A stretch of 64,000 nt of DNA from Magnetospirillum sulfuroxidans (lineage in GTDB: Bacteria; Pseudomonadota; Alphaproteobacteria; Rhodospirillales; Magnetospirillaceae): the NCBI RefSeq assembly GCF_018224925.1, contig NZ_JAGTUF010000009.1, forward strand, positions 1 to 64,000, in the 5' to 3' direction. Positions 1 to 64,000 of this stretch are shown piece after piece; position 1 is the first letter of the stretch, and every line of letters begins with the position of its first letter. A model generated the notes under the pieces. It had not been told where the DNA came from and searched no databases. It saw only the letters and a list, made by a program, of their open reading frames with translations. Both the position numbers and the translations under genes were made by a program.

Positions 1-38
1 AGGGAGCGGAAAAACTCCGAGATGGTCTCGAGAGTCAT
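1..38 (-). CDS. ccoQ: CcoQ/FixQ-like cbb3 oxidase subunit, 5' fragment
   Basis: An ATG at 38-36 on the minus strand opens a frame reading MTLETISEFFRS before the window ends. It lies 10 bases after the ccoO stop and is preceded by an AGGAG ribosome site with about 7 bases spacing. In cbb3 operons the gene after ccoO is ccoQ, a short single-helix membrane protein that stabilises the oxidase complex. Only 12 codons are visible, so the call rests mainly on position, spacing and the acidic amphipathic start. Confidence 0.6.
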   Translation of the reverse strand, partial: MTLETISEFFRS

Positions 39-48
39 GCTTCCGCTC

Positions 49-780
49 CTAGCGCTGGATCTTGGTGTGATCCACGGCCGTGAAATCGACCATGGTGCCG
101 AGAACCTGCAAATAGGCGACAACGGCATCCATTTCGCTGACTTGAGCTGGATTACCGTCGAAATCCCCCACCCGCGCCCCCGGATACCGGGCGAGCAATG
201 CCGCATTGGCATCGGCATCGGGCTTGGCTTGTTCGGCCAGATCCGCCTTGGCGTTGCTGATCTGGTCATCGCTATAGGGAACGCCGACCACCTTCAGGGT
301 GCGCAGATGCGCGTCCGGATCGGTGAAGGCCAATTTGCGGGCCAGATGCGGGTAACCGGGCATCACCGATTCAGGCACCACGTCACGCGGATTGATCAGG
401 TGACGAACGTGCCAATCATTGGTGTACTTGTTACCCACACGGGCCAGATCGGGGCCGGTGCGCTTGGACCCCCACTGGAACGGATGGTCGTATTTGGACT
501 CGGCCGCCAGACTGTAATGGCCGTAACGCTCCACCTCATCCTTGAACGGGCGGACCATCTGGCTGTGACACAGATAGCACCCTTCGCGGATATAGATATT
601 GCGCCCAGCCAGTTCCAGCGGCGTGTAAGGACGAACTCCACCAACCTTTTCGATGGTGGTTTCGATGGTGAACAAGGGGGCGATTTCAACCAGACCGCCG
701 ACGATGACGGTTAGCAAAATGCCGACGGCGAGCAGGAATACATTGGTTTCCAGCTTGGCGTGATGTTTGAAGATTGACAT
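49..780 (-). CDS. ccoO: Cytochrome c oxidase, cbb3-type, subunit II (mono-heme)
   Basis: This 243-residue protein is the membrane-anchored mono-heme cytochrome c subunit that passes electrons towards the CcoN active site in the high-affinity cbb3 oxidase. An N-terminal helix around residues 18-38 anchors it. The heme-binding CXXCH motif is in [15 protein letters not shown] (about residues 66-80). A Met in MPGYPH is a plausible second heme ligand. Length is normal for the family. The ATG at 780 has a strong purine-rich site (AAGGGGGG) upstream. It follows ccoN by 12 bases and precedes ccoQ, so ccoNOQ form one transcript that serves micro-oxic respiration. Confidence 0.95.
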
Positions 781-792
781 GAATTCCCCCCC

Positions 793-2268
793 TTAGCGCG
801 CCATGGCCGCATTCGGTTCGACTTCGCTTGCGCAAACGTCGCCCCGGATGGTGCGGATCATGTTGTAGGCCATGATCAGGGCGCCCAGGACGAACAGAAC
901 GCCGCCAATGGCCCGGATCACGTAATAGGGATGCATGGCCTCGACGGTCTCGATGAACGAGTACTGCAAGAAGCCCAAATTGTCATAGGCACGCCACATC
1001 AGGCCCTGCATGATCCCCGAAATCCACATGGCGGTGATGTAGAGAACGACACCGACAGTAGCGACCCAGAAATGCGTCCCGATCAGCTTGAGCGAGTACA
1101 TTTCCCGACGGCCCCACAGCTTCGGAACCAAGTAGTACAAAGCGCCGAAGGAGACGAAGGCGACCCAGCCCAAGGCACCGGAATGCACATGGCCAATGGT
1201 CCAGTCGGTGTAGTGCGACAACGAGTTGACGGCCTTGATCGACATCATCGGACCTTCGAAGGTCGACATGCCGTAGAACGCCACCGAGGACACCAGGAAA
1301 CGCATGACCGGATCGGTCCGCAGCTTGTCCCAGGCACCCGACAGGGTCATCAGACCGTTGATCATGCCACCCCAAGACGGCATCCACAGCATGACCGAGA
1401 AGGTGGCGCCCAGGGTCTGGGCCCAATCGGGCAGCGCGGTGTAATGCAGATGGTGGGGACCGGCCCAGATGTACAGGAAGATCAGCGCCCAGAAATGGAC
1501 GATGGACAACCGGTACGAATAAACCGGACGTTCGGCCCGCTTGGGCACGAAGTAATACATGATGGCCAGGAAGCCGGCGGTCAGGAAGAAGCCGACAGCG
1601 TTATGGCCGTACCACCATTGGGTCATGGCGTCTTGGACGCCGCCAAACAGCGAATAGGACTTCATCCACGAATCGCCGCCCATCAGCGCCACCGGCACCG
1701 CCAGGTTGTTGCCCAGATGCAGCATGGCAATGGTCAGGATAAAGGCCAGATAGAACCAATTGGCGACATAGATATGCGGTTCGGTCCGCTTCATGATGGT
1801 GCCGGCAAAGGCCATCAGATAACAAACCCAGATGACCGTCAGATACAGGTCGATCCACCATTCCGGCTCGGCATATTCGCGGCCTTGCGAAAAACCCAGC
1901 ACATAGGACAGCGCGGCCATGACGATCAGGCTTTGGAACATCCAGAAGATGGCCTTGCCGAAACCGGCGCCGCCGAACAGCTGTGCCCGACAGGTGCGTT
2001 GAACCACATAGAACGAGGTTCCCATCAGCACGTTGCCGCCAAAGGCGAAGATCACGGCAGAGGTATGGACCGGGCGCAGACGGCCGAAAGTGGTCCATTC
2101 CAGATCAAGATTCAAAGCCGGAAAGGCTAATTGCCAAGCGATGAAATCGCCGGCGAGGAAGCCGATAATTCCCCAGAAAACGGAAGCCAGGACGAAATTC
2201 TTGATGACGTCGTCGTAATACGGCGTCGCCCCCCCTTGCGTCCCCACGGCAGCATTTGCAGCGGACAT
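793..2268 (-). CDS. ccoN: Cytochrome c oxidase, cbb3-type, subunit I (catalytic)
   Basis: This 491-residue multi-helix subunit carries the low-spin heme and the heme-copper centre that reduces oxygen. Ligand histidines are visible in [37 protein letters not shown] and [11 protein letters not shown], in the usual family order. The frame stays open upstream to 2343, but I place the start at the ATG at 2268 (MSAANAAVG), which has AAGGAG directly upstream and removes a non-membrane extension atypical of CcoN. It heads the ccoNOQ operon and is divergent from the binding-protein gene at 2539. The 270-base gap between them carries two dyads described separately. Confidence 0.97.
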
Positions 2269-2436
2269 GCGAAACTCCTTATCAGGTGTCGCGCCGCCGG
2301 CCTGGATACAGTGTCCCCCGACCCAAGACGGCAGCCATGTCAACGGATTGATCCGATAACGGCGGCCAGCCTAGGCGTCCGACCGACTTGGAATCATTGT
2401 GAATTGTCAGTGGGGTGAAAAAATAGCCGCGCCGTC

Positions 2437-2452
2437 TTTGCATAATTGCAAA
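2437..2452. promoter_or_regulatory. Perfect palindrome, FNR/CRP-family-like spacing
   Basis: TTTGCA-TAAT-TGCAAA is a perfect dyad between divergent ccoN and the binding-protein gene. Its inner TTG-N8-CAA has the same outer bases and spacing as FNR/CRP-family sites (TTGAT-N4-ATCAA), but the inner bases differ. cbb3 operons are commonly under FNR/FixK control, so an FNR-family operator is plausible. That is inference; I see no canonical FNR box in this gap. Confidence 0.4.
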
Positions 2453-2473
2453 GCCATACCGGCCAATACGCCA

Positions 2474-2506
2474 TTGATAAGGCAGTTTCGTTTCCCCCAT
2501 TATCAA
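2474..2506. promoter_or_regulatory. Inverted repeat TTGATAA / TTATCAA
   Basis: Two perfect 7-base arms, TTGATAA at 2474-2480 and TTATCAA at 2500-2506, are separated by 19 bases just upstream of the binding-protein start. Each arm resembles an FNR half-site (TTGAT/ATCAA), but the spacing is far too wide for one dimer. It could be an operator for another regulator or a short leader hairpin. Confidence 0.3.
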
Positions 2507-2538
2507 CGGACAAAAATTCCACAGGGAGGAATATAACC

Positions 2539-3759
2539 ATGAGCAAACGGACGCTCGTTTCCATCGGTCTGGCCACCACGGCTTTGTTGGCCGCCGCACC
2601 GGCTCAGGCCCAATACGCCGATGGCGGCATCAAGATCGGTGTGTTGACCGATATGTCCGGCCCCTATTCCGCCATGGGTGGTCCGGGTTCGGTGGTCGCG
2701 GCGCAGATGGCTATCGATGATTGCCTGGCAGCCGAATGCAAGGGCATGAAGATCGAACTGGTCCAAGCCGACCACCAGAACAAGGCCGATGTCGGCGCCG
2801 CCACCGCTCGCCAATGGCTGGACCAAGACCATGTGGACGCCATGGTCGATCTGACCAATTCGTCAGTGTCGTTGGCGGTGCAAAAGCTGATCAAGGAAAA
2901 GGGCGGTATCGCCATGTATTCCGGTCCGGCCACCACCCGGCTGACCAACGACGATTGCGCCAGCAATGGTTTTCACTGGATGTTCGACACCTATTCCCAA
3001 GCGGCGGTGGGAGCCGCGGCGCTGACCAAGCTGGGCTTCAAGAACTGGTATTTCATCACCGTCGATTACGCCTTTGGCCATTCCTTGGAAAAAGACGCCA
3101 GCGAACAGGTGATCGCCAATGGCGGCACCGTGCTGGGCTCGGTCCGCCATCCGCTCAACAACAGCGATTTCTCGTCGTTCTTGTTGCAGGGCCAGGGGTC
3201 GAAAGCGCAGGTCATCGGTCTGGCCAATGGCGGCCAGGACACCGTCAACGCCATCAAGCAGGCCAAGGAATTCGGTGTCGGCGGCAAGGACCAAAAGCTG
3301 GCGGCGTTGCTGGTTTTCCTGTCTGACGTCAACGCCTTGGGTCTGCAAACCGCCCAAGGCCTGTCTTATGCCGATGGCTTTTATTGGGATGCCGACGACG
3401 ACGCCCGCGCCCTGTCCGCCCGTTTCGAAGCCAAGGTCAAGGGCACCAAGCCGACCATGGTTCAAGCCGGCGTCTATTCCAGCACCCTGCATTACCTGCG
3501 CTCGGCCGCCGCCGCCGGCACCGATGATTGGCAAAAGGTCTCGGCGACCATGCGCCAGCTGCCGATCAAGGATCCGGTGATGAAGAACGCCTCCATCCGC
3601 CCCGATGGCCGTGTCATCCACGACATGTATGTCTATGAGGTCAAATCGCCGGCCGAATCCAAGTATTCCTGGGATTATCTGAAGAAGGTCGGCACCGTGC
3701 CGGCGGCCGAGGCATTCCAGCCGCTGGCCAAATCCACCTGTCCGCTGGTCAAGGGCTGA
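2539..3759 (+). CDS. Periplasmic branched-chain amino-acid-type ABC binding protein (orphan)
   Basis: This 406-residue protein has a clear Sec signal peptide ending in PAQAQ-YAD and then a type I periplasmic binding fold of the Leu/Ile/Val (Peripla_BP_6) family: IKIGVLTDMSGPYSAMGGPG, LVQADHQNKADVG, and a C-terminal lobe with VRHPLNNSDFSSFL. The ATG at 2539 has AGGGAGGA nine bases upstream; an upstream in-frame start would spoil the signal peptide. No permease or ATPase gene is adjacent, so it either docks on a transporter encoded elsewhere or feeds a sensor. A hairpin terminator follows its stop directly. Family assignment is firm; the ligand is unknown. Confidence 0.88.
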   Translation: MSKRTLVSIGLATTALLAAAPAQAQYADGGIKIGVLTDMSGPYSAMGGPGSVVAAQMAIDDCLAAECKGMKIELVQADHQNKADVGAATARQWLDQDHVDAMVDLTNSSVSLAVQKLIKEKGGIAMYSGPATTRLTNDDCASNGFHWMFDTYSQAAVGAAALTKLGFKNWYFITVDYAFGHSLEKDASEQVIANGGTVLGSVRHPLNNSDFSSFLLQGQGSKAQVIGLANGGQDTVNAIKQAKEFGVGGKDQKLAALLVFLSDVNALGLQTAQGLSYADGFYWDADDDARALSARFEAKVKGTKPTMVQAGVYSSTLHYLRSAAAAGTDDWQKVSATMRQLPIKDPVMKNASIRPDGRVIHDMYVYEVKSPAESKYSWDYLKKVGTVPAAEAFQPLAKSTCPLVKG

Positions 3760-4692
3760 TTATTGCGGTGACGCCGGTCGATCCGGCGTCACCATTTCCC
3801 GGCTTTCCCCCAACAAGAACGCCCGGTTGCGCTCGGCCGCGTCCTTGACGAACAGGCGCAGCGCCTTGATGCGGGCCAAGTTGTGGCGCTCCTCGGGCAA
3901 GACCAACCAGAACGAACGCCGAAACAGCACCTGATCCTCCAAGACCGGCACCAGATCGGCAAAGGGCGAAGCCAGGAAGCACGGCAGCACGGCTAATCCG
4001 GTCCCTTGGCGCACCGCCGAACATTGCGCCACCACATTGGTCGAGCGATAGCCCACCCGTTCGGCCGGCACGATCTGTTCCAGGTAACGCAGCTCGGCCG
4101 AAAACACCAGATCGTCCACATAGCCGATGAAATTATGATGGTGCAGGTCCGAAGCCGAGACGATGGGACCATGCGCGGCCAGATAATCGGGGCTGGCGTA
4201 TAGTTTCAGGTGATAGTCACACAGCTTGGCGACGGCGTAATTACCGCTGTCCGGGCGTTCGATGGTAATGGCCATGTCGGCTTCGCGCTTGGGCAGATTG
4301 ACAAAGCGCGACAACGGCAACAGATCCAAAGTGATATGCGGATGGCGGGCGCAGAAATGGGCCAATTGCGCCGCCAGGAAATGGGTGCCGAAGCCTTCGG
4401 TGCAGGCCAGTCGGATCTGGCCCGACAGCGCCGCGTTATGGCCGGTCAGCCTTTCTTGGGCCAGATGCATGGTGGCTTCCACCGTCTCGGCGTATTCCAC
4501 CAAGTGCAGGCCTTGCGCGGTCAACGTGTAGCCCTGATTATTGCGGTCGAACAGCTGGGTTCCCAATTCCCGCTCGAACCGGCGGATGCGCCGCGACACG
4601 GTGGAATAATCGATCCCCAACCGTTCCGCCGCATCCATCAGCCGCCGCCCGCGCGCCAGTTCCAGAAAGATTCGCAGATTGTCCCAATCCAT
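3760..4692 (-). CDS. LysR-family transcriptional regulator
   Basis: This 310-residue protein has an N-terminal winged helix-turn-helix ([22 protein letters not shown], then IDYSTVSRRIRRFE) and a C-terminal LysR substrate-binding domain. The MDWDNLR opening is typical of the subgroup that regulates a neighbouring gene. I choose the ATG at 4692 because upstream codons do not match the family. It is divergent from the acetyltransferase at 4679, and the two coding starts overlap by about 14 bases, so each promoter must lie inside the other gene. Its last codons form the terminator hairpin of the convergent binding-protein gene. Confidence 0.88.
   Translation of the reverse strand: MDWDNLRIFLELARGRRLMDAAERLGIDYSTVSRRIRRFERELGTQLFDRNNQGYTLTAQGLHLVEYAETVEATMHLAQERLTGHNAALSGQIRLACTEGFGTHFLAAQLAHFCARHPHITLDLLPLSRFVNLPKREADMAITIERPDSGNYAVAKLCDYHLKLYASPDYLAAHGPIVSASDLHHHNFIGYVDDLVFSAELRYLEQIVPAERVGYRSTNVVAQCSAVRQGTGLAVLPCFLASPFADLVPVLEDQVLFRRSFWLVLPEERHNLARIKALRLFVKDAAERNRAFLLGESREMVTPDRPASPQ
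3767..3793 (+). terminator. Terminator hairpin inside the convergent gene end
   Basis: GGTGACGCCGG / CCGGCGTCACC form an 11-bp perfect stem with a 5-base TCGAT loop, followed by ATTTCCC. It starts eight bases after the binding-protein stop and lies within the C-terminal codons of the convergent LysR gene. The U-tract is short, so efficiency is uncertain. Confidence 0.6.
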
Positions 4693-5341
4693 CCTGACCT
4701 GTCCCGATCCCACCCGCCTGCATCCACTGGATGGCTTCACCAACACTGTCTTCTTGAAACCGCTGTTGGAGCACGAAAGCGCCACCAACATCACTGTCGG
4801 CGCCTATAGCTATTACCATGACTTCGACGACCCCAGATCGTTCTTTCGCCGCAACGTCCGCTATAATTTCGGCTTTTCCGGCACCCGGCTGAGGATTGGC
4901 AAATACTGCGCCATCGGCCATGGCGCCACCATTTTGATGGCCGACGCCAACCACCCCATTGGCGGCGTCACCGGTTTCCCCTTCGCCATCTTTGGCCAAG
5001 ACTGGGCCGACCCGCCGCTGAGCGAATACCCCCGCGGACCCGTTGGCGATATCGTCATCGGCAACGACGTGTGGATCGGCTACGAAGCCACCATCCTGCC
5101 CGGCGCCCAGATCGGCAATGGCGTCATCATCGACGCCAAGGCGGTGGTCGGCGGCACCATCCCCGATTATGCCGTGGTGGTTGGCAATCCCGGACAAGTG
5201 GTCAAGATGCGCTTTGACGACGCCACCATCACCCGGCTGAACCGGCTGGCGTGGTGGGATTGGTCGGCCGAGACTGTCGCCTTGGCCCTTCCCGCCCTGA
5301 TTAAGGGCGACGTCGCGGAGCTGGAGAGCTTTTGCCCTTGA
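4679..5341 (+). CDS. CatB/Vat-type hexapeptide acetyltransferase
   Basis: This 220-residue protein belongs to the xenobiotic O-acetyltransferase group of left-handed beta-helix enzymes that use acetyl-CoA. Visible features are the hexapeptide-repeat core ([53 protein letters not shown]), the HP motif in ADANHPIGG that supplies the likely catalytic His, and the C-terminal WWDW. The start used here is a TTG; no ATG occurs before residue 88, so the true start is uncertain within a few codons. It is divergent from and overlaps the LysR gene that probably controls it. Its end overlaps the convergent YgiQ gene by 41 bases. The acceptor substrate is not known. Confidence 0.8.
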
Positions 5342-7307
5342 CCGGCCCCCGCGTGTGCTGGGTGCGAAACGGGGTGCCGCCGCTTTTGCCCACCGGGGCG
5401 TAATTGCCCGATGGGATCAATTGGTGCTGGCCTGGCCCGATCAGATCGGCGCGGCCCATGTTTTTCAACGCCTCGCGCAGGATCGGCCAGTTTTCCGGGT
5501 CATGATAGCGCAGGAACGCCTTGTGCAGCCGGCGTTGCCGCAAGCCCTTGGCCGAGACCACGTCCTCGGTGCCGTTGCGCCGCACCGGGGCCAGCGGGTT
5601 CTTGCCGGAATGGTACATGGCGGTGGCCAACGACATGGGGGACGGCAGAAAAGTCTGCACCTGATCGGCCTTAAAATCGTTGCGCTTCAGCCATAGGGCC
5701 AAATTCATCATGTCCTGGTCGCTGGTGCCGGGATGGGCGGCGATGAAATAAGGGATCAGGTAATATTTCTTGCCCGCCGCCGCCGCCGCTTTCTCGAACA
5801 TCTGCTTGAAGCGGTCATAGGCGCCCATGCCCGGCTTCATCATCTTCGACAACGGCCCGGCTTCGGTGTGTTCGGGGGCGATCTTCAGATAACCGCCCAC
5901 ATGATGGGTGACCAGTTCCTTGACGTATTCCGGGCTTCTGACCGCCAGATCGTACCGCAAGCCCGAACCGATGGTGATGCGCTTGACCCCTTTGACCGCA
6001 CGCGCCTTGCGATAAAGCTGGATCAGCGGCCCGTGATCGGTGCCCAAATTCTTGCAGATATCGGGATAGACGCAGGACAGCCGTCGACAAACCGCCTGAA
6101 TTTTGTCGTCGTTGCAGGCCAGCCGATACATGTTGGCGGTGGGGCCGCCAAGGTCGGAAATGGTGCCGGTGAAGCCGGTGGTCTTGTCGCGAATGGCCTC
6201 GATCTCTTTCAAGATCGAGCCTTCGGAACGGCTTTGGATCACCCGCCCCTCGTGCTCGGTGATCGAGCAGAACGAACAACCGCCGAAACAGCCGCGCATG
6301 ATGTTGACGGAAAAGCGGATCATCTCCCACGCCGGCAGCTTGGCGTCGCCATACAAGGGATGGGGGGCGCGGGCGTAAGGCAGGTCGAACACCGCGTCCA
6401 TTTCCACCGTTTCCAGCGGAATCGGCGGCGGGTTCAGCCACACCTCGCGATCACCGTGACGCTGAACCATGGCATGGGCGTTGGAAGCGTTGCTTTCCAG
6501 ATGCAGGGTGCGCGACGCATGGGCATAAAGCGGCGGATCGGCGGCCACCTCTTCATAAGACGGCAACCGCACCACCACCTGCTCGCCCTTGGGGATGCGC
6601 GGGGTATCGTCCATATCCGACCAATCGGCCACCTGCCAGCCATCGGGCACCCGGTCGCGGATAATGACGGTGCCGCGAATATCGGTCATCGCCTTGACCA
6701 CCTCGCCCGCCGCCGCCCGCCGGGCGATATCGATAATCGCCCGCTCGGCGTTGCCATAGACCAAGATATCGGCCTTGGCATCCAGCAGCAGCGAACGCCG
6801 CACCTTGTCCGACCAATAATCGTAATGGGCGATGCGCCGCAAACTGGCCTCGATGCCGCCCATGACGATGGGCACATCCTTGAACGCTTCGCGGCAACGC
6901 TGGGCATAGACCAGGGCGGCGCGATCGGGCCGCTTGCCGCCTTCGGCCCCCGGCGTGTACGCGTCGTCGGAGCGGATGCGCCGGTCCGAGGTATAGCGGT
7001 TAACCATGGAATCCATGTTGCCGGCGGTGACGCCAAAGAACAGCCGCGGCTTGCCCAGAATTCTGAACGGCTCGGCCGAGCTCCAGTCCGGCTGGGCGAT
7101 GATGCCGACGCGCCAGCCTTGGGCTTCCAGCAGGCGGCCGATGATGGCGGCGCCAAAGCTGGGGTGATCGACATAGGCGTCGCCGGAAACGACGATGATG
7201 TCGCACTGATCCCAGCCGAGACGATCCATCTCGGCCCGCGACAATGGCAGGAACGGGGCGGCGGTATGGCGCGGCGCCGGGGCGGAAACAAGGAGCGATG
7301 CGGTCAT
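5301..7307 (-). CDS. YgiQ-family radical SAM protein
   Basis: This 668-residue protein has the YgiQ architecture: an N-terminal B12-binding-like region with [26 protein letters not shown], a central radical SAM domain with the CX3CX2C cluster motif CFGGCSFC, and a C-terminal YgiQ domain rich in Pro, Lys and Arg. Family members bind a 4Fe-4S cluster and SAM; their substrate is still unknown. The motif [17 protein letters not shown] just after the cluster is characteristic of the family. Length is normal. It appears to be a single-gene unit, with a degenerate tandem repeat upstream separating it from the diguanylate cyclase gene. Confidence 0.92.
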
Positions 7308-7353
7308 GTCCCTTACATAGTCGTTCGCACTCGATCTGACGAGGGGGGATGTT

Positions 7354-7411
7354 GACGATCTCAGGGACGATCACAGGGATGATCGGGGGACGATCGGGAG
7401 GGATCGTCAGG
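7354..7411. repeat. Degenerate 12-bp tandem repeat
   Basis: Four to five units of a GACGATC-centred 12-mer run head to tail: GACGATCTCAGG, GACGATCACAGG, GATGATCGGGGG, ACGATCGGGAGG, then GATCGTCAGG. The array fills most of the 100-base gap between the YgiQ and diguanylate cyclase genes and runs into the last codons of the latter. It may be slippage debris or a multi-site regulator target upstream of the YgiQ gene. Confidence 0.6.
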
Positions 7412-8588
7412 AAGCCAGCACCACCACGCGATTGCGCCCCAGATCCTTGGCCTGATACATCGCTTGATCAGCCTGCTTGAGCAAACTCTCCAAGCTGCAA
7501 TCGCCATCTCGTTCAGCCAGACCGATGCTGACCGTCAGCTTGACGCGGAAACCATCATCGGCGAGGACTTCCTCGGCCTCGCAGGCGGCGCGGATGCGCT
7601 CGGCGATCTCGGCCGCCTGATCCGCCTGCGCCCCGGGCAGGATGATGGCGAATTCCTCGCCGCCCATGCGCCCCAGCAAGTCGTCATGACGCAAGGCCTC
7701 GCGCAGCAGGCGGGCAAAGGCAATGATCACCCGGTCGCCGGTGGGGTGGCCATGACGGTCATTGATGGATTTGAAGCGGTCCAGGTCCAGCATCAGCACC
7801 GATAAAGACCGCTGGTCTTGCTGACGCGACGACAACAAGACCTCGGCCCGTTCGAAAAAGGACCGACGGTTCAAAACCTCGGTCAGCGGATCGACCGAGG
7901 CCAAATGGCGCAACGTGTTTTCACTACGGGTAAATTCTTGCAAAGGCAGGCCATAAATCTGCGTGCTCAGGCAAAACAACGCGATCAGCAACGTATAGGA
8001 CAGCCAAACCGCCAAAGACGGCGCCATCGCCGCCGGCGCCACCCCCATATCCATGACCAGCCCCACCCCGGCACGCCCGAACAGCGTCACCGCCAACACC
8101 AGATTTGACGCCAAGGTCATGCGCATGCTGGGTTCGTTCAACGGCAGGTAACGGGCGGTGAAGCCGGCGACCGCCAGATAGAACAAGCCGTTGATGGCCG
8201 AAGCGACGATAACCACCAACAGACCGTCCTGCATATGGACGCTGCAAACATATAACAACCCGGCAATGCCCGGTAACGCCCACAACACAGCGCGGTACGC
8301 CTGGGGAATGGCATAACATTCCATCAAGGTGATCAGCAAAAAAACCGGGTAGACCAAGATCAGCAGGTTGGCCACCGGCACGCTCAGCCAATTCAAGCCG
8401 ATATAAGGGCGCAGGAAATAGCAGACGAAACCGGTAGAAAAGGCGGCGCAGCCCAAGGCCAGAATGGCGAAGGCCCGCCGACGCTTGATGCGGTAAAGCT
8501 GGAACAGGAAAAAGCCCTGGATGGCGAAGACGAAAATCGTCATCACCATAATGGTCCGCAAATCCGGTACGAACATCAGTTCGGTCAT
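7407..8588 (-). CDS. Membrane-bound diguanylate cyclase (GGDEF)
   Basis: This 393-residue protein makes cyclic-di-GMP. The N-terminal ~220 residues contain about seven hydrophobic helices forming a membrane sensor module with no family I recognise. The C-terminal GGDEF domain is intact: the active-site signature is GGEEF, the nucleotide-binding region reads LDLDRFKSINDRHGHPTGDRVI, and an RxxD product-inhibition site (RHDD) sits five residues before GGEEF. I start at the ATG at 8588 (MTELMFVPD); upstream codons are not membrane-like. There is no EAL domain. It is divergent from the TetR gene at 8748. Confidence 0.9.
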   Translation of the reverse strand: MTELMFVPDLRTIMVMTIFVFAIQGFFLFQLYRIKRRRAFAILALGCAAFSTGFVCYFLRPYIGLNWLSVPVANLLILVYPVFLLITLMECYAIPQAYRAVLWALPGIAGLLYVCSVHMQDGLLVVIVASAINGLFYLAVAGFTARYLPLNEPSMRMTLASNLVLAVTLFGRAGVGLVMDMGVAPAAMAPSLAVWLSYTLLIALFCLSTQIYGLPLQEFTRSENTLRHLASVDPLTEVLNRRSFFERAEVLLSSRQQDQRSLSVLMLDLDRFKSINDRHGHPTGDRVIIAFARLLREALRHDDLLGRMGGEEFAIILPGAQADQAAEIAERIRAACEAEEVLADDGFRVKLTVSIGLAERDGDCSLESLLKQADQAMYQAKDLGRNRVVVLAS

Positions 8589-8747
8589 GAAACGATCCCT
8601 GGCTTTCCCGCACCCTAACCTCACACCTTTGGCGGGTCAATATATGCATTTATGCCACCACTTATACGCACACCCATCTCCTCGCTTGCGTCGACGGCGT
8701 TCCGGGTGGATATACAATGGCTTGTTTATTTGATCGGACCCCGAAGC

Positions 8748-9377
8748 ATGGCGCGCACTGTCGGTTCCAACGGCCCCAAGACCATGGAGGCCATCCGCAA
8801 GGCCGGGCTGAAACTGATTCATGAACATGGCTACGAAGCGATGACCTTGCGCCAATTGGCGGCCGAGGTCGGCGTCCAGGTCGGATCGCTGTACAACCAC
8901 ATCGACACCAAGCAGGACCTGCTCTACGACCTGATCAAGACGCATATGGAGGATCTGTTCGCCGAATTGGCCAAGGTCGAAAGCAAAAGCGCCGATCTTG
9001 GTCCGGTCGAACGGTTAAAGGCGTTTATTTTCTTCCACGTCACCTATCATATCTTGCGAAAGCGCGAGGTGTTCATCGGCGCCTCGGAATTGCGCAGCCT
9101 TGACCCTAATCACTACGAGGACATCGTCGGTCTGCGCCGCCAATATGAAAAACGGCTGATGGCCATCTTGGAAGACGGCCGCGCCCAAGGAGTCTTCCAG
9201 ATCACCGACATCGCCGTCGCCGCCTATGGCATCCTGGCGATGCTGACCGGAGTCTGTAATTGGTTCCGCCCCTCGGGCCGCCTTAGCCGCGAAGACGTCG
9301 CCCAGGTTTATTCCGACATGGTGATGCGCGGATTGGTGCCTGACGCGCAATTGTCGGCAACCTGCACCTTACGTTAG
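8748..9377 (+). CDS. TetR/AcrR-family transcriptional regulator
   Basis: This 209-residue regulator has an N-terminal TetR helix-turn-helix (ALKLIHEHGYEAMTLRQLAAEVG followed by VQVGSLYNHIDTKQDLL, closely similar to the family consensus) and a helical ligand-binding C-terminus (IFFHVTYHILRKREVFIGASELRSL). That C-terminal pattern resembles TetR proteins tied to acyl-CoA metabolism, but this is only an impression. I start at the ATG at 8748 (MARTVGSNG); the frame is open further upstream but that stretch looks like promoter. It is divergent from the GGDEF gene. The leucine operon 3.3 kb downstream has a TetR-like palindrome, yet I see no copy of it here. Confidence 0.85.
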   Translation: MARTVGSNGPKTMEAIRKAGLKLIHEHGYEAMTLRQLAAEVGVQVGSLYNHIDTKQDLLYDLIKTHMEDLFAELAKVESKSADLGPVERLKAFIFFHVTYHILRKREVFIGASELRSLDPNHYEDIVGLRRQYEKRLMAILEDGRAQGVFQITDIAVAAYGILAMLTGVCNWFRPSGRLSREDVAQVYSDMVMRGLVPDAQLSATCTLR

Positions 9378-9480
9378 AAACCGCGAAAGTTTCGCTTTAC
9401 CATACTTCGGAATTACCACATTCTTCCTATGGCTATTTTCCTTTGGATCAGGGGGAAAGCAGGCTTGCTGGAAGGTGCTC

Positions 9481-11565
9481 ATGGATCGGGTTCGCATTCG
9501 CCTGCGGTTGGGCATCACCGTGATGTTTTTGTTGATCGTGGTGCCGCTGTCATCGGCGATGATCGGCTTCATCTACAGCCGCAACGCCACCTTGGCCCGG
9601 CAAATGGCCGAACAATCCATGGACTTGGCCGCGCGCGAGGTGACCATCAAGGTCAGCGGCGTCATCGACGGCATGGCCCGCGCTTTGGATATGGCCGTGG
9701 CCTTCGGCAAGGGCCAGCAAAACGAACTGCGCCGCCCCGAATCGCTCCGCCCCATGCTCGAACAATTGCAGCAAATGCCCGGCGTGTTCAGCCTGTATTT
9801 CGGCATGCACGAAGATGGCGCCTTTTATCAGGTCGCCCATCCCGAGGCGGATGACAGCTTCATCAGCCCCAATGGCAACAAAGCGCCAAAAGACGCCAAA
9901 TGGGCCATTCGCATCATCGACAACAGTTCGGGGCAATGGCGCGATACCGTATTGTATCTGGCCAAATGGGCCAAAGTCGTCGGTCTGGAACGCGCGCGCC
10001 CCGCCTATGACCCGCGCCAACGCCCGTGGTACAAGGCGGCATTGACCAGCGACGACATCGCCGGTTCACCGGTCTATATGTTCGCGGGCTCAACCCAGCC
10101 GGGCCTGACCTTGTCGCGACGACTGACCACTTCGGATGGGGCCCGTCTGGCGGTTTTCGGCGCCGACATGACAATAGCCGCCTTGTCGGCGTTTCTGCGC
10201 GAGCAAAAAGTTGGCCAAGCCGGCCGCGTCTTCATCTTGGACGGTGATGGCCGGATGATCGGTTATCCTGACGAGCACCGGATCATCAAGGCCGATGGCG
10301 CGGCGCTCAGGGTCATCGACGCCGCCGAAATCGACGACCCGGTGGTCGCCCAGGCGGTCAAGGGCTTACGCGCCGGAAACGGCCAGCATTTCGCCGTTCG
10401 CTCGGCTGCCGACGACAGCGATTGGCTGGTCAGCTTCACCCCCTTCGCCAATCGCTTCGGCAGCACCTGGACCATCGGCGTGGTCGTCGCCGAGGATGAA
10501 TTCACCGGCCCGATCAAACGGGCCAGCTTGATGATCTTGGTGGCGGGCGGCCTGTTTCTGACCCTGGCCGCCCTGGCCATCTTGTGGGCATCGCGCATGC
10601 TGGTGCGGCCGCTGGAAGCGTTGATCCGCGAAACCGACAGCATCCGCCGGCTGGAACTGGACACGCCGGTCAGGGTGCTTTCTCCGGTCATCGAGATCGA
10701 TTCATTGGCCTCGGCCATCGCCTCGATGAAGACCGGTCTGGCCAGTTTCGGCACCTATGTGCCGAAAAGCCTGGTGCATGACATCATCCGTTCCGGCGCC
10801 GGCACCCTGGTCGGCGGTCAACGCCGGCCGCTGACGGTGATGTTCACCGACCTGCAAGGCTTCACCGCCGCCACCGAATCCATGCCGCCCGAACAGGTTC
10901 TGCCGTGGCTGTCGTCTTATTTCGATGCCATGTCCAGCGCCATCCATCTGCATCACGGCACCATCGACAAATATATCGGCGATGCCATCATGGCCTTGTG
11001 GAATGCGCCGCTTGATGACGACCACCACGTCGCCAATGCGTGCCGGGCCATGCTGGCCTGCCGCGAGGCGGCGATCATGAGCAGCGGCGACACCGCCCTC
11101 AAGACACGCATGGGCCTGCATACCGGGACCGCCGTGGTCGGCAATGTCGGCGCCAGCGACCGGATGCAATACACCGCGCTGGGGGCCATGGTTAATCTGG
11201 CGGCACGGGTCGAAGGCCTGAACAAACAATTGGACACCCAGTTGCTGATCACCGGGGCGGTGGCCCAAGCGGTGGCCGGCCGCTTCACCTTGCGGCCCAT
11301 GGGAAAAGTGCTGGCAGTGGGCACCAGCCAGCCCATCGAGGTGCATGAATTGCTGGGCGAAGGCAGCCTTGCCGCCGCAGATGTCCAGATTTGGGGACAA
11401 GCCATGGATCTGATCGGGCAACGACGCTGGACCGAAGCCGCCGCCGCCTTTCGCGCGTTCAGCGCTCTGCGTCCGCATGACAAGGCCGCGGCGCTGTACC
11501 TTAAGGCGTTGCAAACGGCAGAAGCCGACCATTGGGATGGTGTTTTGCGTTTTGTCAGCAAATAA
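9481..11565 (+). CDS. Class III adenylate cyclase with periplasmic Cache-type sensor
   Basis: This 694-residue membrane protein has a transmembrane helix near the N-terminus, a large periplasmic double-Cache-like sensor (about 35-345, with DPRQRPWYKAAL typical of dCache), a second helix (about 350-372), a HAMP-like linker and a C-terminal class III cyclase domain. Metal-binding aspartates are D457 (FTDLQGFT) and D501 (KYIGD); K497 and the Thr in QYTALG are the adenine-selecting pair; VNLAAR supplies the transition-state Asn and Arg. All catalytic residues are therefore present and ATP is the expected substrate. GGAAGG precedes the ATG at 9481. The next gene, a secreted DctP-like protein, starts 10 bases after the stop, suggesting joint function. 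Confidence 0.9.
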   Translation: MDRVRIRLRLGITVMFLLIVVPLSSAMIGFIYSRNATLARQMAEQSMDLAAREVTIKVSGVIDGMARALDMAVAFGKGQQNELRRPESLRPMLEQLQQMPGVFSLYFGMHEDGAFYQVAHPEADDSFISPNGNKAPKDAKWAIRIIDNSSGQWRDTVLYLAKWAKVVGLERARPAYDPRQRPWYKAALTSDDIAGSPVYMFAGSTQPGLTLSRRLTTSDGARLAVFGADMTIAALSAFLREQKVGQAGRVFILDGDGRMIGYPDEHRIIKADGAALRVIDAAEIDDPVVAQAVKGLRAGNGQHFAVRSAADDSDWLVSFTPFANRFGSTWTIGVVVAEDEFTGPIKRASLMILVAGGLFLTLAALAILWASRMLVRPLEALIRETDSIRRLELDTPVRVLSPVIEIDSLASAIASMKTGLASFGTYVPKSLVHDIIRSGAGTLVGGQRRPLTVMFTDLQGFTAATESMPPEQVLPWLSSYFDAMSSAIHLHHGTIDKYIGDAIMALWNAPLDDDHHVANACRAMLACREAAIMSSGDTALKTRMGLHTGTAVVGNVGASDRMQYTALGAMVNLAARVEGLNKQLDTQLLITGAVAQAVAGRFTLRPMGKVLAVGTSQPIEVHELLGEGSLAAADVQIWGQAMDLIGQRRWTEAAAAFRAFSALRPHDKAAALYLKALQTAEADHWDGVLRFVSK

Positions 11566-11575
11566 GGCGATGACA

Positions 11576-12595
11576 ATGGCCCTGGGACGCATTCTTTGCT
11601 TTGCCGCGGCGCTGTTGGCCGCCTTGCCGGCGCTGGCGCAGCCGGTCCAAATCTTTCTGGCCCATGCCCAGCCGCAAAATCCGGAAAATGACCCCGTGGC
11701 GGCGGTGGCCGAGGAATTCCGCCGCCTGCTGGCGGAAAAGAGCCAAGGTCGGCTGGAGGTGGAAATCGTTGCCGAAAGCCTGCTGGGCGGCAATCGCGAC
11801 ATGACCAATCTGGTCGCCAAGGGGGTGATCCACTCCGCCTTGGTCACCGTTGGCGGCGTCACCCCCCTTTATCCGCCGCTGATGACAACCCAACTTCCCT
11901 TCGCCTTCAACCGCGTCAGCGATGCCCGCAATGTCTTGGACGGTCCGTTCGGCCAGGACATGGCCGCCGACATGGCGGCGCGGACCAAGCTGACCCTGTT
12001 GGGCTTCGCCGATCCCGGCGGCTTTCATGTTTTGACCAATTTCGATCGCGATATCGTCACCCCCGACGACATGTGGGGCTTGCGCCTGCGCGCCATTCCC
12101 GGCTTCGCCCCCTTGGACGCCATGATCACCGCCGTCAATGCCCGCCCGGTTCAGGTGTCGTCACGCGACGAACTGGCCATGCTGTCGGCCGGGGCCATTG
12201 ATGGTCAAATGAGCCCATCGGCAGTGATCTTGGCCCGTAATTTCGACATGGCCCAACACCATGCCACCTTGCTGGACGCCTTGTATTCCCCCTATGTCTG
12301 GCTCTTCAACAGCGCCAAGCTGAAGGCGCTGTCGGCCGCCGATGCCCAAGCCGTGCGCGAAGCCGCCAGCGCGGCGCTGAAAAAGGGCCGGGCCCTGGTC
12401 GACACCATGGATCAGTCCGAACGTGGCCGCTCAGGCTTAGCCAAGCGCATGCAGGTGCGCACCTTGTCGGCAGCGGAACGCCAAGCCTTTCGCCAGACCA
12501 TGCAGCCGCCGGTCGAAGAAGCCATCATCCAGGCTTTGGCCGACGACCATGCCTGGATGGAAAAGTTCAAGGCGGCGCTGCCCTCTATCCGTTAG
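11576..12595 (+). CDS. TRAP-type (DctP) periplasmic binding protein, orphan
   Basis: This 339-residue protein has a signal peptide (MALGRILCFAAALLAALPALAQ) and a DctP fold: FLAHAQPQNPENDPVAAVAEEF, then the TPDDMWGLRLRAIP segment whose Arg normally salt-bridges the ligand carboxylate. I prefer the ATG at 11576 because AAGG lies eight bases upstream; an ATG at 11570 is too close to that site. TRAP transporters need DctQ and DctM membrane proteins; none is encoded here. Its partner is instead the adenylate cyclase ending 10 bases upstream. I infer a solute-loaded binding protein that signals to, or is monitored by, the cyclase sensor. Confidence 0.85.
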   Translation: MALGRILCFAAALLAALPALAQPVQIFLAHAQPQNPENDPVAAVAEEFRRLLAEKSQGRLEVEIVAESLLGGNRDMTNLVAKGVIHSALVTVGGVTPLYPPLMTTQLPFAFNRVSDARNVLDGPFGQDMAADMAARTKLTLLGFADPGGFHVLTNFDRDIVTPDDMWGLRLRAIPGFAPLDAMITAVNARPVQVSSRDELAMLSAGAIDGQMSPSAVILARNFDMAQHHATLLDALYSPYVWLFNSAKLKALSAADAQAVREAASAALKKGRALVDTMDQSERGRSGLAKRMQVRTLSAAERQAFRQTMQPPVEEAIIQALADDHAWMEKFKAALPSIR

Positions 12596-12641
12596 CCTAA
12601 ACCCTGGGCGAAGGCATAAAAGCCGCTTGCACTCCGATTAA

Positions 12642-12661
12642 AAAAACGTATGTTCGTTTTT
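12642..12661. promoter_or_regulatory. Perfect palindromic operator upstream of liu operon
   Basis: AAAAACG-TATGTT-CGTTTTT is a perfect 7-bp inverted repeat with a 6-base spacer, ending 30 bases before the isovaleryl-CoA dehydrogenase start. Its shape suits a TetR-family dimer. Leucine-degradation operons in proteobacteria are known to be controlled by LiuR (MerR) or LiuQ (TetR) regulators; which one acts here cannot be told from sequence. Confidence 0.5.
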
Positions 12662-12691
12662 AGACAAGAAGACCTGACCGGGAGCCGTCCG

Positions 12692-13855
12692 ATGTTCAAT
12701 GCCACCATGAATTTCGACCTGGGCGAAACCGCCGACATGATGCGCGATCAGATCGCCGCCTTCGCCGCCGCCGAGATCGCCCCCTTGGCCGCCGAAATCG
12801 ACCACAGCAACGAATTCCCCAATCACCTGTGGAAGAAGATGGGCGACATGGGCCTGCTGGGCCTGACGGTCGAGGAAGAATACGGCGGCGCCGGCATGAC
12901 CTATTTGGAACACGTCATCGCCATGGAGGAAATCAGCCGCGCCTCGGCTTCGGTCGGCCTGTCCTATGGCGCCCATTCCAATTTGTGCGTCAACCAGATC
13001 CGCCGCAACGGCAGCGAGGCGCAAAAGCGCAAATACCTGCCCAAGCTGATTTCCGGCGATCATATCGGCGCCCTGGCCATGTCCGAACCCAATGCCGGTT
13101 CCGACGTGGTGTCGATGAAGCTTAAGGCCGAGAAAAAGGGTGACCGCTATATCCTGAACGGCACCAAGATGTGGATCACCAACGGTCCCGACGCCGACAC
13201 CTTGGTGGTCTATGCCAAGACCGATATCAATGCCGGCCCCAAGGGCATCACCACCTTCATCATCGAAAAGGATTTCAAGGGCTTTTCGGTGGCGCAGAAG
13301 CTGGACAAGCTGGGCATGCGCGGCTCCAACACCGGCGAGTTGGTGTTTCAAGATTGCGAAGTGCCGGAAGAAAACGTGCTGGGCACGGTCGGCAAGGGCG
13401 TCAACGTGCTGATGAGCGGCTTGGATTACGAACGCGCCGTGTTGGCCGGCGGCCCCATCGGCATCATGCGCGCCTGCATGGACATCGTCGTTCCTTATGT
13501 CCACGAACGCACCCAGTTCGGCCAAGCCATCGGCACCTTCCAGTTGATGCAGGGCAAGCTCGCCGACATGTACACCACCATGAACGCCTGCCGCGCTTAC
13601 GCCTATGCGGTAGCCAAGGCCTGCACCCGTGGCGAAACCAGCCGCAAGGACGCCGCCGGCGTCATCTTGTACACCGCTGAAAAGGCCACCTGGATGGCGC
13701 TGGAAGCCATCCAGACCCTGGGCGGCAACGGCTATATCAATGAATACGCCACCGGGCGCTTGCTGCGCGACGCCAAGCTGTACGAAATCGGCGCCGGCAC
13801 CAGCGAAATCCGCCGCATGCTGATCGGCCGCGAACTGTTCGAAGAGACCAAGTAA
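12692..13855 (+). CDS. liuA: Isovaleryl-CoA dehydrogenase
   Basis: This 387-residue flavoenzyme oxidises isovaleryl-CoA to 3-methylcrotonyl-CoA, the third step of leucine breakdown. The acyl-CoA dehydrogenase fold is complete: N-terminal helical domain, middle domain with [21 protein letters not shown] and [13 protein letters not shown], and C-terminal domain with [19 protein letters not shown]. The catalytic base E247 lies in [16 protein letters not shown], the helix-G position specific to isovaleryl-CoA dehydrogenases rather than the usual C-terminal Glu. The ATG at 12692 has GGGAG upstream. First gene of liuABCDE; its stop overlaps the next start (TAATG). Confidence 0.96.
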
Positions 13856-15462
13856 TGTCCGTCATCAAAAGCGCCATCAACCCCCGCTCGGACGAATTCC
13901 GCGCCAACGCCGCCGCCACCACCCAGGTCATCGACGACATGCGCGCGGTGGTGGCCGGGATCAAGCAGGGCGGCGGCAAGGTCGCCAGCGACCGCCACGA
14001 AGCCCGCGGCAAGCTGCTGGCGCGCGAACGCATCCGCCGCCTGCTCGACGTCGGTTCGCCCTTCCTGGAACTGTCGCAACTGGCCGCCCACGGCATGTAT
14101 TCCGGCGATATCGCCGCCGCCGGCATCATCACCGGCATCGGCGCGATCCAAGGCCAGGAATGTATGATCGTCGCCAACGATCCCACCGTGAAAGGGGGAT
14201 CGTACTACCCGATGACGGTGAAAAAGCACCTGCGCGCCCAGGAAATCGCCCGCGAGAACAACCTGCCCTGCGTCTATCTGGTCGAATCCGGCGGCGCCAA
14301 CTTGCCGCAGCAAGACGAGGTCTTCCCCGACAAGGAACATTTCGGCCGCATTTTCTATAACCAGGCGCAGATGTCGGCGGACGGTATCCCGCAAATCTCG
14401 GTGGTGCATGGTTCATGCACCGCCGGCGGCGCCTATATCCCGGCGATGAGCGACGAATCGATCATCGTCAAGAACCAGGGAACCATTTTCCTGGGCGGCC
14501 CGCCGCTGGTCAAGGCCGCCACCGGCGAGATCGTCACCGCCGAGGAATTGGGCGGCGCCGACGTCCATTGCCGCACCTCGGGCGTCACCGATCATTACGC
14601 CCTTGACGATGGCCATGCCCTGGCCATTGCCCGCCGCATCATCGGCAATCTGAACCGCTCCAAGCCGGTATCCTTGGATATCGCCACGCCGGAAGAGCCG
14701 CGTTACGACCCCAAGGAAATTTACGGCATCATCCCCGCCGACCCGCGCAAGCCCTATGACGTGCGCGAAGTGATCGCCCGCATCGTCGACGGCTCGCGCT
14801 TCGACGAGTTCAAGCAATTCTATGGCGCCACCCTGGTGTGCGGCTTCGCCCGCATTTGGGGCTACCCCGTGGGCATTGTCGCCAATAACGGCATCTTGTT
14901 TTCCGAATCGGCGCAAAAGGGGGCTCATTTCGTCGAATTATGCGCCCAGCGCGGCATTCCCTTGGTGTTCTTGCAAAACATCACCGGCTTCATGGTCGGC
15001 AAGAAGTACGAATCGGGCGGGATCGCCAAGGATGGCGCCAAGATGGTCACCGCGGTGGCCTGCGCCAACGTGCCCAAATTCACCGTGCTGATCGGCGGCT
15101 CGTTCGGCGCCGGCAATTACGGCATGTGCGGCCGCGCCTTTCAGCCGCGCATGCTGTGGATGTGGCCGACCGGCCGCATCTCGGTCATGGGCGGCGAACA
15201 GGCGGCCGGCGTCCTGGCCCAGATCAAGAAAGATTCCATGGCCGCCAAGGGCGAAGAATGGGATCCGACCGAAATGGAAGCCTTCAAATCGCCCATCCGC
15301 GCCCAATACGAAACCCAGGGCCACCCCTATTACGCCGGCGCCCGGCTGTGGGATGACGGCCTGATCGATCCCGCCGACACCCGCACGGTGCTGGGGTTGG
15401 GGATTTCAGCGTCGCTCAACGCCCCGATCAAGCCGACCAAATTCGGCGTGTTCAGGATGTGA
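13855..15462 (+). CDS. liuB: Methylcrotonyl-CoA carboxylase, beta (carboxyltransferase) subunit
   Basis: This 535-residue subunit transfers the carboxyl group from carboxybiotin to 3-methylcrotonyl-CoA. Two crotonase-like carboxyltransferase halves are visible: [30 protein letters not shown] with [17 protein letters not shown] in the first, and [26 protein letters not shown] with [16 protein letters not shown] in the second. [11 protein letters not shown] and the length match MCC rather than propionyl-CoA carboxylase. It overlaps liuA by one base and liuC by one base, indicating translational coupling. The alpha subunit is encoded two genes downstream. Confidence 0.96.
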
Positions 15463-16337
15463 TGGCCATGAGCGAAGCCCTGATCATCCGCCAAGATGGC
15501 CCCACCCGCTTCATCACCATGAACCGGGCGGACCGCCACAACGCCTTTGACGACATCCTGATCGGCGAATTGACGGCGGCGTTCAAAGCCGCCGCCACCG
15601 ACCCCGCCACCCGCGTCATCGTCTTGGACAGCACCGGCAAAAGCTTTTCCGCCGGGGCCGACCTGAATTGGATGCGGCGTATGGCCGAATACGATCACGC
15701 CCAGAACCTGGCCGATTCCCAAGCCTTGGCCGGATTGATGGCGGTCATCGATTCCAGCCCCAAGCCGGTGATCGGCGTGGTTCAGGGGCCGGCCTATGGC
15801 GGCGGCGTCGGGTTGGCCGCGTGCTGTGACATGGTGGTCAGCGCCGAAACGGCCAGTTTCTGTCTGTCGGAAGTCAAGCTGGGCCTGATCCCCGCCGTCA
15901 TCAGCCCTTACGTGGTTCGCGCCATCGGCGGCCGCGCCGCCCGCCGCTATTTCCAAACCGCCGAGACCTTCAGCGCCGCCAAGGCCGCCGTGCTGGGCCT
16001 GGTCTCCGAAGTGGTGCCGGCGGAGCACTTGGAGGCGGTGCGCGACCGCTGGATCAAGGCGCTGTCCGCCAACGGCCCCATCGCCATGGCGGCGGCCAAG
16101 GAACTGGCCGTTCGCGCCACCGAACAAGAACTCAACGACGATCTGCGCGCCTGGACGGCCGAACGCATCGCCTCCATCCGGGCCTCGGACGAGGGACGCG
16201 AGGGCGTGCGGGCCTTCTTAGAAAAGCGCAAAGCCGGCTGGATCGGAGCGAGTGAAGCGAGGGACTGGCCCATTGAGGGCCCGCGAGCTGATGCGAGCGC
16301 GAGCCAAGCACGCGGAACGCGTGCGCCCGGCGACTGA
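15462..16337 (+). CDS. liuC: Methylglutaconyl-CoA hydratase (crotonase family)
   Basis: This 291-residue enzyme hydrates 3-methylglutaconyl-CoA to HMG-CoA. The crotonase fold shows the oxyanion-hole segments SAGADLNWMRRM and GPAYGGGVGLAACCDMVV and the catalytic Glu region LSEVKLGLIPAVISPYVVRAIG. Start is the ATG at 15462 (TGATG overlap with liuB); GTG 15459 and ATG 15468 are alternatives. The crotonase body ends near FLEKRKAGW; about 28 further residues rich in Ala, Arg and Ser follow that are not usual in the family. That extra DNA contains a short hairpin and the ribosome site region of liuD, so it looks like a stop-codon loss or small insertion. Confidence 0.93.
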   Translation: MAMSEALIIRQDGPTRFITMNRADRHNAFDDILIGELTAAFKAAATDPATRVIVLDSTGKSFSAGADLNWMRRMAEYDHAQNLADSQALAGLMAVIDSSPKPVIGVVQGPAYGGGVGLAACCDMVVSAETASFCLSEVKLGLIPAVISPYVVRAIGGRAARRYFQTAETFSAAKAAVLGLVSEVVPAEHLEAVRDRWIKALSANGPIAMAAAKELAVRATEQELNDDLRAWTAERIASIRASDEGREGVRAFLEKRKAGWIGASEARDWPIEGPRADASASQARGTRAPGD

Positions 16338-16356
16338 GGGGCAGAAGGAAAAGACG

Positions 16357-18351
16357 ATGTTTGACAAAATTCTGATCGCCAATCGCGGCGAAATCGCCTG
16401 CCGGGTCATGCGCACCGCCCAACGCCTGGGCATCCGCACCGTCGCCGTCTATTCCGAAGCCGACGCCAATGCCATGCATGTGGCCATGGCCGACGAAGCG
16501 GTGCTGATCGGTCCGGCCCCCGCGGCGGAAAGTTACCTCAAGGCCGACCTGATCATCGACGCGGCCAAGCGGACCAATGCCCAAGCCATCCACCCTGGTT
16601 ATGGCTTTTTGTCGGAAAACGCCGATTTCTCCGAAGCCTGCGCCGCCGCCGGCATCATCTTCATGGGACCGCCGGCCCCGGCCATCCGCGCCATGGGCTC
16701 GAAGGCCGAATCGAAGCGGCTGATGGAAGCGGCCGGGGTGCCGCTGGTGCCGGGCTATCACGGCCAAGGCCAATCCGAGAGCGAACTGGTCGGCGCCGCC
16801 AACGCCATGGGCTATCCGGTCCTGGTCAAGGCCAGCGCCGGCGGCGGTGGCAAGGGCATGCGGGTGGTGCGCCAGCAATCCGAATTGCTTGACGCCATCG
16901 CCGGAGCCAAGCGCGAAGCCAAGGCGGCGTTTGGCGACGATTCGCTGTTGCTGGAACGGTACCTGGATCACCCCCGCCACGTTGAAATCCAGATCTTCTG
17001 CGATTGCTTCGGCAATGGCGTCTATCTGTTCGAGCGCGATTGCTCGGTTCAACGCCGCCATCAAAAAGTCATCGAAGAAGCCCCCGCCCCCATGCTGGCC
17101 GACGAAATCCGCCAGGCCATGGGCGAAGCGGCGGTCGCCGCCGCCAAGGCGGTGAACTATGTCGGCGCCGGCACGGTGGAATTCCTGTACGAGGATGGTC
17201 AGTTCTTCTTTATCGAGATGAACACCCGCCTTCAGGTCGAACATCCGGTCACCGAAATGATCACCGGCCAGGATCTGGTCGAATGGCAATTGTTGGTCGC
17301 TTCCGGCCGGCCGCTGCCCCTGGGCCAGCATGAATTGGTCCGTCGCGGACACGCTTTCGAGGCCCGCATCTATGCCGAGGATGCCGATCGCGACTTCCTG
17401 CCGGCCACCGGCACCTTGGTGCATTTGCAGCCCCCCGCCACCAACGCCCATGTCCGCGTCGATACCGGCGTGCGCCAGGGCGACGCGGTCACCGCCTATT
17501 ACGATCCGATGATCGCCAAGCTGATCGTCTGGGACGAAGACCGCGACCGCGCCTTGCGGCGAATGCGGCGGGCCTTGGCCGATTATGAAATCGCCGGCAT
17601 GACCACCAATGTCGCCTTTCTGTCGGCCATCGCCGGTCACCCGGCCTTTGCCGCCTTTCAGGTCGATACCGGTTTCATCGGCCGTCACCGCGACGACCTG
17701 CTGAAACCGGCGCAGGCCGTGCCCAGCAATGCCTTGGCCTTCGCCGCCGCCGCCTTGTTGATGGACCGCGAAGCCGCGCCGGCCCGTCGCGACGACCCCC
17801 ATTCCCCCTGGCGGCTGACCAATGGTTGGCGGATGAATGACGACAACCACCATGATTTCCGCCTGATCGACAACGAGATCTTGCGTCTTGTCACCGTCCA
17901 TTTCCGCCGCCTTGGCTGGGACATGGATATGCCCGACGGTCAATGCGTGGTACGCGGCGCCAGCCGCCAAGGCCGCACCGTCACCGCCGAAATCAATGGC
18001 GAACGCAAATCGGCCACCGTGGTCATCTTGGGCTTTGACATCACCGTTTTGGAAGCCGGCAATGCCTGGAAGCTGAAACTGGACGATCCCTCGGCCAAGG
18101 CCGCCGATCAGGACGCCGATGCCGGCGGCAGCTTGACCGCGCCGATGACCGGCACGGTGGTGCAGGTTTTGGTGCGTGCCGGCGACGCGGTGGAAAAAGG
18201 CCAAGTGCTGATGGTGGTCGAGGCCATGAAGATGGAACATTCCATCAAGGCCCCCACCGACGGCATCGTCAAAGAGGTTCTGTTCGCGGCCAGCGATCAG
18301 GTCTCGGACGGGGCGCAATTGGTTACCTTCGAAGCGGCGGAAGACAAATGA
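16357..18351 (+). CDS. liuD: Methylcrotonyl-CoA carboxylase, alpha (biotin) subunit
   Basis: This 664-residue subunit carboxylates its own biotin with ATP and bicarbonate. In order: biotin carboxylase N-terminal domain ([20 protein letters not shown]), ATP-grasp domain with the glycine-rich loop [12 protein letters not shown] and [16 protein letters not shown], biotin carboxylase C-terminal domain, a linker and a C-terminal biotinyl domain with [11 protein letters not shown], whose second Lys is biotinylated. The frame is open upstream into liuC, but the ATG at 16357 has AAGGA seven bases before it and starts exactly at the family N-terminus. liuE overlaps its end by four bases (ATGA). Confidence 0.96.
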
Positions 18352-19241
18352 CCCTGCCGTCTTACGTCAAAATGGTCGAGGTCGGCCCCCGCGACGGCTT
18401 GCAGAACGAAGCCAAGCCGGTCGCGCTGGCAACCAAGATCGGCCTGATCGACCGCCTGAGCGCCGCCGGCCTGCCGGTGATCGAATCGGGCAGCTTCGTC
18501 AGTCCCAAATGGGTGCCGCAGATGGCCGCCAGCGCCGAGGTCCTGGCCGGCATCGTCCAAAAGCCGGGCGTGATCTATCCGGTGCTGACCCCCAACCTTC
18601 AGGGGCTGGAAGCCGCCTTGGCCGCCGGCGCCCGCGAAGTGGCGGTATTCGGCGCCGCCTCGGAAAGCTTTTCGCAAAAGAACATCAACTGTTCCATCGC
18701 CGACAGCCTGGACCGCTTCGCCCCCGTCATCACCCGCGCCCTTGCCGAGGGCGTCAAGGTGCGCGGCTATGTCTCTTGCGTGCTGGGCTGCCCCTATGAA
18801 GGCGCCATCGCCCCCGCCGCCGTGGCGCAAGTGGCGAAAAGACTGGCCGACATGGGCTGTTATGAAATCTCGCTTGGCGATACGGTCGGCGTCGGCACGC
18901 CGTTGAAGGCGCAAGCCATGCTCGACGCGGTCGCCGCCCATCTGCCGATTTCCATGCTGGCGGCGCATTTCCACGACACCTATGGCCAAGCCCTGGCCAA
19001 TATCTTGGCGGTGTTGGAACGCGGCATTGCCGTTATCGATTCGTCGGTGGCCGGATTGGGCGGTTGCCCCTATGCCAAGGGCGCCGCCGGCAACGTCGCC
19101 AGCGAAGACGTGGTCTACATGCTGCACGGCATGGATATCGACACCGGCATCGACCTGCCCAAGCTGATCGAAGCCGGCGCCTATATTTGCGACGCCATCG
19201 GCCGCCCCACCGGTTCAAAGGTGGCCCGCGCCCTCGGATGA
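18348..19241 (+). CDS. liuE: Hydroxymethylglutaryl-CoA lyase
   Basis: This 297-residue TIM-barrel enzyme cleaves HMG-CoA to acetoacetate and acetyl-CoA, the last step of leucine breakdown. Family marks are [16 protein letters not shown] at the N-terminus (metal-binding Asp and catalytic Arg), [10 protein letters not shown], the [12 protein letters not shown] metal-binding histidines and the flexible loop [19 protein letters not shown] with the active-site Cys. Length and motifs are standard. It closes the liuABCDE operon, overlapping liuD by ATGA, and is followed by a strong terminator. Confidence 0.96.
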
Positions 19242-19321
19242 CCCCAGCGCCGTCTGGTTCACGGCACCGGGCGATCCCCCGGCAACGGGGGAGGATGTCT
19301 CCCAAGAACCGAAAACTTGAA

Positions 19322-19357
19322 GGGCCGGACGAGTGATCGTCCGGCCCCTTCTTTTGC
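19322..19357 (+). terminator. Rho-independent terminator of the liu operon
   Basis: GGGCCGGACG / CGTCCGGCCC form a perfect 10-bp stem with a six-base loop, followed by CCTTCTTTT. A second, smaller hairpin with a GNRA-type GCAA loop lies at 19275-19292. The main hairpin also separates the convergent aspS gene, whose stop is only a few bases away. Confidence 0.85.
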
Positions 19358-19360
19358 GCC

Positions 19361-21148
19361 TCAGCCTTCTTTTTTCGGCTTGGGCAGGTCGGGCTTGATG
19401 TGCAATTCCTTCCAGCGCAAGGCTTCCACCTCGGCCGGCGCCCCCATCAGCAGGTCTTGAGCCTGCTGGTTCATGGGGAACAAAATGACCTCGCGGATAT
19501 TGGGCTGATCGGCCAGCAGCATGACGATACGATCAACGCCGGGAGCCGAACCACCATGCGGCGGCGCGCCATAGCGGAAGGCGTTCAACATGCCGCCGAA
19601 CTTTTCTTCCACCACTTCCGGGCCATAACCGGCAATGCCGAAAGCCTTGATCATGATATCGGCGCGGTGGTTGCGGATAGCCCCCGACGACAGTTCGACG
19701 CCGTTGCAGATGATGTCGTACTGATAGGCGTTGATGGTCAGCGGGTCCTGGTTTTCCAACGCGTCCATGCCGCCTTGGGGCATGGAGAACGGGTTGTGGC
19801 TGAAATCGATCTGGCCGGTTTCCTCGTTCATTTCGTACATGGGGAAATCGACGGTCCAGCAGAACTTGAACACGTCTTTTTCCAACAGGTCCAGATCGTT
19901 GCCGACCTTGGTGCGGACCAAGCCGGCAAACTTGGCCGCCGGCAATTCCTTGTCGCAGGCGAAGAACACGGCGTCGCCGTCATTGAGCTTGGCGGCGTGC
20001 TTGATGGCGGCAATCCGTTCGGGCTCCAGGTTCTTGGCGATGGGGCCCTTGGCGCCATCGGCGGCGAACTGGATATAGCCCAGACCGCCGGCACCGTTCT
20101 CACGCGCCCATTCGTTCAACTTGTCGAACCACGAGCGCGGCTGATTGGCGGCGCCAGGGGCCGGGATGGCACGGACCACCGCGCCCTTGTCCACCAGCTT
20201 GGCGAACAGGCCGAAGCCCGATCCGCGGAACGGCTCGGTCACGTCGGCGATCTCGATGGGGTTGCGCAGATCGGGCTTGTCCGAACCGTATTTCAGCATG
20301 GATTCGGCATACGGAATGCGCGGGAACGGCGCCGGCGTCACCTTGCGACCCTTGCCGAATTGCTTGAACACGCCTTCGAGCACCGGTTCAATGGCGGCGA
20401 AGACATCGTCTTGGGTGACGTAGCTCATCTCGAAATCGAGCTGGTAGAATTCGCCCGGCGAACGATCGGCACGGCCGGCTTCGTCGCGGAAGCACGGCGC
20501 GATCTGAAAGTATTTGTCGAAACCGGCGACCATCAACAATTGCTTGAATTGCTGCGGCGCCTGCGGCAAAGCGTAGAACTTGCCGGGATGCAGACGCGCC
20601 GGCACCAGATAATCGCGGGCGCCTTCCGGCGACGACGCGGTCAGGATCGGGGTCTGGAATTCGGTGAAGCCCTGGTCCAGCATGGACTTGCGCAAATAGG
20701 CGATGACCTGCGAGCGCAGCATCATGTTGGCGTGCACGTCTTCGCGACGCAGATCAAGGAAGCGATACTTGAGCCGCATATCCTCGGGGTATTCCTGATC
20801 GCCGGCCACCTGAATGGGCAGCACGTCGGCGATGGACTGAATCTCGATCTCGGCCACCTGCAATTCGATCTCGCCCGTGGGCAGGCGCGCATTGATGGTG
20901 TCGCCGCTCCGGCTGACCACCTTGCCGGTGACGGTGATGACACTTTCCGGCCGCGCCTTTTCCAAGGTGGCGAATACGGCGCTGGAAATGTCGATGACGC
21001 ATTGGGTCAAACCATAGTGATCGCGCAAATCGACGAACAGCAGGTTGCCATGGTCACGCTTGCGATGGACCCAACCGGACAGGCGGGCGGTGGTGCCGGA
21101 ATCGCTGGCGCGAAGCTGGCCGCAGGTGTGCGTGCGATACTGATGCAT
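19361..21148 (-). CDS. aspS: Aspartyl-tRNA synthetase (likely non-discriminating)
   Basis: This 595-residue class II synthetase charges tRNA-Asp, and probably tRNA-Asn, with aspartate. It has the N-terminal OB anticodon-binding domain ([18 protein letters not shown]), motif 2 ([24 protein letters not shown]), the bacterial GAD insertion and motif 3 ([14 protein letters not shown]). The His in RKRDHG marks AspRSs that also mischarge tRNA-Asn in bacteria using GatCAB, whereas discriminating enzymes carry Leu there. I start at the ATG at 21148 ([10 protein letters not shown]) by family alignment. It is convergent with the liu operon. Confidence 0.95.
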
Positions 21149-21160
21149 GGTCAAAACGAT

Positions 21161-21206
21161 CCCCGGTGGGTGCGCGAGAAACGGGAAAAGACACATGCCA
21201 CCGGGG
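21161..21206 (-). terminator. Inverted repeat between lipoprotein gene and aspS
   Basis: CCCCGGTGG at 21161-21169 and CCACCGGGG at 21198-21206 are perfect 9-bp arms with a 28-base loop. On the minus strand the stem is followed by ATCGTTTTG. It may be a weak terminator for the lipoprotein gene or part of the aspS leader. Confidence 0.35.
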
Positions 21207-21227
21207 TGTTGTCAAGATGGAAAGCGG

Positions 21228-22154
21228 TTACTTGGTTTTAGCCGTTTCAGATGTTGGACTGCCCTCGGCCGCCGACGGCACCGAACCCGAGCGCGATTCG
21301 ACCACGCCAAGCTGGATCGTCAAATGGTTCAAACTCTTCAACAAGGCATTGTTGGTCGACGTCAAGGCTGTCGCCGCGGCGGGCGATTTGTTCGCCAGAT
21401 CATCATTTGCCTTAATCTGAGACCGCAAGCCATCAATCCGACCACGTAAAGCATCCGCCGTTGTCGGTGCGGTATCATTACGAGCGAGATTCATAATGCC
21501 AGAGTAAAATGAACAAGCGTCATGATAGCGATAAACATCGGCCAGCATGGCATCGACGCTGTAAACGACATCCTTATTGCTGCTCGTCACCATCATCTTT
21601 TGCCGCAATGAATTTCGCATATCGTCGATTTTGCCAACAATGGCGGCAGCGACATTTTTTTGGTAAATGCTTTCATTCCAATTGGCATGCACGCCACTGG
21701 TTGCGCCCGCCGCGCCCGCCAAAGCCCGGGCGGCGTCCGCCCCGGTGACGATGGCCCCCGCCCCCCCCAACAAGGTGGTGACGGTGGAAAAAACGAAATT
21801 CGAACCGGCGGCATTAGCCTCGATGGCCGCCTTGTGGGCGGCACAACGCTGATCCGACAGCATGATCAAGTGATCCATCAGACGATTGCGACATGCCGCA
21901 GCATCGGCGGCGGCCGTGACGTCGGAGCCGGAGCCGGAGCCGGCGGCAACGGCATAACCACAATTGCCGCCGGGCAACGTGTCTGTCTCGATATTAAAGG
22001 CCTTGAAAACAACCTTGCCATCAACTTCTTGGGCGCCATCAGGCCCGATGACGACTGGATTGACTTCGTAGCTGTCCTTGATCCGGCTGCACGCGGAGAC
22101 GGATACGGTCAAAGCAACGGCAAGCGCCGCCAGTTGAACAGATTTGTATTGCAT
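21228..22154 (-). CDS. Lipoprotein of unknown function
   Basis: I do not recognise this 308-residue protein. It begins MQYKSVQLAALAVALTVSVSAC, a lipoprotein signal with lipobox SVSAC. The mature part contains extra cysteines (GGNCGY, AAACRNR, DQRCAAH, HDACSFY), a Gly/Ala-rich hydrophobic stretch around VTTLLGGAGAIVTGADAARALAGAAGA that could insert in or lie on a membrane, and a C-terminal helical part ending in a Ser/Thr/Lys tail. The ATG at 22154 has GGGAG upstream. It stands alone between aspS and rnd. Its base composition looks less GC-rich than its neighbours, which may indicate recent acquisition. Confidence 0.7.
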   Translation of the reverse strand: MQYKSVQLAALAVALTVSVSACSRIKDSYEVNPVVIGPDGAQEVDGKVVFKAFNIETDTLPGGNCGYAVAAGSGSGSDVTAAADAAACRNRLMDHLIMLSDQRCAAHKAAIEANAAGSNFVFSTVTTLLGGAGAIVTGADAARALAGAAGATSGVHANWNESIYQKNVAAAIVGKIDDMRNSLRQKMMVTSSNKDVVYSVDAMLADVYRYHDACSFYSGIMNLARNDTAPTTADALRGRIDGLRSQIKANDDLANKSPAAATALTSTNNALLKSLNHLTIQLGVVESRSGSVPSAAEGSPTSETAKTK

Positions 22155-22325
22155 GACCACTCCCAGAACATTACCTCTGGGAAAAATACGACTTTTACAA
22201 ATCATTTTCCACAAAGATATCACCTTAGGTTGCTTTTGGCCACGTCATTCCCCATTCCATTCAAAGTGGATTAAGCCGACGCCCAGCCTTGCCGAAAAAG
22301 GCTGAAGGGTGTATCACTTCACCCC

Positions 22326-23534
22326 ATGCCCATGATCGCCGATACCGCCGAACTCGCCGCCTTTTGCCAGCGTCTTTCCTCGGCCCCCTACGTCACCGTC
22401 GACACCGAATTCATGCGGGAGAAGACCTATTATCCGCAACTGTGCCTGGTGCAGTTGGCCGGCCCGGATGAAGCGCGCGCCGTTGACCCGCTGGCACCGG
22501 GGATGGATCTGTCGCCGCTGTTCGACTTGCTGGCCAATCCCAACGTCTTGAAGGTCTTCCACGCCGCCCGCCAGGACGTGGAAATCTTCTTGCACCTGTC
22601 CGGCGCCGTGCCGATTCCGCTCTTCGACACCCAAGTCGCCGCCATGGTCTGCGGCTTTGGCGATTCGGTCGGATACGAGACCTTGGCCAGCCAATTGGCC
22701 AAAGCCCGCATCGACAAATCCATGCGTTTCACCGATTGGTCGCTGCGGCCGCTGACGGAAAAGCAAATTCAATACGCCCTGGCCGACGTCACCCATCTGC
22801 GGGTCGCTTATGAAAAGCTGGTGCGCAAGATGGAAAAGAACGGTCGCATCGGCTGGTTGGTCGATGAAATGGCCGAACTGGCCTGTCCCGACACCTATCG
22901 CACCGACCCGGAAAACGCCTGGAAGCGGTTGAAGCCGCGTTCCAGCAGCCCGAAATTCCTCGCCGTGCTCAAGGAACTGGCCGCTTGGCGCGAGCGCGAG
23001 GCGCAAGAACGCGACATTCCGCGTCAACGCATGTTGCGCGACGAAACCTTGATGGAAATTGCCGCCCATCACCCTGCTTCGGTGGATGAATTGGCCCGCA
23101 CCCGTGGCATGGGCAAAGGCATGGTCGAAGGCCGCATGGGCACCGCCATCTTGGAGGCGGTCAAACGCGGCCTCGCTTTGCCGGAAGACCAGATTCCCAA
23201 GCCGCCCGACCGGGTGGAATTGCCGCGCGGCCTTGGCCCGGTGGTCGATCTGCTCAAGGTTTTGTTGAAAATGAAATGCGATGCCGAAGGCGTCGCCAGC
23301 AAATTGGTGGCCAATTCCGCCGATATCGAGGCCATTGCCGCCGACGACAACGCCAATGTTCAAGCCCTGCAAGGCTGGCGCCGCGACCTGTTCGGGGCCG
23401 ATGCCCTGGCGTTGAAGCACGGTCGCCTGGGCTTGGGCTTTTGCACCGATGGCCGCCGCCTGCGTCTGGCGCCGCTGGAACCGGTTGAGCCGGTTGAGCC
23501 CCAGTGCACCCCAGCCATGGCTGACATGGATTAA
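22326..23534 (+). CDS. rnd: Ribonuclease D
   Basis: This 402-residue 3'-5' exonuclease trims tRNA precursors and other structured RNAs. The DEDD active site is intact: ExoI in VTVDTEFMRE, ExoII in VFHAARQDVEIF and ExoIII in QYALADVTHLRVAYEKL. A first HRDC domain follows (REREAQERDIPRQRMLRDETLMEIA), and a second C-terminal region extends to the end. Length is normal. Two in-frame ATGs lie at 22326 and 22332. It appears monocistronic. Confidence 0.95.
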   Translation: MPMIADTAELAAFCQRLSSAPYVTVDTEFMREKTYYPQLCLVQLAGPDEARAVDPLAPGMDLSPLFDLLANPNVLKVFHAARQDVEIFLHLSGAVPIPLFDTQVAAMVCGFGDSVGYETLASQLAKARIDKSMRFTDWSLRPLTEKQIQYALADVTHLRVAYEKLVRKMEKNGRIGWLVDEMAELACPDTYRTDPENAWKRLKPRSSSPKFLAVLKELAAWREREAQERDIPRQRMLRDETLMEIAAHHPASVDELARTRGMGKGMVEGRMGTAILEAVKRGLALPEDQIPKPPDRVELPRGLGPVVDLLKVLLKMKCDAEGVASKLVANSADIEAIAADDNANVQALQGWRRDLFGADALALKHGRLGLGFCTDGRRLRLAPLEPVEPVEPQCTPAMADMD

Positions 23535-23806
23535 GACCAGCCGTGAAATGCCGGCCGTGAAATGATCGTGATCCAACGAATCAGTTCATGCGCCGCGTGG
23601 TCTCTGACCAAATCCCGCGATCTCTGCCGGGATATGGGGTCCCCTTTCCGCTGAAAATGACCGCCCGAATTGCCCGGACTCCCCCTTGGCGTGCTCATAC
23701 GCAGGATGATTACTGCAACTATTTATTGTTACTGATGGCGATATAAAACTATGATTAGCGATCGCCACTGAGTGCATTTGCACCAATGATTGCACGGAGA
23801 CTCGCC

Positions 23807-24412
23807 ATGATTTCGAAGAAAATGCTGTTTGCCACCGCTGCCGCCGCCGCCGCCGCCGCCATCGTCGCCCTCCCGGCTCTGGCCGCCACCCAGCACGACA
23901 ATGAAGTTTTTTTCGCCATTGCCGGGGTTACCCAGTTCCAATTTAGCGAAACCGCCCATTCCATCACCAGCGGCCAACCCTATGGCGGCACCACCTCCAA
24001 TGTCAGCAAATCGGGCGCCCAAGCCCGCATCGTGGTCAAGGCCGGCCGCAAGGGCTCGTCTTCCGTTGCTAATTGGTTCAAAACCCAGGTGGCCGCCGGT
24101 CAGACGCTGGCCTGCGACAGCAAGGGGACATTTCCCGACGCGTTGAATTTCGCCGTCCAGGGCACCTTAACCATGACCGTTGGCGATAAAACCATCACCT
24201 GTCAGGACGTCCTGGTCGCTCAGGGCCATTTCGGCACCACCAATAATTGGTGGATGGGCGGCCCCAACATGCAAGGCGCCCATGTTTCGCTGTCCGGCAT
24301 CACCCTGCAAAGCTGCAAGGCCGCCGGCTCTGTTTTGCCGATTGAAGTTACCTTTAGCCCGCAGACACCCTGCGTCAACAACTTCAATATCAGCGTGATT
24401 GAGCTCAAGTAA
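23807..24412 (+). CDS. Secreted protein of unknown function, four cysteines
   Basis: I do not recognise this 201-residue protein. It starts MISKKMLFATAAAAAAAAIVALPALAA, a signal peptide whose alanine run is encoded by a GCC microsatellite. The mature protein looks beta-rich, with four cysteines (TLACDSKG, KTITCQDV, QSCKAAG, TPCVNNF) that could make two disulfides, and a GTTNNWWMGGPNMQG segment. The ATG at 23807 has a GGAG-type site upstream. It is isolated, followed by its own strong terminator. A periplasmic or surface role is inferred from the signal and cysteines alone. Confidence 0.72.
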   Translation: MISKKMLFATAAAAAAAAIVALPALAATQHDNEVFFAIAGVTQFQFSETAHSITSGQPYGGTTSNVSKSGAQARIVVKAGRKGSSSVANWFKTQVAAGQTLACDSKGTFPDALNFAVQGTLTMTVGDKTITCQDVLVAQGHFGTTNNWWMGGPNMQGAHVSLSGITLQSCKAAGSVLPIEVTFSPQTPCVNNFNISVIELK

Positions 24413-24420
24413 GGCCATGG

Positions 24421-24451
24421 GGGGGCGCCTGAGAGCGCCCCCTTATATCTT
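24421..24451 (+). terminator. Rho-independent terminator
   Basis: GGGGGCGC / GCGCCCCC form a perfect 8-bp stem with a CTGAGA loop, followed by TTATATCTT. It ends the secreted-protein transcript and abuts the stop codon of the convergent ppx gene. Confidence 0.85.
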
Positions 24452-25924
24452 CCGAAACACCAGATTGGTGCAATCCAGCGTCTTGGCCAGCTTGTCGAAG
24501 GTGCGGTCGTTATCGATGGCAAAGGCCGGATTAATGGCCGGCACTTCGATGATGACATCGCCGCCATCGAACAACAGCCGGGTCTGCTTCAACAGATTGG
24601 GCGCGCCGCCGGACAGAGTATGGGCCAGGCGTAGCGCCACCCCTGTCACCCGACAACGCTTGAGGTCGGCTTCGTCCAGCAGGCCAATGGCCATCTGCGC
24701 ATATGATGCGTCATCATCCCCCTGATACCGCTGATAGACCGTATAGGCGATGGCGGCGCGGTCACGGTGCGGCACCCCCATGAAGGGCAACCGCAGCAGG
24801 CGGTGAAAGGCCTGCTCGGCCCGATAATCCGGGTGCTCGTTCCAAAAGATATCGGACACCAGACAGGCGGCGTGGCGCAACCGGGCGTCATGGATGGTTT
24901 CACCGGGAAACAACGGCGCCATCCACGACATCAGTTCATCGCCATGTTCGGGAAAACGGGCATTCATCAGCGCCATTTGCCGACAGACCGACAACAAAGG
25001 ATCTTGCTGGCGCAGCCGGTCGGGCAGACGGCGATAGAACTGCCCTTCGCGCATGCCGTAAATGGAAAACACCAGATTGGATGGGTTGGAGGCGCGGATC
25101 ACCCGATCCAACAACAGCGCCGCCAGCGGCAAATTCCCCACCCGCTTTTTTGATACCCCCGGAACCTTTTCCAGGGATTTCTTACTTTGACCGGCGATCA
25201 AATCAATGATGCGCAGGGCTTCTTTGGGGTCGATGGCGAAATTGTCCAGAACCGTCAGCGGATGGTGAGTCTGGGCGATACAAATCCGGGCAATGGCCCG
25301 CCAGGCGCCGCCAACGGCATAAAGGCTGCGCCCTCGCCCTTGCTCGAGGAACGGCACGTCTTTCAGATGCTTGGAGATCACCTCGTCGGCCTTGGCCCGG
25401 TCGTCGCCCGAAGCCTCGGCCAGACGCAGGACCCCCAGCGGCATGGTCACGTGGGCGCCAAAATCACCATCTTGCACGGTGACCAGTTCCAGCGAACCAC
25501 CGCCCAAATCGGCGACGATGCCATCGGCATCGGGCGTCCCGCACAACACCCCCATGGCCGCCGCCTTGGCTTCCTGCCCCCCGGACAGCACCTTGACCTC
25601 GACATCGAAGCGGGCCTCGATCTCGGCGACGAAATCGGCCCCATCGCTGGCATCGCGCACCGCCGCCGTCGCTAAAATATCCAGGCGTTCGACTTCCATC
25701 GCCCGCGACAGGGCAACAAACCGGCCAACCGCCGCCAGCGCCCCATCGACGCCATCGGGATTAAGCTGGCCGGTCTTCCCCAGCCCCCAGCCCAAGGCGC
25801 AGACAGCCTTTTCGTTGAACAGCGGCACCGGCACGCGGGCGGCACCGTCATAGACGCATAAACGGATGGAATTAGAGCCGATATCAATGATGCCGACGGG
25901 TTCCTGGCGGCGCTTGATCTTCAT
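24443..25924 (-). CDS. ppx: Exopolyphosphatase (Ppx/GppA family)
   Basis: This 493-residue protein hydrolyses terminal phosphates of polyphosphate, or pppGpp in the GppA branch. It has the actin-like ATPase fold: phosphate loop VGIIDIGSNSIRLCVYDG near the N-terminus, LATAAVRDASDG, and the DLGGGSLELVTV second loop. The C-terminal half is an HD-like helical domain (HAACLVSDIFWNEHPDYRAEQAFHRLL). It starts three bases after ppk1 ends, giving a ppk1-ppx operon in which synthesis and breakdown of polyphosphate are co-expressed. Given that context the Ppx role is favoured over GppA. Confidence 0.93.
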   Translation of the reverse strand: MKIKRRQEPVGIIDIGSNSIRLCVYDGAARVPVPLFNEKAVCALGWGLGKTGQLNPDGVDGALAAVGRFVALSRAMEVERLDILATAAVRDASDGADFVAEIEARFDVEVKVLSGGQEAKAAAMGVLCGTPDADGIVADLGGGSLELVTVQDGDFGAHVTMPLGVLRLAEASGDDRAKADEVISKHLKDVPFLEQGRGRSLYAVGGAWRAIARICIAQTHHPLTVLDNFAIDPKEALRIIDLIAGQSKKSLEKVPGVSKKRVGNLPLAALLLDRVIRASNPSNLVFSIYGMREGQFYRRLPDRLRQQDPLLSVCRQMALMNARFPEHGDELMSWMAPLFPGETIHDARLRHAACLVSDIFWNEHPDYRAEQAFHRLLRLPFMGVPHRDRAAIAYTVYQRYQGDDDASYAQMAIGLLDEADLKRCRVTGVALRLAHTLSGGAPNLLKQTRLLFDGGDVIIEVPAINPAFAIDNDRTFDKLAKTLDCTNLVFRKI

Positions 25925-25927
25925 GGT

Positions 25928-28078
25928 TTAATCCAGCAACAGCTTTGGCGTCCGCACCTTTTCGCCGGCGCTGCCCCGACCAGACAGGCTGGGATTGGTC
26001 ATGAAATAAGTGTGGGCCGAGAACCCCGAACCATCCGGCGACACCCGGCGATAAACCCCATCGGCCCCCAGCACCCAACTTTGCGCCATGTCCTTGAGAT
26101 TGGCCACCATGATCTGTTCCAGAATCTGACGATGCACGGTGGCGTTCTCGATGGGCACCAAGGTTTCAACCCGCCAATCCATATTGCGCTGCATCCAATC
26201 GGCCGAGGAGATATAGATCTTGGCCTGACGGCTGGGCAAGCGGCTGCCATTGCCGAACACCACCACGCGGGTGTGTTCCAGGAAACGGCCGACGATGGAT
26301 TTGACCCGGATATTGTCCGATAGCCCCGGCACGCCCGGACGCAGACAGCAGATGCCGCGAATAACCAAATCGACCTGCACCCCGGCTTGGGATGCGCGAT
26401 ACAAGGAATCGATCAGCTTGGGATCAACCAGCGAATTCATCTTGCCCCAAATGGCCGCCGGCTTGCCGGACTGGGCGAATTCAATTTCGCGGTCGATATT
26501 GGCCAACAGCGATTTTTTCAGGAACAAGGGGGCGATGGCCAGTTTTTCCATCTTTTCCGGCACCGCGTAGCCGGTCATGTAGTTGAAGGCCTTGCTGGCG
26601 TCCCGCGTCAGATTCTCGTCGCACGTGAAGAACGACAGATCGGTGTAAACCTTGGCGGTGATCGGATGATAATTGCCGGTGCCGTAATGGACGTAAGACA
26701 CCAGCCCGCCGCCTTCGCGCCGCACCACCAGGGAAATCTTGGCGTGGGTCTTCAGCTCCATGAAGCCGAACACCACGTTGGCGCCGGCCGCTTCCAGATC
26801 GCGAGCCCACCGGATATTGGCTTCCTCGTCGAAACGGGCTTTCAGCTCGACCATGCAGGTCACCGATTTCCCCGCCTCGGCCGCCTCGATCAGCGCCTTG
26901 ACGATGGGGCTGTCCTTCGAGGTGCGGTACAGCGTCTGCTTGATCGCCACCACATTGGGATCACGCGCCGCCTGACGCAGGAACTGCACCACCACGTCGA
27001 AGCTTTCGAACGGGTGATGGACGATGATGTCCTTCTTGCGAATGGCGGCGAAGCAATCACCGCCGAAATCGCGCACCCGTTCGGGGAAGCGGGCGTTATA
27101 GGGAGGGAACAGCAGATCGGGACGTTCATCGACGATGATTTGCTTGGTATCGACCAGCCCGATCGTCTCGTCGAATTCATAGACGTCGCCTTCGACCGCA
27201 TGCATCTCGGCGACCACCAGATTCTTCAGTTCCTCGGGAATCCCCGAGCTGAAGGTCAGGCGAATGACGTGACCGCGCCGACGGCGCTTGAGCGCGCTTT
27301 CGAACACGCGGACCAGATCCTCGGCCTCTTCATCGATATCCATTTCCGAATCGCGGATGACGCGAAACAAGCCGTTTGCTTCCATGCGAAAGCCAGGGAA
27401 CAGCCGATCCAGGAACAGCAGCACCAGCTTTTCCAGCGGCAGGAAGCGAATGGCCTCGCCCGGCAGGCGGATAAAACGTTCCAATTGCGGCGGCAATGGC
27501 ACCAAGGCGCGCAGAACCTCGCCGTCATCAAGACGGAACAGGTGCAGCACCAGGGCGATGCCGGCATTGGGCAGGAACGGGAACGGATGGGCCGGATCAA
27601 TGGCCAAGGGCGTCAGCACCGGAAAGACGTGTTCCATGAAGCGCGAATCCAGCCACTTCATATCCGCCTTGGTCAGCTCGTTTTGTTCAAGCACGCTGAT
27701 GCCGACCTCGCGCAATTCCACCTGCAACGACCGCCAGCAATCCTTTTGCGCCCGCAGCAATTCCGAAGCCATACCGTTGATGGCGACCAATTGCTGGGCC
27801 GGGGTTAGACCGTCTTCCGAGGTGGTCATGACCCCGGCTTCCACCTGCCCCTTCAGGCCGGCGACGCGCACCATGTAGAATTCATCCAGGTTTGACGCCG
27901 AGATGGACAAGAAACGCAGCCGCTCAAGCAAGGGATGGCGGTGGTTCACCGCTTCTTCGATAACCCGAAGATTGAACGCCAACCACGACAGCTCGCGATT
28001 GATGAAGCGGTCTTTCGAATCCATGGCGATGGTCGGGGTGTCGATGGCCTGCACGGTGGTCAAGGGGGTCTCTCCCAT
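25928..28078 (-). CDS. ppk1: Polyphosphate kinase 1
   Basis: This 716-residue enzyme builds polyphosphate from ATP. N-terminal, head and two phospholipase-D-like C-terminal domains are present: [19 protein letters not shown], then [22 protein letters not shown], and the autophosphorylated-His region [54 protein letters not shown] is highly family-specific. An in-frame GTG lies at 28090, but I prefer the ATG at 28078 because AAGGG sits at workable spacing; either is possible. It leads the ppk1-ppx operon, divergent from the SixA-like gene. Confidence 0.95.
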
Positions 28079-28114
28079 CTGAATGGACACCCTTTATATA
28101 TCCTCAACCGCTCC

Positions 28115-28142
28115 CTGTCATGATCCCCTGGCGCGCTGTCAC
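28115..28142. promoter_or_regulatory. Possible PhoB half-sites
   Basis: CTGTCAT at 28115-28121 and CTGTCAC at 28136-28142 match the PhoB direct-repeat heptamer. They are 21 bases apart instead of the usual 11, about two helical turns, with only a weak match between them. The location between ppk1 and the SixA-like gene makes phosphate control plausible but unproven. Confidence 0.3.
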
Positions 28143-28212
28143 GGATGCTTCATCCTGAGCGACGGCGACACGCGCCATAGTGGCGCCGCCACAGTGAAAC
28201 GGGATCACCTGA

Positions 28213-28743
28213 ATGAAACGCATCTATCTGTTGCGCCATGCGAAATCCAGCTGGGACGACGTCACCATGGACGATTTCCAACGCCCCCTGAATGGTCGAG
28301 GCCGCAAGGCCGCCCGCCGTATGGGGAAATATCTGAGCGAACAAGGCATCCGCCCCAACATGATCTTGTGCTCGGCGGCGACCCGCACCCGCGCCACCTA
28401 TGACATCTTGGAAAGCAGCCTGGAAGGCGTTCCGGTCAGCTTCGAGGATGGATTGTACGAAGCCAGCCGCGGCGATTTGCTGCACCGGCTGCAACGCCTG
28501 GACGGTCATTTGCAATCGGTGCTGCTGATCGGTCACAATCCGGGGCTGGAAAAGCTGGCGCTGGCCCTCAGCAACGGTCACGGCGATGCCGTCGCCATGA
28601 AAAAGCTGGAACAGAAATATCCCACCGGGACCCTGAGCATTCTGGAAACCCCGGCCCCGCATTGGCCGGAACTCGATGCCGGCACCTGCCGCCTGATCGA
28701 CGTCATCCGCCCCAAGGACCTGGACCCCGAAGACGACGATTAG
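28213..28743 (+). CDS. SixA-like histidine phosphatase
   Basis: This 176-residue protein belongs to the histidine phosphatase superfamily, SixA branch. The catalytic RHG-type motif is YLLRHAKSSWDD near the N-terminus, with the second Arg in SAATRTRATYDIL and the second His in LLIGHNPGLEKLAL. SixA proteins remove phosphate from phosphohistidine on phosphorelay or PTS proteins. Length is normal. It is divergent from ppk1-ppx, a neighbourhood suggesting a phosphate link, though its substrate cannot be told from sequence. Confidence 0.88.
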   Translation: MKRIYLLRHAKSSWDDVTMDDFQRPLNGRGRKAARRMGKYLSEQGIRPNMILCSAATRTRATYDILESSLEGVPVSFEDGLYEASRGDLLHRLQRLDGHLQSVLLIGHNPGLEKLALALSNGHGDAVAMKKLEQKYPTGTLSILETPAPHWPELDAGTCRLIDVIRPKDLDPEDDD

Positions 28744-28776
28744 GGCGACGACAGCCAAAGCCAAGGCCGGCGGCTT

Positions 28777-30051
28777 TTACCCCTGTCCGGCGGCGCGGAT
28801 CAAGGCCGCCTTGTCATCCTCGTCACCCAGACATTGCAGGTAATGCAAAAAAAACTGACCGGTGACCGTATTCATTTCGGCCCGCGCCGCAGCGGGGCGG
28901 TGACGCCGCAACCAGCGCCGCGCGGTCATCAAGGCCGCCTGATCCAGCATCCAATTATGCGGCCAGGCAATATCGAGCTTGGACAACAGCGTCCGCCGCA
29001 GCGCCGCCAACATGGCCACGCCATCATCCCCCTGGAACCACGTCCACACTGCCGGCAGGCGTGAGCACGGCCCCACCCCGTCATGAACGAACGAGGCGAA
29101 TGCGTAAGGCCGCGCCGCCTCGGCCAGTTCGGACGGCGGGCGCAGGAAGCGGATATCGATATCGGTGATCATCACCGGCCTGCCGCCATGGGCGGCCATG
29201 ACCTCGGCCGCAACCAGAAAGCGGGCCGAGGCGTAATAGGCGCCGCTGCGCCAGGGATTGGCCGCTTCTTGGGTCAAGGTGACGCTGTTGCGGCACAGGG
29301 CGGCTTGTTGCGCCACCTGCTCCATCCCCGTCGGCATCGGTTCAACCACATGCAGATGCACGGCCATGCCGCTTCCCATCTGGTCGGCCGAACGCAAGAA
29401 ATCGGCGCCAAAGCGTTCCAGGTAACGCCCATCGCACGCCGCCAGCAAAACGAAACCGGCTTCGGCCTGGGGATTCCAGCGCCCGACCTCGGACATCGCC
29501 GGCACGGATTGGGCGATGGTGGCCAGCCGGCCATCGTCCAGACCATCGGGATAATCACCGTCCTCGATCAACGTCGCCTGGCGATAGGCGACGTTGAAAC
29601 GATCCTCGGGACCGATGGGCAAATCCTGACGGCGTGCCGCCAGCAGCGGTTTAAGGCGACCAAACAAGGCAAAGGCGCCATCCTCGTCGCCAGCCAACAG
29701 ACGGGCGCAACCGGCGTAATAAAGCTGTGACGGCGCATAGGCGGAATCAGCCGGCAGATGGGCGCCCAATTCCTCGATCAGCGAATGCAGGCCATAGCCG
29801 GCGATCACCGTCAGCACGTCGTGGAAATAGGCGAAACCATCGCCGGCCATAAGCTGCCGGCGGTCGGCCACTTGCTCGAACAATTCCCATTGCCGCCGCA
29901 ACAGCGCCGTCATCCCCAGCCCCAACCATGCCTGGGCATTGCCCGATTCGGCCTGCACCGCCGCCATGTAGCTGTTCCAGGCATTGACCAAATCGCCGGC
30001 ATTGACTTGTGCCGCCGCGATTTTCAGCCAAGGCTCGGCTCCCGCCTCCAT
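28777..30051 (-). CDS. TPR-like plus glycosyltransferase-like protein
   Basis: This 424-residue protein has an N-terminal tetratricopeptide-like helical region (LKIAAAQVNAGDLVNAWNSYMAAVQAESGNAQAWLGLG) and a C-terminal region resembling GT-A fold nucleotide-sugar transferases. A DxD-like metal motif lies in PVMITDIDIRFLRPP, and WPHNWMLDQAAL resembles the acceptor-side DQ motif. No specific family or sugar can be named. The start is the ATG at 30051; a GTG at 30060 overlaps the upstream gene. It is co-transcribed with, and separated by one base from, the degenerate ABC transporter protein, so the two are probably functionally linked. Confidence 0.6.
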   Translation of the reverse strand: MEAGAEPWLKIAAAQVNAGDLVNAWNSYMAAVQAESGNAQAWLGLGMTALLRRQWELFEQVADRRQLMAGDGFAYFHDVLTVIAGYGLHSLIEELGAHLPADSAYAPSQLYYAGCARLLAGDEDGAFALFGRLKPLLAARRQDLPIGPEDRFNVAYRQATLIEDGDYPDGLDDGRLATIAQSVPAMSEVGRWNPQAEAGFVLLAACDGRYLERFGADFLRSADQMGSGMAVHLHVVEPMPTGMEQVAQQAALCRNSVTLTQEAANPWRSGAYYASARFLVAAEVMAAHGGRPVMITDIDIRFLRPPSELAEAARPYAFASFVHDGVGPCSRLPAVWTWFQGDDGVAMLAALRRTLLSKLDIAWPHNWMLDQAALMTARRWLRRHRPAAARAEMNTVTGQFFLHYLQCLGDEDDKAALIRAAGQG

Positions 30052-30052
30052 G

Positions 30053-31933
30053 TCAGTCACGCGGTTTTTCGCCCGCGCGGCGCAAGGGATGGATCAGCCA
30101 ATGGCGCAGATCCAGCGGCGTCATCCGACGGCGGCGATCTTCCGATTTCAGCGAGGTCTCCCGCAGGAAGGCCGGGCCGTTGGCGGTCGTCTCCAAAGTC
30201 AGTTTGCGTTGATGAAAGGCGTCCAGTGCCGGGTTATGGCCGATGGTCAGCACGGTGGCGCCGGGCAATTCCAGTTCCAGCAAATGCATCATCGCCTCTT
30301 CCACCTTGGGCGACAGCGACGAGGTGGCGTGTTCCAGAAAAACCCAATCCGGCCGACGCAGCAACAGCCGGGCAAAGCCCATGACCTGCTGTTCCGCCGC
30401 CGTCAGGATCTGTTCCCAGGCCGTCTGCTCGCGCAGGCGCGCCTCCAGATAGCCCAAGCCGACGCGATGCAGGACGGCGCAATATTGCTCGATCGTATAG
30501 GTTTCCGGGTCGGACGGGTAACTGAGCACGCCACGCAGCGAGCCGATGGGGGTATAGGGCCGTTCCGGCAAAAAGGCGATGGAGGCATCGGCCGGCAGAT
30601 CAACTCGGCCCGACCCCCACGGCCACAACCCGGCCACCACCTTGAACAATTTGACCGAACCACCAGAATCGCCGGAGATCAGGACTTTTTCGCCTTGCTC
30701 GATCTCGGCGTCCAGCCCCCGCACGACCACGGTGCCATCGGGATTGGCGATGCATAAGTGACGGAAAGCCAAGCGCGCATGATCGGTCGGCGACAGACAG
30801 ATGCGGCCATCTTCCATACAGGCCAGGTCCCGCTTGAGGGCGGTCAGATCGTTTTCCAGCGACAGCACCCGCTCGACCGAGGCTTTCCACTCCGCCGCCT
30901 TGGACAGATTGTCCACCGGCCAGGATAAAGCGGCGGTCATCTGTTGAAAGGCCTGGGCAATCTGCATCACCTCGCCCAGGCTGATGGAACCGGTGATATA
31001 ACGCGGCGCCGTGATCAGAATGGGAAAGCCGGTGGCCAGAACCGAATAACCGCTGGAAAACAGGAAAACCCGCGCCAAGGCCGAGGTCTGACGATCCCAG
31101 GCGGTGATGACGCCGGTAAACAGATTGCGCAAACGGCGCCGTTCATCGGTCTCGCCATGCATCAAGGCGATGGATTCCGAATTTTCCCGCACCCGTACCA
31201 AGCCAAAACGGAAATTGGCCTCGTTGGTCTGGCGCTTGTTGGCGGCCTTGACCAGCGGCCGGCCGATCAGCAAGGCGGCGGTGGTGCCAGCGCCGGCATA
31301 GACGAACGAGATGAACACCATGTGGCCGGGAACATCGAAAACGCCGCCAAACATGTTGACCTGCACGATCCCCGACAAGGTCCACAGAATTTGGGTGAAA
31401 CTGACCAGCAGCAAAAAGCTGTACAGCAGCGAATGGGCCAGATCGATGGCCGATTCGGTGGCGTTGCGGATATCCTCGGCGATGCGGCCATCGGGATTGT
31501 CGTGCTCCCCCGGAAGATACGACAATTGATAATGGCGCCCTTCGCTCATCCAATTGTCCAGCAGACGCCGGGTCAGCCATTGCCGCCACCCCACCTGAAT
31601 GCGCCGCTTTACCGCCATATGGGTGGCGGTCACCGCCATGGCGAAGGCCAAGATCCCGGCCAAGGCCATGATCATGGTGAAAAACTGATCAAGATTGCGC
31701 TGCTCCAGCGCATTGAACAATTGCTTGCTCCACAGATTGATCAGGATCGGCGACACCACCTGGCACACGGTCAGCACCACCAGCAGCATGGTCATGCCGC
31801 GTACTTTCAGCTTTTCCTCTGAATTCCAGTAAGGCGCCGAAAGTTCGATGAACTGGCGAAAAAAGTTTACGGCGCGGCGCGGCGCCCCAGGCGCAGCGGC
31901 AGGTATCGGGGCAGATGGCGGAACCGCATTCAT
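30053..31933 (-). CDS. SbmA/YddA-type ABC transporter with degenerate ATPase
   Basis: This 626-residue protein has an N-terminal ABC_membrane_2 domain (about 25-330, six helices, with the family motif WRQWLTRRLLDNWMSEGRHYQL) and a C-terminal ABC-ATPase-like domain. Every ATPase motif is altered. Walker A reads GDSGGSVKLF from residue 421 (catalytic Lys replaced by Val). The signature reads LTAAEQQV (510-517) instead of LSGGEQQR. Walker B ends FLEHATSS with E534-H535 replacing Asp-Glu. The D-loop Asp is Ser. Only the switch His in IGHNP persists. In this superfamily SbmA/BacA lack an ATPase and are proton-driven, so this protein may transport without ATP hydrolysis. The frame is uninterrupted. 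Confidence 0.85.
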   Translation of the reverse strand: MNAVPPSAPIPAAAPGAPRRAVNFFRQFIELSAPYWNSEEKLKVRGMTMLLVVLTVCQVVSPILINLWSKQLFNALEQRNLDQFFTMIMALAGILAFAMAVTATHMAVKRRIQVGWRQWLTRRLLDNWMSEGRHYQLSYLPGEHDNPDGRIAEDIRNATESAIDLAHSLLYSFLLLVSFTQILWTLSGIVQVNMFGGVFDVPGHMVFISFVYAGAGTTAALLIGRPLVKAANKRQTNEANFRFGLVRVRENSESIALMHGETDERRRLRNLFTGVITAWDRQTSALARVFLFSSGYSVLATGFPILITAPRYITGSISLGEVMQIAQAFQQMTAALSWPVDNLSKAAEWKASVERVLSLENDLTALKRDLACMEDGRICLSPTDHARLAFRHLCIANPDGTVVVRGLDAEIEQGEKVLISGDSGGSVKLFKVVAGLWPWGSGRVDLPADASIAFLPERPYTPIGSLRGVLSYPSDPETYTIEQYCAVLHRVGLGYLEARLREQTAWEQILTAAEQQVMGFARLLLRRPDWVFLEHATSSLSPKVEEAMMHLLELELPGATVLTIGHNPALDAFHQRKLTLETTANGPAFLRETSLKSEDRRRRMTPLDLRHWLIHPLRRAGEKPRD

Positions 31934-32084
31934 GGTAAGGAACAAAGACCTGAACAGCCGTAATGACAGTCACTTAAGCATGCTTTCGCATGGTGTTCCA
32001 GTGACCTTGTGAAACCGCGATTCACTTGACCGTCCGCCGACCAGCCGCCACCATCCAAACTCAGCAAAGCCGGAGAACCACCTC

Positions 32085-33893
32085 GTGTCCACGTCCCCCG
32101 CCCTTGACTACACCGACGATTTCCTGCGCCACATCCTGCGCTCGGTCCGCACCATCGCCGTGGTCGGGGCCAGCGCCAATTGGAACCGGCCCAGCTATAT
32201 CGTCACCAAGTATTTGCAGGAAAAAGGCTATCGGGTGATTCCGGTCAATCCGGGTTTGGCCGGCCAGCAATTGTTGGGCGAAACCGTTTACGCTGATCTG
32301 GCGTCAATCCCGGTGCCGGTGGACATGGTCGACATCTTCCGCAATTCCGAAGCCGCCGGCCCGATCACCGATCAGGCGGTGGCCATCGGCGCCAAAGTGG
32401 TGTGGATGCAACTGAGCGTCTGCAACGCCGCCGCCGCCGCCCGCGCCGAAGAAGCCGGGGTCAAGGTGGTGATGGATCGCTGCCCCAAGATCGAATTCGG
32501 CCGCCTGGGCGGCGAGTTGAGCTGGTCCGGCGTCAATTCCGGCATCATCACCAACAAAGCCAAGGAAGCGCCTCGGCCCAAGCGCGACAAGACGACGCAA
32601 GAGGATGTGGAAAATCTGGAATATGGCTTCGCCACCAAGGCCGTGCATGCCGGCGCCGCCCCCGATGCGGTGACCGGGGCGCGGACCACCCCCATCTATC
32701 AGACCGCGTCTTATGTGTTCGAAGACACCGACCACGCCGCCAGCCTGTTTAACTTGCACACCTTCGGCTACATCTATTCGCGTCTGACCAACCCGACGGT
32801 CAGCGTGCTGGAAGAACGCATCGCCGCCCTGGAAGGCGGCCGCGCCGCGGTCGCCGCCGCCTCGGGCCATGCCGCCCAATTCATCACCTTCTTCACCTTG
32901 CTGGAGCCCGGCGATCATTTCGTCGCCTCCCGCAATCTTTACGGCGGCTCGCTTACCCAGTTCGGCCTGTCGTTCAAAAAACTGGGCTGGCACTGCACCT
33001 TCGTCGACCCGCACGATCCCGACAATTTCGCAGCCGCCATCACCGCGACGACCAAGGCCATCTTCATCGAAAGCCTGGCCAATCCCGGCGGCATCGTCGT
33101 CGATATCGAAGCCGTGGCCAAAGTCGCCCACGATGCCGGCATTCCGCTGATCGTTGACAACACCCTGGCGACGCCGTTCCTATGCCGGCCGTTCGAATGG
33201 GGGGCTGACATCGTCGTGCATTCGACCACCAAATTCCTGGCCGGGCATGGCAATTCCCTTGGCGGCTGCGTGGTCGAATCGGGCCGGTTCGACTGGTCGG
33301 CCAATGCCAAATTCCCCAGCCTGTCCCAGCCCGAGCCGGCCTATCACGGCCTGACCTTCCACGAAACCTTTGGCGATTTCGCCTTTACCACCAAGGCCCG
33401 CGCCGTGGCGCTGCGCGATTTCGGCCCGGCGATGGCGCCGATGAACGCCTTTTTCACCATCACCGGCATCGAGACCTTGCATGTGCGCATGGAACGTCAC
33501 TGCGCCAACGCGCAAAAGGTCGCCACCTTCCTGGCCGGCCATCCGGCGGTGGAATGGGTGTCCTATGCCGGGCTGGCCGACAGCCGCTATGCGGATTTGC
33601 GTGACAAATACCTGCCCAAGGGGGCTGGCGCGGTCTTCACCTTCGGCGTCAAGGGCGGCTTTGAAGCCGGCAAGAAGGTGGTGGAAGGGGTCAAATTGTT
33701 CAGTCACCTTGCCAATATCGGCGACACCCGGTCATTGATCCTGCATCCGGCCAGCACCACCCACCGGCAATTGACGCCGGAACAGCAAGTCACCGCTGGC
33801 GCCGGCCCCGAAGTGGTCCGCCTGTCGATCGGTCTGGAAGATGCCGACGACCTGATCCGCGATCTCGCACGGGTCTTGAACAGCTTGGGTTAA
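32085..33893 (+). CDS. CoA-binding domain fused to O-acetylhomoserine sulfhydrylase (MetY)
   Basis: This 602-residue protein joins two normally separate proteins. Residues about 10-145 are a YccU-like CoA-binding Rossmann domain ([34 protein letters not shown]). A charged linker (about 150-180) follows, then a complete PLP enzyme of the Cys/Met metabolism family (about 182-602): [15 protein letters not shown], the PLP-binding K383 in [11 protein letters not shown], and the C-terminal [16 protein letters not shown]. MetY makes homocysteine from O-acetylhomoserine and sulfide. The start is GTG at 32085 with GGAG nine bases upstream. I see no SAM riboswitch in the leader. The fusion is in frame without gaps. 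Confidence 0.9.
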
Positions 33894-33899
33894 AGCTCA

Positions 33900-33956
33900 G
33901 GGTGGTGAAAATCTTCCCGATGGATAGCACAGCATCGCGCAAGGTTTTCACCACCC
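33900..33956. repeat. Long inverted repeat between convergent genes
   Basis: GGGTGGTGAAAATCTT (33900-33915) and AAGGTTTTCACCACCC (33941-33956) pair over 16 bases with one G-U, around a 25-base loop. It fills the gap between the convergent MetY fusion and chemoreceptor genes. There is no U-tract on either side. A bidirectional terminator or transcript-end stabiliser is likely. Confidence 0.6.
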
Positions 33957-33969
33957 TTCAACACGTTGA

Positions 33970-35589
33970 CTAAGCCTGCTTCACCGCCGACAAGAAACCA
34001 TCGACCGTGTGGCGCAGGGTTTCCGCCTGGGATGACAATTGCCGGGCGGCCCCCAGCACGGTGCCGGCAGCGGAACCGGTATCGGCGGCGGCCTGCTGCA
34101 CGCCGTTGATGGTGGCGTTGACCTCGGCGGTGCCGGCGGCGGCCTGCTCGACATTGCGGGCGATTTCGGCGGTGGCGGCGGCTTGCTGTTCCACTGCCGC
34201 CGCGATCGAACCGGCGATCTCGCTGACTTCCTCAATCACCTGACCGATGGTGTTGATGGCGCTGACCACGGCGCGGGTCTGTTCCTGCACGGCGCTGATC
34301 TGGCTGCCGATTTCCTCGGTCGCCCGCGTCGTCTGGTTGGCCAGCGACTTGACCTCGTTGGCGACCACGGCGAAGCCCTTGCCGGCATCGCCGGCGCGCG
34401 CCGCCTCGATGGTGGCGTTGAGCGCCAACAAATTGGTCTGGCTGGCGATGTCGTTGATCAGCTTGACCACCTCGCTGATGCGGCCGGCGGCTTCCGACAA
34501 ATGACGGACTTCGCCATCGGTGCGCTTGGCCTCGTCGGCGGCGCGGCGAGAAATGGTGTTGGAATGGGCGACTTGGCGCGAAATCTCGGAAATCGACGCC
34601 GCCAATTCCTCGGCCGCCGAGGCCACGGTTTCCACATTGGTCGAGGCCTGGGTCGAGGCGGCAGCCACCGCGGTGGCCTGCGCCGAAGTCTGATCCGCCG
34701 CCGCCGACATGCCCGTCGCCGTATCCGACAAGGTGCCGGCGGCGCCGGCCACCGCGCCGACCAGTTCCGCCGCCTTGGCGTCGAAACCGGCCGTGAGTTC
34801 ATCGACCCGGCGCTGGCGGGCCAGCCGCTTTTCCATTTCCGCCTTGGCCGCATCCTCCAGACGCTGACGCTCTTGGCCATTGCTTTTAAACACGGCCAGG
34901 GCCTGAGCCATGGCGGTAATCTCGTCCTTGCCTTCGGCGGCGGGAATAGCGGCCTGCAAATCGCCCTGGGCCAATTTTTCCATGGCTTGGGTCATGGCCT
35001 TCAACGGCCGGGCAATGCCGCTGGCGATCACCCAAGACGCCGCGACCCCCAAGACCAAGGCCAAGGCCGACAAGGCGATATCTTCGGCCTGATGCAAGGC
35101 AGCATCGTCCTTGGCCTGTTTTTCCAGGTTGGTCAAGGCGGTGATCTGGCGATCCTCGATGGCGTCCATCTGACCACTGATCTGATCGCCAACCTTGGCC
35201 AGATCCTCAATGGCTGATTGATCCTTGCCGATCGCATCCAAGCCGACCTGATAATTGCCCAACAGCGCCACCAGCTTTTTCAGCTCGGCCTCCAGCGCCG
35301 GATCAGTGATGGCGGTTTGGGCCGAGCTAATGATGACCTTGATCTCGTTGAGCACCTGCACGGCATTCACATGATCGCCACGGCTGACATGACGGCGCAG
35401 AGTCTCGAACTTGCTGTCGGCTTCCTTGAGCAGCAAGGCGCTTTCCGCTTGATCGGAATAGGTATCCAAAGCTTGGCGGGCCGAATTGATGCCGATCGCG
35501 CCAATCACCGCAACAGCCAGCAACAGGGCCAGCACCAGGGCGAAACCGCCACCAATGCGCTTGGGGATGGACATCGTGTTCAGCTTCAT
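33970..35589 (-). CDS. Methyl-accepting chemotaxis protein
   Basis: This 539-residue chemoreceptor has a transmembrane helix (about 14-32), a four-helix-bundle type periplasmic sensor (about 35-180), a second helix (about 182-200), a HAMP domain ([20 protein letters not shown]) and a cytoplasmic signalling domain. The conserved hairpin tip is in [41 protein letters not shown]. It relays ligand binding to CheA. No che genes are nearby, so it feeds a pathway encoded elsewhere. It lies 83 bases downstream of purN on the same strand. Confidence 0.94.
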
Positions 35590-35671
35590 GGTGGGCTCCC
35601 GCTTGCCGCTGTTGAACCAACTCGTGGATTTGAGTCGTCAGACCTAATGCTGCACTGCGATTAGGGCAAGA

Positions 35672-36316
35672 TCAGGGCGTGGGATTGACCAATGCGCCAA
35701 AGCCGGGCGCTTCTACCTTGGCGCGATTACCATCGACAGCAACACGTCCTTCTGCGATCAGACGCAGGGCCAGCGGATAGGCTTTGTGTTCCTGTTCCAG
35801 GACGCGGGCGGCCAGGGCATCCTCGGTATCATCGGCCAGAACCGGGACGGCGGCCTGGACGATGATCGGGCCGTCATCAAGATCGGGGGTGACCAGATGG
35901 ACGGTGCAGCCGTGCAGCTTGACCCCGGCCTCAAGGGCGCGGGCATGGGTATGCAGGCCCTTGAAGCTGGGCAACAGCGACGGATGAATATTGATCATCC
36001 GCTGGTCCCAGGATTGGACAAAGCCCGCGGATAACAGCCGCATGAAACCGGCCAGGCAGACGATCTCGACCCCGGCCTGACGCAAATGCGCATCCATGGC
36101 GGCGTCGAAATCCTCGCGGCTGGCGAAGGATTTGTGCGAAAGGGTCACCGACGGCACCCCGGCCGTGGCGGCACGTTCCAGCGCATAGGCATTGGCGACG
36201 TTGCTGACGACCAAGACAATCTCGGCCGGAAAGGCCGGATCGGCGCAGGCATCGAGCAAAGCCTGGAGGTTGGACCCCCGGCCCGAAACCAAGACGCCGA
36301 CCCGCTTTTTCGCCAT
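35672..36316 (-). CDS. purN: Phosphoribosylglycinamide formyltransferase
   Basis: This 214-residue enzyme transfers a formyl group from 10-formyl-THF to GAR, the third purine step. The GAR-binding loop is GVLVSGRGSNLQALLDA. The catalytic Asn-His pair is in NIHPSLLPSFKGLHTHARALEAG, and the Asp in TPDLDDGPIIVQ completes the active site. Length is normal. The start overlaps the last base of purM, so purM-purN are translationally coupled. Confidence 0.96.
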   Translation of the reverse strand: MAKKRVGVLVSGRGSNLQALLDACADPAFPAEIVLVVSNVANAYALERAATAGVPSVTLSHKSFASREDFDAAMDAHLRQAGVEIVCLAGFMRLLSAGFVQSWDQRMINIHPSLLPSFKGLHTHARALEAGVKLHGCTVHLVTPDLDDGPIIVQAAVPVLADDTEDALAARVLEQEHKAYPLALRLIAEGRVAVDGNRAKVEAPGFGALVNPTP

Positions 36317-37392
36317 TACAGCCAGCCCTCGGTCCCCCGGACCTGGCTTTGGGCTTCGTCACCCTGACGGGCGCGCAGCGTGCCGATGGTAAACACCGTC
36401 TCGCCGCCCTGACGCAGGATATGGGCTGCTTCCTCGGCCTTGTCGGCGGCGACCACCACCACCATGCCGATACCGCAATTGAAGGTCCGGGCCATTTCGT
36501 GGGCAACGACGCCGCCCTCGGCGGCCAGCCACGTGAACACCGGCGGCAAGGTCCAGGTCTTGGCGTCGATGTCGGCGACCACGGTGTCGGGCAGCACGCG
36601 CGGCACGTTCTCGATCAGACCACCCCCCGTGATGTGGGCCATGGCCTTGATCGTGCCAGCCTTGACCGCCGCCATGCACGATTTGACATAGATGCGGGTC
36701 GGAATCAGCAACGCCTCGCCCAGGCTTTTCGACGGATCGAACGGCGCCGGCGAATCATAGGTTACGCCACCCTTGGCGACGATGCGGCGCACCAGCGAAT
36801 AGCCGTTGGAATGCACACCGGTCGAAGCCAGGCCCAGCAACACGTCACCGGGGCCGACATCAGCCGACGGCAACAACGCCCCGCGTTCGGCCGCGCCGAC
36901 CGAAAAACCGGCCAGATCGTAATCGCCATGGCTGTACATGCCGGGCATTTCCGCCGTCTCGCCGCCGATCAGGGCACAACCGGCCTGACGACAGCCTTCG
37001 GCGATACCGGCGATGATCGCCGTGCCGGCGGCCACGTCCAGCTTGCCGGTGGCGAAGTAATCCAGAAAGAACAAAGGCTCGGCGCCTTGGACCACCAGAT
37101 CGTTCACGCACATGGCCACCAGATCGATGCCGACGCCATCGTGGCGGCCGGAATCAATGGCGACCTTCAGCTTGGTGCCGACACCGTCGGTGGTGGCCAC
37201 CAAAATGGGGTCCTTAAACCCAGCGGCCTTGGGGTCGAACAACGCGCCAAAGCCACCCAGACCGGCGGCGGTGCCGGAACGGACGGTGGATTTGGCCAGC
37301 GGCTTGATGGCCTCGACCAGCGCTTCACCGGCATCGATATCGACGCCCGCGTCGCGGTAGGTCAGGCCCTGCTTTTCATCATGAGCGGGAAT
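36316..37392 (-). CDS. purM: Phosphoribosylformylglycinamidine cyclo-ligase (AIR synthetase), unusual start
   Basis: PurM closes the imidazole ring with ATP. The body is complete: [65 protein letters not shown]. The N-terminus is the puzzle. Family sequence [23 protein letters not shown] is encoded in frame up to about 37365, but there is no ATG, GTG or TTG in frame just before it. The best in-frame candidate is an ATT at 37392-37390, five bases after a GAGGA site, giving 358 residues (family about 350). Alternatively, the ATGATG at 37382-37377 would come into frame if the following run of four A were five, a one-base indel. A TTG at 37242 is too far inside the protein. Confidence 0.88.
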
Positions 37393-37498
37393 GGTCTTCC
37401 TCGTCGGCTTGCCTGTGATATGGTTGGCGGCGCTTGCGCCCGGCTCTCAGGGGTCGACGCCACGCGGGCCGAAGATACTCCAACACGGACGGTTTGCA

Positions 37499-38578
37499 AT
37501 GCCTTCTCTTCGCCTTGCCGGCGCCATGGCCCTGGTGGCGGCGCTTCTGGTCTTTTTTAACAGCCCCGACAGCCGAGCCCAGGTCAGCTTTGACCCCTTC
37601 ACCGTCGATGGCGTCGAGGTCGATGTCAGCGCCGCCAATGCCCAAGTGGCCAAGGATCAGGCCATCGTCGCGGCGCAACGCCAGGGCTTCGCCACCTTGC
37701 TGGAACGCCTCACCGCCCCCGAGGACCGCGCCCGCCTGCCCAAGGCCGACGGCGTCGAATTTGTGCGCGATTTCAGCGTCGAGCAGGAACGCAGCCTCGC
37801 CAGCCGCTATATCGCCTCGTTGAGCGTGCGCTACAACGGCTCGGCCGTAAAGCGCCTGCTGCAAGCGGCCGGCATCGCCGTGACCGAAGCCCGCACCCGC
37901 CCGGTGGTGGTGGTGCCGGTCTTCGTCCCCGAAGATGGCCGCGCCGCGCTGTGGGACGACCCTAATCCCTGGCGCAACGCCTGGGGCAACCTGCATGGCG
38001 GCGGTCTGGTGCCGCTGTTGCTGCCGTTGGGCGACTTGGGCGACATCCAGGCGATCACCGCGGCCCAGGCCTTGGCCGGCGACGCCTTGGCCATGCAAAG
38101 CCTGGGCGCGCGCTGGCGCACCCCCGATGTGCTGGTCGCCGCCGCCACCCTGCGCGGCAAGGTCCTTGACGTCGCCTTGCATGCCGGACCAACCACGCCC
38201 AAGCCATTCGAGGCGCTGTCTTACCGGCAAAATGACGGTGAAAGCCTTGACGCCCTGCTGAGCCGCGCCGTCAAGGACATCGCGCGCGCCATTGAAACCA
38301 CTCATAAGCAAAATGCCGCACATGGCGGCGAGTCCGGCACCGTATCGGCGCTGGTGCCGTTGTCGGGCATGCCCCAATGGCTGGCCGTACGCGAACGTCT
38401 GGGCCGGGTCCCCCAGGTCAAGAGCTGGGAATTGGTATCGCTATCGCGAACCGAGGCGGCGATCATCATGCATGTGGTCGGTGATTCCAACCAGTTAGCC
38501 GAGGGAATGAGCACCGGCGGCCTGAGCCTGAAATGGGCCGACAGCTTCTGGACCGTGCAGCCGGTCGGAGTGAACTGA
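37499..38578 (+). CDS. DUF2066 secreted protein
   Basis: This 359-residue protein starts with a signal-like segment (MPSLRLAGAMALVAALLVFFNSPDSRAQ) followed by the DUF2066 domain: FTVDGVEVDVSAANAQVAKDQAIVAAQRQGFATLLERL and YNGSAVKRLLQAAGI. Function is unknown; DUF2066 proteins are probably periplasmic. In alphaproteobacteria the gene commonly lies between purM and a PerM-type permease with hdaA, exactly as here. The ATG at 37499 is chosen by the signal peptide. It is divergent from purM and only two bases separate it from the next gene. Confidence 0.82.
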   Translation: MPSLRLAGAMALVAALLVFFNSPDSRAQVSFDPFTVDGVEVDVSAANAQVAKDQAIVAAQRQGFATLLERLTAPEDRARLPKADGVEFVRDFSVEQERSLASRYIASLSVRYNGSAVKRLLQAAGIAVTEARTRPVVVVPVFVPEDGRAALWDDPNPWRNAWGNLHGGGLVPLLLPLGDLGDIQAITAAQALAGDALAMQSLGARWRTPDVLVAAATLRGKVLDVALHAGPTTPKPFEALSYRQNDGESLDALLSRAVKDIARAIETTHKQNAAHGGESGTVSALVPLSGMPQWLAVRERLGRVPQVKSWELVSLSRTEAAIIMHVVGDSNQLAEGMSTGGLSLKWADSFWTVQPVGVN

Positions 38579-38580
38579 CC

Positions 38581-39642
38581 ATGACCCAGGGACAACGGTT
38601 CAAGATTTGGCTGGCCGGACTGGCGGCGGCCCTGGTCTTTTTATACCTGCTGCGCGGCGTGCTGCTGCCCTTCGTCGCCGGCATGGCCCTGGCCTTCTTT
38701 CTCGATCCGTTGGCCGACCGGCTGGAACGGGCGGGATTGTCGCGCACCGCCGCCACCGCCACCATCACCGGCGTCTTTTTTCTGCTGGTGGTGACGTTGG
38801 CGGTGCTGTTGCTGCCGATCCTTCAAGAACAGGTGGTCGCCTTCGTCCAGCGCATCCCCACCTATGTGGACACCTTGAACGAACGCCTGCATCCGCTGAT
38901 CCTTGAGCTCAAGCGTAAATTGTCCAAGGGCGACATCGACAAGCTGCGCACCTCGGTCGGCGATCACGCCGGCGAGGCGGTGACCTGGCTGCTGGGCGTC
39001 GCCAAGGGCCTGCTGACCGGCGGTCTGGCCGTCATCAACGTGCTGTCGCTGCTGTTCATCACCCCCATCGTCACCTTCTACATGCTGCGGGACTGGGACA
39101 TCATGGTCGCCAAGGTGGATTCCTGGCTGCCGCGGGAACACCGCGAAACCATCCGCCAGCAAGCGGCCGAGATCAACCGCACCCTGGCCGGCTTTTTGCG
39201 CGGCCAGGCCAGCGTCTGTCTGGCGCTGGGGGCCTTTTACGGCATCGGCCTGTCCCTGGTCGGCCTTGACCTTGGCCTGGTCATCGGCCTGGGCGCCGGG
39301 CTGATCTCGTTCGTGCCATATCTGGGGACCATTACCGGCTTCGTCACCGGGATGGGACTGGCCCTGGCCCAAAGCCAAAGCTGGGAATTGCCGGCCATGG
39401 TCGCCGCCGTCTTCGCCGCCGGGCAATTGCTGGAAGGCAATTTCCTGACGCCAAAACTGGTCGGCGACAAGGTCGGCCTGCATCCGGTGTGGATCATGTT
39501 CGCCCTGTTGGCCGGCGGTGGCCTGTTCGGTTTCGTCGGTTTGTTGCTGGCGGTGCCGATCGCCGCGGTGATCGGCGTATTGTCGCGCTCGGCCCTGAAA
39601 CGGTATCTGCGCTCGTCGCTTTATCATGGGCATATGCCGTGA
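38581..39642 (+). CDS. AI-2E/PerM-family membrane transporter
   Basis: This 353-residue protein has the PerM pattern: paired N-terminal helices (FLYLLRGVLLPFVAGMALAFFLDPLADRLERAGLSR), a cytoplasmic or amphipathic middle part (RIPTYVDTLNERLHPLILEL), and a C-terminal helix bundle with GVGLIS-like segments (GLGAGLISFVPYLGTITGF) and GNFLTPKLVGDKVGLHPVWIMFALLAGG. Family members are linked to AI-2 export or Na+/H+ exchange, but the cargo here is unknown. Its GTGA overlap with hdaA shows coupling. Confidence 0.88.
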   Translation: MTQGQRFKIWLAGLAAALVFLYLLRGVLLPFVAGMALAFFLDPLADRLERAGLSRTAATATITGVFFLLVVTLAVLLLPILQEQVVAFVQRIPTYVDTLNERLHPLILELKRKLSKGDIDKLRTSVGDHAGEAVTWLLGVAKGLLTGGLAVINVLSLLFITPIVTFYMLRDWDIMVAKVDSWLPREHRETIRQQAAEINRTLAGFLRGQASVCLALGAFYGIGLSLVGLDLGLVIGLGAGLISFVPYLGTITGFVTGMGLALAQSQSWELPAMVAAVFAAGQLLEGNFLTPKLVGDKVGLHPVWIMFALLAGGGLFGFVGLLLAVPIAAVIGVLSRSALKRYLRSSLYHGHMP

Positions 39643-40337
39643 ACGATGGGCAATTGACCTTGGATCTCGGCCACCGGCCGGCATTGGGGCGCGACGATTT
39701 CCTGGTCGCCCCCTGCAATGCCGAGGCGGTGGCGTGGCTGGAGCGCTGGCCCGCCTGGCCCCAGCACGCCCTGGCCCTGTTCGGCCCGCAAGGCTGCGGC
39801 AAGACCCATTTACTGGCGGTTTTCGCCCAACATCACGGTTTGGCAACGAATATCATTCCGGCAGCGGAACTTACCGCCGCCGACTCGCTGCGCATGCAGT
39901 TAGGCCCGGTCACCATCCTTGACGACCTCGACGGCTTGACCGACGAGACCGCGCTTTTTCATCTGTGGAACCGCACCAAGGAAGCCGGCCGTTACCTGCT
40001 GCTGGCCGGGCGCACCGCGCCGGCGCGGCTGCCCGTCGCCTTGGCCGATTTGCGTTCACGCCTGGGGGGGCTGCACGCCGTCGGCATCGGCGCCCCCGAT
40101 GAAAGCCTGCTTGCCGCCGTGCTGATCAAACTTTTTTCCGACCGCCAATTGCGGGTCGGCGAAGACGTCGTCACCTTTATCTTGGGCCGGGCCGAACGCA
40201 GCTTTGCCGCCATGGGCCAATTGGTCCAACAGCTTGACCGGGAATCGCTGGCGCGGCGCAAGGCGGTCACCGTCAAGATGGTGCGCGAGGCCTTGACCGG
40301 ACACGACGACAGACAGGGAGAATTGTCATGGAATTAG
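39639..40337 (+). CDS. hdaA: DnaA-related regulatory protein HdaA/Hda
   Basis: This 232-residue protein resembles the AAA+ domain of DnaA: QLTLDLGHRPALGRDDFLVAPCNAEAVAWL, Walker A in FGPQGCGKTHLLA, and a DD-type Walker B in VTILDDLDGL. Hda with the beta clamp stimulates ATP hydrolysis by DnaA and limits re-initiation. The N-terminal QLTLDL is the expected clamp-binding motif. The start is GTG at 39639, overlapping the upstream stop (GTGA); a longer upstream frame would disrupt that motif position. Last bases overlap the next gene by 10. Confidence 0.9.
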   Translation: MNDGQLTLDLGHRPALGRDDFLVAPCNAEAVAWLERWPAWPQHALALFGPQGCGKTHLLAVFAQHHGLATNIIPAAELTAADSLRMQLGPVTILDDLDGLTDETALFHLWNRTKEAGRYLLLAGRTAPARLPVALADLRSRLGGLHAVGIGAPDESLLAAVLIKLFSDRQLRVGEDVVTFILGRAERSFAAMGQLVQQLDRESLARRKAVTVKMVREALTGHDDRQGELSWN

Positions 40338-41107
40338 GCATTCGCGGTAAAAAAGCCTTGGTCTGCGCCGCCAGTCGCGGCTTGGGGTTGGCTTGCGCCA
40401 CCGCCTTGGCCGAGGCAGGATGCGAGGTGGTCATGGTCGCCCGCCGCCCCGACGTGCTGGCCCAGGCCGCCGATGACCTGCGGCTGGCCAGCGGCGCCCA
40501 TGTCATCGCCATCGCCGCCGACATCGCCACCCCCGAAGGACGGGCCGCCGCCCTGGCCGCCATGCCCGAACCCGACATCTTGATCAACAATGCCGGTGGC
40601 CCGCCGCCCGGCGATTTCCGCGATTGGGACCGCGAAGCGTGGATCAAGGCGTTGGATGCCAACATGCTGACCCCGATCGAGCTGATCAAGGCGGTAATCG
40701 ACCCGATGATCGGCCGCAAATGGGGCCGCATCGTCAACATCACCTCGGGCGCGGTCAAGGCGCCCATCGACGTGCTGGGACTGTCCAACGGCGCCCGTTC
40801 AGGCTTGACCGGCTTCGTCGCCGGGCTGGCCCGCAACGTCGCCCGCCACGGCGTCACCATCAACAACCTGCTGCCCGGCTTGTTCGACACCGACCGCATT
40901 GCCCAAGTGGTCGGCGCCCAAGCCAAATTGCAAGGAATAAGCTTCGACGAGGCCAAGACCCTGCGCGCCAAATCCATCCCCGCCGGACGGCTGGGCGAGC
41001 CCAGCGAATTCGGCGCCATGTGCGCCTTTTTGTGTTCGACCCAGGCCGGCTATGTCACCGGTCAGAACATCTTGCTGGACGGCGGCGCCTATCCCGGCAC
41101 GTTTTAA
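40328..41107 (+). CDS. Short-chain dehydrogenase-like protein with altered active site
   Basis: This 259-residue protein has the SDR Rossmann fold (KKALVCAASRGLGLACATALAEAG, NNAGGPPPGDF, C-terminal GYVTGQNILLDGGAYPGTF). The usual TGxxxGIG cofactor motif reads CAASRGLG, and the YxxxK catalytic pair appears as SxxxR in LGLSNGARSGLTGF. This matches a known SDR subgroup resembling beta-ketoacyl-ACP reductase but lacking the classical tetrad. Redox activity is therefore doubtful or uses other residues. It overlaps hdaA by 10 bases and cobK follows three bases later. Confidence 0.85.
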   Translation: MELGIRGKKALVCAASRGLGLACATALAEAGCEVVMVARRPDVLAQAADDLRLASGAHVIAIAADIATPEGRAAALAAMPEPDILINNAGGPPPGDFRDWDREAWIKALDANMLTPIELIKAVIDPMIGRKWGRIVNITSGAVKAPIDVLGLSNGARSGLTGFVAGLARNVARHGVTINNLLPGLFDTDRIAQVVGAQAKLQGISFDEAKTLRAKSIPAGRLGEPSEFGAMCAFLCSTQAGYVTGQNILLDGGAYPGTF

Positions 41108-41110
41108 CCC

Positions 41111-41872
41111 GTGCGCCGCACCATCCTGATCCTGGGCGGCACCACCGAGGCCAACGCCTTGGCCGCCGCCCTGGCTGAGCACCCCGGCCTGCGGGTGATC
41201 GTCTCGCTGGCTGGCCGCACCGCAGCGCCGCACCGACCGGCCGGTGAAATCCGCAGCGGCGGTTTTGGCGGCGCCGATGGGCTGGCCGCTTATCTAACCG
41301 CCCGCGCCATCGATCAGGTGATCGACGCCACCCATCCTTTCGCCGCCCGCATGGGCTGGAATTCCGCAATCGCCTGCACCCAGGCGGCAATTCCGTTGCT
41401 GCGCCTGGAACGGCCGGCCTGGGTGGCACAAGCCGGCGATTACTGGACCGAAATTGACGACTGGTCCGAAGCCGCCGTTCTTTTGACCGCGGGATCCCGG
41501 CGGGTGTTGCTGGCCTTGGGGCGCCAGGAACTGGCCCCGTTCGCCCATTTGGATGCGCTGTGGTTTCTGATCCGCTCGGTCGATATGCCCGATCCCCTGC
41601 CCGCCTTTGGCCACAGCCAAACCCTGCAAGCGCGCGGGCCGTTCACTCTGGCCGACGAATGCCGATTGCTGGCGGAATATGACATCGACACCATCGTCTG
41701 CAAGAACAGCGGCGGCGACGCCGCTGTCGCCAAGTTGACCGCCGCCCGTCAAATGGGTCTGAGGGTGGTCATGCGCAAGCGCCCCTTACGCCCGCCAACC
41801 CCCACGGCGACCACCCTGGCCGAGGCGATAGCTTGGCTGGATCAACCGCTTTCACCCACCGGATTGCCCTGA
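41111..41872 (+). CDS. cobK: Precorrin-6x reductase (CobK/CbiJ family)
   Basis: This 253-residue enzyme reduces precorrin-6 (or its cobalt form) with NADPH in cobalamin synthesis. It begins TILILGGTTEANALAAALA and carries VIDATHPFAARMGWNSAIACTQAAIPLLRLERPAW, both highly characteristic, and the C-terminal IDTIVCKNSGGDAAVAKLTAARQMGLRVVMRKRP. The start is a GTG at 41111. Its 3' end overlaps the convergent cbiD by 31 bases. Because the neighbour is CbiD, the anaerobic (cobalt-early) route is indicated, where the name CbiJ would also apply. Confidence 0.93.
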   Translation: MRRTILILGGTTEANALAAALAEHPGLRVIVSLAGRTAAPHRPAGEIRSGGFGGADGLAAYLTARAIDQVIDATHPFAARMGWNSAIACTQAAIPLLRLERPAWVAQAGDYWTEIDDWSEAAVLLTAGSRRVLLALGRQELAPFAHLDALWFLIRSVDMPDPLPAFGHSQTLQARGPFTLADECRLLAEYDIDTIVCKNSGGDAAVAKLTAARQMGLRVVMRKRPLRPPTPTATTLAEAIAWLDQPLSPTGLP

Positions 41873-42927
41873 CGGTCAAGGACCAGCACGTCCACGCTGA
41901 CCGGAACGTCGCCCAACACCTGACGGGCCTGGATAGCAGCGGCGGCGGCGATGACGTCGCCCAAGGCTAAACCTTGAGCCTGGGCCAGTTCCAGCACCTC
42001 AAGGGCGGTATTGGCGACGCCAGCCCGGCGGATGGTTTCGGCATCAGCGCCCAAATCGCCCAGATATCCGGCCAGCGCCTTTACATCCACCTGCGAGCGC
42101 TTGGAATGCAAATCCATGTGACCGGCTGCCAGCTTGCACATCTTGGCGAAACCGCCGGCAATGGTGAGCTTGGCGATGGGATGACCACGCAGATATTTCA
42201 GCATGCCGCCGACAAAATCGCCCATGTCGATGATGGCATCCTCGGATAAGGAACGCAGACGCAGCACCGCTTTTTCCGACGTATTGCCGACACAGCCGGC
42301 CACATGGCCGATGCCGGTCGCGCGGGCAACGTCGATACCGCGCTGAATAGAATGAATCCAGGCCGAACAGGAATAGGGCACCACCACCCCAGTGGTGCCC
42401 AAAATGGAAATACCGCCCAAAATTCCCAGACGTGGGTTCCAGGTGCGATGCGCAATTTTCTCGCCGCCGGGGACCGAGATTTCCACCTCGATATCGGCGC
42501 TGACGCCGTGAGCGGCAGCCAAAGCGGTAATCTCGGCGGTGATCATCTGGCGCGGCACCGGATTGATGGCCGGCTCTCCCGGCGGCAACGGCAAACCAGG
42601 TTTGGTCACCGTGCCGACACCTTCGCCGGCGCGAAAAACGATACCGGAACCGACCGCGCCCCGGCGCAAGGTGGCGATGATGGTGGCGCCATGGGTAACA
42701 TCGGGATCGTCACCGGCATCCTTGACCACCCCGGCCCGCGCCCAATCCGCGCCGGCTTCGCCCAACGCCAAGGCAAAGGCCGGTTTCTCGCCACGCGGCA
42801 AGGTGATGGTCACCGGGTCGGGAAAGCCCTGGCCCAGCATCGCCGTCCAGGCGGCCTTCGCCGCCGCCGTGGCGCAAGCCCCGGTGGTCCATCCCGACCG
42901 CAACGGCTTTTCCACCATGTCGCTCAT
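41842..42927 (-). CDS. cbiD: Cobalt-precorrin-5B C1-methyltransferase
   Basis: This 361-residue enzyme methylates C1 in the anaerobic cobalamin pathway. Family sequence is clear: LRSGWTTGACATAAAKAAWTAML, GGISILGTTGVVVPYSCSAWIHSIQRGIDVARATG, and DMGDFVGGMLKYLRGHPIAKLTIAGGFAKMCKLAAGHMDLHS. Two ATGs (42927, 42918) are possible starts. CbiD has no close homologue in the aerobic pathway, so its presence argues for the oxygen-independent route. It is convergent with cobK. Confidence 0.95.
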   Translation of the reverse strand: MSDMVEKPLRSGWTTGACATAAAKAAWTAMLGQGFPDPVTITLPRGEKPAFALALGEAGADWARAGVVKDAGDDPDVTHGATIIATLRRGAVGSGIVFRAGEGVGTVTKPGLPLPPGEPAINPVPRQMITAEITALAAAHGVSADIEVEISVPGGEKIAHRTWNPRLGILGGISILGTTGVVVPYSCSAWIHSIQRGIDVARATGIGHVAGCVGNTSEKAVLRLRSLSEDAIIDMGDFVGGMLKYLRGHPIAKLTIAGGFAKMCKLAAGHMDLHSKRSQVDVKALAGYLGDLGADAETIRRAGVANTALEVLELAQAQGLALGDVIAAAAAIQARQVLGDVPVSVDVLVLDRQGNPVGESG

Positions 42928-42983
42928 CTCGATTGTTCCACCGTCCCAAATGCGCCGATCAATTCAGATCGTACACCGCCACC

Positions 42984-43847
42984 TTAGCGCAGCAACAGCG
43001 TCGGAATAGTGGCTGAACGCAGCAGATCCGATGTCTTGCTGCCAAACAACCATGTCCGCAACGGCGAATGTGAATAGGCCCCCATGATCAGTAAATCAAT
43101 CGCCCGATCGCGCACGGTTTCGGCGATGACGGTTTCGGCATCGCCGGCAATCGTCTCGGCCGACACCTCGAAGGCCGCCGCCTCCAGCGTCGCTTTCGCG
43201 CTTTCCAATTGGTGGCCAGCCTCGCGGCTTTCCCGTCCCGACATCAGCAGATGAAGCGGCAGGCCGCGCAGCAAAGGCGACGCCGCCACCGTCTCGATAC
43301 CGCGTCGGGCAACGGCGCCGCCGTCAAAAGCGATCATCACTCGCTGAGGGGCAGAAAAGTCGCTGCTAACGGTCAGAATCGGCTTGTGCAGGGCACGGAC
43401 CAGACGTTCGACATTGCCGCCGATGGCGCGGTTATCGGCCTCGGCCGCCTCGCCCCGGCGCCCCAGAACCAGCAGACGGACATCGTGTTCCTGTCCAGCC
43501 AGGGTTTCTTCCAGATTGCCGTAACGCTGGCGGGTGTCCACCGGTTCAGCCCCGGCGGCGGCGGCGCGTTGCCGCAGGGCGTTCAGGAACAGGCGTCCTT
43601 GCTCGCGCGCGGCCTTGGTGCGGATTTCCTCTTCCGCCGACAATTGCGCCAGCAAGTTTTCCTGAGCATCGACGCCAATGGCGCCGCTGTGATCGGCGCC
43701 GCTGGCAATTTCCGGGTGGCGGTCGATGACATGCAGGAATTCCAGCGGCGCCTGCATGCGGGCAGCCGCCCAGGCGGCGTAATCGGCAACGTGATCGGCG
43801 AAGCGGGACTGATCGACACAGGCCAGCACCTTGTTTTCGGTCTTCAT
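42984..43847 (-). CDS. Tandem universal stress protein (two Usp domains)
   Basis: This 287-residue protein has two Usp domains. The first (about 1-150) begins KVLACVDQSRFADHVADYAAWAA; the second (about 155-287) ends LIMGAYSHSPLRTWLFGSKTSDLLRSATIPTLLLR, with the ATP-binding G-2x-G-9x-G-S/T-like pattern. The first domain has LVLGRRGEAAEADNRAIGGNVERL, a similar loop. Such proteins bind ATP and modulate stress or transport. GGAAGGA precedes the ATG at 43847, 14 bases after sulP ends, so the pair form an operon and Usp may regulate the transporter. Confidence 0.88.
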   Translation of the reverse strand: MKTENKVLACVDQSRFADHVADYAAWAAARMQAPLEFLHVIDRHPEIASGADHSGAIGVDAQENLLAQLSAEEEIRTKAAREQGRLFLNALRQRAAAAGAEPVDTRQRYGNLEETLAGQEHDVRLLVLGRRGEAAEADNRAIGGNVERLVRALHKPILTVSSDFSAPQRVMIAFDGGAVARRGIETVAASPLLRGLPLHLLMSGRESREAGHQLESAKATLEAAAFEVSAETIAGDAETVIAETVRDRAIDLLIMGAYSHSPLRTWLFGSKTSDLLRSATIPTLLLR

Positions 43848-43861
43848 GGCGCGTCCTTCCC

Positions 43862-45346
43862 TCAATGGCCCAACAGCAGATCTTCGCCGCCATCCTTGTC
43901 ATGCACGGCGAATTTGTCGACCATGGTGGCGCTGGCTTCGTTCAAGCCGACGATTTCGACCTCGGCGGCTTCGCGGCGGAAGCGCACCACCACCTTGTCC
44001 AAGGCGGCAATGGCGGTGATATCCCAAAAATGCGCCCGGCTGACGTCGATGCGGACCGTGTCGATCACCTCGTCGAAATCAAAGGCCTTGATGAATCGCT
44101 CGGCCGAGGCGAAGAACACCTGACCGGTCACCGTGTAGACGCGCATGCGGCCTTCGTCTTCGCCACGCGAACGGACATGGAGAATCTGGCCGACCTTGTG
44201 GGCGAAGAAAAATCCCGACAGCAACACCCCGACCAGCACGCCTTGGGCCAGATCATGGGTGGCGACCACCACCGCCACGGTCGCGATCATCACCACGCTG
44301 GAGCTTTTGGGGTTATGGCGCAAATCGCGGAGCGAGGCCCAGTTGAAGGTGCCGATGGAAACCATGATCATCACCGCCACCAGCGCCGCCATGGGGATAC
44401 GCCCGACCCAATCGCCGATGAACACCACCATCACCAGCAGCAACACCCCCGCCGTCAAGGTGGACAAGCGCCCGCGCCCGCCTGATTTGACGTTGATGAC
44501 CGACTGGCCGATCATGGCGCAACCGGCCATACCGCCGATGAAGCCGGTGACGATGTTGGCCAGCCCTTGGCCGACACATTCGCGATTCTTGTTGCTGGGA
44601 CTGCCGGTCAGGTCGTCAACGATGGAGGCGGTCATCATCGATTCCAGCAGCCCGACCACCGCCAAGGTGGCCGAAACCGGAAAGATGATTGAAAGCGTTG
44701 CCCAATTCAGCGGCACGTCAGGCAACAAGAACACCGGCAGGCTGTCGGGCAATTGGCCCATGTCGCCGACGGTGTGGATGTCGAGGTTGAAATAGATGGC
44801 CACCGCGCTCAGGCCGACAATGGCCACCAGCGGCGACGGGATGGTCCTTGTCACCAGCGGGAACAGATAGATGATGGCCAAACCGGCCCCGACCATGGCG
44901 TAAGCGTGCCAGCTGACATTGATCAGCTCGGGCAATTGCGCCATGAAGATCAAAATGGCCAGGGCATTGACGAAGCCGGTGATCACCGAGCGCGAGACAA
45001 AGCGCATCAGCGCCCCCAGCCGGACCCAGCCGGCGATGATCTGCAACACCCCGGTCAGGACGGTTGCCGCCAACAGGTATTGCAACCCGTGTTCCTTGAC
45101 CAAACTCACCATCACCAAGGCCATGGCGCCGGTCGCGGCCGAGATCATCCCCGGCCGACCGCCGGCAAAGGCGATAACCACCGCCATGGAGAACGACGCA
45201 TACAAACCGATCTTGGGATCGACCCCGGCGATGATGGAAAAGGCGATGGCTTCGGGGATCAGGGCCAGGGCGACCACCGTCCCGGCCAGTAAATCACGCG
45301 ATACATTGGCGAACCATTCGGCCCGCGACCGGGAAAAAAACGACAT
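43862..45346 (-). CDS. SulP-family anion transporter with STAS domain
   Basis: This 494-residue membrane protein has the SulP core (about 1-380): the N-terminal [35 protein letters not shown] signature and [39 protein letters not shown]-terminal STAS domain follows (about 400-494: [20 protein letters not shown]). SulP proteins carry sulfate, bicarbonate or dicarboxylates; the cargo cannot be read here. I start at the ATG at 45346. It is co-transcribed with a tandem Usp gene, a pairing that suggests nucleotide-responsive gating. Confidence 0.9.
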
Positions 45347-45474
45347 GCACAATCCTTGACCCTGGCGGCAAACCACACAGGCTTGGTCTGAAAAATCGGG
45401 AGGCGTGGCCCGGCATTACGCCCACCCCGATCCCTGGGGTCAAGATAAATGCCGCATGCGCGAACAGCGCCGGA

Positions 45475-46515
45475 TCAGGATGGTTTGCGCTCGTACCAGG
45501 ATTTGGATGCATTGACGATGCGCACCACCGACAGCATCACCGGCACTTCGATCAGCACGCCGACCACGGTGGCCAGCGCGGCGCCAGAGTTAAAGCCGAA
45601 CAGGGATATGGCGGCGGCCACCGCCAATTCAAAGAAATTCGAGGCCCCGATCAATGCCGCCGGCCCGGCGACGCAATGGGCGATTCCCAATTTCTTGGCC
45701 AACAGATAGGCCAAGCCGGAATTGAAATAGACCTGAATGGTGATAGGCACCGCCAGCAGCAAAATGACCAGTGGCTGGGCGATGATCTGCTCGCCCTGAA
45801 AGGCGAACAGCAACACCAAGGTGGCCAACAACGCCAGCAACGACACCGGCCCCAACACCGCCAGGGTCCCGGCCAGGGCTTGCGCTCCACCGGCCAGCAA
45901 AACCTTGCGCCAGATTTGCGCGACGATCACCGGCACGACGATATACAGCACCACCGACAGCAGCAGCGTTTCCCACGGCACGGTGATTGACGACAGCCCC
46001 AACAGCAAAGCGACGATGGGGGCGAAGGCGAAAACCATGATCAGGTCGTTCAGGGCCACCTGGCTTAGGGTGAAGTGCGGTTCGCCATTGGTCAGGTTGG
46101 ACCAGACGAAAACCATGGCCGTGCACGGCGCCGCCGCCAGCAGGATCAGCCCGGCGATATAGCTGTCGATCTGGTCGGCCGGCAATAGCGGCCGGAACAC
46201 GGTGCTGATGAAGATGTATCCCAGCAGCGCCATGGAAAACGGCTTTATCGCCCAGTTGATGAACAAGGTCAGGCCGATGCCCTTCCAGTGTTCCTTGACC
46301 TGATGCAGGGCGGCGAAATCGATCTTCAGCAGCATGGGAATGATCATCAGCCAGATCAGCACCGCCACCGGCAAATTGACTTGGGCGATTTCCAGCCGGC
46401 CGATGGCCTGGAATGGCGCCGGCAGGAAATGCCCCAACGCCACGCCGGCGACGATGCACAAGGCCACCCACACGGTCAGATAACGTTCGAAAACACTCAT
46501 GGCGGGTTTCGTCAT
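45475..46515 (-). CDS. acr3: Acr3-type arsenite efflux permease
   Basis: This 346-residue protein has ten hydrophobic helices and the Acr3 signatures: FERYLTVWVALCIVAGVALGHFLP, the conserved Cys in LLAAAPCTAMVFVWSNLTNGEPHFTL, and NSGLAYLLAKKLGIAHCVAGPAALIGASNFFELAVA. It exports arsenite using the proton gradient. The ATG at 46515 overlaps the arsC stop by one base; the frame is open far upstream but that is inside arsC. It is the last gene of arsR-arsC-arsC-acr3. Confidence 0.95.
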   Translation of the reverse strand: MTKPAMSVFERYLTVWVALCIVAGVALGHFLPAPFQAIGRLEIAQVNLPVAVLIWLMIIPMLLKIDFAALHQVKEHWKGIGLTLFINWAIKPFSMALLGYIFISTVFRPLLPADQIDSYIAGLILLAAAPCTAMVFVWSNLTNGEPHFTLSQVALNDLIMVFAFAPIVALLLGLSSITVPWETLLLSVVLYIVVPVIVAQIWRKVLLAGGAQALAGTLAVLGPVSLLALLATLVLLFAFQGEQIIAQPLVILLLAVPITIQVYFNSGLAYLLAKKLGIAHCVAGPAALIGASNFFELAVAAAISLFGFNSGAALATVVGVLIEVPVMLSVVRIVNASKSWYERKPS

Positions 46516-46964
46516 CAGACTTCTCCGGCACGGTCGGGGCCAAGTTCGATCAGCTTGGCCACCTTGGCCTTGATCATCTGGTACACGTGGCGAAACACCG
46601 CCAATTGTTGCTCGGGGCTGCCCTCGGCCGCCGCCGGATCGGGGAAACCAACGTGAAGCTTGGACGGATGACCGGGCCAAATCGGGCAAACCTCGCCAGC
46701 GGCGTTGTCGCAGACGGTGATGACCAGATCCATCTTGGGCGCCGCGGGCAGAGCGAACTCGTCCCACGATTTCGACCGCAGGCCCTCCACCTCATGGCCG
46801 TTTTCTCGCAGCACCGCGATGGACAAAGGATTGACCTTTCCGGTGGGATTGCTGCCGGCGCTGTACGCCTTCCATCTTCCACCGCCAAGATCGTTGATCA
46901 AGCATTCCGCCAAAACCGAACGGGCCGAATTGCCGGTGCACAGCACCAGAACGTTTGTGGTCAT
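46515..46964 (-). CDS. arsC: Arsenate reductase, LMW-phosphatase type (copy 1)
   Basis: This 149-residue enzyme reduces arsenate to arsenite. The phosphatase loop is LVLCTGNSARSVLAE; the resolving cysteines are the pair in VITVCDNAAGEVCPIWPG; the Asp in FPDPAAAEG completes the site. The order matches thioredoxin- or glutaredoxin-coupled ArsC of the low-molecular-weight phosphatase family. A second, clearly different copy lies just upstream. It overlaps acr3 by one base. Confidence 0.94.
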   Translation of the reverse strand: MTTNVLVLCTGNSARSVLAECLINDLGGGRWKAYSAGSNPTGKVNPLSIAVLRENGHEVEGLRSKSWDEFALPAAPKMDLVITVCDNAAGEVCPIWPGHPSKLHVGFPDPAAAEGSPEQQLAVFRHVYQMIKAKVAKLIELGPDRAGEV

Positions 46965-46967
46965 GAC

Positions 46968-47465
46968 TCAGGCCTTCTTGCCGATGTCGTTGAGGCGTTT
47001 TTGCAGCGTCAGCTTATCGAGCGAGCGAATGGGCAGCGCCGTGAAGATATGGATACGGTTGGACAGCATGCGCATGACCTCTGCCGTGTGGGCGGCCTTT
47101 TCCACATCCGAGCCGGCAAAGCCGACCGGATCGGGAACCCCCCAATGGGCGGTCATCGGCTGGCCCGGCCAGATCGGACAGATCTCTCCGGCGGCGTTGT
47201 CGCAGACGGTAAAGACGAAATCCAATTGGGGGGCACCGTCCTTGGCGAACTCATCCCACGATTTCGACCGCAAGCCCTCGGTGGGGTAATTGGTCTTCTT
47301 CAGCAGGGCCAGCACGGTCGGATCAATCGCGCCCTTGGGATGACTGCCGGCGCTGAAGGCCTTGAACTTGCCGGAAAGATCGGAGTTCAAGATGGCTTCA
47401 GCCATGATCGAACGGGCTGAATTGCCGGTGCACAGGAACAAGACGTTATAGGCTTTGTCGCTCAC
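46968..47465 (-). CDS. arsC: Arsenate reductase, LMW-phosphatase type (copy 2)
   Basis: This 165-residue protein carries the same active-site elements as its neighbour: LFLCTGNSARSIMAEAIL, VFTVCDNAAGEICPIWPG and VPDPVGF. It differs elsewhere and has a longer C-terminal tail (SLDKLTLQKRLNDIGKKA) that copy 1 lacks, so the two are diverged paralogues rather than a recent duplication. The GTG at 47465 overlaps the arsR stop (GTGA). Confidence 0.93.
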   Translation of the reverse strand: MSDKAYNVLFLCTGNSARSIMAEAILNSDLSGKFKAFSAGSHPKGAIDPTVLALLKKTNYPTEGLRSKSWDEFAKDGAPQLDFVFTVCDNAAGEICPIWPGQPMTAHWGVPDPVGFAGSDVEKAAHTAEVMRMLSNRIHIFTALPIRSLDKLTLQKRLNDIGKKA

Positions 47466-47878
47466 GATGGTCTCCCGCAGCAGATGGCTTCCGCTTGAGG
47501 CATCGTCGTCAACGCCGCCCGTCCCTCGTCGCACAACACCTGCAACGGCACCGCATTGACCTGAACCAGCACCACGCGATCGGCGGCGATGGTCGGATCG
47601 TCGCCCAGCGCCGCCGCCAGCAGATCAAGGAAAGGCCGGGCATGGGCATTGAAATCGCGTTCGGCCAGCCGGTAATACACCCACTTGCCGTCGCGGCGGC
47701 TTTGCGCCAACCCCGCCGTTTTCAGCGCCGCCAGATGTTTGGAAACCGTCGCCGCCGCCAATCCCAGGACGGTGGTGATCTGACAGACGCACAATTCACC
47801 GCCTTCCAGCAGCTTCAAGATGCGTATCCGAGTCGGGTCGGCGACCGCTTTGGCGGTGATTTCGAAAGTCTCAAGCAT
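47462..47878 (-). CDS. arsR: ArsR-family arsenic-responsive repressor
   Basis: This 138-residue repressor has the ArsR winged helix (FEITAKAVADPTRIRILKLLEGGELCVCQITTVLGLAAATVSKHLAALKTAGL). The As(III)-sensing cysteines are in ELCVCQI at the start of the recognition region. A C-terminal extension with two more cysteines (VLCDEG, ICCGRP) goes beyond the minimal ArsR length and could add a metal site. It leads the arsenic operon and presumably represses it by binding the dyad just upstream. Confidence 0.92.
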   Translation of the reverse strand: MLETFEITAKAVADPTRIRILKLLEGGELCVCQITTVLGLAAATVSKHLAALKTAGLAQSRRDGKWVYYRLAERDFNAHARPFLDLLAAALGDDPTIAADRVVLVQVNAVPLQVLCDEGRAALTTMPQAEAICCGRPS

Positions 47879-47889
47879 GGCGGGACGCT

Positions 47890-47929
47890 ATCATCATTTC
47901 GCTGATATGGAAAATGACAAAATGATGAT
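47890..47929 (-). promoter_or_regulatory. Candidate ArsR operator (nested dyads)
   Basis: ATCATCATTT at 47890-47899 and AAATGATGAT at 47920-47929 are perfect 10-bp inverted arms with a 20-base spacer. An inner dyad TCATTT-N12-AAATGA lies at 47894-47917. The block starts 11 bases upstream of the arsR start, the usual position for ArsR autoregulation. Confidence 0.55.
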
Positions 47930-47950
47930 CACCCAGACCTGCGGCTCGCC

Positions 47951-47984
47951 GGACGCAAGCTTGCGTGGCGCAAAGCTTGCGTCC
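47951..47984. repeat. Perfect 12-bp hairpin between arsR and ThuA-like gene
   Basis: GGACGCAAGCTT and AAGCTTGCGTCC are perfect arms around a 10-base loop. It lies 12 bases from the stop of the gene at 47996-48679 and upstream of arsR. No U-tract follows on either strand. It probably marks the transcript end of the ThuA-like pair and insulates the ars promoter. Confidence 0.6.
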
Positions 47985-47995
47985 GCATCAAACCA

Positions 47996-48679
47996 TCAGG
48001 CGCAACACCCGCCGGACACGGCACGCACCACCTCAATGGGATGATCCGCGCTGATCGGAGCCATGGCATCGCCAAGCGCGCCTTCGGCCAGCCATTCCAT
48101 CAGCCCGTACAGCAGATGGGTGGCGTTGGGCATGAAATTGCTGCCGTGGTGGAACACCGGGTCCAAGGTCGAGACGATCAGCCGACCAGCGGTGCTGGCG
48201 CGGTCGATATACAGCAAGGACCCTTCCCCCTCGACATCGACCAGCGATATGGCGCCTGGGGGTGGGGTCAGTACGCCGTGATAATGCCAGATCACGTGAC
48301 CGGCGCCGACATGGGCGAACAAGGGATGGCTTGGCCGCATGATCCGGATGCCGGGATCAACGCCCCCGTCCAACCACCACCAGAAATTCACTTCGGTCGA
48401 ACGGTTGACGATTCCGGGCAGGAATTCATCGGCCGCATCGGCATTCAGCGACACCACCGTACCGCCGCCATCAAGATAGGCGCGCAAGGCCCCGGCAAAG
48501 GGAATCAGGCTGTCGGGATCAATGCGGCAGGGCAATAGCACCACATCGAAATCGTCCAGCCGCGTCGCCCCCAGATCACCGACATGAACGCGGCGATCAA
48601 TGAAGCGGGCCACCCGAGGATCGGCATAGGAAAAATGATGGAAGTAGGTGCCGCCATCGACAGCAAGGATCTTACGCAT
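47996..48679 (-). CDS. ThuA/glutamine-amidotransferase-like protein (second of pair)
   Basis: This 227-residue cytoplasmic protein looks like a class I glutamine-amidotransferase or ThuA-type Rossmann-like fold: RKILAVDGGTYFHHFSYADPRVARFI, DFDVVLLPCRIDPDSL, AYLDGGGTVVSLNADAADEFL. It lacks the amidotransferase nucleophile motif (GxCxG), so glutaminase activity is unlikely. It contains a tryptophan cluster (NFWWWLDGG), several His (HVIWHYHGV, VFHHGSNFMPNATH) and ends in CCA. It is coupled by an 8-base overlap to the similar upstream gene. A role with the divergent uptake operon is inferred. Precise function unknown. Confidence 0.65.
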   Translation of the reverse strand: MRKILAVDGGTYFHHFSYADPRVARFIDRRVHVGDLGATRLDDFDVVLLPCRIDPDSLIPFAGALRAYLDGGGTVVSLNADAADEFLPGIVNRSTEVNFWWWLDGGVDPGIRIMRPSHPLFAHVGAGHVIWHYHGVLTPPPGAISLVDVEGEGSLLYIDRASTAGRLIVSTLDPVFHHGSNFMPNATHLLYGLMEWLAEGALGDAMAPISADHPIEVVRAVSGGCCA

Positions 48680-49295
48680 CGCAGGTCTCTCCGCGCATTT
48701 CGCTTTTCAGCCAGTTCAGCAATTGCGGCGCCATCCGCGCCGCCGAGGTGGGGTCGCCGGCATAGGCCCATAAATCCAGACCGCCATGCATGAATACGGT
48801 GCCGCCCTTGGGCCGCCGCCACAGCCAATCCAACGCGACCTTGCCGGCCCCTAAGCCATTCAGGGCGATAGCCCCATCCGGCGGCGGGTTGTGGCCGCGC
48901 CCGTAAAAGCCGGCGACGCCACGGCGAAAGGTCAGATCCTCCTCGGCGACGCCAGCGAATACCGGATGATCGGCCAAACGATGCACCGCCAAGGCGTCGG
49001 TGCCGTGTCCGCTCTGCGGCAGGAATGGCGCCACATCGGCCAGCAGCGGATAAGCCATATGGCCATTGACCACCAGCAATCCGCCGCGATCGAGAAAGGA
49101 TTCCAGCTTGTCCGCATGGCGGGACAAGCTGGCCTGATCGGTCAGCATGGACATGATAATCGCCCCATACGGGCTGAGGTCCAGCTCGGGAAAACGGCTC
49201 TGATGCACGTTTTCCACCATCCCCGCCCAGAGCGGGGCATCGAATATTTTCGGCGCGTGATCACGCTTACAACGAAGGAATAAGCACCGTTTCAT
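48672..49295 (-). CDS. ThuA/glutamine-amidotransferase-like protein (first of pair)
   Basis: This 207-residue protein shares the same apparent fold: AGMVENVHQSRFPELDLSPYGAIIMSMLTDQASL, then FLDRGGLLVVNGHMAYPLL where an amidotransferase would have its Cys elbow, and HPVFAGVAEEDLTFRRGVAGFYGRGHNPPP. The N-terminus has two cysteines (RCLFLRCKRDHAP). No catalytic Cys is apparent. It faces the TonB-like operon across a promoter region with Fur-like boxes, so both arms are probably co-regulated. Function unknown. Confidence 0.65.
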   Translation of the reverse strand: MKRCLFLRCKRDHAPKIFDAPLWAGMVENVHQSRFPELDLSPYGAIIMSMLTDQASLSRHADKLESFLDRGGLLVVNGHMAYPLLADVAPFLPQSGHGTDALAVHRLADHPVFAGVAEEDLTFRRGVAGFYGRGHNPPPDGAIALNGLGAGKVALDWLWRRPKGGTVFMHGGLDLWAYAGDPTSAARMAPQLLNWLKSEMRGETCDA

Positions 49296-49329
49296 GACAG
49301 AGGTTTCCTGTTGGGTTGACGAAAGTCAA

Positions 49330-49383
49330 TGATTCTCATTCGCATAACCTATTGCATATGCGAAGAGAAGATAATGAGAATCA
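49330..49383. promoter_or_regulatory. Composite inverted repeat with Fur-box-like arms
   Basis: Outer arms TGATTCTCATT (49330-49340) and AATGAGAATCA (49373-49383) are perfectly complementary and match classical Fur-box sequence (GATAATGATAATC family); with flanks, AAGATAATGAGAATCACTT is especially close. Inner arms TTCGCATA (49339-49346) and TATGCGAA (49357-49364) form a second nested dyad. Placed between divergent ThuA-like and TonB-like genes, it suggests iron control of both. Confidence 0.6.
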
Positions 49384-49385
49384 CT

Positions 49386-49402
49386 TGCATATATTGTATG
49401 CA
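49386..49402. promoter_or_regulatory. Dyad TGCATA-N5-TATGCA
   Basis: A perfect 6-bp inverted repeat, TGCATA-TATTG-TATGCA, lies 3 bases after the Fur-like arm and 43 bases before the TonB-like start. It shares the TGCATA core with the inner part of the upstream repeat. A second regulator site or part of the core promoter is possible. Confidence 0.4.
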
Positions 49403-49445
49403 GAATATAGCGTCTCCCTACCACTCTGCCTAGAGGAAAACCTGC

Positions 49446-51452
49446 ATGAGATTGCGCCGTATCCCTGTTTTGCTGGCCGGAGCCGCCTTGATATCAACCT
49501 CGGCCGCCGCCCAGGAAAGCGCCGCCATCGCCCCGACCTTGCCGAAGACCGCGGTGATTCCGGTGTTGACCCAGCACGACAAGCCCAGTCCGTTCCCCTT
49601 GCTGCCGCTGTGGGAACTGGGATGGGCGCCGGCCGAGATGGCCTATCGTCGCGACAAGGTTCACCCCACCGCCGGGGTCTTGGATTCGGTCGCCAATTCC
49701 ACCGCCCCGATCAAGCTGGGCGCTGGCTACACCAGTGCCGGCAGCGCCAAGGAAGTGTTCGGCCAAACCGCCATCCGCACCGCCCTGGCCACCATCCAGG
49801 CAAGCGTCAATTACGAAAATGCCGGCCAGTTTGCCGATGGCAACGGCGACGAAGTGCGCAGCGGCTATGACCGCCACACCGAACAACTGGCCCTGGTGCT
49901 GCGCCCCAATGCCGACAGCACGCTGCGCGCCATGGTCCTGCACGACCGCATCGACGATCAGATGCTGCCCATGCCGGTCACCGTCAACCAGAACGGTGTC
50001 GCCCTGCCGGAAGGCTTTGGCGCCGATCCGATCAAGACCGAACGCACCTTGGGCCTGTTGGCGGCGGAAACCACCAAGCCAATCACCGGCCTGGACAAGC
50101 TCAAGCTGGAACTGCGCTATGTTGGCCTTGAACGCGTCGCCAACAACTTTTCCTTGCGGCAGGAAACCGCCGCCGCCAACCGCAACATCGCCAAACCCTC
50201 TCGGTACGAGTTCGGCGGCAACCTTTCGGGTGAAGCCGCCCTGGCCGCCGACCTGGCGGCGCGGATGACGGTATCGACCAAGCGCATCTGGCACGATGCC
50301 ACCCGCTGGGGCGGCCCCGGCGTCAATAACCTAAGCCAGATCACCGGTTTCCAGTATCCCGGCATCGAGATGTGGGAAAGCGCCGCCGATGTCGATCTGG
50401 CATGGAAGCCCGGCGCCGCCACCGACATCAATCTGGGGGTGCGCTACGATTACGTCACCGCCGACGCCACCAAGGCCGACAATCTGATGCGCATCGGCAA
50501 TTACAGCGGTACGGCACGCAGCCTGTACCAAAGCTATTTCGGCGATGTCGACACCAGCGGCGAGGATCATCTGATCAGCCTGAAGCTGGACGGTGAACAC
50601 AAGATGGTCGGTGACCGCCTGTCGCTGACGGGTTCGATCGGCCGGATCATGCGCGCCGCCGATTCTCAGGAACGCTATTTCGCCCTGCCTTCGGCCAACA
50701 ACGCCACCGCCGCCGGCACCGCCACCCGGCAGGTCGGCAATCCCAACCTCAACCCGGAAGTGCATTACCGGGCCGAAACCGGCATCGCCCTGAAAGGCGC
50801 GGACTGGCTGGATTACGGCCGCAAACGCCCCGGTGGCGACAATTTCCTTGGCAGTCAGTCGTGGCGGGTATCGCTGAGCGGCTATGTCGATCAGGTCGAG
50901 GATTTCATCAGTCGCGACCGCGCCCACGGTCAAAGCGGCGTGTTGCTCAATGACAACGCCTTCATCTGGCGCAATGTCGATGCCCGGCTGGCCGGCACCG
51001 AGGCCGAAGCCGCCATCAATCTGACCCGCAATCTGTCGACCAAGCTGGCGCTGTCTTATCGCTGGGGCGAGAACACCTCGGATGGCCGCGCCCTTTATGG
51101 CATCGACCCGCTGGAAGCCAATTGGCTGGTGGATTACCAAGACAGCCTCAGCGAAATCGGCTCGTGGAATGTCGGATTCAAGCTCCGCGCCGTCGCCAGC
51201 CAGACCCGGCTGGATGCCGATGCATCCACCGGCAGCGGTTTCGATGCCGCCAATGGCGGGGGCTTCGGTCTGTTCGATCTTTATGCCGGGGTGCAGTTCC
51301 TTGACACCGTCGGCGTCCGTGTCGGCATCGACAACGTCTTCGACAAGACCTATGCCGAACACAATCCCGCCAACACCACCGACGACCCCAATCCCAGCGC
51401 CGTCAATGGCCCCGGCCGCAGCTTCTATGCCCGCGCCATCGCCACGTTCTGA
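49446..51452 (+). CDS. TonB-receptor-like outer-membrane beta-barrel lacking a recognisable plug
   Basis: This 668-residue protein has a signal peptide (MRLRRIPVLLAGAALISTSAAAQ) and a barrel that looks like TonB-dependent receptors: alternating strands such as ATIQASVNYENAGQFADGNGDEVRSGYDRHTEQLALVLRPNAD, and the C-terminal GVRVGIDNVFDKTYAEHNPAN...SFYARAIATF ending in Phe. The usual ~130-residue plug domain with its VLDGVP-like and RGFG motifs is not visible; only about 85 low-complexity residues (PFPLLPLWELGWAPAEMAYRR) precede the barrel. No clear TonB box is seen. It leads the operon downstream of Fur-like sites. Either a plugless porin derivative or an extremely divergent receptor. Confidence 0.75.
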   Translation: MRLRRIPVLLAGAALISTSAAAQESAAIAPTLPKTAVIPVLTQHDKPSPFPLLPLWELGWAPAEMAYRRDKVHPTAGVLDSVANSTAPIKLGAGYTSAGSAKEVFGQTAIRTALATIQASVNYENAGQFADGNGDEVRSGYDRHTEQLALVLRPNADSTLRAMVLHDRIDDQMLPMPVTVNQNGVALPEGFGADPIKTERTLGLLAAETTKPITGLDKLKLELRYVGLERVANNFSLRQETAAANRNIAKPSRYEFGGNLSGEAALAADLAARMTVSTKRIWHDATRWGGPGVNNLSQITGFQYPGIEMWESAADVDLAWKPGAATDINLGVRYDYVTADATKADNLMRIGNYSGTARSLYQSYFGDVDTSGEDHLISLKLDGEHKMVGDRLSLTGSIGRIMRAADSQERYFALPSANNATAAGTATRQVGNPNLNPEVHYRAETGIALKGADWLDYGRKRPGGDNFLGSQSWRVSLSGYVDQVEDFISRDRAHGQSGVLLNDNAFIWRNVDARLAGTEAEAAINLTRNLSTKLALSYRWGENTSDGRALYGIDPLEANWLVDYQDSLSEIGSWNVGFKLRAVASQTRLDADASTGSGFDAANGGGFGLFDLYAGVQFLDTVGVRVGIDNVFDKTYAEHNPANTTDDPNPSAVNGPGRSFYARAIATF

Positions 51453-51472
51453 CCACAAAGGATAGCTCTCTC

Positions 51473-52465
51473 ATGCACGATTTTTCCCGCCGCGCCCTGC
51501 TGGCCGGCATCGGCGCCACCGCTAGCCTGAGCCAGCTGCCCCGCGCGGGCCGCGCCGCCGCCCTGGACACCCTGACCATCAGCGCCATGCCGGCGACGCC
51601 GTCGGTGGTTATCGCCCATCTGGTGGAAACCGGGGCGCTTTCCGCCCATGTGGCCAAGACGGTGATGAAGGTCTGGCGCACCCCCGACCAGATGCGGGCC
51701 GGCGTGTTGTCGGGCGACATGAAGGTGTTCGGCACGCCGTCTTATTCCTGCGCCAATCTGTTCAATCGCGGCGTTCCAATCCGCCAGCTCAACATCCTCA
51801 CCTGGGGCTTGCTTTATGTCATGAGCCGTGATCCGGCGGTGACCAGGATCGAAGATCTTGCCGGCCGTCAGGTCTTGCAATCGTTCCGGAACGACGCCCC
51901 TGACCTGATTTTCCGCCTCGTGCTCAAACGCAAGGGCATGGACCCGGACAAGGACGTCAAACTGCACTATGTCGGCACCCCCACCGAAGCGACGCAATTG
52001 TTCCTGGCCGGCAAGACCGACATCGCCGTGCTGCCCGAACCGGCGGCCAGCGCCGCCATTTTACGCGGCATGCAGACTGGCGTCGCCGTCCATCGCGCCC
52101 TCGACCTGACCGCGATCTACGGCGAGATCACCGGCCGGGGGCCGCGTCTGCCTCAGGCCGGTATGGGCGTGTCCGAGGAACTGGTGCAAAAGCAGCCCGA
52201 ACTGGTCAAGGCGCTCCACCAGGCTTGCGTCTCCAGCGCCCGTTGGGTGATGAACAACCCCGCCAGCGCCGGCAAGTTAGGCGCCGATTATCTGGATCTG
52301 CAACCGGCCATCGTTCAGCAATCGCTGCCGCATTTCCGCCTGGGCGTCGCCTCGGGCCAGGAAGCCAAGGCCGACATGGAGGCGTATTTCACCGACCTGA
52401 TGGAATTGTCGCCCGACATCGTCGGCGGCAAACTGCCAGACCCTCGCTTTTATTGGGGATCGTAG
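51473..52465 (+). CDS. NrtA/TauA-like ABC substrate-binding protein, Tat-exported
   Basis: This 330-residue protein starts MHDFSRRALLAGIGATASLSQLPRAGRAAA, a twin-arginine signal (SRRALL). The mature part has the NMT1/SsuA-like fold: LTISAMPATPSVVIAHLVETGALS, IEDLAGRQVLQSFRNDAPDLIF, LFLAGKTDIAVLPEPAASAAI. This cluster of binding proteins serves nitrate, sulfonates, thiamine precursors and similar small anions; the ligand here is unknown. Tat export suggests folding or cofactor loading before export. Starts 20 bases after the TonB-like gene and precedes its permease by three bases. Confidence 0.85.
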   Translation: MHDFSRRALLAGIGATASLSQLPRAGRAAALDTLTISAMPATPSVVIAHLVETGALSAHVAKTVMKVWRTPDQMRAGVLSGDMKVFGTPSYSCANLFNRGVPIRQLNILTWGLLYVMSRDPAVTRIEDLAGRQVLQSFRNDAPDLIFRLVLKRKGMDPDKDVKLHYVGTPTEATQLFLAGKTDIAVLPEPAASAAILRGMQTGVAVHRALDLTAIYGEITGRGPRLPQAGMGVSEELVQKQPELVKALHQACVSSARWVMNNPASAGKLGADYLDLQPAIVQQSLPHFRLGVASGQEAKADMEAYFTDLMELSPDIVGGKLPDPRFYWGS

Positions 52466-52468
52466 ACA

Positions 52469-53305
52469 GTGACCATACCGATCGGGACGGCGGCTCGCGG
52501 CCGCGCTTTGCGGGCGTTGGATTACATCTGGGGCGGCTGGGGCGCGGCCGCCAGCCTGTTGTTGCTGGTGGCGCTGTGGGAGGCCGGACATGCCGCCTAT
52601 GGCACCTTGGTGCTGCCCTCGCCCCGCGATTCCTTCGTCGCCCTGTGGACGATGAGCGCCGCCGGCCGGGTGTTGCCGGCGGTGCTGGAAACCAGCGCCA
52701 ACGCCTTGGGCGGCTTTGCCGCCGCCGCCCTGATCGGGGGGATATTGGGGGCGATGGCCGGCGCCTCGGACATGATGCGCCGGCTGTTGCAGCCGATCGC
52801 CACCCTGATGCTTGGAATCCCGGCCATCGCCTGGGTGGTGCTGTCGCTGTTATGGTTCGGCGGCACAGGCTTGGCGGTGTCGTTCACCGTCTTGGTCACC
52901 ACCGCCCCCATCGTCTTTGCCGGTTCGGCCCAGGGCGTGCGGACCTTGGACGGCGCGCTCAGGCGCATGGCCCAGGCCTTCCGCATCCCCCGCCCCGCCC
53001 TGGTCTGGGACGTCTACCTGCCGCACATGCTGTCCTATTTGTTCCCCGCCTTGGCCACCGCTTTGGCGTTGTCGTGGAAAGTCACCGTCATGGCCGAATT
53101 GCTGAGCGGCGCCGGTGGCATCGGCGACGGTCTGGCCACCGCTCGGGTCCAGGTCGATACGGTCAAGGCCATGGCCTGGGTGGTCATGGTCGTCACCCTG
53201 CTGCTGGCGCTGGAATATCTGCTGCTGGAACCGATCCGCCGGCACTTGCAGATCTGGCGTCGCGAAATGCCGGGGGGTCCGCCCTCTTCCTCCGGCGGTT
53301 TTTAG
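52469..53305 (+). CDS. ABC transporter permease (SsuC/TauC-like)
   Basis: This 278-residue inner-membrane protein has five to six helices and the BPD_transp_1 EAA loop in RRMAQAFRIPRPALVWDVYLPHMLSYLFPALATAL. The start is a GTG at 52469, three bases after the binding-protein stop. It forms the channel for the adjacent binding protein and the ATPase that begins 11 bases downstream. It belongs to the nitrate/sulfonate/bicarbonate group. Confidence 0.88.
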   Translation: MTIPIGTAARGRALRALDYIWGGWGAAASLLLLVALWEAGHAAYGTLVLPSPRDSFVALWTMSAAGRVLPAVLETSANALGGFAAAALIGGILGAMAGASDMMRRLLQPIATLMLGIPAIAWVVLSLLWFGGTGLAVSFTVLVTTAPIVFAGSAQGVRTLDGALRRMAQAFRIPRPALVWDVYLPHMLSYLFPALATALALSWKVTVMAELLSGAGGIGDGLATARVQVDTVKAMAWVVMVVTLLLALEYLLLEPIRRHLQIWRREMPGGPPSSSGGF

Positions 53306-53316
53306 GAATAATCCGC

Positions 53317-54084
53317 ATGAATGCCCTGTCTTCTGGCTTGACCGTCACCGGCCTGCGCCATGCTTTCGGCCCTCACGATGTCCTGGCCGATATTTCGTTC
53401 AACCTGCCGCGCGGCCGTATCGGCTGCCTGATCGGTCCGTCGGGCTGCGGCAAAAGCACGTTGCTGGCGATGATCGGCGCCTTGGCTCACCCCACCCACG
53501 GCCACATCCATCACGATTTCCGCCATCCGGTGTTTGTCTTTCAAGACCCCTGTCTGCTGCCCTGGCGCAACGCCGCCGACAATATCGCCTTCGCCCTTAA
53601 GGGATCGCGGATCGAACGCCGCCAGCACCAGCAGCGCGCGTGCGATCTGCTGCGGGTGGTCGGGCTGGAGCCAGACGATGCCGGCAAGTTTCCGCACGAG
53701 CTTTCCGGCGGCATGCGTCAGCGCGTCGCCCTGGCCCGCGCCTTGGCGGTCGAGCCTGATTTGCTGCTGCTGGACGAACCATTCAGCGCCCTGGATGTCG
53801 GCTTGCGCCGGCAGATGCAGGCTTTGGTCCGGCGCTTGATCAGCGAACACGGACTGACCGCCCTGCTGGTCACCCACGATCTGGCCGAGGCCGTGCGCAT
53901 GGCCGACCGGATCTTGGTGCTGACGGCCAAGCCGGCGCGACTGGCCGCCGGCCACGACATCGCCCGCCCCTTCGCCCAGCGCGACGACGGTTTCGTTCAT
54001 GCCGAAGTCGGCCGCCTGCTGGCCAACCCGGCCATCGCCGCCGCCTTGGCCGTCGAGGACATGGGCCACGGGGAACCGACATGA
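53317..54084 (+). CDS. ABC transporter ATP-binding protein (SsuB/TauB-like)
   Basis: This 255-residue ATPase has Walker A IGPSGCGKSTLLAMIGAL, Q-loop VFVFQDPCLLPWRNAADNIAFAL, signature ELSGGMRQRVALARAL, Walker B LLLLDEPFSALDVG and the switch His in LLVTHDLAEAVRMADRI, all intact. The ATG at 53317 starts just after the permease; the frame runs open far upstream, but inside permease coding sequence. It powers the neighbouring permease. Overlaps the NnrS-family gene by four bases (ATGA). Confidence 0.92.
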   Translation: MNALSSGLTVTGLRHAFGPHDVLADISFNLPRGRIGCLIGPSGCGKSTLLAMIGALAHPTHGHIHHDFRHPVFVFQDPCLLPWRNAADNIAFALKGSRIERRQHQQRACDLLRVVGLEPDDAGKFPHELSGGMRQRVALARALAVEPDLLLLDEPFSALDVGLRRQMQALVRRLISEHGLTALLVTHDLAEAVRMADRILVLTAKPARLAAGHDIARPFAQRDDGFVHAEVGRLLANPAIAAALAVEDMGHGEPT

Positions 54085-55232
54085 GCATTGTTCTGGCCTA
54101 TGGCTTCCGTCCGTTCTTCCTGCTGCTGCCGCTCGCCGCCATCGGCGCGGTGCTGCCCTTGCCGGTGTTGTGGCTGGGCTGGGGCGGCGGGACCAGCCTG
54201 CCCGCCGGATTGTGGCATGGACATGAACAGATTTTCGGCTTTCTCACCGCCGCCCTGGCCGGCTTTCTGCTGACCGCCTTGCCCAGTTGGAGCGGAGGAC
54301 CGCCGGTAACCGGGCGGCCCCTGGCTCTGCTGGTCGGGCTGTGGCTGCTCGGCCGCATCGGTTTTTGGCTCGATGGCTTGTTGCCGCCGTCGCTGGTGGC
54401 TGGGTTGGATTTGTTGTTTTTGCCGGCTTTGCTGCTGGCCATTGCACCGTACCGCCGGCCCTGGGAATTTGCCGCCGCCGTGATCTTGCTGATTGGCGCC
54501 AACACCGTCTTTCACCTCGGCCGGTTGGGCCTGCCGACCCCGCCGGCCGAGCAAAGCCTGCATGCCGGCCTTAATCTGTTTCTGATCCTGATCGCCCTCG
54601 CCAGCGGCCGCATCCTGCCAGTGGCCTTGCGCTCGGCACTGCTGGAAACCGGTCAGGCGCCGACGGTTCGGCTGGCCCCCGGCCGACGCCATCTGGCCGC
54701 CGCCACCTTGGCCCTGTTCGCCTTGGCCGACCTGCTGGCCCCTGACAACCCGGTCACCGGCTGGATTGCCCTGGCCGCCGCTTGCGCCCAGGCCGACCGC
54801 ATGGTCGAGCTGCATCACGGCCCCGCCTTGCTGCGTCCCCAGGTCTTTTTGTTCTATCTGGCGCAAGGATGGATGGTATTGGGTCTGGGCGGATTGGGCT
54901 TGGCCATTCTGGCGATCGACCTCGACCCCATCGCCATCCGCCACGCCCTGGGACTGGGCGCCGCCACCACCGCCGCCGTGGCGGTCATGTCCATCGTCGC
55001 CCTGCGCCATAGCGGCCGCGCCTTTCCCCTGCCCACGGCGATCTGGGCGATCATGGCGCTGATCAGCCTTGCCGCCTTGTGGCGCATCGCCGTGGCGCTA
55101 TGGTGGCCAAGCTCCATGGCGCTCTGGGGCGTCACCCTGCCCAGCATCTTGTGGGCGACAGCATTCCCGCTTTGGCTGCGCTGCTTCGCCCCTTGGCTGC
55201 TGACGCCACGGGCCGACGGTCAGACCGGCTGA
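54081..55232 (+). CDS. NnrS-family polytopic membrane protein
   Basis: This 383-residue protein has about twelve hydrophobic helices and NnrS marks: AYGFRPFFLLLPLAAIGAVLPL at the start, GLWHGHEQIFGFLTAALAGFLLTALPSW with conserved His residues, NTVFHLGRLG and HHGPALLRPQVFLFYLAQGW. NnrS is a heme- and copper-containing membrane protein that helps protect against nitric oxide, probably by preserving the cellular iron pool. Here it is not with denitrification genes but closes the Fur-linked ABC operon (ATGA overlap). A role in handling the imported metal or ligand is inferred. Confidence 0.82.
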   Translation: MSIVLAYGFRPFFLLLPLAAIGAVLPLPVLWLGWGGGTSLPAGLWHGHEQIFGFLTAALAGFLLTALPSWSGGPPVTGRPLALLVGLWLLGRIGFWLDGLLPPSLVAGLDLLFLPALLLAIAPYRRPWEFAAAVILLIGANTVFHLGRLGLPTPPAEQSLHAGLNLFLILIALASGRILPVALRSALLETGQAPTVRLAPGRRHLAAATLALFALADLLAPDNPVTGWIALAAACAQADRMVELHHGPALLRPQVFLFYLAQGWMVLGLGGLGLAILAIDLDPIAIRHALGLGAATTAAVAVMSIVALRHSGRAFPLPTAIWAIMALISLAALWRIAVALWWPSSMALWGVTLPSILWATAFPLWLRCFAPWLLTPRADGQTG

Positions 55233-55278
55233 TTCCCCCCTCATCCTGTCTCTTGAAATGGCGGACGTTTTATGTAAT

Positions 55279-55292
55279 GTAATGGACATTAC
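55279..55292. promoter_or_regulatory. Candidate operator of the RND efflux operon
   Basis: GTAATG-GA-CATTAC is a perfect dyad 40 bases upstream of the efflux operon start, and its left arm is also tandemly repeated (GTAATGTAATG from 55274). The shape fits a TetR-family dimer, and such a regulator is the last gene of this operon. Confidence 0.5.
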
Positions 55293-55331
55293 GCTTAATC
55301 GCCGATGCGTCTTATCCGCAAGAGGAACACC

Positions 55332-56495
55332 ATGCCCAAGCAATTCGCCCTTCTTCGCGCAGCCACCTTCGTGGCGCTGACGGCTGTCCTTGCGGCCTGC
55401 GACGACAAATCGGCGGCAGCCCCAACGGCGCCGCCGCCGCCGGAAGTCAGCGTGGTGTCGGTGCAGCCGCAACGCATGGCGGTCAGCACCGAATTGCCGG
55501 GACGGACCGCGGCGTTCCGCGTCGCCGAAGTGCGGCCGCAAGTCAGCGGCATCATTCAAAAGCGCCTGTTCGTCGAAGGCGGCGAGGTCAAGGCCGGACA
55601 GCAACTTTATCAGATCGACCCCGCCCCCTATGCGGCCGCCCTGCAAAGCGCCCGAGCCGAGCTGAACAAGGCCGAAGCCACAGCCAGGGCGGCGCGGACC
55701 AAGGCCGGACGCTATAGCGAACTGGTCAACCGCGACGTGGTCAGCCGGCAATCCTTTGAAGACGTCGTCGCCGCCAACGAACAGGCGGCAGCCCAGGTCG
55801 GCATCGCCAAGGCGGCGGTCGAATCGGCCCGCATCAATCTGGATTACACCAAGGTGCTGTCGCCCATCGCCGGCCGCATCGGCGGCTCGGTGGTCACCGA
55901 GGGGGCCTTGGTCACCGCCGGACAGACGGCGTCATTGGCGACGGTGACCCAGCTTGATCCCATTTATGTGGACGTCACCCAATCCAGCGCCGATCTCATG
56001 CGCCTGCGGCGCGACATCGCCGACGGCAAGTTGCACGGCGCCGACGACACCCAGGCTCCGGTCGCGCTGAAGCTGGATGGCGGCCAAATCTATTCCGAGC
56101 CGGGCAAGCTGCAATTCTCGGAAGTTACCGTCGATCCCAGCACCGGTTCGGTCCGGCTGCGCGCCGTGTTCCCCAATCCGCGCAACGAATTGCTGCCCGG
56201 CCTGTTCGTGCGCGCCACCATCGATCAAGCGGTCAAGGATGACGCGCTGCTGGTGCCGCAACAAGCCTTGACCCGCCGCCCCGATGGCAGCGCCCTGGTT
56301 TGGGTGGTCGATGGCGAAAACAAGGTTGCTCCGCGCCCGGTCACCGCCCCCCAGGCCCTGGGTGACAAATGGCTGGTGACCGCCGGCTTGCAGCCCGGCG
56401 AGCAGGTCGTCGTCCAAGGTTTGCAAAAGATCAAGCCCGGCATCAGCGTTCGTGCCGTCCCGGCCCAACCGGCCGCCGCCGCCGTCGCGAAGTAA
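55332..56495 (+). CDS. RND efflux periplasmic adaptor (membrane fusion protein)
   Basis: This 387-residue lipoprotein links an RND pump to an outer-membrane channel. It has a lipobox (VLAAC) at the end of its signal, a biotinyl-lipoyl-like domain (EVRPQVSGIIQKRLFVEGGEVKAGQQLYQIDP), a coiled-coil hairpin (YAAALQSARAELNKAEATARAARTKAGRYSELV), and the beta-barrel domain (LDPIYVDVTQSSADLMRLR). It closely resembles the AcrA/MexA group. I use the ATG at 55332 with an AGAGGA site. The permease gene starts nine bases later. Confidence 0.94.
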   Translation: MPKQFALLRAATFVALTAVLAACDDKSAAAPTAPPPPEVSVVSVQPQRMAVSTELPGRTAAFRVAEVRPQVSGIIQKRLFVEGGEVKAGQQLYQIDPAPYAAALQSARAELNKAEATARAARTKAGRYSELVNRDVVSRQSFEDVVAANEQAAAQVGIAKAAVESARINLDYTKVLSPIAGRIGGSVVTEGALVTAGQTASLATVTQLDPIYVDVTQSSADLMRLRRDIADGKLHGADDTQAPVALKLDGGQIYSEPGKLQFSEVTVDPSTGSVRLRAVFPNPRNELLPGLFVRATIDQAVKDDALLVPQQALTRRPDGSALVWVVDGENKVAPRPVTAPQALGDKWLVTAGLQPGEQVVVQGLQKIKPGISVRAVPAQPAAAAVAK

Positions 56496-56504
56496 GGAAC
56501 AGCC

Positions 56505-59500
56505 ATGTCGCGCTTTTTCATCGACCGCCCGGTTTTCGCCTGGGTCATCGCCATCATCATCATGATGGCCGGCGCCCTGGCCATCCTCAAGCTGCCCATC
56601 TCTCAGTACCCCAGCATCGCGCCGCCAGCGGTGTCGATCAACGCCAGCTATCCCGGCGCCTCGGCCAAGACGCTGGAAAACACGGTGACCCAGGTCATCG
56701 AGCAAAAGATGAACGGCATCGACGGCCTGCGCTATCTATCGTCCACCAGCGATTCGACGGGCACCGTCACCGTCACCTTGACCTTTGATGCCGGCACCAA
56801 CCCCGACATCGCCCAGGTGCAGGTGCAAAACAAGCTGCAACTGGCCATGCCGCTGTTGCCGCAAGAGGTGCAGCAACGCGGCGTCACCGTGACCAAGGCG
56901 GTCAAAAGCTTTCTGATGGTCATCGCCTTTGTTTCCGGCGACGGCAGCCTCAGCCAATACGACATCTCGGATTTCGTCGCCTCGAACATTCAAGATTCCA
57001 TCAGCCGGGTCGGCGGCGTCGGCGAAGTCACCTTGTTCGGCCAGCAGCATTCCATGCGCGTCTGGCTTGACCCCAACAAACTGACCAGTTACGGCCTGAC
57101 CACCAGCGACGTGGTCAAGGCGATCACCGCCCAGAACGCCGAAGTCTCGGCCGGTCAGCTGGGGGGAGCCCCGGCGGTGCCTGGCCAGCAGATCAACGCG
57201 ACCATCATCGCCCAGACCCGCCTGCAATCCACCAGCCAATTCGGTGAGATCTTGGTGCGCGTCAATTCGGACGGATCGCTGTTGCGGTTGTCCGACGTCG
57301 CCCGCATCGAATTGGGGGCGGAAAACTATGACATCGTCAGCCGCTACAACGGCAAGGCGGCGTCGGGTCTGGCCATCAAGCTGGCCGCCGGCGCCAACGC
57401 CCTCAATACCGCCGATGCGGTGCGCGCCCGTCTGGCCCAGTTGCAGCCCTTCTTCCCCCAGGGGATGGAAGTGCATTACCCCTATGACACCACTCCCTTC
57501 GTCAAGCTGTCGATCAAGGAAGTGGTCAAGACCCTGGTCGAGGCCATCGTCCTGGTCTTCCTGGTGATGTACCTGTTCTTGCAAAACTTCCGCGCCACCC
57601 TTATCCCCACCATCGCCGTGCCGGTGGTGTTGCTGGGCACCTTTGGCGTGCTGTCCGCCTTTGGCTTTTCCATCAACACCTTGACCATGTTCGGCTTGGT
57701 GCTGGCCATCGGATTGCTGGTCGATGACGCCATCGTCGTCGTCGAAAACGTCGAACGCGTCATGAGCGAGGATGGATTACCCCCACGCGAAGCCACCCGC
57801 CGTTCCATGAACCAGATCACCGGCGCCTTGGTCGGCATCGGCTTGGTGCTGTCGGCGGTGTTCATTCCCATGGCCTTTTTCGGCGGCTCTGTCGGCGTCA
57901 TCTATCGCCAGTTTTCCATCACCTTGGTCTCGGCCATGGCCTTGTCGGTGCTGGTCGCCTTGGTTCTGACCCCGGCCCTGTGCGCGACATTGCTAAAGCC
58001 CGTCCACGCCGGGGATTATCACAAGACCGGCTTTTTCGGCTGGTTCAACCGCAATTTCGAGCGCGGCAGCAACACCTATCGCAACGGCGTGCGCGGCATC
58101 TTGGGCCGCAAGAAGCGGTTTTTCCTGATGTTCGCCCTGTTGCTGATCGCCTTGGGCGTGTTGTTCACCCGCCTGCCCACCGCCTTCCTGCCCGAGGAAG
58201 ACCAAGGCATCATGTTCGCCCAGGTCTCGACCCCGCCCGGCGCCACCACCGAACGCACCTTGGAAGTGGTCAAGCAGGTCGAACAGCACTTCCTGGAAAA
58301 GGAAAAGGACTCCGTCAACGGCCTGTTCACGGTGGTTGGCTTCAGCTTCAGCGGCCGCGGCCAGAACTCGGCCATGGCCTTCGTCAACCTGCGGGATTGG
58401 GATCTGCGCCACAGCCCCGACAAAAAGGTCGGGGCCATCGCAAGGCGCGCCATGGGGGCATTTTCCGGCATCAAGGACGCGCTGGTCTTCGCCTTTACCC
58501 CGCCATCGGTGATCGAGCTGGGCAACGCCTCGGGCTTTGACTTCCAATTACTTGATCGCGGCGGCTTGGGCCACGAGGCCTTGTTGCAGGCCCGCAACCA
58601 ATTGCTGGGCATGGCGGCGCAAAGCCCGGTGCTTGTCGGCGTCCGCCCCAACGGCCTGGATGACACGCCGCAATTCCGCATCGACATCGACCGCCACAAG
58701 GCCAGCGCCCTGGGGCTGTCGCTGGCCGACATCAACACCACCTTGTCGGCGGCGTGGGGTGGTTCCTACGTCAACGACTTCATCGACAACGGCCGGGTCA
58801 AGAAGGTCTATCTCCAGGCCGACGCCCCCTTCCGCATGTTGCCCACCGATATCGACCGCTGGTACGTGCGCAATACCGCCGGCGAAATGGTGCCGTTCTC
58901 GTCCTTCTCCAGCTCGACCTGGACCTATGGCTCGCCCCGTCTGGAACGCTATAACGGCATTTCGTCGCGGTCGATCCTGGGCCAGCCGGCCCCAGGCCGC
59001 AGCTCGGGCGAGGCGATGGCGGTAATGGAAGAGATCGCCGCCAAACTGCCCGCCGGCATCGGCTATGAGTGGAGCGGCCTGTCCTACGAGGAACGGCTGT
59101 CCGGGTCCCAAGCCCCCGCCCTTTACGCCATTTCCCTGCTGGTGGTGTTCCTCTGTCTGGCGGCGCTGTATGAAAGCTGGTCGATTCCGTTCTCGGTGAT
59201 GCTGGCGGTGCCCCTGGGCATCTTGGGCGCGGTGCTGGCGGCGATGATCCGCTTCTTGCCCAACGACGTTTATTTCCAGGTCGGCCTGTTGACCACCGTC
59301 GGCCTGTCGGCCAAGAACGCCATCTTGATCGTCGAATTCGCCAAGGCGCTGCACGAACAAGGCATGTCTTTGGCCGAGGCCGCCATCGAAGCCGCCCGTC
59401 AACGCCTGCGGCCAATCCTGATGACCTCGCTGGCCTTTATCTTGGGCGTCCTGCCGCTGGCCATGGCCGACGGCGCCGGCTCGGGCAGCCAGAACGCCAT

Positions 59501-59651
59501 CGGCGTCGGCGTCATGGGCGGCATGATTGCCGCCACCGTCTTGGGCATTTTCTTTGTGCCGCTGTTCTTTGTCAGCGTGCTGCACCTGTTCCGCAAACGC
59601 ACGCAAAAGCTTCCGCATGAACTCACCCAGGTCGAAGCCGGTGAAATTTAG
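56505..59651 (+). CDS. RND multidrug efflux permease (HAE1, AcrB-type)
   Basis: This 1048-residue inner-membrane pump exports hydrophobic or amphiphilic compounds using protons. It starts [23 protein letters not shown], like AcrB. The proton-relay aspartates are in [18 protein letters not shown] (TM4) and the Lys in [17 protein letters not shown] (TM10). Porter-domain and TolC-docking elements fit standard length. Downstream are only the regulator and no outer-membrane channel, so it must use a TolC-like protein encoded elsewhere. Confidence 0.96.
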
Positions 59652-59667
59652 CGCGGTGGGGGCCTGC

Positions 59668-60300
59668 ATGCGCGACGAACCCTGCACCTCGCGGCGCGAC
59701 AAACGGCGGGTCGCCATGCTGGAAGCAGCCCACCGTTTGTTTCTTGAACGCGGCTATGGCGCCACCACCTTGGCCGAGGTGGTCAAATGCTCGGGCGGAT
59801 CGTTGGCGACGCTCTACGATCTGTTCGAGGGCAAGGAGGGGCTGTTTCGAGCGGTCATCGCCGGCCAGTGCGTCCAGATCGCCGAATCGCTGGAACAGGC
59901 CGAGATGGCCGACCTGCCCCCGGCCCAGGCCTTGCGGCGCTTTGCCGAAGCCATCTTCGACATCGTCTTGTCCAAGGACAGCATTGCCCTGCTGCGCCAG
60001 ATCATCGCCGAAGCCAGCCAGTTTCCCGAATTGGGCCGCACCTTGTTCGCCACCGGCGTCGAAGTGATCCACAGCAAAGTTGACGGTTACCTGCGGCGAC
60101 AAACCGCCCGCGGCTTGCTGGATATCAGCGAGCCGCGTGTGGCCTCTAATATCTTTATCGAAATGGTTCTCCAGCAATACCGCATGCGGCTGCTCTGCGG
60201 CGTGCCGGTCAGCTTGACCGCCGAAGAAAAGAAAGCCCATCTTGATCGGACGCTCGCCGTTTTCCTGCGGGCGTTCGGACCGGCGCAGCGGAACCCCTGA
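59668..60300 (+). CDS. TetR-family regulator of the RND pump
   Basis: This 210-residue regulator has an N-terminal helix-turn-helix (RRVAMLEAAHRLFLERGYGATTLAEVVKCSGGSLATLYDLFEGKEGLF) and a C-terminal ligand domain of the AcrR C-terminal type (AFLRAFGPAQ end). It begins 16 bases after the permease stop; the ATG at 59668 has a GGGGG site upstream. Placement at the 3' end of the operon it probably represses makes a feedback loop. The matching operator is likely the dyad at 55279. Confidence 0.88.
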   Translation: MRDEPCTSRRDKRRVAMLEAAHRLFLERGYGATTLAEVVKCSGGSLATLYDLFEGKEGLFRAVIAGQCVQIAESLEQAEMADLPPAQALRRFAEAIFDIVLSKDSIALLRQIIAEASQFPELGRTLFATGVEVIHSKVDGYLRRQTARGLLDISEPRVASNIFIEMVLQQYRMRLLCGVPVSLTAEEKKAHLDRTLAVFLRAFGPAQRNP

Positions 60301-60301
60301 C

Positions 60302-60332
60302 AGGTTGGGGAAAACATCAATTCCCCCAACCT
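60302..60332 (+). terminator. Hairpin after the RND operon
   Basis: AGGTTGGGG / CCCCAACCT form a 9-bp stem with a 13-base loop, two bases after the tetR stop. There is no U-tract, so termination may need Rho. Confidence 0.45.
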
Positions 60333-60394
60333 TGGCGCCAAAGCGGAGGGCGGTGGATACCGCCTTCAGCGCGCCAGCGGGTTAGCCCCCCGGA

Positions 60395-60571
60395 TCAATC
60401 ATCCAGCTTTTTGCCGTCCAGATCGGTTTTTTGCCGCTCCGCCTCTTTGCCTGCCGCCTGCTTTTCCGCCTTGGTCCGACCAAAGGCTGCGCGATTTGCC
60501 TCGGCCTGCTTATTTTTCTCGTCCCGCGTCTTGGCCTTACGCCAGCGGTTTAAATTGACGATTTCCGCCAT
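60395..60571 (-). CDS. DUF4169 small protein
   Basis: A 58-residue minus-strand gene reads MAEIVNLNRWRKAKTRDEKN and continues with EANRAAFGRTKAEK to a C-terminal DLDGKKLDD. This is the DUF4169 pattern found in alphaproteobacteria: highly charged, no cysteine, no membrane segment. The ATG at 60571 has AGGTGA upstream. Function is unknown; the Lys/Arg/Glu content suggests a single long helix that could bind nucleic acid or a partner. Too short for many gene-callers. Confidence 0.85.
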   Translation of the reverse strand: MAEIVNLNRWRKAKTRDEKNKQAEANRAAFGRTKAEKQAAGKEAERQKTDLDGKKLDD

Positions 60572-60701
60572 TTTTCACCTCATTCCAGAGCCAAAGCATA
60601 GCGTCCCCCCATCGCCGCCGACCATAAAAAATACGCCGAAACCAAAATATCCTCTTGCCCACCCGAAACCCCCCTGTTATATACCCGTCCCTCACGAGGT
60701 T

Positions 60702-60778
<77 letters not shown>

Positions 60779-60796
60779 CCTCGTTGAAGGATGTTT

Positions 60797-60846
60797 TACC
60801 AAAAAGCCGACGCCGCCCTTAACCAGGCGGCGTCGGCTTTTTGGTA
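60797..60846 (+). terminator. Strong bidirectional terminator after tRNA-Asp
   Basis: A perfect 21-bp stem (60797-60817 with 60826-60846) around loop CTTAACCA, with U-runs of five on each strand inside the stem (AAAAAGCCGACG / CGTCGGCTTTTT). It will terminate transcription from both directions. Confidence 0.92.
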
Positions 60847-61069
60847 TTCGGCTTCAGCAAAAGTAAAAGCCCAATAATAAGGCACAGCCGCAAATTGATC
60901 ACATCTTAGGCTAAATATTGAACCCAGCACCCACACCCACACCGCTCTGTCTATTTTTCACGCTATTTCGCCACACATTTGCATATTTTTTAACCACATC
61001 ACCAATGTCTGTTTTTTACGCATCTGGTTAATGAATTGATATTACTTGCATTTGTTAAAGCTGCACCTT
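60847..61069. other. AT-rich intergenic region, no gene seen
   Basis: Together with the preceding terminator this makes the longest gene-free stretch of the window. It is clearly AT-richer than its surroundings. I see no coding frame with a ribosome site. It most likely holds upstream activator sequences for the sigma-54 promoter of amtB, but I could not find a good NtrC palindrome. Confidence 0.6.
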
Positions 61070-61085
61070 TGGCACGGTTATTGAT
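61070..61085 (+). promoter_or_regulatory. Sigma-54 promoter of amtB
   Basis: TGGCACGGTTATTGAT matches the -24/-12 consensus TGGCACG-N4-TTGCW with one mismatch (TTGA for TTGC) and correct spacing. It lies 51 bases before the amtB start. Nitrogen-regulated amtB genes are typically sigma-54/NtrC dependent. Confidence 0.85.
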
Positions 61086-61135
61086 GGTGCCCCATCACCC
61101 AGTTGATTTGAGGTCAGGGCGAGGAGCGCAGGCAA

Positions 61136-62419
61136 ATGGATGTTACGCGTACCGGGGCAGATGTACTGTTCATTCTTTTGGGCGCCATCATGGTGTTGGC
61201 CATGCATGCCGGTTTTGCCTTTCTCGAAGTTGGAACGGTTCGAAAAAAGAACCAAGTCAACGCCCTGGTAAAGATTCTCACTGACTTCGCCGTTTCGACC
61301 ATCGTCTATTTCTTCGTCGGCTATGGCGTTGCCTATGGCATCAGCTTCCTGCACCCGGCGGCCGAATTGGTGGGAAAGACCGAAGGCGCCGCCTTTGCCC
61401 GCAATGGCTATGATCTGGTCAAATTCTTCTTCCTGGCCACCTTCGCCGCCGCCATTCCCGCGATCATTTCCGGCGGCATTGCCGAACGCGCCAAATTCTG
61501 GCCGCAATTGATCGCCACCTCGATCCTGGTCGGATTGGTCTATCCCATCACCGAGGGCATGGTGTGGGGCACCCGCCTGGGCTTCCAAGACGCCATCACC
61601 GGCCTGTTCGGCGTTCCCTTCCACGATTTCGCCGGTTCGGTTGTCGTCCACGCCTTGGGCGGTTGGGTCGCCCTGGGGGCCGTGCTGATGCTGGGCGCCC
61701 GCCGCGGCCGCTATCGCAAGAATGGCCGGGTCATCGCCATTCCGCCGTCGAATATCCCGTTCCTGGCCTTGGGGTCGTGGGTGCTGTGTGTCGGCTGGTT
61801 CGGCTTCAACGTCATGAGCGCCCAAGCCATTGATGGCATTTCCGGTCTGGTGGCGATGAATTCGCTGATGGCCATGGTCGGCGGCATCGTCAGCAGCCTG
61901 ATCGTCGGCCGCAACGATCCCGGCTTCGTCCATAACGGCGCCTTGGCCGGTTTGGTGGCGGTCTGCGCCGGCTCCGACATCATGCATCCCGTTGGCGCCC
62001 TGATCACCGGCGGCCTCGCCGGCGCCCTGTTCGTCTGGGCGTTCGAACAGTGCCAGGACAAGTGGAAGATCGATGACGTCTTGGGCGTGTGGTCCCTGCA
62101 TGGCCTGTGCGGCTTCCTGGGAGGCATCGCCTGCGGGGTTTTCGGCCTCGAGGCTTTGGGTGGCCTGGGGGGCATCCACCCTGGCGCCCAAATCGTCGGC
62201 AGCCTGACCGGCGCCGGCATCGGCCTGCTGGGGGGCTTGACGGTCTACGGCAGTCTGCGCGCCACCATCGGCATTCGCTTATCCGACGAAGACGAATTCA
62301 TGGGGGCCGATCTGGCCATCCACCAGATTACCGCCTATCCCGAGGAAGCCACCTCCATCCATGACGACGGCGCCCCCCTGGCCGCTCGGGCGGCGGCACG
62401 GGGCGTCAGTGCCGCGTGA
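61136..62419 (+). CDS. amtB: Ammonium transporter (Amt/MEP/Rh family)
   Basis: This 427-residue channel has eleven helices. The pore histidines are visible in FHDFAGSVVVHALGG and VWSLHGLCGFLGGIACG, and the signature motif in DFAGSVVVHALGGWVALGAVLML. It conducts ammonium or ammonia across the inner membrane and, in most bacteria, is gated by GlnK. No glnK is adjacent, and the protein lacks the cleaved signal peptide of E. coli AmtB, starting MDVTRTGADVLFIL. Expression is expected from the sigma-54 promoter at 61070 under nitrogen limitation. Confidence 0.95.
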   Translation: MDVTRTGADVLFILLGAIMVLAMHAGFAFLEVGTVRKKNQVNALVKILTDFAVSTIVYFFVGYGVAYGISFLHPAAELVGKTEGAAFARNGYDLVKFFFLATFAAAIPAIISGGIAERAKFWPQLIATSILVGLVYPITEGMVWGTRLGFQDAITGLFGVPFHDFAGSVVVHALGGWVALGAVLMLGARRGRYRKNGRVIAIPPSNIPFLALGSWVLCVGWFGFNVMSAQAIDGISGLVAMNSLMAMVGGIVSSLIVGRNDPGFVHNGALAGLVAVCAGSDIMHPVGALITGGLAGALFVWAFEQCQDKWKIDDVLGVWSLHGLCGFLGGIACGVFGLEALGGLGGIHPGAQIVGSLTGAGIGLLGGLTVYGSLRATIGIRLSDEDEFMGADLAIHQITAYPEEATSIHDDGAPLAARAAARGVSAA

Positions 62420-62524
62420 TTTGCGCTTGGCGCGGACAATCCTTGTATTAAACTCTCCCCTCGTGGGCCGTGCGCCATGTGAACGCGTCAAGGCGCCAGG
62501 GTATTTCCGGGGGGAGAGGAAAGG

Positions 62525-64000
62525 GTGACGGTATTTTCCAAAAGCTGGCTTCGCCCCTCGGCCAGCGTCAGGTCCGTCATCACCTTGGGGGCTTTGTTCA
62601 TGCTCGCCGTCCAAGCCATGACCGGCTATGAGATCTGGCGGCAGTACAGCCATAACATCACCTTGGCCGAGCGAAACATCAATTTGCTCGCCGACGTTCT
62701 CGCCAGCGAAATCAATCGTTCGGTCATGGCGGTGGATGCCGTGGTCGAACTCACCACCGCCGAATTATCCACCACCACCCACCGGCCACCGGCGGAAACC
62801 CGACGGGTGATGCGCGACCGCGCCATCGGAATAGCGCAGATCTTCGGGTTGATTGTGGTTGACGAAAACGGCAACACCATTGCGTCCTTGCACGCTCCTT
62901 CTTCCCGCCACGCCGCCTTCATCGATGCCGTTATGGCCGCCGCCCGGGAATCGAACCTGCCGTTTCATATCGGCAATGTCGTCCCGGCGCCATTTGACGG
63001 CACTCCGATCATTCCGTTCAGTCGGTTCCGTCACGATGCCAACGGCAATGTCGCCGGCATAACCATTGCCGCCATGTCGGCTCAGTATTTCCAGGAATTG
63101 TTCTTGCAGGTGAAGTCGTTGCCGGGGGCCAGGCTGACCTTGGCCCGGCTGGATGGCCGCATCTTGGCGCAGACGCCGGAAGGAACCGATGTGACCTTGG
63201 CCGGCTTGCCGGAATTCCAGCCCTATGCCCGCGACAACGGATTGCTGTACGACCACGACGCCGAAGCCGGCCGAATCGTCGCCTTTCGCACCTTGCGCCC
63301 GTATGGGCTGAAATTATCGGTATCCATCGATTCTGCGACCTTGTTGACGTTATGGCGCAGCAACGCCTTGCGCCTGTTGTTGGCCGCCATGTTCGGCTCG
63401 GTTGTCCTGGCGGCGATGATCGCCCTGATGCTGCGCAACTTGGCGCGGGACGAACAACGCCTGAGCAGCCTGCGCGAAAGCGAACGCCGCCGCCGCATGG
63501 CCCAGTTCTCGCTCGATCATTGTGCCGACATGGTGGTGTGGACCAACGACCAAAGCCGGATCGTTTTCGCCAACAAAGCCCTTCATGATCGCCTGGCCTA
63601 TGACGATCAGAGCTTACTTGGCAAAAACGTCGGCGACATCGACCCCAACTACCCGCAAGAGGACTGGCATCACCGCATGGCCGAATTGCGCAAGGCGGGA
63701 CGTCTGCGAGTTGAATCAAGCCTGCGTGATAGTGCGGGCCAACTGATTTCGGCCGAAGTATCGGTGAATTTGTTCCATATGGACGGCCAGGATTACACCT
63801 GCGCCATCATCCGCGACACGGTCGAGCGCAAACAATCCGAAGCCCTGCTGGCCGAGCGGACCAGACGCCTGGAAGCATCCAATGCCGAGTTGGAACAATT
63901 CGCCTATGTCGCCAGCCACGATCTCCGCGAACCCCTGCGCATGGTCAGCAGCTTCGTCGGCCTGCTGGAACGGCAGTTCGGCCAGGACATGTCGGCCGAA
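62525..64000 (+). CDS. PAS-domain sensor histidine kinase, cut by window end
   Basis: The GTG at 62525 (GGAGAGGA site upstream) opens a frame of at least 492 residues that runs off the window. In order: TM helix (about 17-38, [21 protein letters not shown]), a periplasmic PDC/Cache-like sensor (about 40-275), a second helix (about 280-300, [22 protein letters not shown]), a PAS domain (about 320-435, [33 protein letters not shown]) and the start of HisKA with H-box [21 protein letters not shown], the phosphorylated H465. The catalytic ATPase domain lies beyond the window. Signal unknown. Confidence 0.9.

What the first reader, a model, noticed from the sequence alone, without database searches (positions are those of the whole stretch)
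47996..55232. Candidate undescribed iron-linked uptake/protection system
Seen: two paired ThuA/GATase-like genes divergent from a five-gene operon (TonB-like barrel, Tat-exported NrtA-like binding protein, permease, ATPase, NnrS) with coupled overlaps and a shared promoter region containing Fur-like arms. Known: NrtA/TauA-type importers normally carry small anions and are not usually iron-regulated, and NnrS normally accompanies nitric-oxide metabolism. Inference: the seven genes act together in iron-dependent uptake or handling of an unidentified ligand.
Basis: partly seen in the sequence, partly recalled or inferred. Interest (0 to 1): 0.75.

Follow-up and report, generated by a model that had tools for sequence, protein, structure and literature searches.

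The report
Iron- and anoxia-controlled importer with plugless barrel
A five-gene uptake operon, found in bacteria of several classes, pairs an outer-membrane barrel that has lost its usual plug with a small-molecule importer and NnrS, a protein reported to protect iron from nitric oxide; its promoter carries sites typical of both oxygen-loss and iron control, and what it carries is still unknown.

Summary
The core is five genes: plugless TonB-family barrel, Tat-type NMT1/NrtA-like binding protein, permease, ATPase, NnrS. Of the best 80 relatives of the binding protein (531 confirmed), 54 have at least 6 kb on each side; permease, ATPase and NnrS lie nearby in 52, 54 and 47. The outer-membrane partner is this plugless barrel or an ordinary plugged TonB receptor, with no intermediates. 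The shared promoter holds two Fur-like boxes and the window's only strict FNR-type palindrome. Both site types are enriched before relatives: FNR 16/79 vs 14/301 control promoters, Fur 14/79 vs 13/301, both 8/79 vs 1/301; most promoters have neither. The divergent gene pair is not core: it accompanies the operon in 2 of the 80 loci, both near kin, and elsewhere mostly stands beside iron importers; its ThuA/GATase label found no support. Best reading: an importer for anoxia plus iron shortage, taking in a small iron-linked organic ligand while NnrS guards iron from NO. Ligand and regulation are inferred. OprC-type copper uptake is unlikely: the copper site is absent.

The parts
47996..48679 (-). 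Second gene of the divergent pair (227 aa), family without Pfam, NCBIfam or PDB match; accessory
   Evidence: next to iron(-siderophore) ABC importer genes elsewhere
48672..49295 (-). First gene of the divergent pair (207 aa), paralogue of the other; overlaps it by 8 nt; accessory
49316..49329 (.). FNR/DNR/NnrR-type palindrome TTGACGAAAGTCAA, the only strict site of this type in the window
   Evidence: enriched before relatives, 16/79 vs 14/301
49325..49343 (.). Fur-like box 1 (13/19), overlapping the FNR-type site
49370..49388 (.). Fur-like box 2 (15/19, best of the window)
49446..51452 (+). Plugless TonB-family outer-membrane barrel (22 strands in the model), closest solved relative OprC
51473..52465 (+). 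Periplasmic binding protein, NMT1/NrtA/SsuA class, twin-arginine signal (SRRALL; motif recalled)
52469..53305 (+). ABC permease
53317..54084 (+). ABC ATPase
54081..55232 (+). NnrS membrane protein
   Evidence: PF05940, 253.3 bits

Best explanation
The five genes 49446-55232 form one transport operon that is activated by an FNR-type regulator when oxygen is gone (and NO is likely) and repressed by Fur when iron is plentiful, so it is on only under anoxia plus iron shortage. A small ligand, most likely an organic iron chelate or iron-mobilising molecule, enters through the plugless barrel (in some relatives through a plugged TonB receptor), is caught by the Tat-exported binding protein and pumped in by the permease and ATPase. 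NnrS, made from the same mRNA, keeps the incoming iron from being trapped as dinitrosyl-iron complexes. The divergent gene pair is an add-on in the window's close kin that may process an imported metal ligand in the cytoplasm. Shown: gene conservation, plug loss, exchange of outer-membrane partners, enrichment of both site types. Inferred: actual regulation, the nature of the ligand, the guarding role of NnrS here, the role of the pair.
For: Gene content: permease 52/54, ATPase 54/54, NnrS 47/54 nearby; same set in Neisseria (NnrS confirmed), Vibrio, Campylobacter, Lonepinella. FNR- plus Fur-type sites. Iron-linked neighbours: a FUR-family gene (PF01475), ferritin and imelysin in Nitratiruptor, ChaN and a second TonB receptor in Arcobacter, iron ABC genes in Bartonella. 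Anoxia-linked neighbours: nap genes, NnrU, Rrf2 regulator and pseudoazurin, Crp/Fnr regulators. nosZ in 29 of 50 carriers vs 50 of 299 of a phylum sample. Papers (passages) report that NnrS protects the iron pool from dinitrosyl complexes without removing NO (PMC9246220; PMC5710167) and that nnrS belongs to NO-responsive regulons (PMC1274295). No His, Cys or Met is conserved in >=85% of 82 binding proteins, which argues against a bare soft-metal ion.
Against: No ligand, expression or binding data. 63 of 79 cassette promoters lack a strict FNR-type site and 65 of 79 lack a Fur-like match of 13 or more. The nearest relative UBA6219 (L055/L190) has no FNR-type site and a best Fur-like match of 12/19, 217 bp upstream. 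In the own genome only one of four plugged TonB receptors has a similar box (14/19); of the eight best other sites of a degenerate motif, one lies about 0.7 kb upstream of a FUR-family gene and one beside a gene that looks by eye like an ABC ATPase, the rest pointed to no iron gene I could recognise. 7 of the 54 well-flanked loci lack NnrS nearby: L061, L091, L092, L102, L105, L109, L111, among them three Bacilli and a Chloroflexales MAG. The class of binding protein usually carries small organic molecules or anions, not siderophores (family knowledge). Conserved D72, D141, E172, E189, Y327 leave direct cation binding open.
Confidence: 0.42

Rival explanations
1. Iron-sparing import: the system brings in an organic cofactor or precursor that the cell cannot make when iron is short or NO has damaged iron-sulfur enzymes.
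For: NMT1/THI5-class binding protein; conserved W68, R75, N95, E189 and no His/Cys/Met suit an organic ligand; Fur plus FNR control fits loss of iron-sulfur enzymes; methyltransferase and cupin genes near the cassette in some loci; a gene annotated cobN nearby in Diaphorobacter.
Against: No riboswitch at gathering score in the window or in the 7 of 80 loci scanned. Cofactor-synthesis genes beside the cassette were not searched for systematically.
Confidence: 0.22
2. Copper uptake of the OprC/NosA kind for copper enzymes of denitrification.
For: Barrel closest to OprC by sequence profile (E 1e-62) and fold; best NCBIfam hit TIGR01778 copper receptor in all five plugless barrels scanned; NnrS listed as a cuproprotein (PMC6769254 passage); nosZ enriched in carriers.
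Against: The plug, which holds Cys143/Met147 in OprC, is absent; His323 is replaced by an invariant Arg and Met325 by Ala, Asn or Pro in 23 of 23 barrels (position match through the profile alignment); 173 bits against a cutoff of 472; 21 of 50 carriers gave no nosZ match (some genomes are incomplete); Fur-type boxes point to iron.
Confidence: 0.13
3. An ordinary nitrate/sulfonate-type anion importer whose linkage to NnrS reflects life with nitrate.
For: Similarity to SsuA, SsuC, NtrB and SaoX/SaoP models; closest solved structure is named nitrate transport protein (3hn0, E 5e-29).
Against: These NCBIfam hits lie far below cutoff (SsuA 36 of 163.5; SsuC 76 of 347; NtrB 67 of 209 bits); a dedicated TonB-family outer-membrane partner is unusual for anions (family knowledge); Fur-type sites.
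Confidence: 0.1
4. One reading: the divergent pair is an essential part of the same pathway (not exclusive with the best explanation).
For: Same divergent arrangement in the window, UBA6219 and M. aberrantis; the pair sits beside iron importers in other bacteria and a haloarchaeon, so an iron theme is shared; in Martelella NC18 pair and cassette lie about 2 kb apart.
Against: Pair near the cassette in 2 of 80 loci, 2 of the 54 well-flanked ones; absent beside it in G404, G864, G857.
Confidence: 0.25

Closest known systems
OprC/NosA TonB-dependent copper receptors
   Same: 22-stranded barrel, alignable over its whole length; OprC and NosA are described as expressed anaerobically (PMC8610252 passages)
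   Different: no plug, no CxxxM-HxM copper site, own subfamily next to an ABC-NnrS cassette
NrtA/SsuA/TauA/NMT1-class ABC importers
   Same: three-part importer, binding-protein class
   Different: linked NnrS and outer-membrane partner, FNR/Fur-type promoter sites, below the specific cutoffs
NnrS of NO-responsive regulons
   Same: PF05940 protein, linked to anaerobic nitrogen-oxide genes
   Different: here part of a transport operon with Fur-type sites
Iron-siderophore ABC importers
   Same: uptake with likely Fur control; some have the same divergent gene pair beside them
   Different: annotated as iron-type binding protein and permease, other families than here; no NnrS seen in those stretches

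Membership tests
TonB-dependent transporters | 22-stranded barrel | tested here: met
   PF00593 79.6 bits; model pLDDT 84.2, pTM 0.83; strand count is mine from its DSSP. PF00593 hits 16 of the 23 aligned plugless barrels
TonB-dependent transporters | N-terminal plug domain | tested here: not met
   PF07715 hits 0 of 23 plugless barrels at E<=1 and 0 of L050/L051, against 54-55 bits in OprC-like controls L004/L005. Home-made plug profiles: plugged-receptor type 26 of 26 at 4e-23 or better vs none of 29 below 4.6, but this one scores OprC-like plugs poorly (E 0.016-0.16); an OprC-type profile finds left-out OprC-like plugs at 2e-53 or better and none of 29 below 1.6
TonB-dependent transporters | TonB box | tested here: inconclusive
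   hydrophobic TAVIPV-like stretch in the N-terminal arm of close kin, not in Neisseria-type barrels (by eye)
OprC/NosA copper receptor | CxxxM in plug and HxM in barrel | tested here: not met
   plug missing; R230 and A/N/P232 at the HxM positions in 23 of 23
OprC/NosA copper receptor | NCBIfam TIGR01778 cutoff | tested here: not met
   173.2 of 472.45 bits
Nitrate/sulfonate ABC importer | specific NCBIfam cutoffs (SsuA, SsuC, NtrB, NtrCD) | tested here: not met
   36.1/163.5, 75.7/347, 67.3/209.05, 162.9/291.8 bits
Nitrate/sulfonate ABC importer | binds nitrate or sulfonates | not testable with these tools
   -
NnrS | PF05940 gathering score | tested here: met
   253.3 of 28 bits
ThuA / class I glutamine amidotransferase-like | profile or structural match | tested here: not met
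   no Pfam, NCBIfam or PDB match; model unusable, so a distant relation stays open
Fur regulon | Fur box in promoter | tested here: inconclusive
   15/19 and 13/19 matches, enriched before relatives; genome-wide support weak; binding not testable
FNR/DNR/NnrR regulon | FNR-type palindrome in promoter | tested here: met
   49316-49329; enrichment p 4e-5; binding not testable

The most novel reading that the evidence does not exclude
A so far unnamed class of iron importer for NO-rich, anoxic life: TonB-family barrels that have lost their plug work as dedicated, ungated (or arm-gated) channels for a small iron ligand, and NnrS is the built-in guard that stops NO from seizing the incoming iron.
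Probability: 0.27. Interest if true: 0.8.

Novelty: new variant of a known kind. Interest (0 to 1): 0.6.

Why it matters
It ties NnrS, a long-known protein without an agreed molecular job (recalled), to one conserved transport operon and to iron shortage plus anoxia, which makes its role testable. It also shows a broadly spread subfamily of TonB-type barrels without plugs, replaced by plugged receptors beside the same importer in other bacteria, so natural plug loss can be compared with the usual design, presumably on the same cargo.

Tried and rejected
Copper uptake (OprC/NosA): rejected as membership, kept as weak rival, because the copper ligands are missing. Nitrate/sulfonate importer: below specific cutoffs. 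Vitamin control by riboswitch: none at gathering score in the window or in 7 of the 80 loci. Genome-wide use of the Fur-like motif in the own genome: an exact 11-mer occurs only twice, both here; a degenerate 15-mer is enriched over its reversed control (62/57 vs 15/13 sites), but the eight best other sites did not form a recognisable iron regulon (one is near a FUR-family gene); one of four plugged TonB receptors has a related box. A structure model of one divergent-pair protein was too poor to search with. My first plug test turned out to be weak for OprC-type plugs, so plug absence was retested with Pfam and an OprC-type profile, with positive controls; the result held. A few barrels of genome family f37 are also plugless and sit beside other genes, so plug loss is not tied to this operon alone. 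A looser FNR pattern with random-window controls (26 of 80 vs 2.7 expected) was replaced by the promoter control, which gives a smaller but still clear excess. Paper searches: 9 used; no description of the operon found.
Full report
WHAT IS THERE. The seven ORFs are at the stated coordinates. The divergent pair (47996-48679 and 48672-49295, minus strand, 8-nt overlap) and the five-gene run (49446-55232, plus strand) share a 150-bp intergenic region. The five are a TonB-family barrel, an NMT1-class binding protein with a twin-arginine signal (motif recalled), a permease, an ATPase and NnrS. Gaps are 20, 3 and 11 nt and a 4-nt overlap. The host is an unnamed 4.13-Mb genome; its binding protein is 82% identical to that of Rhodospirillaceae bacterium UBA6219 and 74% to that of Magnetospirillum aberrantis. 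It has one nosZ match and four TonB receptors with plugs.

THE BARREL HAS NO PLUG. Pfam finds only barrel models. Over the 23 aligned plugless barrels, PF07715 (plug) hits none at E<=1 while PF00593 (barrel) hits 16; two OprC-like controls give plug scores of 54 and 55 bits. A profile of OprC-type plugs finds each of seven left-out examples at 2e-53 or better, but none of 29 plugless proteins below E 1.6 and not the window barrel. The model, built from 23 sequences, has pLDDT 84.2, pTM 0.83 and by my count 22 strands; residues 31-88 are predicted with moderate to high confidence as an extended arm with one short helix, residues 1-27 with low confidence. The nearest solved protein is OprC by sequence (E 1e-62) and by fold (Foldseek E 1e-31, TM about 0.67). 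The OprC paper (passages) gives the copper ligands as Cys143 and Met147 in the plug and His323 and Met325 in the barrel. The first two have no counterpart. The last two align with Arg230, invariant in 23 of 23, and residue 232, which is Ala, Asn or Pro.

A CONSERVED OPERON WITH TWO KINDS OF OUTER-MEMBRANE PARTNER. In all 80, permease, ATPase and NnrS lie nearby in 77, 76 and 68. In the 54 with at least 6 kb on both sides: 52, 54 and 47, all three in 45 (the ATPase test may also catch unrelated ABC ATPases). The 7 well-flanked loci without NnrS are L061, L091, L092, L102, L105, L109 and L111, among them three Bacilli and a Chloroflexales MAG. I examined 55 TonB-family proteins found near the cassette: 53 from these loci plus one each from L050 and L051. 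29 lack a plug signal and 26 have a clear plug, nothing in between (one of the 26 is a 166-aa fragment, L112, and L057 carries a rearranged 524-aa piece). In the 80 loci the partner is a plugless barrel directly upstream in 26, an inverted plugless barrel in 1, a plugged receptor in 25 (9 directly upstream), and none found in 28, some of which are cut contigs. Other outer-membrane families were not searched for, except that in Sulfurimonas the gene before the binding protein is a PF13557 protein. Plugless carriers include Rhodospirillaceae, Thalassospira, Cohaesibacter, Vibrio and Aliivibrio, Burkholderiales, Campylobacter and the pasteurellacean Lonepinella. On a tree of 82 binding proteins (window, L050, L051 and 79 of the 80; L129 was dropped) the three labels plugless/plugged/none need 14 changes at the fewest, against a shuffled mean of 38.8; the plugless label alone needs 6, of which 5 are forced by well-supported branches. 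So partners were lost or exchanged several times, though not at random; the label 'none' is partly due to cut contigs.

THE PROMOTER. The intergenic region has Fur-like matches of 15/19 and 13/19, rank 1 and joint rank 3 of the window. It also has the FNR-type palindrome TTGACGAAAGTCAA at 49316-49329, the only TTGA[CT]N4[AG]TCAA in 64 kb. M. aberrantis (L056) and G404 (L187) show the same pairing of site types; UBA6219 (L055/L190) does not. Across relatives (window not counted), strict FNR-type sites stand before 16 of 79 operons against 14 of 301 other promoters of the same loci (p 4e-5); Fur matches of 13 or more before 14 of 79 against 13 of 301 (p 2e-4; 8 of 26 in plugless-barrel operons); both before 8 of 79 against 1 of 301. 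Related loci are not independent, so the p values are optimistic. Most promoters have neither kind of site. In the own genome the evidence that this motif marks other iron genes is weak.

NEIGHBOURS. Anoxia and nitrogen-oxide genes recur: nap genes with UbiD/U32/SCP2 genes, pseudoazurin, NnrU and Rrf2, Crp/Fnr regulators, Hcp and hemerythrins. Iron themes recur too: FUR-family gene, ferritin and imelysin, ChaN and a TonB receptor, iron ABC genes. These are examples from the plasmid records that I opened, not a count. nosZ is matched in 29 of 50 carrier genomes given to the search (50 of the 80 loci) and in 50 of 299 of a phylum-wide sample that includes the own genome. The two sets differ in make-up, so this only shows enrichment.

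THE DIVERGENT PAIR. The two proteins are paralogues. In the plasmid records opened they occur side by side or fused, mostly next to iron or iron-siderophore ABC importer genes: Methylosinus, Rhizobium etli, Agrobacterium vitis, Martelella, Shinella, Aliivibrio, and a haloarchaeon. Two other contexts were a nickel/dipeptide-type and an Nrt-type importer. They are uncommon: 8 of 150 genomes of the order and 7 of 385 of the class (different queries and thresholds, own genome included). Beside the present operon they occur in the window, UBA6219 and M. aberrantis, and not in G404, G864 or G857. They look like an add-on that itself belongs to metal-ligand import.

HOW IT PROBABLY WORKS. The promoter logic would mean on when oxygen is absent and iron is short. 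[quoted passage not shown] PMC5710167, both citing earlier work that I did not see). Placed in an importer operon with Fur-type sites, the simplest joint role is to protect iron that the importer brings in or frees. The binding protein belongs to a class that holds small molecules. In 82 sequences no His, Cys or Met is conserved at 85% or more, while W68, D72, R75, N95, D141, E172, E189 and Y327 are, so I favour an organic ligand, with or without iron, over a bare metal ion. The ligand is the main unknown. A plugless barrel would let a small ligand pass by diffusion, or be gated by the N-terminal arm; relatives use TonB receptors for the same importer.

STATUS. Shown: the operon, its spread, plug loss, partner exchange, enrichment of both site types, absence of the OprC copper site. 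Inferred: regulation, cargo, the role of NnrS, the role of the pair. In the held library I found no description of the operon or of this plugless subfamily (searches; subscription papers are mostly not held).

Noticed in passing
L034:6611-7132 and, by position only, L036:6611-7126, L038:6605-7114: In some iron-importer operons that hold the divergent gene pair, a third small gene follows; in Methylosinus it has a sub-threshold FmdE match (22.2 of 22.9 bits).
   Followed up: partly
L052:7359-9308, L053:7185-9149 (also L054): Another group of TonB-family barrels without a plug match (genome family f37); in L052 and L053 it sits beside what look by eye like a histidine kinase/response regulator pair and a very large surface protein, and none of the ABC or NnrS genes was found in the three stretches.
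   Followed up: partly
L069, L075, L078, L086, L091, L102, L109, L114: A SAM methyltransferase gene lies near the cassette in these 8 of 80 loci, with a cupin-like gene in five of them; a separate Cupin_2 gene follows in Lysinibacillus L109, and cupin genes also occur in Paraclostridium L048 and Diaphorobacter L049. Possible extra parts of the pathway.
   Followed up: partly
L042:6385-13578: In the gonococcal record the barrel and NnrS genes are each split between two frames, while an unnamed near relative (L051) has them whole; the operon may be decaying there.
   Followed up: no
window 45475-47878: Next to the divergent pair lie two ArsC-like genes (PF01451), an SBF-family transporter gene (PF01758, ACR3-like by eye) and an ArsR-family regulator: probably an arsenic operon.
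   Followed up: partly
window 55305-59651: An RND efflux adaptor gene and an AcrB-family pump gene follow the operon on the same strand.
   Followed up: no
L023:1970-6847: UbiD, SCP2 and U32-peptidase genes, as in oxygen-independent quinone synthesis (recalled), stand near the cassette in Agrobacterium; clusters that look alike by eye recur in 6-8 of the 80 loci.
   Followed up: no
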